Source: Solimicrobium silvestre
GTDB taxonomy: Bacteria; Pseudomonadota; Gammaproteobacteria; Burkholderiales; Burkholderiaceae_D
Assembly: GCF_002976435.1 (NCBI RefSeq)
Contig: NZ_PUGF01000036.1
Coordinates: 1-38,119, forward strand
Direction of reading: 5' to 3'
DNA length: 38,119 nt
The first letter of the stretch is position 1; each line of letters starts with the position of its first letter. The position numbers were made by a program, and so were the translations under genes. This document shows, piece by piece, positions 1 to 38,119 of this stretch. The notes below the pieces were generated by a model. It was not told the origin of the DNA and did not search any database. It saw nothing but the letters and a program-made list of their open reading frames with translations.

Positions 1-81
1 CTCTTCGGTCACATAATCATCCAGCACCTCCGGCAGCAGCGTGCTTTGGGTGCGGTGCTCTCCTTGGATAAATCGCTTCAT
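1..81 (-). CDS. IS1182-family transposase, N-terminal fragment
   Basis: The 27 visible codons start MKRFIQGEHRTQSTLLPEVL, the typical opening of IS1182/IS4-like DDE transposases, which cut and paste their own element. The ATG at 79-81 is preceded by AAGGAG at a good spacing, so the start is well supported. The rest of the gene, including the catalytic DDE residues, lies beyond the left edge. The C-terminus of the same kind of protein enters from the right edge at 37965-38119 in the same orientation. The two pieces may be two IS copies, or one copy if the molecule is circular. Confidence 0.8.
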   Translation of the reverse strand, partial: MKRFIQGEHRTQSTLLPEVLDDYVTEE

Positions 82-204
82 CAACGCTCCTTAACGTGGA
101 TTCGACTTTTTATATAACGCTTGAGAGATATTTCTGTTTACCTCGTTGACAGATTTTTTGAATTATTTTTTATTGCTTTTTAGGGTGCGTTTTTACACAG
201 CCTC
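1..204 (-). mobile_element. IS1182-type insertion sequence, 5' part (runs off the left edge)
   Basis: This is the 5' end of an insertion sequence whose transposase gene reads leftwards out of the window. The outer terminal repeat is at 189-204; read on the minus strand it is GAGGCTGTGTAAAAAC, and it nearly matches GAGGCCGTGTAAAAAC at 37775-37790 beside the other transposase fragment. About 107 bases separate the terminal repeat from the transposase ATG at 79-81. The AT-rich leader holds an AAGGAG ribosome binding site. The family call rests on the first 27 transposase residues and the terminal repeat style; the target duplication cannot be judged. Confidence 0.8.
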
Positions 205-226
205 TGCCGCCTCGCGACACTGGCCT

Positions 227-778
227 TCACCTGGCGCGAACAAAATATTTGATCCGCAATTTTGATCGGACAACAATCAGAACTACGCATAATACAATGG
301 CTGGCAACCAGACCCAGATAAATTCAGACTGGATCACTTGCAATCCACGGTCACTAAATATTCGCCGCAGGCTAAGAGGTGAGACTTCAATAACCTGCCA
401 ATAGGAAAAAAAGCGCTCTGTTGAGAATGGCCACAACAATGCCACCCCTTTTCCACCATTCGTAAATGTATCCAATATCCCATGTGACGCAGTGCTAATT
501 GCAACAAACAAAAATGTTTTCAAGGGAGTCGATTTCAAACGACTGGAAAATAACATCAAAAGGCAAGCTGCCAATAGTGCGAATGCTAATGAATGGCTAG
601 CACCTCGATGCCCAAATTCGTCGGCATACGCTACATTAAATCGAAACGCTAATACATCAATGTCGGGAAACATTGAAGCAAAGACTCCAGCTACTAAAAG
701 CCGTCTAGATATTACTCGGTCGCCCAAGCCAATTCCAATTGCGATAGGTACAGCCGCGTGAGTTAAGATTGTTGGCAT
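227..778 (-). CDS. YdjM/DUF457-like membrane-bound metal-dependent hydrolase
   Basis: A 183-residue membrane protein of the LexA-binding, inner-membrane-associated putative hydrolase family (PF04307 type). Family hallmarks are visible: an N-terminal MPTILTHAAVP with its histidine, an FPDID acidic motif near residue 38, HRGASHS around 57-63, and SHGILDTFTNGG around 98-109. These His/Asp residues are thought to bind a metal. There are about four hydrophobic segments, and the C-terminus is short and basic. The natural substrate of this family is unknown. It is the first of four accessory genes that all point towards the IS at the left edge, and its stop codon lies only about 22 bases from the IS terminal repeat. 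No strong ribosome binding site is seen before the ATG. Confidence 0.8.
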   Translation of the reverse strand: MPTILTHAAVPIAIGIGLGDRVISRRLLVAGVFASMFPDIDVLAFRFNVAYADEFGHRGASHSLAFALLAACLLMLFSSRLKSTPLKTFLFVAISTASHGILDTFTNGGKGVALLWPFSTERFFSYWQVIEVSPLSLRRIFSDRGLQVIQSEFIWVWLPAIVLCVVLIVVRSKLRIKYFVRAR

Positions 779-861
779 AGATTAATTTCTGGCGAATTCC
801 TATTTTCTAAAATCTGTCTGGTCAGTGCCGAGCGCCGTCAGTTAGTTTTTATCGTCAAAAT

Positions 862-1494
862 TTAAGATTGCTCTACTATAAAGGAACCTTTTGCATGCCT
901 GTATAAATCCTCAATATTTTGTTTTTCATAGATTTTTAAAAGAGACTTTTCTGCCAATGAAATACAGCGGTCTACGATCTCAATTAATTTTAAGCAGTGA
1001 TCAGAGAACTTTAGTGCAATTGATTTGTTTGTCGGATCAAAATTCATATCAAGGGCTTTCACACCGACAATTACTTTTGGTTTGCCAATTGGGTTTAATA
1101 AAATCATTACAGTTGTGGCATTCCTCCCCTTCCCTGCATGAGCAACATGACTATGCCTCAAAACTTCCATTTCTTTATAAATTTCATACTGTTCATTGCC
1201 GAGCTTTTGAATTTGCTGCGGATTTAAATGTATTCCCCTGGATTCTGAGGTAGTGATGCATCTCCCATAAAGAGCAATTCCACTACTAAATAAGTGACGC
1301 ATTGTGGAAGCATCATCCGGGTTCTTCTCATTGTAAAATTGAATTTTTTTAAATGCCTCACTTGCCTCAAGGAGATCAAATTTTATCTGGTTATAAGCCA
1401 AAATTGATTTCGCTTCTTGAGGTTTAACTGGTACAAAAGGATGTTGCATGCCAGATGCATCTCGAAAAACAATTTCAGATCTAGAATGGACCAT
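862..1494 (-). CDS. Hypothetical protein with HEPN-like Rx5H motif (AbiU2-like?)
   Basis: A 210-residue soluble, mostly helical protein that I do not recognise with certainty. Residues 113-119 read RHSHVAH, a good fit to the R-x(4-6)-H signature of HEPN domains. These are helical RNases and nucleotide-binding modules found in toxins and phage-defence proteins such as the AbiU2 family. The helices around 32-60 and 160-205 fit a HEPN bundle, with a beta-like stretch at 126-145. There is no signal peptide or membrane segment. The neighbours are accessory genes on the same strand, and a GC-rich repeat (824-838) lies just downstream. The gene is real by length and codon pattern; the function is a guess from one motif. 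Confidence 0.55.
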   Translation of the reverse strand: MVHSRSEIVFRDASGMQHPFVPVKPQEAKSILAYNQIKFDLLEASEAFKKIQFYNEKNPDDASTMRHLFSSGIALYGRCITTSESRGIHLNPQQIQKLGNEQYEIYKEMEVLRHSHVAHAGKGRNATTVMILLNPIGKPKVIVGVKALDMNFDPTNKSIALKFSDHCLKLIEIVDRCISLAEKSLLKIYEKQNIEDLYRHAKGSFIVEQS

Positions 1495-1567
1495 AATTAG
1501 GTGCCCTCAATCTTTGTCAGGTTTGCGTCCAGTTTGGCCCATCCACGCTAAATTGTTGGAGTAAAAA

Positions 1568-1966
1568 TTAGCGCATAGAGTTAATTATTACGAATACCAA
1601 GAGCAGTATTGCGGCAATTGCGCCAACTTTAAAAGATATTTTTCCGATCTTGACCACAAATTTGAAAATTCGATCCCACGGTGGAGTTACATGATCGGCT
1701 AATCGACTGACCCAGATAATTCCAGGAATGCCCGGGACGGCAGCTATGAAAATATAAAGCAACCCGAATGCGGACACTCCAGCCGCCACCCACGGCAAAA
1801 GAACACTGTTCGGTGTAAATGACAGTACTACTGAAAATAGCCACAGCATAATAAAGCCTACAGCTACACTTACTAACAGAATGGCGATTATAGATTGAAC
1901 GATGATAAACACATGACGAACGCCAGAGTGTTTTTCGCTTTGCGGTCTAACTTCAAGTTCAATCAT
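1568..1966 (-). CDS. Small multi-pass membrane protein, unknown function
   Basis: A 132-residue protein with about three hydrophobic segments, near residues 20-47, 55-80 and 105-130, separated by short polar turns. The segment around residues 82-97 (ISRLADHVTPPW-like, with charges) is probably cytoplasmic. No recognised family motif is visible. It begins with an ATG at 1964-1966 that has no strong ribosome binding site. It lies between the HEPN-like gene and the channel gene, all read from the minus strand. Membrane proteins of this size are common among accessory cassettes of unknown role. Confidence 0.6.
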   Translation of the reverse strand: MIELEVRPQSEKHSGVRHVFIIVQSIIAILLVSVAVGFIMLWLFSVVLSFTPNSVLLPWVAAGVSAFGLLYIFIAAVPGIPGIIWVSRLADHVTPPWDRIFKFVVKIGKISFKVGAIAAILLLVFVIINSMR

Positions 1967-2080
1967 ATTCGCCTATTTAAATAATTTTTTCTGCGGTACG
2001 GTAACTCTTCAAATCTATAAATTGCTTATCTCGTTGAAAGACGGCTATGTGCCGTGTACTGCCTGTCGCCTTGCGCCAAT

Positions 2081-3385
2081 TTAATTCCGTTGAAGACGAC
2101 TTCCAACTAACGAAAGGAGTAAACCAAACATTATTAGACCGCAAATAACTTCAAGACATGCCAGTATTTGCCCGAACAGACCCATCGGGTGCAAATCCCC
2201 GTACCCCAACGTACTGAAGGTAATAACGCTGAAATAAATATAATCAAAGAATCTGAACGACTTATCGATTGATTCCACACCAGTTGTAATTAACCCAAAA
2301 CCTGAATACAAGGAGGCAAAAATCATTATGACAAAGAAACAAGTAATACCCCAACGACCAAGACTTTCACTATAGTTTGAAGTAAGTTTCCAAATCAGAT
2401 ATCTCGTAGAGATTCCATATTTGTGCTGTGCGAAAAGTATTTTTCTCTGCCGATCGCTTTTTTCGATCCGAAAATTTGCTGCTTCCTTTGCGTTTCCAAC
2501 TGACTGCAGTTCTAGGTTAAATCCATGAAACGCTTCAGCCATCTGTCTATTTGTCTGCAATTGTGATTGAGGCGTCACGCCAGGATTCAATTGATGATGA
2601 TTGTTGCATCTTGCTAGACTTTTCTCCATTACATCGAATGGATCAATTCTTAGGTCACGTTCATCTTGCGAAAGAGGAAGCGAGTTATTCATCTGATCCT
2701 TATCTAGCGTACCGTAATATCTAATATGAGCGTTCAATGCTCGACGGTATGCATTGAATGCCTGAATGTTCGGAATACCGTCTTCGTAAGCTTTCCCTGC
2801 CCTCCAATAGGAACCAACAGACCACATTTCGTTACCAGCGACTTTTTCAAACTCAATGGCGGCGGCTTCAAAACATAAACCACACAAAAACGACTTGAAC
2901 GCCGACGTGGGTAGAGGGGTGCGATTTTCAGTACAAGTAATAATATTAGACTTAACATTGCCAAATTCTTCCGCAGCTCGATTCCAAGTTGCGCCAGCGG
3001 AAAAGTACTCTGACGAGGCTTGATACTGAAGCGCGGCTCGGTTGTACAGTTCCGCAGCAAGTTGGGGGTTAGGTATCAACCATGAACTAACTATTTTTTG
3101 AGCAGCTCGCTCATAGAAGCGAGCCGATGTTCTACTATCTTGTGCAAGTTCAAAACACGATGCTGCACGAGCTAATATTTTCGATTCTATCAAAATTGAA
3201 TCTACTATTTTGTTAGAGACGCCAACTAATGATTCGTGCAATTCAATATAAGCCTCACCGGCAAGATACCAATTCCCTACAATTTCGAATCCCGCTGCTT
3301 TTTGATAAATAGCATCAATCGGATGAGCTACTTGCAATGGTTCCAATACAAACCAATGACGACTTGAAATTTTTAGACTGGACAC
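2081..3385 (-). CDS. Helical-repeat (TPR/SNAP-like) protein fused to a two-helix K+ channel pore
   Basis: A 434-residue protein with two parts. Residues about 15-300 are soluble helical repeats rich in aromatic and alanine residues (AELYNRAALQY, SAGATWNRAAEEF, FEAAAIEFEKVAG, SVGSYWRAGKAYEDG), resembling TPR or alpha-SNAP helical hairpins. Residues about 343-430 form an Ion_trans_2-type pore: a membrane helix, a pore loop with the potassium selectivity filter TLGYGD at about 392-397, and a last helix ending near the C-terminus. A four-subunit inner-membrane K+ channel gated by a cytoplasmic repeat domain is the natural reading. The start used is a GTG at 3383-3385; the ribosome binding site is weak, so the start is uncertain. 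A hairpin-forming repeat lies just upstream at 3418-3477. Confidence 0.75.
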   Translation of the reverse strand: MSSLKISSRHWFVLEPLQVAHPIDAIYQKAAGFEIVGNWYLAGEAYIELHESLVGVSNKIVDSILIESKILARAASCFELAQDSRTSARFYERAAQKIVSSWLIPNPQLAAELYNRAALQYQASSEYFSAGATWNRAAEEFGNVKSNIITCTENRTPLPTSAFKSFLCGLCFEAAAIEFEKVAGNEMWSVGSYWRAGKAYEDGIPNIQAFNAYRRALNAHIRYYGTLDKDQMNNSLPLSQDERDLRIDPFDVMEKSLARCNNHHQLNPGVTPQSQLQTNRQMAEAFHGFNLELQSVGNAKEAANFRIEKSDRQRKILFAQHKYGISTRYLIWKLTSNYSESLGRWGITCFFVIMIFASLYSGFGLITTGVESIDKSFRFFDYIYFSVITFSTLGYGDLHPMGLFGQILACLEVICGLIMFGLLLSLVGSRLQRN

Positions 3386-3688
3386 GTTATTGGTACCTAA
3401 AATTATTCAAAACGATTGCAATTAAAAGTCGAACGGCAGCAAAGTGCCGTCTGCCGTCGATTGACTTTGGCTGTTGCGCTGCACAAAATAAAATCAACCG
3501 CTCCCATTCTCAATCATTCTGTTTAACCTTGCAATATCTACACCATAGTTTTTTGATTCTTCCGTTTCGCCATCATTCTGATTCTGGTAACTATTCGTAC
3601 TCACTAAACTCATGAAACCTACCATGCCCAATATTTGATTGATTATTTAAACGACAGTGAACAAGCCAAGCATGAAAAAACCGATCAA
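3386..3688. other. Gene-free gap between accessory block and housekeeping run
   Basis: About 300 bases without a convincing gene. It holds the structured repeat at 3418-3477 and otherwise AT-rich sequence. A weak inverted pair (TTGATTGAT near 3636, ATCAATCAG near 3684) lies downstream of the DoxX-like gene, but no clear terminator with a T run is seen. This is the border between the AT-rich accessory genes on the left and the compact housekeeping operon on the right. Confidence 0.5.
3418..3477. repeat. Structured 60-nt hairpin repeat (attC-like shape)
   Basis: Three nested stems can be drawn: GCAA (3418-3421) with TTGC (3474-3477), AAAGTC (3425-3430) with GACTTT (3463-3468), and ACGGCAG (3433-3439) with CTGCCGT (3451-3457). 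The linkers on the two sides are unequal. The 15-mer GGCAGCAAAGTGCCG (3435-3449) recurs exactly at 37761-37775 beside the right-hand IS. Size and asymmetry recall integron attC sites, but the expected GTTRRRY core boxes are not present, so the nature of the repeat is open. Confidence 0.55.
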
Positions 3689-4078
3689 TCAGCGCTTTTC
3701 CATGATCAGCAGATAAAACAAACACCCCACTACCGCGATGTTTTTTGTGATCGGCCCAAAAGGATGAAACAGAAATTCGGGTAGTTCAAGTGCAATCACC
3801 AGCGAATAAAAAATCACCATCAGCAATTGAGCTTGCCAGATTCTTTTTGATGCAAAAAATGCGGATGCAATCCCCATTGCCAAATCAAACAAACACGCGC
3901 CCATCAACCACATTACCGGCTGATACGTCACGCCAACTTTGCGCAGCCACATCAGCGATTCTGCTTGCGGATAAATAAACCACGAAACGATGGCAGTCCA
4001 TATCCAGATAAAAGCCAAACCAAACCGCACTGCCCAGTAAAGCTGATTTAATTTTTGCTCACGCTGGTACATGCTCAT
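3689..4078 (-). CDS. DoxX-like four-helix membrane protein
   Basis: A 129-residue integral membrane protein with about four hydrophobic helices, at residues 14-34, 52-74, 80-97 and 105-125. It matches the SDR-associated DoxX-like family (PF13781 type). Such proteins are commonly found next to a DUF2269 membrane protein and a Rossmann-fold oxidoreductase, which is exactly the arrangement here. The biochemical role is unknown; a membrane partner of the reductase is plausible. It is the last gene of the long minus-strand run, starting 10 bases after the DUF2269 stop, so it is almost certainly co-transcribed. A second in-frame ATG (residue 3) could also serve as start. Confidence 0.75.
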   Translation of the reverse strand: MSMYQREQKLNQLYWAVRFGLAFIWIWTAIVSWFIYPQAESLMWLRKVGVTYQPVMWLMGACLFDLAMGIASAFFASKRIWQAQLLMVIFYSLVIALELPEFLFHPFGPITKNIAVVGCLFYLLIMEKR

Positions 4079-4088
4079 AGATATGCAT

Positions 4089-4559
4089 TCATACCGCAGG
4101 CTTAAAAACCATTAACCAATACACGGCAATGAGCGCAACAAAAGCCGGAACACCGAGCCAAAACCAACGCTGCGCGTACTGCCAATAACGTGCTGGCAAC
4201 GGTGTATTTTCAGCGTCCGCTGTTCTTGCCAACTCACGCATACGTATCTGCAACCACAACACCGGCAACCAGCAAGCGCCAGCGATTAAATACAAGATGA
4301 TCGCGTAGAAAACCCAACCCGAAAACAGCGGATAACCAGCCATATAAACCAGCCCCAATCCAGTAGCAGGTTGCAGGATAACGGCCGGTGTTGTGAACAG
4401 CCAATCGGCCAAAACAGTACGCTCATTAATGATGCGTATTGCTCGAACATCCCCACTGCGATCTGTTATCCACTTAAAAAATGCAATGCCAATGCCGGTA
4501 CCAAACAAGATAGTGGCACTTAATATGTGCAGCCATTTAAGTACGAGATAACTATTCAT
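4089..4559 (-). CDS. DUF2269 family membrane protein
   Basis: A 156-residue protein with four predicted membrane helices. The opening LVLKWLHILSATILFGTGIG is typical of the DUF2269 family. The conserved His in LKWLHILSA and the Trp-rich C-terminal helix suggest a cofactor or quinone site, but none has been proven. Its ATG overlaps the stop of the upstream reductase gene as ATGA (4556-4559), implying translational coupling, and the DoxX-like gene follows after 10 bases. The conserved trio suggests that the two membrane proteins serve the reductase. Confidence 0.78.
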   Translation of the reverse strand: MNSYLVLKWLHILSATILFGTGIGIAFFKWITDRSGDVRAIRIINERTVLADWLFTTPAVILQPATGLGLVYMAGYPLFSGWVFYAIILYLIAGACWLPVLWLQIRMRELARTADAENTPLPARYWQYAQRWFWLGVPAFVALIAVYWLMVFKPAV

Positions 4560-5656
4560 GCGGGCAATTCCTGTATGTCATAGTTTTGCAAGGCAGCCAA
4601 ATAGTCTTCCACGCTGAGCAAGCCCATGCAGGGCATTGCCCCGTGCGGCAGTTTGTCTCCACGTGATAATTTATGAGCTAGCGCAATGGCTGCGCCGCAA
4701 GGAATGTACGGGCCATGATTTTGTGCTGCGACTAAATGCCAGGTTAATTTGAGCGGCTGTTTATCTAAACCAAGGCCTTCCAGTGCAACGAACATGGCAC
4801 CTTTATCGCTCACAAATGCTTCCATCCATGAGCTGATGGTGTGTAGTGGTTTAACCAGCGACACTAAGCTAGACACTAACCTCAAACGCACCAATTGTGC
4901 ACACAGCCATACAGCAAGATGTCCTAGCGAACTAGCAAAACCAGCTTGAAAAGTAACGGTATGCACGCTTGAATAGCGCTTAGGGAAAAGAACCAAATCA
5001 GGCACATCGCAATTACCTAACAGGCGCGCACCGACCGGACTTGGAAACCGATAACGTCGCAGATCTAACCAGCCACACACGGAACGCCATTGTCCGCCCA
5101 TTAGACGGGAAAATGGTTTGCCACAATAGCCAAACACGCCGCGCATCGTGGCAAGACCCGGCGCACGAGCACCGGAACCGATGCCGTGCTGAATTGAATC
5201 AAGCCGACTAAAGCGAGGCAAGTAACGGTCAACCACTGCCGAAGAAAGTGCTGGCAATGAGCTTGCTCCACTAGTTACAAGCACTTTCCGTCTACAAGCG
5301 GACTCATTCAGCGCATCAATGCCCGCCACAAAATCACGACCATCCGCCAAATCAATGTAATTAGCGCCCGCCTCAATAGCTGCCCGCGCTACGGAATAAT
5401 CCTGACCTTGGAAAGGCCCTGCGGTATGTATCACGGTTTGGATATTTAACTCCATCAGACGCTGGGCAAGCAAAGGAGCATGCGCGTCAATGGCGATTCC
5501 CTGCGCGGGGTTTAAACCAAGTTGCACCGCAAATTGCTGTGCTTTAAGTCCGTCGCGCCCAGCGATGAATAGTTGAATATGTTTATTTGAAGCAAGCGCA
5601 TGACAAATACGCCCGCCAAAAAAACCGTAACCGCCTAAAACTAAAATTGTGTGCAT
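4556..5656 (-). CDS. Saccharopine dehydrogenase-like NAD(P)-binding reductase
   Basis: A 366-residue Rossmann-fold protein. The dinucleotide-binding glycine motif GGYGFFGGRI is at residues 8-17. The TAGPFQGQ motif near 98-105 and the ANYIDLADGRDFV stretch near 117-129 are hallmarks of the saccharopine dehydrogenase NADP-binding family (PF03435 type). A hydrophobic patch near 235-265 suggests membrane association. It is not a true lysine-pathway enzyme by context; members beside DUF2269 and DoxX genes have no assigned substrate. Its stop overlaps the next ATG by four bases, and it begins 8 bases after the esterase gene, so it sits inside one operon. Confidence 0.8.
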   Translation of the reverse strand: MHTILVLGGYGFFGGRICHALASNKHIQLFIAGRDGLKAQQFAVQLGLNPAQGIAIDAHAPLLAQRLMELNIQTVIHTAGPFQGQDYSVARAAIEAGANYIDLADGRDFVAGIDALNESACRRKVLVTSGASSLPALSSAVVDRYLPRFSRLDSIQHGIGSGARAPGLATMRGVFGYCGKPFSRLMGGQWRSVCGWLDLRRYRFPSPVGARLLGNCDVPDLVLFPKRYSSVHTVTFQAGFASSLGHLAVWLCAQLVRLRLVSSLVSLVKPLHTISSWMEAFVSDKGAMFVALEGLGLDKQPLKLTWHLVAAQNHGPYIPCGAAIALAHKLSRGDKLPHGAMPCMGLLSVEDYLAALQNYDIQELPA

Positions 5657-5664
5657 GCGCAGTG

Positions 5665-6513
5665 TTAATGTGGAAGTGATGTTGGGACAGGCCCCAATTC
5701 AGCACGGAAAGCTTTTAAGGCTGCAGGTTCATAAATGGTCAAATGCTTCTCTTCCGGCATTTTCTCGTAGTGCCAGCGAAGTCCTGCTGGTGCGTCTTTA
5801 GCGAGCACTTCTGCAAAGCGTTGGCTGACTTCTGGATTACCGTCACCGCTACTTGTCAGATACAGATGCTTTTTCATGCCGGATTGTGTGTTAAGAATTG
5901 AACCGGCAATTTTGCTTAAATTTTCGTTATTCCATCCTAATGTGGGATCAATGGCGATATAGGTATCGAACAGATCAGGCTCTAACAACAATGTTTCCAT
6001 CACAAATAAACCGGCGAGTGATTCGCCTACGATGGCTGATTCATGTGTAGTGCGATAGCGCGAATTAATGGCAGGCATTAATTCGTCGCGGATGAATTTT
6101 CTGAATGCAGCTGAGCCACCGACTTGCGGTGCAATTTTTTTATCGTTCGCATTTTCCGTCGGGCCGGTCATGTCACGCCTGCGTTGGGTGTTTTCAATTC
6201 CAACCAACAAATACGGACGCATCGTGCCATTACCGACTGAAACCTGAACCAGTCCTGCCACATGCAGAAAATCTTCCGCCATGCCGCCGTCCGGCATATA
6301 CAGCACAGGAACTTTTTCCTGTGTCGATTCGTTCGTCGATTCATAATAGCCCGGTGGAGCGTACACATTAATACGGCGCACCTCACCCAGTATTTTCGAG
6401 GTGACGGTAAAAGTTTCTCCAATAACTAGCGGTTGGATATTATCGGCAGCCATGGCGGTCATTGGCACCATTAGGAAAAAGAACCAACTCATTAACTTGC
6501 TACGTATTACCAT
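5665..6513 (-). CDS. Secreted alpha/beta-hydrolase esterase (putative esterase, Fes/IroE type)
   Basis: A 282-residue protein with an N-terminal signal peptide ending near AMAA (residues 20-23), so it acts in the periplasm or outside. It belongs to the putative esterase family (PF00756), which includes enterochelin esterases and esterase D-like enzymes. The nucleophile elbow GESLAG places the catalytic serine at residue 165. EEKH gives a likely catalytic histidine at 257, and an acidic partner may lie near 224-228. The oxyanion region LYMPDGG (71-77) is also family-like. The substrate is not predictable from sequence. It lies 50 bases after the Lgt-like gene and 8 bases before the reductase gene on the same strand. 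Confidence 0.8.
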   Translation of the reverse strand: MVIRSKLMSWFFFLMVPMTAMAADNIQPLVIGETFTVTSKILGEVRRINVYAPPGYYESTNESTQEKVPVLYMPDGGMAEDFLHVAGLVQVSVGNGTMRPYLLVGIENTQRRRDMTGPTENANDKKIAPQVGGSAAFRKFIRDELMPAINSRYRTTHESAIVGESLAGLFVMETLLLEPDLFDTYIAIDPTLGWNNENLSKIAGSILNTQSGMKKHLYLTSSGDGNPEVSQRFAEVLAKDAPAGLRWHYEKMPEEKHLTIYEPAALKAFRAELGPVPTSLPH

Positions 6514-6563
6514 CGCAAACCGCCTGATTTTAGTTATTAATCTTATGACGAAACTACAGGTAA

Positions 6564-7466
6564 CTAGGTGATCTTTGCTTTACCGGCGCTCAGTGCATCT
6601 ATAGGTAGACGTTTGCTCAACAGCGCAACACCAAGCAACCCAAGAATCATTAGACCAACAGAAATAAACTCGGCCTGTGTCGCATAAATTCCACCGAATT
6701 CAAGCATTGGATTAACGCGAATTTGCTCAATCACAAGCCGTTCAAGACCTGCGAGGAATAAGTAAACCGAAAACAGCCAGCCGAGTTGAAACGGGTGCTT
6801 GCGCAACGCCCAAAGAAGTCCGAAGCAGGCTAGCGCCATAACGGTTTCATAAATAGATGTGGGATACACGCCCGGGGCAGGAATTACAGCGCCGTAAATA
6901 TTATTATCATAGGTTTGCGCCCAAAACCAGCTTGGCAGCCATGTAGGTTTCAACGCCATATTGGCAGCAATTCCCCAATCTCCGTCACCCGATATTTGGC
7001 AGCCGACACGGCCAAGTGCATAGCCGAGCATCATGGCAGGTGCCGCGGCATCCAGCATAGGACGAATCGGTAATTTCCATCGAATTACACTAATCACGCC
7101 CGCCAAGGTACCAAAAATCAAACCACCGAAGATACTTAAGCCCGAGGTAGTAAATATCATTTTCCAGGGATGAGCGAGAAACATGTCGGTATGTTCGAGA
7201 ATATGAAACAGTCGCGCGCCGAAAATACCGGCAAGCATCACAACGGCAATAAAATCGGGAACAATCTCTTGCGGAGGCGTAGCAACGCCACGAACCTGCG
7301 CCACGCCGATTTTGCCAATTGCATGCAGGCGACCCAATTCACGTTTCAAAAAACTAGCTGCCACTAACATTGCCGCAGCGACGCACAGGCCAAACATTGG
7401 TAATGGCAACGGTAAATCGTAACCCGTTAACGCTTTGACTAAATCACTTAGATAGGGAAACGACAT
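6564..7466 (-). CDS. Lgt-family (prolipoprotein diacylglyceryl transferase-like) membrane protein
   Basis: A 300-residue polytopic membrane protein with the Lgt fold: about seven helices, the GR-V-G motif with its conserved arginine (ALGRVGCQISGDGDWG) and the late ERLVIEQIRVNP motif with conserved Arg residues. Canonical Lgt moves diacylglycerol from phosphatidylglycerol to the lipobox cysteine of lipoproteins in the inner membrane. Here the usual FHGG histidine is replaced (SIFGG), and the usual GRIGNFINGE reads GRVGCQISGD. It is therefore a divergent paralogue that may not be the essential lipoprotein enzyme. The gene starts at an ATG with GGAAC before it, 31 bases after tag. Confidence 0.75.
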   Translation of the reverse strand: MSFPYLSDLVKALTGYDLPLPLPMFGLCVAAAMLVAASFLKRELGRLHAIGKIGVAQVRGVATPPQEIVPDFIAVVMLAGIFGARLFHILEHTDMFLAHPWKMIFTTSGLSIFGGLIFGTLAGVISVIRWKLPIRPMLDAAAPAMMLGYALGRVGCQISGDGDWGIAANMALKPTWLPSWFWAQTYDNNIYGAVIPAPGVYPTSIYETVMALACFGLLWALRKHPFQLGWLFSVYLFLAGLERLVIEQIRVNPMLEFGGIYATQAEFISVGLMILGLLGVALLSKRLPIDALSAGKAKIT

Positions 7467-7497
7467 GATGTTCCTTTTGTATTTCTTATTAGGATTA

Positions 7498-8076
7498 TTA
7501 GGATTTTTTAGATTTTCCGCTGCGCTTAAAACAGCTCAAAATATGATCATCCACCATGCCTATCGACTGCATATAAGCGTAAATAATGGTGGGACCGATA
7601 AATTTGAAACCGCGCTTGGCAAGGTCTTTCGATATCCGTTCGGATAGCTCGGTTTTGGGAGGAGCCTGTTTATAGTCGTCGATGTGATTAACCAGTGTTT
7701 TACCGTTCACAAAGCCCCACAAATAAGGGTCTAAACCGCCGACTTCGTCCCGCAAACGTAAATAAGCTTGCGCATTGTTGATGGTGGCGGCAACTTTTAA
7801 ACGGTTGCGCACGATGCCAGGGTTGGCTAATAATTCAGCCACTTTGGTTGCGTCATAGTGCGCAATTTTTTCAGCATTCCAGCCGTCAAAAGCTTGCCGA
7901 TAATTTTCGCGTTTATTGAGGATAGTTTCCCAGCTCAAACCAGCTTGTGCGCCTTCTAAATTCAACATTTCAAACAAGGTGGTTTCGTCATGACAGGGAA
8001 CACCCCAGTCATGATCGTGATACGCCAGATAAAGCGGATTGGCCGGGTTAGCCCAGCCGCAGCGTTTGATTGTCAT
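7498..8076 (-). CDS. tag: DNA-3-methyladenine glycosylase I
   Basis: A 192-residue protein, the usual length for Tag, which removes 3-methyladenine from alkylated DNA in base-excision repair. The opening KRCGWANPANPLYLAYHDHD, the GLSWETILNKRENYRQAFDGW block and the C-terminal GFKFIGPTIIYAYMQSIGMV are close to the E. coli enzyme. The zinc-binding Cys/His residues near the N- and C-termini (C6, H20, H175, C180 by eye) are present. Expression in an amino-acid catabolism operon is unusual: it begins 30 bases after sdaA and is followed 31 bases later by the Lgt-like gene, all on one strand. It was probably placed there by operon growth rather than function. Confidence 0.93.
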   Translation of the reverse strand: MTIKRCGWANPANPLYLAYHDHDWGVPCHDETTLFEMLNLEGAQAGLSWETILNKRENYRQAFDGWNAEKIAHYDATKVAELLANPGIVRNRLKVAATINNAQAYLRLRDEVGGLDPYLWGFVNGKTLVNHIDDYKQAPPKTELSERISKDLAKRGFKFIGPTIIYAYMQSIGMVDDHILSCFKRSGKSKKS

Positions 8077-8106
8077 GGCTTTTTAGGTTTTTAAAAAAAC
8101 CAGACT

Positions 8107-9480
8107 TTAACACGCGGCGTGGTTTACGGTAACTACGTGAATTGCCAATCCACCCAAGGAGGTTTCTTTGTATTTGGCTTGCATATCAAAACCGGTATGG
8201 CGCATGGTTTCGATAACCTGATCCAGACTAACGTGATGCGTGCCATCGCTATGCAAAGCGAGCGATGCCGCGGTAATAGCCTTCACGGCGCCCATGCCGT
8301 TACGCTCAATACACGGAATTTGCACCAGACCACCGATCGGGTCGCAAGTCATGCCCAAATGATGTTCAATCCCGATTTCTGCTGCCGCTTCAATTTGCTG
8401 ATTGGTGCCACCTAAAGCGGCAGTTAAACCCGCTGCAGCCATCGCGCAGGCCACGCCAACTTCACCTTGGCAACCAATTTCTGCGCCGGAAATGGAGGCA
8501 TTTTTCTTGCATAACATGCCGACGGCGGAAGCGACTAATAAAAAGTCACGCACCCCGTTTTCAGGATCAATTTGTTGGCAATCTTGTGCGTAATAACGCA
8601 ATATCGCGGGAATAATTCCTGCTGCGCCATTGGTTGGCGCAGTCACCACGCGTCCACCGGCAGCGTTGACTTCATTGACCGCCATCGCATACAAACTGAC
8701 TTTATGTATCGGATCATGCGGCAGGCTTGCGGCATTTTCTTGTGCTGCACGCCACAACTTAGCGGCACGACGTTTTACCATTAAACCACCCGGTAAAATG
8801 CCCTCTTCCCTTAAGCCGGTTTCGATGCAGTCGCGCATTACGTGCCAAATAGTATCTAATCTGGCGTTAAGTTCAGCATCGCCTTCATACACAGCTTCAT
8901 TGGCGCGCATCATCGCTACCAAGCTCAGGCCTGATCTTTCACCATGAGCCAATAATTCATCCATGCTGCCAAACGGGAATGGCTTCGTAATCGGCGCAAC
9001 AGCAGGCTCATGGCCTAACTCATGTTCGCTTTGAATAAAGCCGCCGCCGGTTGAATAAAAAATTTGGCTGGTTACGCTGCCGTCACGGCGCGTTGCGGTG
9101 AATTTTAGTCCATTCGGATGACCCGGCAAGCTCTCTTGTTTATGCCACAACAAATCAGTGGCGACATTAAATGAAATACGGTATTCACCTAATAAGCTCA
9201 ACTTCTTGCTAGCCACGATTTCCGCAATTTTTGCATCCATCGTTTCAGGCACAACATCTTGCGGAGTTTCGCCGAGCAGACCAAGCAGCACCGCTTTATC
9301 GGTTGCATGGCCTACGCCGGTGAGCGCCAAGGAACCATATAAAGCCACTTCTACATGATTCACTTGCGCTAAATCAGCACATTCCAGCAAAAAACGGCGC
9401 GCTGCCAGCATCGGGCCAACAGTGTGGGAACTAGACGGACCTACGCCAATTTTAAACAAATCAAAAACACGCATGTCCAT
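8107..9480 (-). CDS. sdaA: L-serine ammonia-lyase (L-serine deaminase)
   Basis: A 457-residue single-chain iron-sulfur L-serine dehydratase, which converts L-serine to pyruvate and ammonia in the cytoplasm. The beta domain opens with FDLFKIGVGPSSSHTVGPM. The alpha domain carries the cysteines that hold the [4Fe-4S] cluster: CKKNASISGAEIGCQGEVG and later CDPIGGLVQIPC. The length equals that of E. coli SdaA, so it is intact. Two close starts are possible (MDM). It lies 29 bases after tdh in the kbl-tdh-sdaA run, so threonine-derived glycine, once turned to serine, could be drained to pyruvate by the same operon. Confidence 0.95.
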   Translation of the reverse strand: MDMRVFDLFKIGVGPSSSHTVGPMLAARRFLLECADLAQVNHVEVALYGSLALTGVGHATDKAVLLGLLGETPQDVVPETMDAKIAEIVASKKLSLLGEYRISFNVATDLLWHKQESLPGHPNGLKFTATRRDGSVTSQIFYSTGGGFIQSEHELGHEPAVAPITKPFPFGSMDELLAHGERSGLSLVAMMRANEAVYEGDAELNARLDTIWHVMRDCIETGLREEGILPGGLMVKRRAAKLWRAAQENAASLPHDPIHKVSLYAMAVNEVNAAGGRVVTAPTNGAAGIIPAILRYYAQDCQQIDPENGVRDFLLVASAVGMLCKKNASISGAEIGCQGEVGVACAMAAAGLTAALGGTNQQIEAAAEIGIEHHLGMTCDPIGGLVQIPCIERNGMGAVKAITAASLALHSDGTHHVSLDQVIETMRHTGFDMQAKYKETSLGGLAIHVVTVNHAAC

Positions 9481-9509
9481 CTATTTATCTCCAGTAAAAA
9501 TTAGTTTTA

Positions 9510-10475
9510 TTAAGCTACTTTGCTGTCTTTTTCAATCACGATGTTTTTCAACATATCAGCCACCATTGCTGGCAAACTAATTTTCGCCTGCCAAGCCCAG
9601 TCGCCGCTAGCTTGCTGGTCATCTAAACTATCCGGCCATGTGTTGGCAATAGCCTGACGGTGATCTGGGCGATAATTTACACCAAAATTAGGATAATGGC
9701 TCTGTATTTCAGTCGCTATTTGTTCTGGCGTGAAACTAATTCCGGCCACATTGTAAGCAGAACGGATTTTAATTTTTTCAGCAGGTGCTTGCATTAACTC
9801 GATCGTGGCGCGTATCGCATCAGGCATGTAAATCATCGGCAATGCGGTATCTGCACTTAAGAAACAGTCATACGATTCACCGCGCAAGGCCGCATGAAAA
9901 ATCGCAATCGCGTAATCCGTTGTGCCGCCGCCCGGAGGAGATTTGTAGCTGATAATGCCGGGATAGCGAATGCTGCGCACATCAACGCCGTATTTATTGA
10001 AATAATATTCACACAAACGTTCACCTGCCAGTTTGCTGATGCCGTAAATAGTGGTTGGATCCATCACCGTCATTTGCGGCGTATTCACAGCCGGCGTATT
10101 CGGGCCAAACGCTGCGATCGACGACGGCCAGAATACTTGCAATGGCTTACCGGCTTCACCGCGTATCCGCGCCAACTCCAGAATATTCAACAGGCCATCC
10201 ATGTTCAAGGTCCAGGCTTTTAACGGCGCTTGCTCACCAGTTACCGACAACAACGCGGCTAATTGATACACATCGGTAATTTGATATTGAGCGACTACGT
10301 GTGCCATGCGCTCGGCATCCAAAACATCCAATGTTTGATAATGCGCTGCGCCGTACATGCTGTGCGGAGCAATGTCAGAAGCGATAACGTTTTCCGCGCC
10401 ATATTCTGCGGCTAAAGCATCTACCAATTCACTACCAATTTGACCGTTGGCACCGATGACTAATATTCGTTTCAT
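9510..10475 (-). CDS. tdh: L-threonine 3-dehydrogenase, short-chain/epimerase type
   Basis: A 321-residue NAD-dependent enzyme oxidising L-threonine to 2-amino-3-ketobutyrate. It is of the SDR/UDP-galactose-epimerase-like class, not the zinc alcohol dehydrogenase class of E. coli Tdh. The NAD motif GANGQIG is at residues 8-14 and the catalytic pair Y144/K148 in YGISK, with the preceding PSSIAAFGP strand supplying the active-site Ser/Thr. The SIRYPGIIS and PPGGGTTDYA segments are characteristic of SDR-type threonine dehydrogenases. It lies 21 bases downstream of kbl, the enzyme that uses its unstable product, so the two are coupled. Confidence in function is high because of that pairing. Confidence 0.94.
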   Translation of the reverse strand: MKRILVIGANGQIGSELVDALAAEYGAENVIASDIAPHSMYGAAHYQTLDVLDAERMAHVVAQYQITDVYQLAALLSVTGEQAPLKAWTLNMDGLLNILELARIRGEAGKPLQVFWPSSIAAFGPNTPAVNTPQMTVMDPTTIYGISKLAGERLCEYYFNKYGVDVRSIRYPGIISYKSPPGGGTTDYAIAIFHAALRGESYDCFLSADTALPMIYMPDAIRATIELMQAPAEKIKIRSAYNVAGISFTPEQIATEIQSHYPNFGVNYRPDHRQAIANTWPDSLDDQQASGDWAWQAKISLPAMVADMLKNIVIEKDSKVA

Positions 10476-10496
10476 GTGTTTATTCCTACTCTTAAT

Positions 10497-11714
10497 TTAT
10501 TTAATAATATTTAATTCACGTCCTGCCTGTGCAAAAGCAGCCAGTACAGTGTTAATTTGTTCTGTCGTGTGCGCAGCAGATAACTGCACCCGAACTCGCG
10601 CTTGCCCCATTGGTACAACAGGGAAAAAGAAGCCAGAAACCAGTACGCCTAATTCATACAAGCGTGCCGCAAATTTTTGCGCCACAGTCGCTTCAAACAA
10701 CATAACAGGAACCACTGGATGGGTGCCCGGTTTGATGGTGAAACCCAGTTGTTCAATTTCGCTGCGGAAGTGCGCCGTGTTGGCGTGCAAACGGTCGCGC
10801 AATTCGGTATTCGTCGAAAGCATTTTAAGAACTTCCAATGACGCTCCTGCAATCGATGGTGCCAAGGTATTTGAAAATAAATACGGTCGTGATTTTTGGC
10901 GCAACATTTCCACTACTTCAAAGCGTGCTGAGACAAAACCGCCCATTGCACCGCCTAACGCTTTACCTAATGTGCCGGTAATGATGTCGATGCGATCCAT
11001 CACATGATGATGTTCATGCGTGCCGCGTCCGGTTGCACCCATAAAGCCGGAAGCATGACACTCATCGATCATCACCAAGGCGTCATAGCGATCTGCCAAA
11101 TCACAAATTTTATCTAATTGAGCAATCGTGCCATCCATAGAAAACACACCGTCTGTCACGATAATTTTGTGACGTTTACCAGCGGCACCGGCAGCTTTTA
11201 ATTGCACTTCCAAATCAGCCATGTCGTTATGCGCATAACGGTAACGCGCGGCTTTGCACAGGCGAATACCATCAATGATGGAAGCATGATTTAACGAATC
11301 AGAAATAATCGCGTCTTCAATATCAAACAAGGGCTCAAACACACCGCCGTTAGCATCAAAAGCTGCTGCATACAAAATAGTGTCTTCTGTGCCCAAAAAT
11401 TTCGACAGCGCTGCTTCTAATTGCTTGTGTACCGTTTGCGTGCCGCAAATAAACCGCACTGAAGATAAACCATAGCCAAATTCTTCCGTGGCTTTAATCG
11501 AAGCTTGCACCATGCTTTCATTGCCAGACAAACCCAGATAATTATTGGCGCACATATTAATCAGGTGACGACCATCTTCGCTTACCACTTCAGCACCTTG
11601 GCGTGACGCCAAAACGCGCTCGACTTTATACAAGCCCGCTTCGCGTAAATCATCAATGGTGTTTTCCAAACTGGTATAAAACGCGGCTTGGTGTTTGGTA
11701 GTTTGTGCGCTCAT
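10497..11714 (-). CDS. kbl: Glycine C-acetyltransferase (2-amino-3-ketobutyrate CoA ligase)
   Basis: A 405-residue PLP enzyme of the alpha-oxoamine synthase family, slightly longer than the usual 398. It splits 2-amino-3-ketobutyrate with CoA into glycine and acetyl-CoA. The PLP lysine is K251 in GTLGKALGGAMGG; DECHASGFMGATGRGT and SDSLNHASIIDGIR are further family motifs. It is the first gene of the minus-strand run, followed by tdh after 21 bases, completing the two-step threonine-to-glycine pathway. A 32-bp palindrome at 11810-11841 lies about 95 bases upstream, between it and the divergent XRE-cupin gene, and is the likely control point. Confidence 0.95.
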   Translation of the reverse strand: MSAQTTKHQAAFYTSLENTIDDLREAGLYKVERVLASRQGAEVVSEDGRHLINMCANNYLGLSGNESMVQASIKATEEFGYGLSSVRFICGTQTVHKQLEAALSKFLGTEDTILYAAAFDANGGVFEPLFDIEDAIISDSLNHASIIDGIRLCKAARYRYAHNDMADLEVQLKAAGAAGKRHKIIVTDGVFSMDGTIAQLDKICDLADRYDALVMIDECHASGFMGATGRGTHEHHHVMDRIDIITGTLGKALGGAMGGFVSARFEVVEMLRQKSRPYLFSNTLAPSIAGASLEVLKMLSTNTELRDRLHANTAHFRSEIEQLGFTIKPGTHPVVPVMLFEATVAQKFAARLYELGVLVSGFFFPVVPMGQARVRVQLSAAHTTEQINTVLAAFAQAGRELNIIK

Positions 11715-11809
11715 AACATTCCTTGTGTCATTTTAGGGGGAACAGCAAAAGTAAAATGATTACCCTGTTTTTTAAAGCTCTGATAGTATTCCATTATAGA
11801 ATTACAATT

Positions 11810-11841
11810 CCACTATCAAGAACTAAAGTTCAATATAGTGG
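11810..11841. promoter_or_regulatory. 32-bp palindromic operator between kbl and the XRE-cupin gene
   Basis: The half-sites are CCACTATCAAGAACTA (11810-11825) and AAGTTCAATATAGTGG (11826-11841). The first, reverse-complemented, matches the second at 12 of 16 positions. The outer CCACTAT/ATAGTGG and inner GAACT/AGTTC blocks are perfect. A second, partly similar TTCCATTATAGAATT lies at 11789-11803 and could overlap the kbl promoter. The position between divergent genes fits a site bound by the XRE-cupin protein, but binding is inferred. Confidence 0.6.
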
Positions 11842-11890
11842 ATATTAAACAGTCTTATTAAACATTGCAAGCATTTCTGAACAGATAAAT

Positions 11891-12475
11891 ATGCCTAAGT
11901 CTATCAATAAACCCGCCGCTAATACACCGCCTGAAGTAGGTGCTACGTTGCAACGCATGCGTTTGGAACGTGGCCTGACATTAGAAGACTTGTCGCGCAC
12001 GGCCGGTGTTTCCAAGTCGATGCTGTCACAAATTGAACGGGAAAAAGCCAATCCAACTATCGCCGTTGCCTGGCGTTTAGCAAATGCCTTAGGTGTTGAT
12101 ATTGCAGAATTATTAAGCTCCGAAATTAAAAAAGTGGATGCAATCCGTATTTTAGAAGCGCATGAAACACCCACCCTGCCCGGCGAACATGCCGGTTATA
12201 TATTACGTATATTAGGTCCGATGGAACTAGCAGGAAAGTTTGAATGGTATGAACTGACCTTGGCGCCAAACGGCGCTTTAGTATCCGGTTCGCACGATCC
12301 TGGCACCAAGGAACATTTAACGTTATTGCATGGCAGCGTGGAACTAGAAGTCAACAGTGTTAAAAGAAAACTAAAAGTCGGCGCTACTGCCCGCTATGCT
12401 GCCGATCTTCCGCACGCCATCTATAACGTAGGAAAAAGTGAAGCTAAAGCAATAATGGTGGTTATCCATCGCTAA
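11891..12475 (+). CDS. XRE-family regulator with C-terminal cupin domain
   Basis: A 194-residue cytoplasmic transcription regulator. A helix-turn-helix of XRE type occupies about residues 17-71 (LERGLTLEDLSRTAGVSKSM and SQIEREKANPTIAVAWRLAN). A small cupin barrel fills about 115-190 (HDPGTKEHLTLLHGSVELEV, then the DLPHAIYN stretch), likely a ligand sensor. Such SutR/PuuR-like proteins usually control the neighbouring catabolic operon, often amino-acid or amine use. It is divergent from kbl-tdh-sdaA, with the palindrome at 11810-11841 between them, so control of threonine/serine catabolism is the natural inference. The ATG at 11891 has only a weak ribosome binding site. No inserted or missing parts are visible. 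Confidence 0.88.
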   Translation: MPKSINKPAANTPPEVGATLQRMRLERGLTLEDLSRTAGVSKSMLSQIEREKANPTIAVAWRLANALGVDIAELLSSEIKKVDAIRILEAHETPTLPGEHAGYILRILGPMELAGKFEWYELTLAPNGALVSGSHDPGTKEHLTLLHGSVELEVNSVKRKLKVGATARYAADLPHAIYNVGKSEAKAIMVVIHR

Positions 12476-12476
12476 T

Positions 12477-12504
12477 ATCTATCATTAAGAATCTATCATT
12501 AAGA
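12477..12504. repeat. Two perfect 14-bp tandem repeats
   Basis: ATCTATCATTAAGA occurs twice without spacer directly after the XRE-cupin stop codon. It looks like a simple replication-slippage duplication; no function is suggested. Confidence 0.8.
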
Positions 12505-12687
12505 CCGCCTCCCCCATCATTCACAAATTCACTCTAGATCGGTGTTTCTGATTTGCCTAGCTATTTGTGAGAAGTAAAATGACTAAGCAACAAACATTGA
12601 AACTGTGTAATTGATTGTAAAGGCTGTCGTCCGCATTGAAGATTCCTTCGTTTTAAGGTCATAACAACTTTTTCGAATGGACTCATC

Positions 12688-12837
12688 ATGAAACTACCAT
12701 CATTGATACGCTCAGTATGTCTGACACTAGTTACCGTCATCGTTGTATCAAGTTTGTCAGGTTGCGTTGTGGTACCTGCTCGCGGTTATTACGGCCCAGG
12801 TTACTACCACTCTTGGGGCTATGATCACCGCGGGTAA
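12688..12837 (+). CDS. Small lipoprotein, 49 residues
   Basis: A short ORF with a clear type II signal sequence: MKLPSLIRSV, a hydrophobic stretch and a lipobox LSGC with the lipidated cysteine at residue 26. The mature part is only 24 residues, rich in Tyr, Gly and His (GYYGPGYYHSWG). Similar tiny Gly/Tyr-rich lipoproteins are common in proteobacteria and have no known role. The ribosome binding site is weak (GGACTC-like). It stands alone between the XRE-cupin gene and the vapBC pair. The signal sequence makes a real gene likely despite its size. Confidence 0.6.
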   Translation: MKLPSLIRSVCLTLVTVIVVSSLSGCVVVPARGYYGPGYYHSWGYDHRG

Positions 12838-12948
12838 GCCTGATTAGTAGCATCGTCAGTACCGGAGATGCCATGAACTGGGAAATCGGATTAAGCCTTT
12901 TTTCCTATTCATCGCTTCTCTGATAATGATTACGCACCGGGCTTATTT

Positions 12949-13353
12949 CTATACCCAGTTATCAAGAATAAGCGGTGCTTCAATACGCTGGTAATGACGA
13001 ATATTATTAGTTACCAGCACTGCGCCAGCGGACAAGGAATGCGCCGCGATCATCATGTCTAATTCACCGATTGGTTGACCTGAACCAATCAGTTGATGGC
13101 GGATTTCCGCATACCAGTCTGCTGCCTCCGCATCCCATGACAAAACACGGACGATCTTAAGGAACTGGCGCACAGCAAGATGTAAGCGATGATCAGTTGG
13201 CAATCGTTTCAAGCCGTACAGCAGCTCAGCACGCGTCATTACTGAGATGCATATCATTGAAGGCACAAGAGCGGCCAGTTTGACTTCTATTGAGGGTGAT
13301 TTGCCTTTAATAAGGTAGCTTGCCGTATCGGTATCGAGCATGTGCAGCATCAT
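12949..13353 (-). CDS. vapC: VapC-type PIN-domain toxin
   Basis: A 134-residue PIN-domain ribonuclease, probably cleaving tRNA or another structured RNA when free of its antitoxin. Acidic metal-binding residues are visible: D7 (and D9) in MLDTDTASYLI, E43 in TRAELLYGL, and D99 in GELDMMIAAH. The late TNNIRHYQRI block is also typical of VapC. The start overlaps the vapB stop as ATGA (13350-13353), so translation is coupled. A second start at residue 2 or 5 is possible but would break the overlap. The pair is intact. Confidence 0.9.
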   Translation of the reverse strand: MMLHMLDTDTASYLIKGKSPSIEVKLAALVPSMICISVMTRAELLYGLKRLPTDHRLHLAVRQFLKIVRVLSWDAEAADWYAEIRHQLIGSGQPIGELDMMIAAHSLSAGAVLVTNNIRHYQRIEAPLILDNWV

Positions 13354-13646
13354 GAGCTTCCATCCTTATCATGCGATGCAATCTCATCGTCAAAGATGCC
13401 ACCCGTTTGCGGCAAAACATTCAATGGTCGATCTGCCATAAAATCAACGGGTACGTTGATCGCATGCAGCAACTCAAAGAATTCGCTCCATGTTTTAGCA
13501 CCCGGCCGCGTCGACAGCACTACGTCGCCAGTTGCATCATCTCGCGTGATATAAACCTCGCTACCCTCGAAACGGAATTCAAGTGGAAGGCGAACAGCTT
13601 GGCTAGAGCCATTCTTAAAAAGTTTTGCAATACGTGTCTCAATCAT
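13350..13646 (-). CDS. vapB: VapB-type antitoxin (AbrB/MazE-like)
   Basis: A 98-residue antitoxin. The N-terminal part (IAKLFKNGSSQAVRLPLEFR, then the VYITRD stretch) is the swapped-hairpin AbrB/MazE-like DNA-binding fold. The C-terminal part (SEFFELLHAINVPVDFMADR) would wrap around the toxin. It autoregulates the operon in most systems. The AGTATATACT palindrome at 13680-13689, about 34 bases upstream, is a candidate site. The gene directly precedes and overlaps vapC. Confidence 0.88.
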   Translation of the reverse strand: MIETRIAKLFKNGSSQAVRLPLEFRFEGSEVYITRDDATGDVVLSTRPGAKTWSEFFELLHAINVPVDFMADRPLNVLPQTGGIFDDEIASHDKDGSS

Positions 13647-13679
13647 AACTCCCCCTCATTGCGGATAAATATATGCCAA

Positions 13680-13689
13680 AGTATATACT
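13680..13689. promoter_or_regulatory. Palindrome in the vapBC promoter region
   Basis: AGTATATACT is a perfect 10-bp palindrome just upstream of vapB. It overlaps TATA-rich sequence that could be the -10 region and is preceded by a related ATATATGCC. A VapBC autoregulation site is inferred by position only. Confidence 0.4.
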
Positions 13690-13796
13690 CCAATAGCCCG
13701 AAGGTCGAACACCTCTAATAACAACCGCAGTTGCATGCTAAGGCACTGCACTCTTTTGCTCAGCACACCTATTTCCTGCAGGATAAAAATCCAAAT

Positions 13797-13815
13797 GGTA
13801 TTTATTCTCATTATC
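13797..13815. promoter_or_regulatory. Fur box upstream of feoA
   Basis: Read on the minus strand, the site GATAATGAGAATAAATACC matches the 19-base Fur consensus GATAATGATAATCATTATC at 14 positions. It lies about 75 bases before the feoA start, where iron-bound Fur would block the feo promoter. Confidence 0.7.
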
Positions 13816-13891
13816 ATTTAAAATAAGTCACCGGCGTTACAGCCACTATTTAGTTTCCGGCCTACAAGATGAACTGGCCTGAAATACCATC

Positions 13892-14188
13892 ATGACAACA
13901 AGCACATTAAATCTCGCTACCTCCTCACTCTCACTGGATCAATTAAAAGTGGGTGAATCTGGTTTTGTAGGGAAAATCAATCAATTAACTTCTGCCATAG
14001 CGCATCATGATCCGCATTTGGCACGTCGATTAATGGAAATTGGCTTCATTCCCGGTGAGCCGCTGCAAGTTTTACACAAAGGTTTTTTTGGTGGCGAACC
14101 GATCGCCGTCAGGATTGGACACTCAACCTTTGCGCTACGACGCTTTGAGGCTGCCCTCATTTCTGTCATCACCCACATTGAAAAATGA
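13892..14188 (+). CDS. feoA: Ferrous iron transport protein A
   Basis: A 98-residue small SH3-like cytoplasmic protein that supports FeoB. Family features are LDQLKVGESGFVGKI, the ARRLMEIGFIPGEPLQVLHK core and the IAVRIGHSTFALRRFEA C-terminus, which is the usual FeoA signature. Its N-terminus is a little longer than average (about 12 extra Ser/Thr-rich residues). The stop overlaps the feoB start as ATGA (14185-14188), so the two are translationally coupled. A Fur box at 13797-13815 implies repression by iron. Confidence 0.93.
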   Translation: MTTSTLNLATSSLSLDQLKVGESGFVGKINQLTSAIAHHDPHLARRLMEIGFIPGEPLQVLHKGFFGGEPIAVRIGHSTFALRRFEAALISVITHIEK

Positions 14189-16044
14189 ATACTGTCCCAT
14201 CGTTCTCCCCCTTAGTCGCTCTCGTTGGTAATCCTAATTGCGGTAAAACCGCGCTGTTTAATCGCTTAACTGGCGCACGCCAAAAAGTTGCCAATTTTGC
14301 CGGTGTGACGGTTGAACGTAAAATCGGGCGTTACGTAAGTGGCTCGGGACGTACCTGGCAAATTCTTGATTTACCGGGCACCTACAGCATCAACGCCAGC
14401 ACGCCTGACGAACAAATCACCCAAGCAGTTATTACCGGTCAGCATCAGTCTGAAGCCATGCCGGATGCGTTGGTGTGCGTGGTTGATGCCACCAATTTAC
14501 GGCGCGGGCTACGGATTGCGCTAGAACTCAAGCAGCTTAATCTGCCGATGGTGCTTGCCGTAAATATGATGGACGTGGCGGACAAGCGGAAAATTCAGAT
14601 TGATTTAAACGCCCTGTCAGCAGCATTAGCTATGCCGGTAGTAGAAACGGTAGCAGTGCGCGCGCAAGGCGAAGCGAGCTTGTTAGCTGCGCTAGAAAAA
14701 TTACCGCTGCGCTTAGAAAAAAATCCCCCTGCAACGTTAGAACCGACTTCAGCGTTGGAGTTACAAAAACAAGTTAATCAGCTATTAAAAGATTGCGTCA
14801 ACAATAGTGCGCCAGCTTCCGTCTGGACTGAAAAAATTGACCGGATCATCTTGCATCCAATTTTGGGCACTGCCCTATTTTTGTTTTTAATGTTTTTAGT
14901 TTTCCAGGCAGTATTTTCATGGGCCGAATGGCCGATGGAGATCATCAAAGCCAGTGTCGAAGGACTCGGCGATCTGCTGCATGAAAACATGTCGGAAGGC
15001 GTGCTACGCGACTTACTAACCCAAGGAATTATTGGCGGTAGCGGTGCTGTACTGGTGTTTTTACCGCAGATTGTGATTCTGTTTTTCTTTATTTTGGTAT
15101 TGGAAGACTCCGGCTATTTACCGCGCGCCGCCTTTTTGCTAGATCGTTTAATGGGCAGCGTCGGTTTATCTGGCCGCGCCTTCATTCCCCTGCTCTCCAG
15201 TTTTGCCTGCGCGATTCCAGGCATTATGTCGACCCGCACTATACAAAACCCGCGTGACCGTTTAATTACCATCATGATTGCACCGCTCATGACTTGCTCG
15301 GCGCGGCTTCCTGTCTACGCACTAATCATTGCCGCGTTCATTCCTAACAAGCCAATCCTAGGCATACTCAGCCTGCAAGGTTTAGTGTTATTTATCCTTT
15401 ATCTGGCGGGTATTTTATCGGCCATGTTAGTAGCTTGGGTCATGAAGCCACGTAATAAAAGCACTCACGCCTTAATGCTGGAATTACCTGATTATCGCTG
15501 GCCCAACCTGCGTAATTTAGGCTTGGGCTTATGGGAACGAATCCGCATCTTTACCACTCGTGTCGGTACTATTATTTTGGCACTGATGGTCTTACTTTGG
15601 TTTTTAAGCAGCTTCCCCGGCGCACCAGACAATGCGACCCATCCAGCAATTTATTACAGCATTGCCGGCATGTTAGGGCGCGGTTTGGAAGTCATATTTG
15701 CACCAATTGGTTTCAACTGGCAAATCTGCATTGCTTTAGTGCCCGGCATGGCGGCTCGTGAAGTGGCTGTGGCGGCATTGGGTACGGTGTATGCGCTGTC
15801 ACAGCATGGCGACAACCTGGCGCAAACTTTACAGCCTTTAATTGCCCAATCATGGAGTTTGCCAACGGCGCTTTCTCTATTAGCGTGGTTTGTATTTGCA
15901 CCGCAATGTATTGCGACGCTGAGCGTGGTTAAGCGGGAAACCAATTCATGGCGCTATCCCCTAATTATGGTGAGCTATTTGTTTGGATTAGCTTATTTGG
16001 CTTCTTTTTTAACTTATCGCATCGCGCTGTTTTTTTTAGGCTAA
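14185..16044 (+). CDS. feoB: Ferrous iron transporter B
   Basis: A 619-residue inner-membrane Fe(II) transporter with an N-terminal GTPase domain. G1 GNPNCGKT is at residues 15-22, the switch region follows in NFAGVTVE (37-44), G3 is DLPGTYS and G4 is NMMD. The membrane part contains the two Gate motifs, including the LSSFACAIPGIMSTRTIQNP stretch and MTCSARLPVYALI with the conserved cysteines. It is shorter than E. coli FeoB (773), chiefly in the region between the G domain and the membrane part and at the C-terminus. It is intact and follows feoA directly. Confidence 0.95.
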   Translation: MNTVPSFSPLVALVGNPNCGKTALFNRLTGARQKVANFAGVTVERKIGRYVSGSGRTWQILDLPGTYSINASTPDEQITQAVITGQHQSEAMPDALVCVVDATNLRRGLRIALELKQLNLPMVLAVNMMDVADKRKIQIDLNALSAALAMPVVETVAVRAQGEASLLAALEKLPLRLEKNPPATLEPTSALELQKQVNQLLKDCVNNSAPASVWTEKIDRIILHPILGTALFLFLMFLVFQAVFSWAEWPMEIIKASVEGLGDLLHENMSEGVLRDLLTQGIIGGSGAVLVFLPQIVILFFFILVLEDSGYLPRAAFLLDRLMGSVGLSGRAFIPLLSSFACAIPGIMSTRTIQNPRDRLITIMIAPLMTCSARLPVYALIIAAFIPNKPILGILSLQGLVLFILYLAGILSAMLVAWVMKPRNKSTHALMLELPDYRWPNLRNLGLGLWERIRIFTTRVGTIILALMVLLWFLSSFPGAPDNATHPAIYYSIAGMLGRGLEVIFAPIGFNWQICIALVPGMAAREVAVAALGTVYALSQHGDNLAQTLQPLIAQSWSLPTALSLLAWFVFAPQCIATLSVVKRETNSWRYPLIMVSYLFGLAYLASFLTYRIALFFLG

Positions 16045-16065
16045 ATTGAACTTAAGGACATCATC

Positions 16066-16266
16066 ATGCAAACCTTTATTTGCAGTTTAATTATCATCGC
16101 TGCCTTGCTGTATACAGCTAACCGCTGGATGCCGCTCAAATTGAAACAACGTTTTATGCAGATGCTGGGGAAAACCCCTGTAGTCAATCAATCTACCGGC
16201 GGCTGCAGCTCGTGTTCTTCATGTGGTAATTGTGGAAGCAATTCCACAAAATTAGCGAAAAAGTGA
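16066..16266 (+). CDS. FeoB-associated Cys-rich membrane protein
   Basis: A 66-residue protein with one N-terminal membrane helix (residues about 2-20), a short basic linker and a cysteine cluster GGCSSCSSCGNCGS near 46-59. Small single-helix Cys-rich proteins of this kind commonly follow feoB and may bind metal or replace FeoC. AAGGA lies at a good distance before the ATG. It begins 21 bases after feoB, so it is the third gene of the operon. The biochemical role is unproven. Confidence 0.75.
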   Translation: MQTFICSLIIIAALLYTANRWMPLKLKQRFMQMLGKTPVVNQSTGGCSSCSSCGNCGSNSTKLAKK

Positions 16267-16336
16267 TTATTGCCCGTAGCAAATAATCCAAACGCTATGG
16301 TAAGCTGAACTACCTCAATCAGATTACGTTGATGTT

Positions 16337-16840
16337 ATGCAAAATATTATTTTTGATAAAACTGATAAAGGCCGTGAAGAGATCATTTCGCGTAAGTACC
16401 ATTTAGCCAGCCGTTTGCGCACCTTACTGGTGATGGTGGATGGCAAACATAGCAGCGACGATTTACTGGCAAAAGTAGAACCGCTAGGCTTGACACAAGC
16501 CAGCGTAGAAGAACTAGAACAACAGGGTTACATTCAACGTCAAAGCCCGTCTGTACAAGTGGTTACCACTTTAGATGACACTCAAAACAGCCAAATCAAC
16601 AGTATCGAGTTATTTCAGGTTTTATATGACTTTTATACTGAAACCATTAAGCATAATCTTGGTTTACGCGGCTACAACATCCAATTTATCGTAGAGCGCG
16701 CCAGCACTTTGCAAGATTTCCACGATTTACGTGCCCCATTTTTGGACGCCATCAACAAATCTCAAAGCGAAAAAAAAGCGCTGGAGTTGCGCGATCAGCT
16801 TGATGAGCTACTAAACATTGTGCCAATCAAGTCGACATAA
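16337..16840 (+). CDS. Conserved hypothetical protein, winged-helix-like N-terminus
   Basis: A 167-residue soluble protein that I recognise only as a type seen in betaproteobacteria, without assigned function. Residues about 10-70 (KGREEIISRKYHLASRLRTL, then VMVDGKHSSDDLLAK and VEELEQQGYI) look like a winged-helix fold similar to those attached to response regulators. The rest is helical, with no enzyme motif. It has no signal peptide or membrane segment. It stands between the feo operon and the diguanylate cyclase, with its own short upstream region, so it could belong to either neighbour or neither. Confidence 0.6.
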   Translation: MQNIIFDKTDKGREEIISRKYHLASRLRTLLVMVDGKHSSDDLLAKVEPLGLTQASVEELEQQGYIQRQSPSVQVVTTLDDTQNSQINSIELFQVLYDFYTETIKHNLGLRGYNIQFIVERASTLQDFHDLRAPFLDAINKSQSEKKALELRDQLDELLNIVPIKST

Positions 16841-16984
16841 TTTTCTAAGCTTCCCCATGGAATAGTACAAGCTGGGCTAGTTATTCAAACGAATTTTGCT
16901 ACACTGAATTAACGAAACGCAATAAAACCATCCATTTACGATGTTCGCAATGAGCTGCCTGGTTTTACTAAGGAGGTTATTTAC

Positions 16985-18853
16985 GTGGTTACGTCTAATC
17001 CATCCAAGCAAAGCCCGGCTGATGTGGCCCGTGAAACGTTTCGGCAACTGTCTACAACGCGAACTCAACCAACGCCCGAAGCCTATAAGAAACTCTACAA
17101 TGAAATTGCAGGAATTACTGAACCAATTGACAACAGTGCCCAGCTACAAAAAAACAATGAGGAATTAGAAAAGATATTGCTGAATTTAGCGGTAAGTTTA
17201 ACGCTAGAAAGCCACGAATATGCCGATATTGGACAACGCTTAACCGTTGCCGCAGAACAGCATAAATGGGCGGATTACCTTCGCGGTTTAAATGAGTTTA
17301 CTGAAAAAGTATTCTCACAGATCAAAAATATCCAGCCACAAGCAAGTGCAGCTACGGCCAGCTCGAAGCAAGTTGTGCTTGCGGCAGAAGATTCGATACA
17401 GACCTCCATACTAAAAGACTTGCTAACGCGCACCTTAGCGCTGGCACTCCCCTCTCTACTGACTACTGCGCCCGAGCTTTCTCAAGAATCAGATGCCTTG
17501 GCGCAACTACTTAAAAAAGCCGTCGCAGAAAAAGACTTTGCCGATATTGGCGCAAGATTAAAAAACTTATGTTTTAAAATTGAACACTTACCGGCCCCCG
17601 CCCCCTCTGGAGCGGCTGAAACACCTATTTCCATGTCATTGACCGATGACATGTTAATTGGCATGTTATCAAAGCTACTATCGCAAACTCTGGGCATGGC
17701 GGTAGGCGCTTTACTGCAAAACGAACCTAAACTATTAGCGGCCACAGATACTCTGGTAGAGGAAGTCAAAGCAGCAAAATCGCTTAGTGAATTCCAACGG
17801 ATAGAAACCCGCTTAAAGGACTTATGCTACAAAATAACCTTGAAAGGCGACGATTCTAGCGAGCAACTTCAATTACTTTTATCTTTATTTAAATTGCTGC
17901 TGGAAAACGTTTCATCGCTTTTAGATGATGACAATTGGTTGCACGGCCAAGTTGTTGTTATTCAAGAATTAATCGTGGGAGAAATAGATCATCGCGCACT
18001 GCTCGAAGCGACTAAAAGTTTAAAGGAGGTTATCTATAAGCAAGGTGTTTTAAAAGATAGCATTGATCAAAACAAGATTTCCGTTAAGCAATTGATGAAC
18101 TTGTTTGTAGATCGGCTCAGCGTGTTTGCCAATACAACCGGTGAATACCATGAAAAAATCACCGCGTATTCCAGCAAAATCACTCATAACACCAGCCCGG
18201 AAGTCATCAACGAAGTGCTGGACAGCCTGCTAGTCGATACCTTACACGTGCAAAGTGAAGCCAGACAATCACACCAGTTAATGGTTAACGCTCAACAAGA
18301 AGTTCTGGATGCGCAAACCCGGATCAGCGAATTAGAAAAAAAATTAGCTGACATGAGTGAACAGGTACAGAAAGATCAACTGACAGGAAGTTTGAATCGA
18401 CGCGGACTAGATGAGATTTTAGAACGGGAAGCAGCTCGCGCTGATCGACGCAATATCCAACTGTGTTTTGGGATGCTCGATATCGATAATTTCAAAAAAA
18501 TCAACGACACGTTCGGCCATATTACTGGCGATGGCGCATTGGTGCATTTGGTCAACATCATCAAAAAAACCTTGCGCAGCATGGATGTCGTAGCGCGTTA
18601 TGGCGGGGAAGAATTTGCCATTATTATGCCGGAAACGACATTGAAAGATGCCGCCGAGACATTGGTTCGACTTCAGCGTGAACTCACCAAACATTTCTTT
18701 ATGGCAGGTAATGAACAGATATTAATTACCTTTAGCGCTGGCGTTGCGGAGCGGCACCCACTAGAAGGACTGGAGACCTTGATAAAACGTGCCGATAAAG
18801 CGATGTATGAGGCAAAAAATACCGGTAAAAATCGCGTCATTACCGCCACATAA
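16985..18853 (+). CDS. GGDEF diguanylate cyclase with long helical N-terminal region
   Basis: A 622-residue cytoplasmic protein. The C-terminal third is a GGDEF domain with RYGGEEF at about residues 538-544. The inhibitory I-site RSMD lies five residues before it, and DQLTGSLNRRGLDE opens the domain, so it should make c-di-GMP with product inhibition. Residues 1-420 are long helices with an internal repeat: two similar blocks (near 135-200 and 215-280, each with an L-T-D/R ... IGARLKNLC- or IETRLKDLC-like end). A coiled coil near 430-460 (QQEVLDAQTRISELEKKLAD) leads into GGDEF. The start is a GTG at 16985 preceded by a strong AAGGAGGT. It stands upstream of flagellar genes, suggesting motility control. 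Confidence 0.88.
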   Translation: MVTSNPSKQSPADVARETFRQLSTTRTQPTPEAYKKLYNEIAGITEPIDNSAQLQKNNEELEKILLNLAVSLTLESHEYADIGQRLTVAAEQHKWADYLRGLNEFTEKVFSQIKNIQPQASAATASSKQVVLAAEDSIQTSILKDLLTRTLALALPSLLTTAPELSQESDALAQLLKKAVAEKDFADIGARLKNLCFKIEHLPAPAPSGAAETPISMSLTDDMLIGMLSKLLSQTLGMAVGALLQNEPKLLAATDTLVEEVKAAKSLSEFQRIETRLKDLCYKITLKGDDSSEQLQLLLSLFKLLLENVSSLLDDDNWLHGQVVVIQELIVGEIDHRALLEATKSLKEVIYKQGVLKDSIDQNKISVKQLMNLFVDRLSVFANTTGEYHEKITAYSSKITHNTSPEVINEVLDSLLVDTLHVQSEARQSHQLMVNAQQEVLDAQTRISELEKKLADMSEQVQKDQLTGSLNRRGLDEILEREAARADRRNIQLCFGMLDIDNFKKINDTFGHITGDGALVHLVNIIKKTLRSMDVVARYGGEEFAIIMPETTLKDAAETLVRLQRELTKHFFMAGNEQILITFSAGVAERHPLEGLETLIKRADKAMYEAKNTGKNRVITAT

Positions 18854-18882
18854 GTCACTAATCCACCAAGGAATTCTGGATC

Positions 18883-20205
18883 ATGGTTTCTGGAGTTGAT
18901 TCCCCCATTGCTCAAAATCCGCTCATTGAAGCGTCTGGCAGCGTCGCGCTTGTTAATCAGGCTAAACAGGGAGCCATATTAAATTCCAGCCAATTAGTGG
19001 TTGGCAAACAGTTTCAAGCCGAAGTGGTCACCGCACTGGAAGATGGTACATATATCGTCAAAGTAGCGGATATTGCAGCGCGTATGCAACTGCCCAACTC
19101 GCCTCAGGTTGGCGCCAAGCTTTCCCTTACCCTCATTTCCACCTCACCGCGCGCCACTTTTTTGTTGGGCTCCCCCGAAGATGAGGAAGCCGCTGCCTCA
19201 TCTTCTGCAGCCTCCACCACATCCACCGCCACGCTCGGCACCGTCAAACAATTAATTGACGACTTTGTTCAAGCGAGCGGCAATAAAAATACCACGACCA
19301 CGGCAGGACTTTATTTGCAGTCAGGCGCTAACGTCACAGCAGTGACCAATGCCAATCCTGATCCGCGTTTAATCTCGCTAGCGACAGTATCGCCTGATGG
19401 CACACCAACGACATTTAGTTCTGCCGGAAAACTGGTGGATCAGTTACTGCAAAACACGTCGCAACAAGAGACCGCCACAGTCAGCAAAGTCCCTTTACTC
19501 ACCACCCCCGACGTAAATATTGGCGTCATGGCGAAGGCCTTGCAAAGCGGAGTGACCTCGAGCGGAGTTTTTTATGAGTCGCATTTATTGCAATGGGCGG
19601 AAGGAACGCTTAACGTTGCCGAGTTAATGAAAGAACCCCAGGCTAATTTCAAAAGCCTGCCAGAAAATTCGCCAACAACAGGTACGAGCAACACCAATGC
19701 CAACGCGCAAGCTAATACCGCCGCCAATTCGCCCATTAATGCAAACAGCCTCATTATTAGCTCCGCCAATCTACTTAGCAGTACGGCCACAACGACGCAA
19801 AGCAATAGCACGACCAATCCCATAGCAAGCGCGGTGATAACGCTTCCTCCAACAGCTGCGCCGCTCATACAGCAACAGCTGCAAACCATGGAGCAACAAC
19901 GCTTTGTCTGGCATGGGGAGTTGTGGCCAGGACAACCGATGGAATGGGAGATCTCACGAGATCAGCCTAAACAGCAAGGCGAAACGGCTGAACGTACATG
20001 GCAAAGTGCCGTGCGATTTGAACTACCTCAACTAGGTGCTATTTCCGCACAACTTCAGCTAACCGGAACACATCTTAGGTTAAGTGTGCAAGCTAAAGAT
20101 GCGCCAACCGCGCTCATGTTACAAAATCACGCTGGTGAACTGGTTGCGGCACTGGACGGCACCGGTGCCCAGTTAGATTCTCTGCTGATCAAAATAAAAC
20201 CATAG
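18883..20205 (+). CDS. FliK-like flagellar hook-length control family protein
   Basis: A 440-residue Ser/Thr/Ala/Asn-rich protein. Residues about 40-95 form a beta-rich OB-like region (FQAEVVTALEDGTYIVKVAD). The middle is low-complexity, and the C-terminal 100 residues (WHGELWPGQPMEWEISRD, then VRFELPQLGAISAQLQLTG and the LRLSVQAKDAPTALML stretch) match the FliK C-terminal type. It is distinct from fliK at 27547-28950. The gene directly before the FlhB-C-like protein is a conserved pairing in betaproteobacteria and recalls the FliK-FlhB substrate switch. Its exact job is unknown. Confidence 0.72.
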   Translation: MVSGVDSPIAQNPLIEASGSVALVNQAKQGAILNSSQLVVGKQFQAEVVTALEDGTYIVKVADIAARMQLPNSPQVGAKLSLTLISTSPRATFLLGSPEDEEAAASSSAASTTSTATLGTVKQLIDDFVQASGNKNTTTTAGLYLQSGANVTAVTNANPDPRLISLATVSPDGTPTTFSSAGKLVDQLLQNTSQQETATVSKVPLLTTPDVNIGVMAKALQSGVTSSGVFYESHLLQWAEGTLNVAELMKEPQANFKSLPENSPTTGTSNTNANAQANTAANSPINANSLIISSANLLSSTATTTQSNSTTNPIASAVITLPPTAAPLIQQQLQTMEQQRFVWHGELWPGQPMEWEISRDQPKQQGETAERTWQSAVRFELPQLGAISAQLQLTGTHLRLSVQAKDAPTALMLQNHAGELVAALDGTGAQLDSLLIKIKP

Positions 20206-20223
20206 GAGAAATAAAGGAATCAC

Positions 20224-20577
20224 ATGAACGATGCGTCTAAACCCTCTGATGAGGCAACTTCCTCAGTACAAAACGCGGTGGCGCTGGCTTACCAGGCTGG
20301 GTCGTCGGCGCCGACTGTGGTTGCCAAAGGAAAAGGTTTAGTCGCGCAGGCAATTATTGCCAGAGCTAAAGAACACGGCATTTATGTGCATCAATCTCAA
20401 GAATTAGTCGCGTTACTCATGCAAGTCGAGTTGGACAAGAATATTCCACCCGCCTTATACCGCGCCGTTGCAGAATTACTTGCATGGCTATACCATATTG
20501 AAAAGCAACGTGACGAAACGACTCCGGTAACTCCCTATATAACCACGGCAAAAGATAACCTGAAAATTATTCCATGA
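20224..20577 (+). CDS. FlhB C-terminal-domain-like (EscU/YscU family) protein
   Basis: A 117-residue soluble protein similar to the cytoplasmic domain of FlhB after its self-cleavage site: AVALAYQ, APTVVAKGKGLVAQAIIARA, EHGIYVHQSQELVALLMQVE, IPPALYRAVAELLAWLYH. It lacks the membrane part and the NPTH autocleavage motif, as known stand-alone FlhB-like proteins (FlhX/FhlB) do; in other bacteria these can replace the FlhB C-terminus. It has a good AGGAG site, lies 18 bases after the FliK-like gene, and overlaps ycgR by four bases (20574-20577). Confidence 0.85.
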   Translation: MNDASKPSDEATSSVQNAVALAYQAGSSAPTVVAKGKGLVAQAIIARAKEHGIYVHQSQELVALLMQVELDKNIPPALYRAVAELLAWLYHIEKQRDETTPVTPYITTAKDNLKIIP

Positions 20578-21335
20578 TCCCTACTTCGCCCGTTTTAGGA
20601 ACAGAAAATCAAAGCCCCTATCAGGTTGATTCCCGCAAGGAAATCATTTTATTGCTACGTAGTCTGCAGGAAAATAAACAGCTCATTAACATGATTATTC
20701 ATGACGGAAATGAGGTCATCATCACTGCTATTTTGAAGGTCGATGATGATAACAACAACATCATTTTTGACTGCGCTTCGACTGAATCTGCCAACCAGCG
20801 CTTGATTGAAGCGCCACGCGTTTACTTTGAAGCGGCGTTAAATAAAATCGGTATTCAGTTTTCATCCAGCAGCGTGAGTCGCTGTAATTTTATGGGCAGC
20901 CCGTCGCTCTGTTGCACGATTCCCAGCAGCTTAATCCGCCTGCAACGGCGCGAATACTATCGTATTAATACTCCGCATACCCACCCGCTTATTTGCGTCG
21001 TTAATGTGCCTGAAGAAAATGGCGGCGGCAAAATCAATTTACCGTTAGTGGATATAAGTTGTGGCGGTGTCGCCATGCTGGATGATCAAAGAGTGCTGAA
21101 TGTTGACTTTGGCACACTCTACAACGACTGCAAAATTGATTTGCCTGGCATAGGCCTGGTTAATATCACCTTGCAAGTACGGAACTCACAAAATCTTCTA
21201 TTAATGAATCATAAAACCAGCCGTCGGATCGGCTTTCAATTTATTGATTTATCAAAAACCATGATGGCTCAGATTCAAAAATTGATCACTAAAATAGAAC
21301 GGGAACGTAATTCGCGGCAAAGTGGCATGAATTAA
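20574..21335 (+). CDS. ycgR: YcgR-like flagellar brake, PilZ c-di-GMP receptor
   Basis: A 253-residue two-domain protein. The N-terminal YcgR domain spans about residues 18-118, and the PilZ domain about 122-240. The PilZ domain carries the c-di-GMP-binding RREYYR (RxxxR) and DISCGG (DxSxxG) motifs. YcgR binds the flagellar motor under high c-di-GMP and slows it. Together with the diguanylate cyclase upstream it gives a complete signal-to-motor pair. The start overlaps the stop of the FlhB-like gene as ATGA. The next gene, fliE, is on the other strand, with about 90 AT-rich bases between the two stops and no clear terminator. Confidence 0.92.
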   Translation: MIPTSPVLGTENQSPYQVDSRKEIILLLRSLQENKQLINMIIHDGNEVIITAILKVDDDNNNIIFDCASTESANQRLIEAPRVYFEAALNKIGIQFSSSSVSRCNFMGSPSLCCTIPSSLIRLQRREYYRINTPHTHPLICVVNVPEENGGGKINLPLVDISCGGVAMLDDQRVLNVDFGTLYNDCKIDLPGIGLVNITLQVRNSQNLLLMNHKTSRRIGFQFIDLSKTMMAQIQKLITKIERERNSRQSGMN

Positions 21336-21426
21336 CGGGCAACCATTCAATTACAAATTTATATTCCCGCATGTACGAAAAATTTCAATCCGAGATAAAA
21401 GAATATATAAAAAGAGTTTTTTACAC

Positions 21427-21834
21427 TTAAATTTGCATATTCATAATATCGTTATAAGCGGCAACCATTTTATTGCGTACCTGCACCGTTGTTTGCAAGC
21501 TAATACTGGCTTTTTGCCCGGCGATCATCACATCAGAGATACTGACTTTATCGTCGCCCAAGAGGAATTGATCACCAAGTTTCTGTGCTTTTTCTTGCAC
21601 TTGATTGACCTGATTAAGAGAACTTTTTAATGCGTCCGCAAAACTGACTGTGGCAGTTGTTCCGCTAGTTCCGCTCACGCCATTCGTGCCATCGGAGGAC
21701 GTTGGTACAACAACATTACCCACCGACATTGTCGACGGCGGTGCTGCCTGTGCCGCCGTGTTACGCAGCATAGTCAGCATTGAATCAATTTGACTGCTGC
21801 TGATTCCAACCCCTCCAACGCCGCCAACGCTCAT
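21427..21834 (-). CDS. fliE: Flagellar hook-basal body protein FliE
   Basis: A 135-residue protein joining the MS ring to the rod. The conserved C-terminus (FADALKSSLNQVNQVQEKAQ, GDDKVSISDVMIAGQKASIS, LQTTVQVRNKMVAAYNDIMN) is plain. A Gly/Ser/Thr-rich insert around 28-62 makes it longer than the usual about 105 residues. The start used is the ATG at 21832-21834, because GGAGG lies seven bases upstream of it; an earlier ATG at 21852 would place that ribosome binding site inside the gene. It is divergent from fliF, with 297 bases between the two starts. This common region probably carries both promoters, although I could not pick a convincing sigma-54 or sigma-28 box. Confidence 0.93.
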   Translation of the reverse strand: MSVGGVGGVGISSSQIDSMLTMLRNTAAQAAPPSTMSVGNVVVPTSSDGTNGVSGTSGTTATVSFADALKSSLNQVNQVQEKAQKLGDQFLLGDDKVSISDVMIAGQKASISLQTTVQVRNKMVAAYNDIMNMQI

Positions 21835-22131
21835 CACAGCCTCCGTGTCCATTTATACAAAACAATGACAACTAGTAGCACCTTAGCAGATGGCAGTAAT
21901 AATTTTAATTTAGATAAGACAGGTAAATAACCGTGTATTCGGCTGTTTAAAATTACAAAATCATCTGACAATCTATTAAAAATCGGTAGGAATGCTGTGC
22001 AGTCAATGGCAAACTAATTCCTGATAGCATTAAGCTTCAAGCCGACCAATCACAACACATTTGCACCATAACTTCGCTACATAATTCTTGCCATTAGTTG
22101 ATATGAATTAGATTATTTCGGAGTGCCTCAC

Positions 22132-23811
22132 ATGGCAACAGCAGACCCCGCGACTCTGGCTCAACCCCGCTTTTTGGGACTTCCAGAAACACAAGGAACC
22201 CGTCTATTTCTTCTGGTTGGCTCGACTGCGGCTGTCTTGGCCGTTATGGCAGGCATTTGGATCTGGAGCTCGCAACCGGATTATCGGGTGCTGTTTTCCA
22301 ATTACACCGACCGGGACGGCGGTGCGATTGTCGCCTCCTTACAGCAAATGAATGTGCCCTATAAATTCTCCGAAGGTGGCACGGCCATTTTAGTGCCGGA
22401 AAATCAAGTCCACGATGCGCGTCTTAAATTGGCATTACAGGGATTACCAAAGGGCGGCAATGTCGGATTTGAATTAATGGAAAACCAAAAAATGGGGATT
22501 TCTCAATTTTTGGAACAGATTAATTTTCAACGTGCCTTAGAAGGCGAATTAGCACGTTCGATTGAAACCATTTCAGCAGTACAAAGCGCGCGGGTACATT
22601 TAGCAATACCCAAAGATACAGTCTTCATGCGCGAACAACAAAAACCGACCGCTTCCGTTATTCTGAATCTCTATTCCAGCCGCTTGCTGGACCAGCAGCA
22701 AGTCAGTGCCATCATTCATTTGGTTGCGTCCAGCGTTCCTGAATTACCTGCGCAAAATGTCACTATCGTCGATCAAAGCGGCAATCTGCTGTCTGACACG
22801 ACCAAACAAACTTCTAACGGACTAAACCCGACCCAACTTAAATATGTGCACGAATTGCAGCAGGATATTGTCAAACGCATTGAATCCATCATTAGCCCGA
22901 TTGTGGGACCCAATAATGTCCGTGCAGAAGCTAGCGCCGATGTCGATTTTACGCATGTAGAACAAGCCGCTGAAACTTACAAACCCAATCAACCGCCCGA
23001 AACCGCCAGCGTGCGCAGCATGCAAAACAGCGAATCCGGAAATAAATCGGCAACGAATGCATCAGGCATTCCCGGCTCATTTAGTAATCAACCACCTACC
23101 AATGCGACGGCTCCCATCGTCACTGGCGCGGCTGCGGCAAGTGCGGCCGCCGCAGCTAATGGCGCTGTTACCCAAAAAGAATCCACCATTAATTATGAGC
23201 TGGATAAAACCGTGCGTTATACCCAGCTAGCCATGGGTGGAATTAAGCGCTTAGCGGTTGGTGTTGTGGTAAATTTTAAGCACGAAATCGATAAAAACGG
23301 CAAGCCAGTCAATCGCGAATTAAACGACGCAGAAAAAGCGCAAATCACCTCATTAGCCAAAGAAGCGATGGGCTTCAGCCAAGAGCGCGGCGACACGTTA
23401 AATGTCGTTAATAGCCAATTTATAAGCACAGAAAAAGATCTGGCTGATGTACCGTTTTGGAAGCAGCCCGCAACGATAGAATTAATTAAAAATATATTGA
23501 AATACCTGGCTGGCGCAATCGCCATCATGTATCTGTTTTTTGGCTACCTAAAACCTTTGCTACGTAAAATCATGGATAGAAATGCGGCGCGCGAGCGGGA
23601 AGAAGCCAGGTACAGAGCAACGCCTAACCTGGATGAGCAACTCAACGAAGACGGATCAGTCGTCAATTTATCCAAACCGGAAGTAGTCGAAGAATTCCAG
23701 TTTAAAGCAGCACATGCGTATGAAAAAGATTTAGAGGTGGCGCAAAACCTGGCAAAACAAGATCCTAAGATCGTTGCCAACGTTGTTAAAACCTGGGTGA
23801 ATAGTGAATAA
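22132..23811 (+). CDS. fliF: Flagellar MS-ring protein FliF
   Basis: A 559-residue inner-membrane protein forming the MS ring. Two membrane helices are visible: N-terminal (about 25-45) and C-terminal (about 450-470). Ring-building motifs lie between (YRVLFSNYTDRDGGAIVASL, LALQGLPKGGNVGFELM, INFQRALEGELARSIETISA). A Ser/Ala/Pro-rich spacer at about 290-345 is typical. The C-terminal tail (KAAHAYEKDLEVAQNLAKQD) binds FliG. The ATG at 22132 is chosen because GGAG at 22120-22123 is at proper spacing; the GTG at 22123 would overlap it. It opens the fliF-R operon. Confidence 0.95.
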   Translation: MATADPATLAQPRFLGLPETQGTRLFLLVGSTAAVLAVMAGIWIWSSQPDYRVLFSNYTDRDGGAIVASLQQMNVPYKFSEGGTAILVPENQVHDARLKLALQGLPKGGNVGFELMENQKMGISQFLEQINFQRALEGELARSIETISAVQSARVHLAIPKDTVFMREQQKPTASVILNLYSSRLLDQQQVSAIIHLVASSVPELPAQNVTIVDQSGNLLSDTTKQTSNGLNPTQLKYVHELQQDIVKRIESIISPIVGPNNVRAEASADVDFTHVEQAAETYKPNQPPETASVRSMQNSESGNKSATNASGIPGSFSNQPPTNATAPIVTGAAAASAAAAANGAVTQKESTINYELDKTVRYTQLAMGGIKRLAVGVVVNFKHEIDKNGKPVNRELNDAEKAQITSLAKEAMGFSQERGDTLNVVNSQFISTEKDLADVPFWKQPATIELIKNILKYLAGAIAIMYLFFGYLKPLLRKIMDRNAAREREEARYRATPNLDEQLNEDGSVVNLSKPEVVEEFQFKAAHAYEKDLEVAQNLAKQDPKIVANVVKTWVNSE

Positions 23812-23858
23812 GTAGTAAGTGAGTCAGTAATGAATCAGTAGCAAATGAAAGGGTTGCA

Positions 23859-24857
23859 ATGAGCGACGTAGGCCTACAAAAAGCAGCCATCTTAATGCTG
23901 GCACTGGGCGAAGATTGTGCTTCCGAGGTAATGCGGCATTTAGGCCCTCGCGAAGTACAAAAGCTCGGCATTTCCATGGCAGGCATGACTGCAATTCCAC
24001 ACGAAACGGTGGCGGCAACACTCGGTGAATTTTTAAATGACGCCGATGTCAGCTCGTCGATGGGAATTGATTCGGACGACTATATTCGCAATGTATTAAC
24101 TAAAGCACTCGGCGACGACAAAGCGTCCTCGCTACTTAACCGCATTCTTGGCGGACGCGATGCCAGCGGTATAGAAAGCTTAAAGTGGATGGATTCGCCT
24201 TCCGTGGCAGAGCTGATTCGCAATGAGCATCCACAAATTATCGCCACCATTCTGGTGCACCTGGAACGTGATCAAGCCTGTGAAATTTTAACCAATTTTA
24301 CCGAGCGCCTGCGCAACGACGTAATTTTGCGCATCGCCACCTTAGACGGTATTCAACCTGCGGCATTACGTGAATTAAATGACGTTCTCACAAAACTGTT
24401 AACCGGTAATGAAAGCCTGAAGAAAAAAACCATCGGCGGAGTGCGCGCTGCGGCTGAAATTTTGAACTTTATGAGCGGTGAACAGGAAGCATCGGTGATG
24501 AGTAACCTGCGCAATTACGATGGCGATATGGCCGAAAAAATCATGGATGAGATGTTTGTGTTTGACAATATTATGGATATTGATGACCGCGGCATCCAGC
24601 TCTTATTGCGCGAAGTTCAGTCAGACACTTTAATTGTTGCGCTCAAAGGAGCCAACCCTGAAATGCGCGACAAGATCTTTAAAAACATGTCGCAACGTGC
24701 TGCTGAAATGATGCGCGACGACTTGGAATCTAAAGGGCCGGTACGTTTATCCGAGGTAGAAGCGCAACAAAAAGCGATTTTAATTATCGTGCGCCGCTTG
24801 GCCGACGAAGGCCAAATTATGCTGGGTTCAAAAGGCGGGGAGGATGCGTTTGTCTGA
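23859..24857 (+). CDS. fliG: Flagellar motor switch protein FliG
   Basis: A 332-residue C-ring protein that connects FliF to FliM and interacts with the stator. The conserved MSxAMTxI-like region is LGISMAGMTAIPHETV. The middle domain holds the EHPQ motif in RNEHPQIIATILVHLERDQA. The C-terminal domain carries the charged torque helix (LLREVQSDTLIVALKGANPE, then the KNMSQRAAEMMRDDLESKG run). The length is usual. It follows fliF after 47 bases and overlaps fliH by 14 bases. Confidence 0.96.
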   Translation: MSDVGLQKAAILMLALGEDCASEVMRHLGPREVQKLGISMAGMTAIPHETVAATLGEFLNDADVSSSMGIDSDDYIRNVLTKALGDDKASSLLNRILGGRDASGIESLKWMDSPSVAELIRNEHPQIIATILVHLERDQACEILTNFTERLRNDVILRIATLDGIQPAALRELNDVLTKLLTGNESLKKKTIGGVRAAAEILNFMSGEQEASVMSNLRNYDGDMAEKIMDEMFVFDNIMDIDDRGIQLLLREVQSDTLIVALKGANPEMRDKIFKNMSQRAAEMMRDDLESKGPVRLSEVEAQQKAILIIVRRLADEGQIMLGSKGGEDAFV

Positions 24858-25533
24858 CGTGATCGCTAAAGGAAAACTCTCCGCGTACCAACGCTGGGAG
24901 ATGACCTCCTTTGAGGAAAATACACCGGAAAACAAAAAGCCCGGCACGGATAAAGCTGTGGTTCAAATTACTGAATCCAATCAAAAAGAGCTCGATGATT
25001 TAAAAGTGTCAGCGCAAAAAGAAGGCTTTGCCAAAGGCTTTGAAGAAGGCCACCAGGTTGGACTCAAAACAGGACAACAAGAAGAGCAGCAAGAACTAGT
25101 CGCATTCAAACAGATCAGCACGCAATTCAATGCGTCTTTGCAGCAAGCCGAACACTTGGTTGCGCAAGAGGTTCTTGATTTGGCGCTTGATATTGCCAAA
25201 GCGATGCTCAAAAATGCGCTCACCATCAACCCCGAATTAATTATCCCCATCATCGAACAGGCAATAGCAAGCCTGCCTTCGGTGCAACAACCTGCACAAT
25301 TATTTCTCAACCCCAAAGACGCCATCTTAGTCCAAGCTAAAATCGGTGCCGAACTCAGCGAAGCCGGTTGGGTTATTGTGCCCGACGCGCATTTAAAAAT
25401 TGGCGACTGTCGGATTGAAACAATGAAAAATCAGATTAATGCCTCTCTCAGTTCACGCTGGCAGCAAATAGCCGAAGCATTAGGACGTGAAAACAGTTGG
25501 TATGTTGTCGACCATACAGAGCACCGGCGATGA
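24844..25533 (+). CDS. fliH: Flagellar export ATPase regulator FliH
   Basis: A 229-residue helical protein that binds FliI and holds it at the export gate. The N-terminus has the Trp-containing RWEM segment, and a glycine-spaced helix [20 protein letters not shown] (GxxxG repeats) precedes the long amphipathic helix, as in other FliH proteins. The C-terminal domain ([20 protein letters not shown], then [16 protein letters not shown]) binds FliI. GGGGAGG lies just before the ATG, within the fliG end. The stop overlaps the fliI start as ATGA. Confidence 0.92.
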
Positions 25534-26939
25534 ATACCGAAGCAACTCCCCTACCCTCGCTCGCCTTATGCAAAACCTATTTGAATAATGCGAAAGAAGT
25601 CATTGAATTAGTTGGCAACTTTGACATTGCGGGCCGCATTACCCGGGTAACCGGCTTGGTGATTGAAGCGGTTGGGCTTAAATTACCGATGGGCAGTGCC
25701 TGTATTATTGCGCTCCAAAATGGTGAAGAGATCAACGCCGAAATCGTTGGTTTCGATAATGAAAAAGTATTTCTGATGCCGCAAAATTCGGTTGAAGGAC
25801 TGCTACCCGGCACGCCGGTTTTTGCCGCCAAAGCGACCGACAGCATTTGCCCGGTCAACTTGACCATACGCCCGTCACGCCGCGCAGTAGATCGCACGCG
25901 CCACCTTCCGGTTGGCTATGAACTACTAGGCCGGGTGTTAGATGGCGCAGGAAAACCGCTAGACAGTTTAGGTCCGTTAAACACCACGCAAAGTGCTGCG
26001 CTTAAATCACGTTCAATCAACCCTCTACATCGAGCACCGATCACAGAAATTTTGGATGTCGGGGTGCGCGCCATCAACAGCATGCTCACCATCGGACGCG
26101 GCCAGCGCATGGGCTTATTTGCCGGTTCCGGCGTGGGTAAAAGCGTTTTGCTAGGAATGATGGCGCGGTACACCAGCGCCGACGTGATCGTGGTCGGATT
26201 AATCGGTGAACGTGGTCGGGAAGTAAAAGAATTTATTGAACAGATTTTAGGTGCTCAAGGTTTAGCACGTTCCGTGGTTGTTGCTGCTCCTGCTGACACG
26301 CCGCCTTTAATGCGCTTACAGGGTGCGGCTTACGCCACGACCATTGCCGAATTTTTCCGCGATCAGGGTAAAAGTGTTTTATTAATTATGGATTCATTGA
26401 CCCGCTATGCCATGGCACAGCGCGAAATTGCCTTAGCCATTGGTGAACCACCAGCCACCAAAGGTTACCCACCTTCAGTGTTTGCCAAACTACCGCTGTT
26501 AGTCGAACGTGCCGGCAACAGCTTGCCCGGCGGCGGTTCCATTACGGCTTTTTATACGGTACTGACAGAAGGTGACGACCAGCAAGACCCGATAGCAGAT
26601 GCCGCGCGGGCCATTTTAGATGGGCATATTGTGCTGGATCGTACTTTGGCAGATTCCGGTCATTACCCGGCAATCGATATCGAACAGTCAATTAGTCGTG
26701 CAATGACGAATATTGCCAGCCCTTCGCACCAAAAAGCAGCGCGGAAACTTAAGCAATTAGTTTCCAGATATCAACATAGTCGCGATTTGATCAGTGTTGG
26801 TGCTTATTCCGCAGGGACTGATCCTGTTTTAGATGAAGCTATTTTGAATCATCTAAAAATTGAACATTTTTTACAGCAAGGCATACAAGAAAGATCAAGT
26901 ATTACCGAGAGCTTAGGGCAACTTACCACGTTATTCTAA
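25530..26939 (+). CDS. fliI: Flagellum-specific export ATPase FliI
   Basis: A 469-residue F1-ATPase-like enzyme that energises flagellar export in the cytoplasm. Walker A is GSGVGKS at about 199-205 and Walker B lies in [19 protein letters not shown]. The catalytic Glu sits in [13 protein letters not shown], and [18 protein letters not shown] is the family signature. The start used is the ATG at 25530, because it overlaps the fliH stop as ATGA; an earlier in-frame codon at 25497 would add 11 unlike residues. A 52-base gap precedes fliJ. It is intact. Confidence 0.96.
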
Positions 26940-26991
26940 GAATTGATTCCGGCAGCACCAATCTATACTTGTTACATAGGAGTCTACGATT

Positions 26992-27432
26992 ATGGCTCAA
27001 TCATCACCTCTCACGACATTAATTGAACTTGCCGAACGGATGACCGATGAGGCCGCGGCCAAGTTGGGCCTCGCCATACGCTCTTGTGATGAATTAGAGC
27101 AAAAATTGAATTTGCTGAAGAAGTACCGGGATGATTATTCCCTGAAGATGCAAGCCGAATTAAAAGTCGGTCGTAACATGCAGCACATACGCAATTTTCA
27201 GCTCTTTCTGGGCAAAATTGATGACGCTATCAAGGGCCAGCAACTATTAGTAATTAGTGCACAACAGCGGGTGCTGGTCGCACGTCAGAATTGGCAAGAT
27301 CAGGAAAGAAAGCGGATGTCTTATTCGACCTTGGAAGTACGGGCTGAAAAAGTTCAACAAAAAAAAGAAGCCCGGCGCGATCAACGGCAAAACGATGAAC
27401 ATGGCACCCGACAAGCATTTTTTAAGCGTTAG
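26992..27432 (+). CDS. fliJ: Flagellar export chaperone/stalk protein FliJ
   Basis: A 146-residue, highly charged, fully helical coiled-coil protein. The pattern (LTTLIELAERMTDEAAAKLG ... LNLLKKYRDDYSLKMQAELK) is that of FliJ, the central stalk of the FliI ring and escort of export chaperones. The C-terminus is very rich in Lys, Arg and Gln (residues 105-146). AGGAG lies upstream of the ATG at slightly long spacing. It lies between fliI and fliK, which fixes the identity. Confidence 0.88.
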   Translation: MAQSSPLTTLIELAERMTDEAAAKLGLAIRSCDELEQKLNLLKKYRDDYSLKMQAELKVGRNMQHIRNFQLFLGKIDDAIKGQQLLVISAQQRVLVARQNWQDQERKRMSYSTLEVRAEKVQQKKEARRDQRQNDEHGTRQAFFKR

Positions 27433-27546
27433 TATTTTAAGTAATGATATCGCGATGAAAACAGGAACAGAATTAGATCAGTGAGGAGCATATCGGCTGA
27501 TTAATTAGCAGCAGTAGCAAATTTAATCAAAACACAGGTCAATATT

Positions 27547-28950
27547 ATGCATGCCACTATTCCAACCGCTCCCTCATCCCCTATCACGGTTCAAAATAGC
27601 GGCACCGCATCGGCGGCAAACAAGTCTGCTTCCGGGGATTCATTTAATCAAGTACTCAGCAATGAAATGAATGCACAAGCGCCAGCGAAAGCTCCCGCTA
27701 CCAGCTCATCTGCAAGCCCAGCTTCCAACGCATCATCTAGCGCACCGGCCACTGGCAAAAAAAACAGTACGGCAACAACCGCACCATCAACACCAACGCA
27801 GCCAGCCAACCAATCTAGCTCCGCAACAGACACGCAGGCAAACGCGGCTGCCGCTCTCACTGCTGCCGCCGTCGCTGCTGCCGCCGCAGCCGCAAGCGCA
27901 TCGGTAGTACCAACTAACCCGATTAATTCCACAACGGCCACATCGGACGCAACATCAACAGCTTCAACAGCGTCCACAGCAAATGCGGCAATACTGGCGA
28001 GTTCGGCTGCTGCGATACCAACATCATTTACACCTGTCGCACCGCCTCCCGCCAGCAACACTAAAGCACCGGTTGCCAGCAATCTGATCAATGCAACAAC
28101 GACCAAAACAGCGGGCACACCAATTCCTGCACAAACAGCCCCCACTGCGAATCAGACTAAAGTGACTGGCAGTTTGTCTCAAAACCTGTCACCGCAGCCG
28201 GGGCTATTTTCATCAAGCTTAAAAGCAGCCCAGTTTGCCCAGACAGCGCCCGCTGTCAATAGCAACGCAGCTACTTCCGCCACAGCGCCCTCCGCAACTG
28301 AAACAACCGAACCGGCGCCAACCGTTACCGTTCCAACGGTCGCTAATTCAAGTGCATCGGCAGCGGCCTTAACTAACGCGGCAATCAACACCAGTTTGCA
28401 GGTACAAACGCTTAAAACCGCGAATCAGGGTCTCAATGCAACACAGCTCAGCGCGATTGCACCGGTTCTTACTTTACCAACGACAACAAATGCAATGGAT
28501 GCAACGTCGAGTAACGCCATAGCTCCCCCAGTTGGCACGCCAAATTGGGAGCAAGCAGTTGGCCAAAAAATTAGCTGGATGGCGGTAGGCGGTCAGCAAA
28601 GTGCATCGCTTACGCTAAACCCACCGGATTTAGGCCCGTTGCAAGTGGTATTAAGTGTCAATAATCAGCATGTTAGCGCGACGTTTATTTCACATCAGCC
28701 AGAAGTACGTGCAGCGCTTGAAAGTGCCATTCCTAAATTGCGCGAAATGATGGGGCAATCAGGCATTCAATTGGGTGAGTGCAATGTAAGCAGTCAAACC
28801 AAACAACAGCAAGAGTTTGCACAACGTCAGTCAAATTCAACTAACTCAATTAACTCGACCAATAGCAGCGTCAGTACAGTTGGCTTGACACAACTAAATC
28901 AGTCTGATGGTGGTCGAGGTGGAATCGGCTTAGTGGATACCTTTGTTTAA
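27547..28950 (+). CDS. fliK: Flagellar hook-length control protein FliK
   Basis: A 467-residue protein secreted as a molecular ruler that stops hook growth and switches export specificity through FlhB. Residues 1-320 are Ala/Ser/Thr/Asn-rich low-complexity sequence with an almost uninterrupted alanine stretch near 100-120. The C-terminal domain (WEQAVGQKISWMAVGGQQSA, then LTLNPPDLGPLQVVLSVNNQ and the PEVRAALESAIPKLREMM stretch) is the conserved Flg_hook domain. The ribosome binding site is weak, and a 114-base AT-rich gap separates it from fliJ. A further FliK-like gene lies at 18883-20205. Confidence 0.9.
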   Translation: MHATIPTAPSSPITVQNSGTASAANKSASGDSFNQVLSNEMNAQAPAKAPATSSSASPASNASSSAPATGKKNSTATTAPSTPTQPANQSSSATDTQANAAAALTAAAVAAAAAAASASVVPTNPINSTTATSDATSTASTASTANAAILASSAAAIPTSFTPVAPPPASNTKAPVASNLINATTTKTAGTPIPAQTAPTANQTKVTGSLSQNLSPQPGLFSSSLKAAQFAQTAPAVNSNAATSATAPSATETTEPAPTVTVPTVANSSASAAALTNAAINTSLQVQTLKTANQGLNATQLSAIAPVLTLPTTTNAMDATSSNAIAPPVGTPNWEQAVGQKISWMAVGGQQSASLTLNPPDLGPLQVVLSVNNQHVSATFISHQPEVRAALESAIPKLREMMGQSGIQLGECNVSSQTKQQQEFAQRQSNSTNSINSTNSSVSTVGLTQLNQSDGGRGGIGLVDTFV

Positions 28951-29104
28951 TGTTTAATTTGCGCTTTGTGCCCGCTTGTCATTGATATGCCCTATAAAAA
29001 ACACTATATTTTATTTAGGCAATACTGGACGAGTGGTGAAATAGTGGAGAAATAGTGGAGAAATTAAGCTGCTCTAATTTTCATAACAAACCGAAGGATG
29101 TCAG

Positions 29105-29638
29105 ATGTCAAAACCACCGCCAAAACCAGAAGCAGCTGCGGCCGATGCCGTTGTTCCAGAAACCGGCTCAAAAAAGAAAAAAATCATCATTATTGCTGTC
29201 ATTGTTGCCGTGATATTAGCGAGTGCTGGTGGCGGCGCAATGATGTTTTTAGGGAAAAAAGATCCTAACAAAAAAGACGAAAAAAAATCCGCAGAAAAAT
29301 CAACTCCGCCGGTATTTCTTGCTTTGGATAATTTTGTCGTCAATGTGCAATCGGAAAACGGCGACAAATTTCTGCAGGCAGGCATCACATTACAAGTCAA
29401 AAATGAAGAGCAAATGACCTATTACAAAGGGTATATGCCGCAATTACGCAGCCGGATACTTTTATTACTATCCAGCAAAGCGGCAGATGAATTGCTCACG
29501 AATGAGGGAAAAGAAAAGCTGAGCAGCGACATTATCAAGCAGATTCAGCGCCCCTACAATAACGAAGAACCCACTCCCAAGGAGGCTGAAGAGCGCAAAA
29601 TACTCGGTGTGTACTTCACTTCTTTCATGATTCAATAA
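29105..29638 (+). CDS. fliL: Flagellar basal body-associated protein FliL
   Basis: A 177-residue single-pass inner-membrane protein that supports the stator. A Lys-rich stretch precedes the membrane helix (IIIIAVIVAVILASAGGGAM, about residues 28-47), and a periplasmic domain follows (FLALDNFVVNVQSENGDKFL, then RSRILLLLSSKAADELLTNE). The C-terminus (KILGVYFTSFMIQ) is typical. GAAGGA precedes the ATG. Upstream, two copies of AATAGTGGAGA lie next to each other (29040-29064). It opens the fliLMNOPQ part, after a gap of 154 bases. Confidence 0.93.
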   Translation: MSKPPPKPEAAAADAVVPETGSKKKKIIIIAVIVAVILASAGGGAMMFLGKKDPNKKDEKKSAEKSTPPVFLALDNFVVNVQSENGDKFLQAGITLQVKNEEQMTYYKGYMPQLRSRILLLLSSKAADELLTNEGKEKLSSDIIKQIQRPYNNEEPTPKEAEERKILGVYFTSFMIQ

Positions 29639-29658
29639 CACGGAAACTTCGCACATCC

Positions 29659-30684
29659 ATGTCAGATAATTTCCTTTCCCAAGAAGAAGTTGATGCCCTT
29701 TTAAAAGGGGTCACTGGGGATCAGGACGACGCAGACACACAGGAGGACACAGGTAGCGTTCGCACTTACAACCTGGCGACGCAAGAACGGATAGTGCGCG
29801 GCCGGATGCCGACGCTGGAAATTATTAACGAACGTTTTGCGCGCTTATTACGTATCGGTTTATTTAATTTTTTACGCCGTAGTGCAGAAGTGTCCGTTGG
29901 TACGGTTCGGGTTTCAAAGTACAGCGAATTTATTCGCAACCTGGTGGTGCCGACCAATCTTAATTTAATCCATATGAAACCCCTGCGCGGCACCGCATTG
30001 ATTGTGATGGACCCCAATTTAGTGTTTTTATTGGTCGACAATTTATTTGGCGGCGATGGCCGATTTCATACCCGCGTTGAAGGGCGTGACTTTACCCAGA
30101 CTGAGCAACGGATTATTTTACGCATACTGGATATTATCTTTGAGACCTATGCAAAATCATGGAACCCCGTTTATCCGGTTGAGTTTGAATATATTCGTTC
30201 AGAAATGAACACCCAGTTTGCCAATATCGCCACACCAAATGAAGTCGTCGTTTGCACTACTTTTACAATAGAACTCGGCCCGGTGAGCGGTGAAATGCAT
30301 TTTTGCATGCCCTATTCCATGATTGAGCCGATCCGCGATACGCTGACCAGCAGCTTACAAGGTGAAACCCTGGAAGTCGATAAACGCTGGGTCCGATTAA
30401 TGACACAACAAATTCAAATTGCCGAAGTTGAACTTGTCGCTGATTTAGGAACGGCCAACATGAACTTAGGCGCTATTTTAAATTTACGGGTAGGCGACAT
30501 TATCCCTTTGACAGTACCAGAAACTCTCTCTGCCAAAGTAGATGGCACGCCAGTGATGGAATGTAAATATGGAATTTTTAACGCCCAATACGCGCTTAAA
30601 GTTGAAAAGCTACTTTCATCCAGTGCCCAGGAAATGGCCGTGGAAGCGCAGGTAGAATCCAAGCAAGGAGCACGTCATGGATGA
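29659..30684 (+). CDS. fliM: Flagellar motor switch protein FliM
   Basis: A 341-residue C-ring protein. The N-terminal SDNFLSQEEVDALLKG motif binds CheY-P. The middle CheC-like domain starts at about residue 35 and includes the conserved GGDGR (FGGDGRFHTRVEGRDFTQTE). The SpoA/FliN-like domain is at about 245-325. The length is usual. It lies 20 bases after fliL and overlaps fliN by eight bases. Confidence 0.96.
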   Translation: MSDNFLSQEEVDALLKGVTGDQDDADTQEDTGSVRTYNLATQERIVRGRMPTLEIINERFARLLRIGLFNFLRRSAEVSVGTVRVSKYSEFIRNLVVPTNLNLIHMKPLRGTALIVMDPNLVFLLVDNLFGGDGRFHTRVEGRDFTQTEQRIILRILDIIFETYAKSWNPVYPVEFEYIRSEMNTQFANIATPNEVVVCTTFTIELGPVSGEMHFCMPYSMIEPIRDTLTSSLQGETLEVDKRWVRLMTQQIQIAEVELVADLGTANMNLGAILNLRVGDIIPLTVPETLSAKVDGTPVMECKYGIFNAQYALKVEKLLSSSAQEMAVEAQVESKQGARHG

Positions 30685-31120
30685 CATGAATGAAAATTCC
30701 GCCCCAGCCGAAGACTCCCCTATTGATGAGGATGATTGGGGCGCAGCAATTGCGGAACAAGAGAAGGCAGATGCTGCGGCAGCTTTAGCGAAACCACCCG
30801 AAGTGCAAGCCACGGTATTTCAGGAATTAAGCCCAAAACAAAACAAGCTCGAAACCCATAACGATATTGATTTTATTTTAGATATCCCGGTTCAACTCAC
30901 TGTGGAATTAGGACGCACTAAAATTGCCATTAAAAACTTACTGCAATTAGCGCAAGGCTCGGTAGTAGAACTTGATGGCATGGCGGGTGAACCGATGGAT
31001 GTCTTGGTCAACGGATGTTTAATCGCGCAAGGCGAAGTGGTCGTGGTGAATGATAAATTCGGGATACGCTTAACCGACATCATTACCCCAGCTGAACGCA
31101 TTCGTAAGCTTAATAAATGA
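30677..31120 (+). CDS. fliN: Flagellar motor switch protein FliN
   Basis: A 147-residue C-ring protein. An acidic, Ala-rich N-terminal part (1-65) is followed by the SpoA domain (DIDFILDIPVQLTVELGRTK, then the IKNLLQLAQGSVVELDG and VNGCLIAQGEVVVVNDKFGI blocks) with the usual Arg-rich tail. It forms the bottom of the C ring with FliM. The start overlaps the fliM end, and the stop overlaps the fliO start as ATGA (31117-31120). Confidence 0.96.
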   Translation: MDDMNENSAPAEDSPIDEDDWGAAIAEQEKADAAAALAKPPEVQATVFQELSPKQNKLETHNDIDFILDIPVQLTVELGRTKIAIKNLLQLAQGSVVELDGMAGEPMDVLVNGCLIAQGEVVVVNDKFGIRLTDIITPAERIRKLNK

Positions 31121-31560
31121 AGCTACTCACTTTATTTTGGCTAGTTGTCTACTGCTCTGCCAGTCATGCGGTTGACGCGTCCGCTGGTTCTGCCGCCGGC
31201 TCAACTACCAGCTTGGCAGCAGGTAATTTAATTCAGGTTACGTTAAGTTTACTACTGGTCATCGCAATACTCATTGCGCTGAGCGTGGCGTTTAAAAAAT
31301 TTGGATTAAACCGGATTCAAGCTGCTTTTCCGGTCAAGGTAGTTGGTGCAATCAGCGTGGGAAACCATCAACGGATTATGGTCATTGAAGCTGGCGATGA
31401 ATGGATCGTGTTAGGCGTTACCCCTCAACATATTTCAACCATTACCAGCATGCCACGCCAAAAATCTGACGATACGAGCAATAGCAACGGCAACAACAAG
31501 GCACATTTTTCTACATGGATGCAGAGCGCCCTAGAGAAATATCATGTCAAAAAAACCTAA
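31117..31560 (+). CDS. fliO: Flagellar biosynthetic protein FliO
   Basis: A 147-residue inner-membrane protein that helps assemble the FliP ring. A signal-like N-terminus (to about 20, ending SASHA) precedes one membrane helix (about 35-60), and a short cytoplasmic domain follows, with FGLNRIQAAFPVKVVGAISV and the EWIVLGVTPQHIS block. It overlaps fliN by four bases and fliP by 17 bases. This gene is the most variable of the set and is named mainly from its position and topology. Confidence 0.88.
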   Translation: MKLLTLFWLVVYCSASHAVDASAGSAAGSTTSLAAGNLIQVTLSLLLVIAILIALSVAFKKFGLNRIQAAFPVKVVGAISVGNHQRIMVIEAGDEWIVLGVTPQHISTITSMPRQKSDDTSNSNGNNKAHFSTWMQSALEKYHVKKT

Positions 31561-32314
31561 GCCAAACAATCATTTAGCCAGCACCGCGTTAATTAGTATC
31601 AGCCTGTGCTTGCTATGTTTAATTTCTAACGACGCATTTGCACAAGTCCCCGTGGTGACTAGCACACCCACTACCGGTGGGGGTCAAAATTATGTCTTGA
31701 GTATTCAGACACTGCTATTTTTAACCTCACTGTCCTTCCTGCCCGCTGCTTTATTAATGATGACGAGCTTTACCCGCATCGTCATTGTGCTTTCCATGTT
31801 GCGGCAGGCGATAGGCACGGCAAGCTCTCCGCCTAACCAGGTGATTATTGGCTTATCGTTATTTTTAACTTTGTTTGTGATGAGTCCGGTCATCGACAAA
31901 ATTTATCAAGATGCGTATCAGCCCTTTAATGAAAACAAAATCACCTTAACCGATGCGTTAGATAAGGGAGCAAAGCCACTCAAACAATTCATGATGAAGC
32001 AAACTCGCCAGGCTGATTTAGCGCTCTACATCAAACTTGCCCGTTCGCCTCAAATACAGGGCCCCGAAGACGTGACATTAACCGTGTTGATTCCAGCTTT
32101 TATCACCAGCGAACTTAAAACCGCATTTCAAATCAGCTTTGCCATTTTCATTCCATTTTTAATTATTGACATGGTCGTAGCGTGTGTATTGATGTCGATG
32201 GGGATGATGATGATGTCACCCGCCACGGTCTCCTTGCCTTTTAAAATAATGTTATTCGTTTTAGTCGATGGCTGGCAGTTATTAATAGGTTCATTAGCAC
32301 AGAGTTTTTATTAG
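31544..32314 (+). CDS. fliP: Flagellar type III export gate protein FliP
   Basis: A 256-residue export gate component with a cleavable signal peptide (ending near AFAQ, residue 33) and four membrane helices. Motifs LSFLPAALLMMTSFTRIVIV, ALDKGAKPLKQFMMKQTRQA and the LIPAFITSELKTAFQISF helix are FliP hallmarks. With FliQ and FliR it forms the export channel core. Its start lies inside fliO, and it precedes fliQ by 15 bases. Confidence 0.96.
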   Translation: MSKKPKPNNHLASTALISISLCLLCLISNDAFAQVPVVTSTPTTGGGQNYVLSIQTLLFLTSLSFLPAALLMMTSFTRIVIVLSMLRQAIGTASSPPNQVIIGLSLFLTLFVMSPVIDKIYQDAYQPFNENKITLTDALDKGAKPLKQFMMKQTRQADLALYIKLARSPQIQGPEDVTLTVLIPAFITSELKTAFQISFAIFIPFLIIDMVVACVLMSMGMMMMSPATVSLPFKIMLFVLVDGWQLLIGSLAQSFY

Positions 32315-32329
32315 AAGACGGGAGCAAAA

Positions 32330-32599
32330 ATGACCCCTGAACAAGTAATGACTATCGGCCGGCATGCGATGCAAATCACGCTGATGATTGCGATTCCGAT
32401 GTTGCTGGTAGCGCTGACAATTGGGTTGATGGTGAGTATTTTCCAGGCAGCGACGCAGATTAATGAAATGACCTTATCGTTTATTCCTAAGCTGATCGGT
32501 GTGTTTTTAGTGTTGGATCTTGCAGGGCCATGGATGCTGACTATTTTGACCGATTATATGCGGGAGTTGTTTATGGGGATTCCTGGGATGGTGAGTTAA
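32330..32599 (+). CDS. fliQ: Flagellar type III export gate protein FliQ
   Basis: An 89-residue two-helix membrane protein (helices at about 15-38 and 50-75). The FQAATQINEMTLSFIPKLIG motif is nearly universal in FliQ. GGGAG lies before the ATG. Normally fliR follows within a few bases; here about 1.08 kb of repeats separates the two, so fliR may depend on readthrough or its own promoter. Confidence 0.96.
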   Translation: MTPEQVMTIGRHAMQITLMIAIPMLLVALTIGLMVSIFQAATQINEMTLSFIPKLIGVFLVLDLAGPWMLTILTDYMRELFMGIPGMVS

Positions 32600-32650
32600 A
32601 AATTGGGACTTACGCGCTGTAATGCGCTGTTTAGTTAACCAATAACAGCA

Positions 32651-32750
32651 TTAACGTCATCCTCGCGTAGGCGGGGATCCAGTGCACGCAGTACCTTTAG
32701 TGTTCAATTTACTAGCTTCTGGATTCCCGCCTGCGCGGGAATGACGTTAA
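32651..32750. repeat. Palindromic element with 32-bp arms (dRS3-like core)
   Basis: The arms are 32651-32682 and 32719-32750, inverted, matching at 28 of 32 positions, with a 36-base loop. The right arm contains ATTCCC-N8-GGGAAT (32723-32742), the form of the dRS3 repeat of Neisseria and of related proteobacterial intergenic palindromes. It lies 51 bases after the fliQ stop and could act as an RNA hairpin in the fliQ-fliR transcript. Confidence 0.8.
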
Positions 32751-32840
32751 TGGCGAAATGGTTATGCAACTTTTTTGAGCTTAACTGAGCGACTTTAGGC
32801 TACGTGTTGTGCTTTTTAATATTTGCTAGTGGTGATGGTT

Positions 32841-32918
32841 TTGATGTTGATGTTGATGTTGATGTTGATGTTGATGTTGATGTTGATGTTGATGTTGTTT
32901 TTGACGTTGCTTTTGACC
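32841..32918. repeat. Hexanucleotide array TTGNNN, 13 units (nine TTGATG)
   Basis: Nine perfect TTGATG units (32841-32894) are followed by TTGTTT, TTGACG, TTGCTT and TTGACC. On the minus strand this is NNNCAA and would encode alternating Xaa-Gln. It directly joins the outer end of the left arm of the inverted repeat, and a matching inverted array occurs at the right end. Confidence 0.9.
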
Positions 32919-33550
32919 TACCCCCACTTCTAGTTCGGCCGGTTTTTCTAAGGAAAAAAGGATAAGAAAGGTTCGCTGTTTGAGCGTAGCGAGTTTCGAA
33001 CTTTTCCCTTTTTTTCTTAGAAAAATCGGGGTTTCCGAAATAGCGTGGTCGCCTTTTTTGGCCTACCTTTTTTGGCGACGCAAAAAAGGCAGGTAGCTGC
33101 CGGTCTACCACCGGCCCCAAGCCTTAAGTTTGTCATTCAGGTTGATTAATTTAAGTCTGATTAATATCAGGTTGTGATTTTTAAATTCGTCAAAACCGGT
33201 TGATATACGGTTTGTTCTTGAACTGCTTTCGGAGTTGATCCATTGCTTATAGGCCGGTGGTAGACCGGCGGCTAGTTACCTTTTTTGCTTCGCCAAAAAA
33301 GGTAACCCAAAAAAGGCGACCACGCTATTTCGGAAACCCCGATTATTTAACGGAAAAATGGGAAAAGTTCGAAACTCGCTGCGGTGTAAAAACCTTGGGT
33401 ACCTGTGGGAGACTTCCCTTGCAAGGGAAGTCCGTTCCGCAAGCGCGGAGCAATGCTCCACGAAACCCTTGCTACACCTCAAACAGCGAACCTTTCTTAT
33501 CCATTTTCCCGTTAAATAACCGGCCAAACTAGAAGTGGGGGTAGGTCAAA
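32912..33550. repeat. Large inverted-repeat element between fliQ and fliR
   Basis: The left arm (32912-33117) and right arm (33252-33550) are inverted copies with a loop of about 134 bases. The outer ends pair TTTGACCTACCCCCACTTCT (from 32912) with AGAAGTGGGGGTAGGTCAAA (to 33550). The inner ends pair the sequence of 33093-33117 with GGCCGGTGGTAGACCGGC (33252-33269). The right arm carries an extra insert of about 95 bases (33382-33477). No transposase is present, so it looks like a non-autonomous, MITE-like element. Several short ORFs overlap it, but they are read from both arms and look like by-products of the repeat. Confidence 0.85.
33382..33477. repeat. Nested insert in the right arm, with internal hairpins
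   Basis: The left arm reads continuously where the right arm is split (CTCGCTGCG before, CTCAAACAG after). The insert begins GGTGTA, ends TACACC at the arm, and holds the perfect palindrome ACTTCCCTTGCAAGGGAAGT (33412-33431) and further short hairpins. It is probably a second, younger element. Confidence 0.65.
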
Positions 33551-33603
33551 GTCAACAGCAAGGTCAAGGTCAACAGCAACAGCAAAGTCAAGATCAACAC
33601 CAA
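33544..33603. repeat. Degenerate hexanucleotide array NNNCAA, 10 units
   Basis: The units are GGTCAA, AGTCAA, CAGCAA, GGTCAA, GGTCAA, CAGCAA, CAGCAA, AGTCAA, GATCAA and CACCAA. It is the inverted counterpart of the array at 32841-32918 but far more varied. In frame it encodes alternating Gln, ending at a TAA (33610-33612). Confidence 0.8.
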
Positions 33604-33680
33604 CACAAGTAAATATTAACCAACTCAGCACATCAGTAAATAAATAAGATGAACTAATCTAATACCCAAAAAGATCCAAC

Positions 33681-34451
33681 ATGCTCTCCATTTCAAGCGA
33701 TCAATTAATTATCTGGGTAAATTCATTTATCTGGCCCCTAACCCGAATACTCGGTTTAATTGCGATTGCCCCGATCTTTGGCAATGCGGCTATTCCTGTC
33801 CCAATGAAAATCAGCTTCGGCGTAGTGCTAGCCCTTTTAGTCGCCCCCACCCTACATAACCTACCCTTAATTGATCCAATTTCACTACCGGGAATGTTAA
33901 TTTTAATCGAGCAATTTGTGATTGGTGTCGCGATGGGTTTCACCATTCAAGTGGTATTTGGCAGTGTAGATTTAGCGGGCAATTTAATCGGGATGTCGAT
34001 GGGCTTAGGTTTCGCGTCCTTCTTTGATCCACAAACACGCGGCAACACCCCTGCCATCAGCCAATTCCTCACCCTGGTAACCACCATGTTATTTTTAAGC
34101 CTGAATTTACACCTGGCTTTACTCAGCACCTTGGTAGAAAGTTTTACCAAACTCCCGATAGGCGTCGACTTAACACTGCAACCAGGCATTTGGCTACACA
34201 TCGTCAGCGCAGCTTCGGTCATTTTCAGTTCTGGCGTTCAACTGGCACTGCCCATTATCGCGGCCTTATTAGTGACCAATATCGCCCTGGGAATTTTAAC
34301 CAGAGCAGCGCCGCAACTGAATATTTTCGGGATTGGCTTCCCCATTACCATGACGGTCGGCTTCCTAATGTTGTTCATCATCATCCCTTACCTCGCACTT
34401 CCGCTACAGAAAATATTAGAGTTTGGGATACAGCTGGCCGCTCTGCGTTAA
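33681..34451 (+). CDS. fliR: Flagellar type III export gate protein FliR
   Basis: A 256-residue membrane protein with about six helices, completing the FliPQR export channel. SFIWPLTRILGLIAIAPIFG, IPVPMKISFGVVLALLVAPT and the late LLVTNIALGILTRAAPQLNI with the FGIGFPITMTVGFLML stretch are FliR hallmarks. The start has no strong ribosome binding site, and the gene is cut off from fliQ by the repeat block. The last 67 codons occur again at 35936-36139 with an identical protein product. flhB does not follow in this window. Confidence 0.95.
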   Translation: MLSISSDQLIIWVNSFIWPLTRILGLIAIAPIFGNAAIPVPMKISFGVVLALLVAPTLHNLPLIDPISLPGMLILIEQFVIGVAMGFTIQVVFGSVDLAGNLIGMSMGLGFASFFDPQTRGNTPAISQFLTLVTTMLFLSLNLHLALLSTLVESFTKLPIGVDLTLQPGIWLHIVSAASVIFSSGVQLALPIIAALLVTNIALGILTRAAPQLNIFGIGFPITMTVGFLMLFIIIPYLALPLQKILEFGIQLAALR

Positions 34452-34552
34452 CATCCGTTTTAGTTTCAGTATCTCTGCCAACAAATTGAATAGAAAACAC
34501 AGGTAAAAAACAGCTTGCGTGTTCAGACACACGGGAAACATATAAAAAAATA

Positions 34553-34586
34553 AACAAATGAGGCTGTATTTACAGCCTCATTTGTT
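34553..34586. terminator. 16-bp perfect stem hairpin downstream of fliR
   Basis: AACAAATGAGGCTGTA (34553-34568) pairs with TACAGCCTCATTTGTT (34571-34586) over a 2-base loop. Read on the minus strand it is followed by a T-rich run, and on the plus strand by TTGTTCTTG. It can serve as a terminator for both fliR and the convergent PEP-CTERM gene. Confidence 0.8.
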
Positions 34587-34599
34587 CTTGATTGCTAAA

Positions 34600-34617
34600 A
34601 AGAGCCGTTCAGCTCTT
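34600..34617 (-). terminator. Intrinsic terminator of the PEP-CTERM gene
   Basis: On the minus strand AAGAGC-TGAACG-GCTCTT is followed by TTT. It is a short intrinsic terminator 25 bases after the stop codon at 34642. Confidence 0.7.
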
Positions 34618-34641
34618 AAAGAGACAGCAAGTCAAATTGCA

Positions 34642-35340
34642 TCAACCCGCTTTACGACGGCGAAGCAAGCCAAGCGCTGCTAGCCCGATACCAAATAACC
34701 ACAGAGACACAGGCTCAGGAACAGAAGAAGGAACAGTTTGCCCTGCTTTTTGAGAGCCAATCGTGACATCGGCGAAGGCAACCTCATTGACTGCCCCGCC
34801 AAAGTCCACCGACTGGGCATTTCCAGCGAAAGTAACGCCAATCGCGTCATACGGGCAGAAATTCGTGCCGCCGCAACCGCTATCGCCATCATTCTTCGTC
34901 AACGGTAAATCGATGGTGGCCAGCAGCGTCCCGGTGTCGTCCAACCCGCTCCAGACGTTAACAAACGCCGCATCGGAAGGGGAGCTGTAATAGAAGGAGA
35001 AGCCAGTATTAAATCCATTCAGAACGTCCATTGTATCTGCCGCTCCCGACAAAAAGAACACAGCGTTGGCCCCAGCCCCCCCTGGGATTTCGCCGGTGTT
35101 GCATACCCCGCTAGGATATCCACTACAGGTGAGTGCATTCGCAGAGAAAGTGATTCCATAGTTTGTACCGGGGCCCGAGCCATCGCCGCCAAGGCCGCCG
35201 TTATAATAATTCAGCACGGGTTCTTCGGCCGAACCTTTGAGTCCGGCAAAATTAAGCACCTGAGCGGTGGCCGACGTTACCCACAGACTGGCAACGGACA
35301 GAGCAAGAACGAGAAGAACGCGTTTCAATGTCAAATTCAT
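34642..35340 (-). CDS. PEP-CTERM sorting domain protein
   Basis: A 232-residue exported protein. The signal peptide is at residues 1-27 (NLTLKRVLLVLALSVASLWV, cleavage near ATAQ). The body is Gly/Ser/Asn-rich beta sequence. The C-terminal sorting signal is VPEPVSLWLFGIGLAALGLL followed by RRRKAG. PEP-CTERM proteins are cut by exosortase (EpsH/XrtA type) and are linked to exopolysaccharide and floc formation. The exosortase gene is not in this window. The start at 35338-35340 is chosen from the signal peptide and the AGGA before it. A sigma-54-type promoter lies about 50 bases upstream. Confidence 0.9.
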   Translation of the reverse strand: MNLTLKRVLLVLALSVASLWVTSATAQVLNFAGLKGSAEEPVLNYYNGGLGGDGSGPGTNYGITFSANALTCSGYPSGVCNTGEIPGGAGANAVFFLSGAADTMDVLNGFNTGFSFYYSSPSDAAFVNVWSGLDDTGTLLATIDLPLTKNDGDSGCGGTNFCPYDAIGVTFAGNAQSVDFGGAVNEVAFADVTIGSQKAGQTVPSSVPEPVSLWLFGIGLAALGLLRRRKAG

Positions 35341-35389
35341 ATGATTCCTATATTGAATAATACACAAGGGGAAGGTCGGGAGACCATTA

Positions 35390-35405
35390 AGCACAAACCA
35401 TGCCG
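35390..35405 (-). promoter_or_regulatory. Sigma-54 (-24/-12) promoter of the PEP-CTERM gene
   Basis: On the minus strand the sequence CGGCATGGTTTGTGCTT has GG and GC exactly ten bases apart (35403-35404 and 35391-35392). It fits TGGCAYR-N4-TTGCW except for two bases. The predicted start of transcription near 35379 gives a leader of about 39 bases. This fits the known RpoN/PrsKR control of many PEP-CTERM genes. Confidence 0.65.
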
Positions 35406-35462
35406 CCTTATGTACAGCAATACAAATCAACGATTTTCTAAATTGATAGATCAAATCTCGAT

Positions 35463-35486
35463 TGTCGAGTGTAAAGTTTTCCGACA
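35463..35486. promoter_or_regulatory. Candidate activator-binding palindrome upstream of the sigma-54 promoter
   Basis: TGTCG (35463-35467) and CGACA (35482-35486) are inverted around GTGTAAAGTTTTC-like sequence, about 70-80 bases upstream of the -12 element. The place fits an enhancer-binding-protein site such as that of PrsR; the identity of the binder is inferred. Confidence 0.45.
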
Positions 35487-35575
35487 CGCCCGTGAAGTAG
35501 ATCAACCCTGTAACGCAGACATATTCTTCCCTCCGCGACATATGACAACTACAGAGACAAAAAACAGAATGACTC

Positions 35576-35935
35576 TTAGTTCTTTAGATAAAATGACGGA
35601 TTGGCCCACGGAGTATTAGATGCCTTGAGATTTCCGGAATAGTATCCAGGAACCAGCGGTGAACCGAGGCTATTGGACAAAGTAAGTGTTGGAGCACCAC
35701 CAATCATGGGCGCGCCGTAAGTGGCATTGCCGTGGTACCGGAATTCAATTCGTTCGCTCAGCTGATCTGCGTAGACTGACTGTGTTCCATCTTGAATCGG
35801 CACTTCAAATGGTCCATCTATGTCGGTGAAGTGCCGGCTTTCTCCACCGGCAATATATCCATTTCCATACAGATCGTAACGTGATTGAGTATCGTGCCAG
35901 CTTTTGACAGTGAGTTGGAGCGTAAGTACACCAAT
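35576..35935 (-). pseudogene. 3' fragment of an unrecognised gene, truncated at the fliR copy
   Basis: An open frame of about 120 codons ends at a stop at 35576-35578 and runs without a stop back to the junction at about 35935, where the fliR-like sequence begins. There is no ATG of its own; a GTG at 35801-35803 exists internally. The product has blocks such as YDLYGNGYIAGGESRHF, FEVPIQDGTQSVYADQLSER and NLKASNTPWANPSFYLKN. I do not recognise the family. The abrupt join to fliR DNA suggests that the 5' part was lost during the rearrangement that brought this segment in. Confidence 0.6.
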
Positions 35936-36168
35936 CTGCCCATTATTGCAGCCTTATTAGTGACTAATATCGCCCTGGGAATTTTAACCAGAGCAGCGCC
36001 GCAACTGAATATTTTCGGGATAGGCTTCCCAATTACCATGACAGTCGGCTTCTTAATGCTGTTCATCATCATCCCTTACCTGGCACTTCCGCTACAGAAA
36101 ATTTTAGAGTTTGGAATACAGCTGGCAGCACTGCGTTAATACCCGCTTTAGTTTCAGCAAATCTGCGG
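35936..36168 (+). pseudogene. Second copy of the fliR 3' end (truncated fliR)
   Basis: Positions 35936-36168 repeat 34248-34480 in the same direction, 1,688 bases apart. The copy codes LPIIAALLVTNIALGILTRA and on to the same C-terminal LAALR and stop (36137-36139). The about 14 base differences in the coding part are all synonymous. The match continues about 28 bases after the stop and then ends. The first two thirds of fliR are missing, so this copy alone cannot make FliR. Confidence 0.9.
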
Positions 36169-36340
36169 GCAATTAAATTTATAACGCCTGAAATATAAAA
36201 ACGCTGTATGTTTTTCAAGGATACGCAAATGGCAGGTAAGTGGCAGGTTGCTGCCAGATGGGGCTTGGGGATGACTGTGTCAAGTGTGCCCATACTTGAC
36301 GGTCGAGGTTCTACATTGCGGTCATTCAAAATTTGGAAAA

Positions 36341-37618
36341 TCAATCTCTTTTTATTGGTTCTTTTATTTGAATTTTCATTCGTTGGGAAATTCGAATTAC
36401 ACCAGAATCTCGATCAAAATTTATCCAATCGAATGTGATGACCCCATCTGCGGCATGAAACGTTGTTTCATCTAAACTCGCTGTATCAAATATCGGATTG
36501 TTCGGTCTTAGAATTCTGATTCGATAATTAAAATCACCATTATCGGCATACTTTGTAAGCACAAAATGTTTTGAATCACCTTTATATACGTAGTCCCCCA
36601 TCCAAACTGCGTTAGATCCACAAAATTTAAAACCAGTGTAGAAATCAATCTTTTTTAATCCGCTGGGATCTTTTTTAAAAGTCATCCATGGAGTACCTAG
36701 TCGATAAGGCTTAAGTAAAGAGTCGCAGATTTGCTCCTGCTCTTTAAAAAATAGATCAATTTCGCCATTTGTGACAACTCTCCGCCTGCTGTATTTTTCG
36801 GTTTCAAGGACTTCAAAATCAACTGAAATCGGATTGTCTGAGATATTTTTTTCCTTGTCTAAAGTAGAGTTTTGCTGCATTTTCGATGAGATAAGAACAG
36901 AATTCCCAACATCTGATAATGCTGTTGCGTTGGTTATGAATGCATTCAAATCAATAGCGTTACTGGTATTATTTCCACATGCACGTTTCTTGGAGTGATC
37001 AACTGCATACTTCATCGTTGCCAATTTACTTCCATCTCTTCGATCAGTAACGGTTAACGTATATTGAATCAATCCACGATTAACTATGGCTTGATTTAGT
37101 TCGTCAGGATTTGAAATTTCGTGAGTGACGAGCACATCTGATAATGTAGAGTCGGAGATCATGTCAGGCACAATGAGATTGTCTTCAACATCTTCAAACA
37201 TATGGTCGGAGTCAATTATATATTTCGACATAATTGAACCAGACATTGGAGCCCAATCTAAATGGATTGAGGAAACTTTTAACTTAGGCGAACGAAAATA
37301 TTTTAGTTCTGAGTCTTCGCAGATTTTGACAAAATTTTTATCCGGCAAATACCTATTTTCAAGAGACTCCGCATAAAGAAATAACATGGCTCCAATAAAT
37401 ACGATAAATACCGGTGAAATCAAAGTAACAATGGCAAAAACCATTTTGTTATTTGTGGCCTTTTTTATCGCAATAATTGCCGCTAAAATATGTGCCAACA
37501 ACAGAGAACAGCCGATAATCCACGCAAATTGAGGCCCACTCAACATCGCAAAAATTAGCGAATAAGCAGATAAAAGCAAGCCTATAACGGCTGCAGCTAT
37601 GTATGGAATTTTTTGCAT
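36341..37618 (-). CDS. Unrecognised membrane-anchored protein
   Basis: A protein of about 425 residues from the ATG at 37616-37618; a TTG five codons earlier would give 430. The first about 90 residues contain three hydrophobic helices, and the rest (about 95-425) is a soluble, beta-rich domain with many Asp, Ser and Lys residues. The C-terminus is rich in basic residues (RISQRMKIQIKEPIKRD). No enzyme motif or family is recognised. Codon use is AT-rich, like the accessory genes at the left edge and unlike the fli genes, which suggests acquired DNA. It points away from the IS, whose terminal repeat lies about 160 bases upstream. The downstream gap (36169-36340) holds no gene. Confidence 0.6.
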   Translation of the reverse strand: MQKIPYIAAAVIGLLLSAYSLIFAMLSGPQFAWIIGCSLLLAHILAAIIAIKKATNNKMVFAIVTLISPVFIVFIGAMLFLYAESLENRYLPDKNFVKICEDSELKYFRSPKLKVSSIHLDWAPMSGSIMSKYIIDSDHMFEDVEDNLIVPDMISDSTLSDVLVTHEISNPDELNQAIVNRGLIQYTLTVTDRRDGSKLATMKYAVDHSKKRACGNNTSNAIDLNAFITNATALSDVGNSVLISSKMQQNSTLDKEKNISDNPISVDFEVLETEKYSRRRVVTNGEIDLFFKEQEQICDSLLKPYRLGTPWMTFKKDPSGLKKIDFYTGFKFCGSNAVWMGDYVYKGDSKHFVLTKYADNGDFNYRIRILRPNNPIFDTASLDETTFHAADGVITFDWINFDRDSGVIRISQRMKIQIKEPIKRD

Positions 37619-37750
37619 CGAGTAAGCTTTCAAAACGCATCACGTATTTAGCTACGAATTGCGCTATTCAAATAGATTTCTTATTGGAATTTACAAACAG
37701 CTTCATGCCCTGAACCATTCACTTTTCATTTTTGCGTCTTTTTTACTCAG

Positions 37751-37782
37751 ACGGCTCAAGGGCAGCAAAGTGCCGAGGCCGT
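37751..37782. repeat. Hairpin repeat next to the right IS
   Basis: ACGGC (37751-37755) pairs with GCCGT (37778-37782), and inside GGCA (37761-37764) with TGCC (37771-37774). It shares the exact 15-mer at 37761-37775 with 3435-3449. Its right part overlaps the IS terminal repeat. Confidence 0.55.
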
Positions 37783-38119
37783 GTAAAAACAAGAATTCGC
37801 GCTGCAATTAAATTATTAGCGCTCAATCCGGCTTAGGAAGCAACTTACGACGCGTCAGTTTAATCGGAAATAGTCCTTTTGAGCATCCCATTTTTTTGAG
37901 CGCGATTCATAAAACGATCTAATTCGCGTTTAAATCAGCCTTGATTTAACGTATAAATCCCACCTCATCCCTGCATCGCCTGCATTAATGGCGCGATCCC
38001 GATAATTTTTATCATGCGCTTCATGTTGTACGCCAGCACATGCAAACTCATTTCGGTGGCCACGTGTTTTAGCGTTCGCATTAGGAAGTGCTGCGTGCCC
38101 ATCCAGAATTTGATCGTGC
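37775..38119 (-). mobile_element. IS1182-type insertion sequence, 3' part (runs in from the right edge)
   Basis: The terminal repeat GAGGCCGTGTAAAAAC (37775-37790) mirrors the one at 189-204. About 174 non-coding bases follow before the transposase stop at 37965-37967. The element has the same orientation as the fragment at the left edge. Confidence 0.8.
37965..38119 (-). CDS. IS1182-family transposase, C-terminal fragment
   Basis: About 50 codons are visible, with the typical transposase tail TIKFWMGTQHFLMRTLKHVA, then TEMSLHVLAYNMKRMIKIIG and a stop after AMQG. It is the C-terminal end of the DDE transposase family also seen at 1-81. The upstream part with the catalytic residues is outside the window. 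The frame is open throughout, so no decay is visible. Confidence 0.82.
   Translation of the reverse strand, partial: TIKFWMGTQHFLMRTLKHVATEMSLHVLAYNMKRMIKIIGIAPLMQAMQG

Follow-up and report, generated by a model that had tools for sequence, protein, structure and literature searches.

The flagellar genes fliQ and fliR are normally adjacent, and the distance between them in Solimicrobium silvestre raises the question of what has come to lie there, how it arrived, and what it means for fliR. In the window, by which we mean the whole analysed stretch of 38,119 nucleotides from this genome, the two genes are 1081 bp apart, compared with 7, 42, 43, and 53 bp in four congeners. The original prediction described a long inverted structure splitting the pair, free of a transposase and similar to a MITE. 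The structure and the split are real, the predicted arm limits are correct to within a few tens of bases, and no transposase is evident. The inverted repeat (~32838-33605) has arms that are 83-89% complementary and consists of two collinear block pairs, 32985-33116 with 33252-33383 (132 nt, 89%) and 32857-32984 with 33478-33605 (128 nt, 83%), which are offset because an extra palindrome of ~95 nt (~33384-33478) lies in the loop of the right arm. Hexamer arrays stretch the limits of the element to about 32838 and 33605, and the ORFs of at least 60 aa within it appear to be translations of the repeat and its arrays. Both flanking genes are intact. The genus of the window falls in the Oxalobacteraceae; among named carriers of fliR, Sapientia aquatica SA-152 and two MAGs of the Oxalobacteraceae come closest. 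The features around the element are the following:

32330-32599, forward strand: fliQ, intact, 89 aa (PF01313, E 3.9e-30)
32649-32752, no strand assigned: separate inverted repeat with 34-nt arms, 88% complementary, in the fliQ-fliR gap and outside the element
33681-34451, forward strand: fliR, intact, 256 aa (PF01311, E 5.4e-67)

By eye, the separate repeat at 32649-32752 resembles the CGTC-tagged REP pairs in the accessible part of PMC3733652.

The element is absent from the fliQ-fliR gap of the four congeners, and it is neither single copy nor the same in all relatives. A DNA search of the S. silvestre genome, in which 40 of 73 first-look candidates were scored, gave at least 137 matches that group into about 40 regions, and an 18-mer from the element occurs at 40 genome sites with at most two mismatches versus 0 for the reversed pattern; these two results indicate that the repeat is not due to chance. 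An ordinary attenuator or terminator specific to the fliQ-fliR operon, an idea to which the very stable pairing of the two arms lends some appeal, is therefore extremely improbable: the unit also occurs in about 40 unrelated regions, it is missing from the four congeners, and the terminator-like sites found by a consensus scan (3, compared with 1.9, sd 1.2, in shuffles) are within shuffles plus one sd.

Reading the window together with 39 further genome stretches yielded 45 arms, 42 with the common core and 3 of a variant subfamily. At least four and up to 24 NNKTTG units directly precede the core in 39 of the 42 arms, and these hexamer arrays vary from copy to copy. The left-end consensus recurs at 14 genome sites with at most three mismatches; its likeness to the right end was judged by eye only. 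Under crude ORF calling, none of the 40 copy groups of this genome lies inside a called ORF and 23 of 35 single copies are flanked by two called ORFs. Of these 23, 18 lie between genes of the same direction (opposite to the element in 12 cases and with it in 6), 4 between convergent genes, and 1 between divergent genes; insertion would thus be tolerated at gene ends. The inconsistent orientation of copies relative to genes lends no support to a fixed mRNA role. Because copies sit at several contig ends of this assembly, the element evidently breaks assemblies. Mean identity among copies is 87.2% within this genome (351 pairs) and 87.4% within G001 (15 pairs), as opposed to 75.9% between the two (162 pairs), so that copies from one species resemble each other more closely than they do those of another, and amplification appears to be species-wise. 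A protein-coding reading was tried and rejected: lengths modulo 3 are unconserved (19, 16, 9) and any given frame is open in at most 25 of the 44 copies, from which we conclude that the element is not a protein.

Comparison of the copies indicates that the element is better described as a convergent pair, that is, two copies, of one dispersed and conserved structured unit. Each unit consists of an NNKTTG hexamer array followed by a fold of ~193 nt. The fold begins with one very long helix, continues with a hairpin that is able to pair through its loop with bases just upstream, and ends with a G+C hairpin. The order of parts is the array, a CCAC-type outer strand, the long helix with a highly variable middle, and the loop motif TGTYTGAGCGNAGCGAGTTT, 3' of which follow GGTCGCC, a pyrimidine stretch, stem 2 (e.g., TACCTTTTTTGGCGACGCAAAAAAGG), and the G+C-rich stem 3. 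In the window these parts are located as follows:

32838-32915, forward strand: arm 1 hexamer array, 13 NNKTTG-type units
32916-33116, forward strand: arm 1 core (covariance-model match 32924-33116, model R1, 229.2 bits)
32930-33043, forward strand: arm 1 long helix with outer, variable, and inner stems and the loop motif (consensus fold, covariation)
33049-33052, forward strand: arm 1 loop-pairing helix, 5' strand, TCGC (window sequence; helix tested on relatives)
33062-33093, forward strand: arm 1 stem 2 hairpin (inverted repeat, consensus fold)
33075-33078, forward strand: arm 1 loop-pairing helix, 3' strand, in the stem 2 loop
33099-33115, forward strand: arm 1 stem 3, G+C hairpin (consensus fold)
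33117-33251, no strand assigned: spacer of the convergent pair, resembling by eye the spacers of other pairs in the genome
33252-33546, reverse strand: arm 2, the second copy in opposite orientation (model match 33252-33538, R1, 197.2 bits)
33384-33478, no strand assigned: second palindrome, inserted within the long-helix loop of arm 2, present in 7 of the 45 arms of the genome
33547-33605, reverse strand: arm 2 degenerate hexamer array

Spacers that look similar by eye were noted in this genome at L030, L031, L039, L040, L041, L046, and L053. A related-looking insert stands near stem 3 in five places of the genome, and an IS end lies at about the same position of stem 2 in at least seven copies, mostly near contig ends (L038, L056, L057, L059, L060, L061, and L064 under a strict pattern); the stem 2 hairpin seems to be a preferred IS target.

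Arm 1 has a predicted folding energy of -83 kcal/mol (z -5.12). To assess whether the fold is conserved, we used three sets of copies: 34 copies from three species (A1), from which the covariance model R1 was built, 44 copies of which 31 are from outside the genus (A3), and 58 copies from the order, the class, and plasmids (A4). The consensus fold of A1 (RNAalifold) has an energy of -80.95 kcal/mol and 64 pairs, 30 of which changed on both sides in at least one copy. In A3, 98.7% of cells are paired compared with 43.5-55.7% in slid controls, a value reached in 0 of 500 shuffles; 42 of the 64 pairs changed on both sides, and the covariation score is 0.645 versus 0.168 in shuffled and at most 0.101 in slid controls. 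In A4, 92.0% of cells are paired versus 39.2-44.2% in slid controls and 59 of the 64 pairs changed on both sides. Alignments A3 and A4 were made to fit the model structure, which biases them in its favour; the controls by sliding and shuffling, like the alignment-free loop test described later, do not share this bias in the same way. The single-stranded loop motif is conserved down to the class level and the variable stem is replaced block-wise between copies. As far as these sequences tell, it is by its fold and not by its sequence that the repeat retains its identity.

The stem 2 loop of the window, GGCGA, complements TCGCC just upstream, and in relatives the loop and the upstream strand change together (TATCC/GGATA, CGTGC/GCACG), both by eye. 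The four pairs of this helix that are free of stem 2 have 84.0% of cells paired in A4, a value reached in 0 of 500 shuffles, and a covariation score of 0.486 compared with 0.170 in shuffled and at most 0.160 in slid controls, whereas among the five measures taken, the counts of covarying pairs (385 of 500) and of pair types (131 of 500) are within the range of the shuffles. In the alignment-free test, a hairpin was detectable in 48 of the 58 copies, and in 39 of these 48 the loop forms four or more Watson-Crick pairs with the upstream strand, versus a mean of 11.7 and a maximum of 21 of 48 in swapped controls, and for loops other than those of GCGA/GCGG type the corresponding values are 23 of 29 versus a mean of 5.2 and a maximum of 11. 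This helix may form an H-type pseudoknot or may compete with stem 2.

To compare the two strands, we excluded G-U when choosing pairs, which makes the choice the same on both. With pairs chosen in this way, the strand running from the array to stem 3 carries 77 G.T versus 8 A.C cells in A3 and 13 versus 1 in A1; with the usual fold the counts are 132 versus 8 and 43 versus 5, respectively. The opposite-strand fold of A1 has 15 cells of each kind, but these occupy 3 G.T versus 10 A.C columns, and the signal is weaker in A4 (98 G.T, 45 A.C, and 212 other cells). Because G.T is kept far over A.C on it, we conclude that the strand from the array to stem 3 is the one that folds, and it would do so as RNA or as single-stranded DNA. 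Compensatory changes beyond those in the controls together with strand-specific wobble place the element, by sequence criteria, among structured single-strand elements. We also considered that the arms of a palindrome are kept complementary by mutation (template-switch correction or cruciform resolution) with no selection on the fold. The block-wise replacement of the variable stem is in keeping with this, as are the two orientations found at one locus and the many inverted pairs, which point to active inverted-repeat recombination. However, correction of this kind would erase both kinds of mismatch alike, yet G.T exceeds A.C by 77 to 8; moreover, the two strands of the loop-upstream helix do not belong to one palindrome, and the conserved loop motif would be left unexplained. 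We consider this explanation very unlikely.

Matches to the models extend far beyond the genus. At the family level, R1 has matches in 127 of 294 genomes and 29 of 44 genera, and at the order level in 110 of 300 genomes and 56 of 135 genera. The second model, R2, has matches in 91 of 369 genomes and 74 of 272 genera at the class level and in 62 of 299 genomes and 26 of 154 genera at the phylum level. The thresholds of these surveys differed (0.01, 0.01, 0.001, and 0.0001), and because the best six to eight candidates per genome were scored the numbers per genome are not copy counts. Some class-level matches (e.g., G655) cover the long hairpin only. Beyond the class, the listed R2 matches are all within one family (f244), and seven copies on that side (L295-L301) keep the order of parts, by eye. 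Weaker model matches are found in Chitinibacter and Caballeronia, and a Variovorax paradoxus plasmid carries a divergent pair (L155; 114.7 and 113.6 bits). In DNA searches, the window arm had no match among plasmids, and the copy of a relative matched seven plasmid records, mostly in the 3' part only, and had no match among phages.

Outside the genus of the window, neighbouring units are divergent in 36 cases, tandem in 3, and convergent in 0; in this tally a locus found twice was counted once, five of the 36 divergent pairs represent one orthologous locus, and eight wide pairs picked for cargo are excluded, among them L192, in which a facing pair of units is separated by 3.7 kb. The five complete pairs of the S. 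silvestre genome are all convergent and have a common spacer. Gaps between neighbouring units outside the genus are mostly 27-284 bp, and a few measure 456-949 bp. Among 27 copies from other genera, 12 have three or more NNKTTG units in the 100 bp upstream and 0 in the 100 bp downstream (0.06% of shuffles); at 19 order-level loci, the orientation of which was not normalised, arrays were found once upstream and once downstream.

Within the family, a second genus offers an orthologous gap for comparison: the divergent pair is present there in six of nine genomes and a copy cut by a contig end in one, and the loci of the other two, which are more diverged, lack a unit and have a few tens of bases in the gap. 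Where present in full at this gap (L084, L179-L183), the pair has one orientation in two genomes and the reverse in four, as can be read from its unequal arms, and the two orientations occur in different species. The flanks of L084 and relatives show a GTAG-like inverted repeat (GTAGGGCGGGTGCAACCCGC) on either side of the element in several g33 genomes, g33 being a genus. Filled and empty sites are too diverged to fix the ends, and neither a target-site duplication nor exact ends could be established at the sites compared. The proposed likeness to MITEs holds in that the element is multicopy, non-coding, dispersed, and absent from relatives. Clean terminal inverted repeats, a target-site duplication, and a parental IS, which a MITE in the strict sense would have, were not found, the IS in a search of this genome with the left-end pattern. 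Because no target-site duplication, exact end, or mobilising gene was found, transposition of the unit is only inferred.

Small orphan genes lie inside some wide divergent pairs (L104, L165, L186, L187, L188, and L083). Cargo genes were examined in seven stretches chosen for their wide pairs and thus represent a selected set; five of the seven cargo proteins have no Pfam family at E 0.01, one is weak below the cut-off, and one is a DUF6988 protein, which is also the one of the seven that matches a PADLOC candidate model. A scan of 2.0 of the 2.72 Mb of G335 found six matches, including two tight divergent pairs, and no cargo, which leaves cargo unsupported as a general feature. A far-reaching proposal would be that these Proteobacteria-wide, pseudoknotted, single-strand-folded elements are the ends of an unrecognised mobile unit, in which divergent pairs, driven by a fold-reading enzyme, move whole, flip, and in some cases enclose small orphan genes, and that in the lineage of the window a half-unit escaped, was amplified, and gave the convergent double that splits fliQ and fliR. 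We regard this proposal as doubtful.

The reading that we prefer, and hold with moderate confidence, is simpler, namely an inserted, non-coding, dispersed repeat that is defined by its fold, folds as a single strand, and has multiplied by inferred transposition. Dispersal, absence from the gap of relatives, the conserved fold, and the folding strand are established at the level of sequence. Copies would arise by transposition in trans through an enzyme that recognises the folded strand, and the S. silvestre genome would have amplified a single-unit form as well as a convergent double form, to which the window copy would belong.

A search for genes that recur beside the element in 65 loci found none except at one orthologous locus and the element's own translations. 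Two candidate partners were tried and rejected: an RVT_1 match is absent from 4 of 12 copy-bearing genomes, which speaks against a retron or reverse-transcriptase partner, and among 26 Y1_Tnp loci from 14 genomes there is not one with a copy closer than 1.5 kb (best model match E 0.26), which speaks against RAYT/Y1 as a partner in cis. The latter result also bears on the explanation that the units are terminal repeats or relics of an IS200/IS605-type system (Y1, RAYT/TIRYT), which would make the unit an outsized member of the REP/BIME kind or akin to the TIRs of TIRtrons (Di Nocera et al. 2013). Hairpins in inverted pairs and dimers are a hallmark of REP/BIME and TIR families in the accessible parts of their descriptions (PMC3733652, PMC2817692), and Y1_Tnp genes are present in 13 of the 14 copy-bearing genomes. 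Against this stand the 26 loci with no adjoining copy, genome G319, which has at least eight element matches and no Y1_Tnp match, and the length of ~193 nt compared with 20-40 bp for REPs, making this origin quite unlikely.

The functional alternative is a non-coding RNA family, acting in trans or as a local regulator, that is multicopy by chance and whose transcription would start on the array side and run outward. Covariation in 42 of 64 pairs along with a covarying pseudoknot-like helix, the single folding strand, and the conservation of TGTYTGAGCGNAGCGAGTTT down to the class level are all what such a family would display; however, copy number ranges from few to over 40, gene context is unconserved, and the window copy has no promoter-like site by consensus scan. 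Searches of the window region 32200-34200 and of 10 loci with relatives against Rfam 15 matched no family (best E 0.11, chance level). On balance we judge an RNA function unlikely and retain the fold-defined inserted repeat as the preferred reading.

Several known repeat classes share parts of this description. BOX elements have a variable number of internal units. Integron attC sites are folded single strands read more by structure than by sequence; unlike attC sites, which stand in direct arrays, the units described here are in inverted arrays. Like bacterial MITEs and structured repeats (bcr1, ERIC, NEMIS/Correia, RUP, and BOX), the element is short, non-coding, dispersed, and intergenic with stable hairpins; unlike bcr1, ERIC, NEMIS, RUP, and BOX, it has a ~193-nt fold with a loop-upstream helix kept across genera by compensatory changes, is spread beyond one species group, and showed no clean terminal repeats or target duplication. 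As far as the accessible parts of the sources go, it shares with REP/BIME and their RAYTs the inverted hairpin pairs, the mostly intergenic location, and complementary changes that keep the palindrome, and differs from REPs in unit length (~193 nt versus 20-40 bp), in having no evident GTAG tag, and in the 26 Y1_Tnp loci that lack a copy (PMC2817692, PMC3733652). The TIRs of TIRtrons/TIRYTs are likewise described there as long inverted-repeat families of some species, some of them self-complementary and occurring as dimers (PMC3733652; see also PMC6006769), whereas no adjoining tyrosine transposase was found here, a comparison made by description only (PMC3733652). The Beta-proteobacterial repeat element (BRE) is, like ours, a dispersed intergenic repeat of Burkholderiales; by the accessible part of its description, which is the only basis of this comparison, it is ~90 bp long, G+C-rich, and arranged in tandem clusters, as opposed to a unit of ~193 nt (PMC3110155). 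Judged by these partial descriptions, BRE and TIRtron repeats are the nearest published candidates and may overlap in part with the family. A text search that included oligonucleotides and FFASPKKV, with subscription journals and preprints outside its reach, found no published description of the element. Most likely, these copies represent a family of structured mobile repeats that is new and widely distributed, with a breadth and a conservation of structure that are unusual for dispersed repeats.

Dispersed bacterial repeats are usually bound to a species and defined by sequence, whereas this repeat is defined by its fold, which is kept across many genera while copies turn over. Should the repeat be mobile, its recognition would be via a single-strand fold, with no associated gene found so far, and should it be an RNA, it would represent a large uncatalogued family; whichever reading holds, the covariance model provides a handle for annotating it. 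The window demonstrates that the repeat can land inside a flagellar operon.

With regard to fliR, the very long hairpin envisaged in the original prediction is borne out by RNA folding: the stretch 32838-33605 has a predicted energy of -452.7 kcal/mol compared with -99.0 and -124.9 kcal/mol for the arms alone, and the two arms pair together. No result supports the block of translation or the transcript end before fliR that the prediction also raised. In a transcript running from fliQ to fliR, the arms would pair into one giant hairpin that would separate fliR from its partner genes and leave the fliR gene itself intact. On this folding model, coupled expression of fliR is probably weakened while the gene is not destroyed, and it is plausible that fliR expression is reduced or uncoupled. 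Farther downstream, the 3' end of fliR is duplicated (34248-34478 and 35936-36166, 91.8% identity over 231 bp, with a PF01311 protein match), and a PEP-CTERM gene lies on the opposite strand between the two copies; this duplication looks like an insertion that duplicated the end of the gene.
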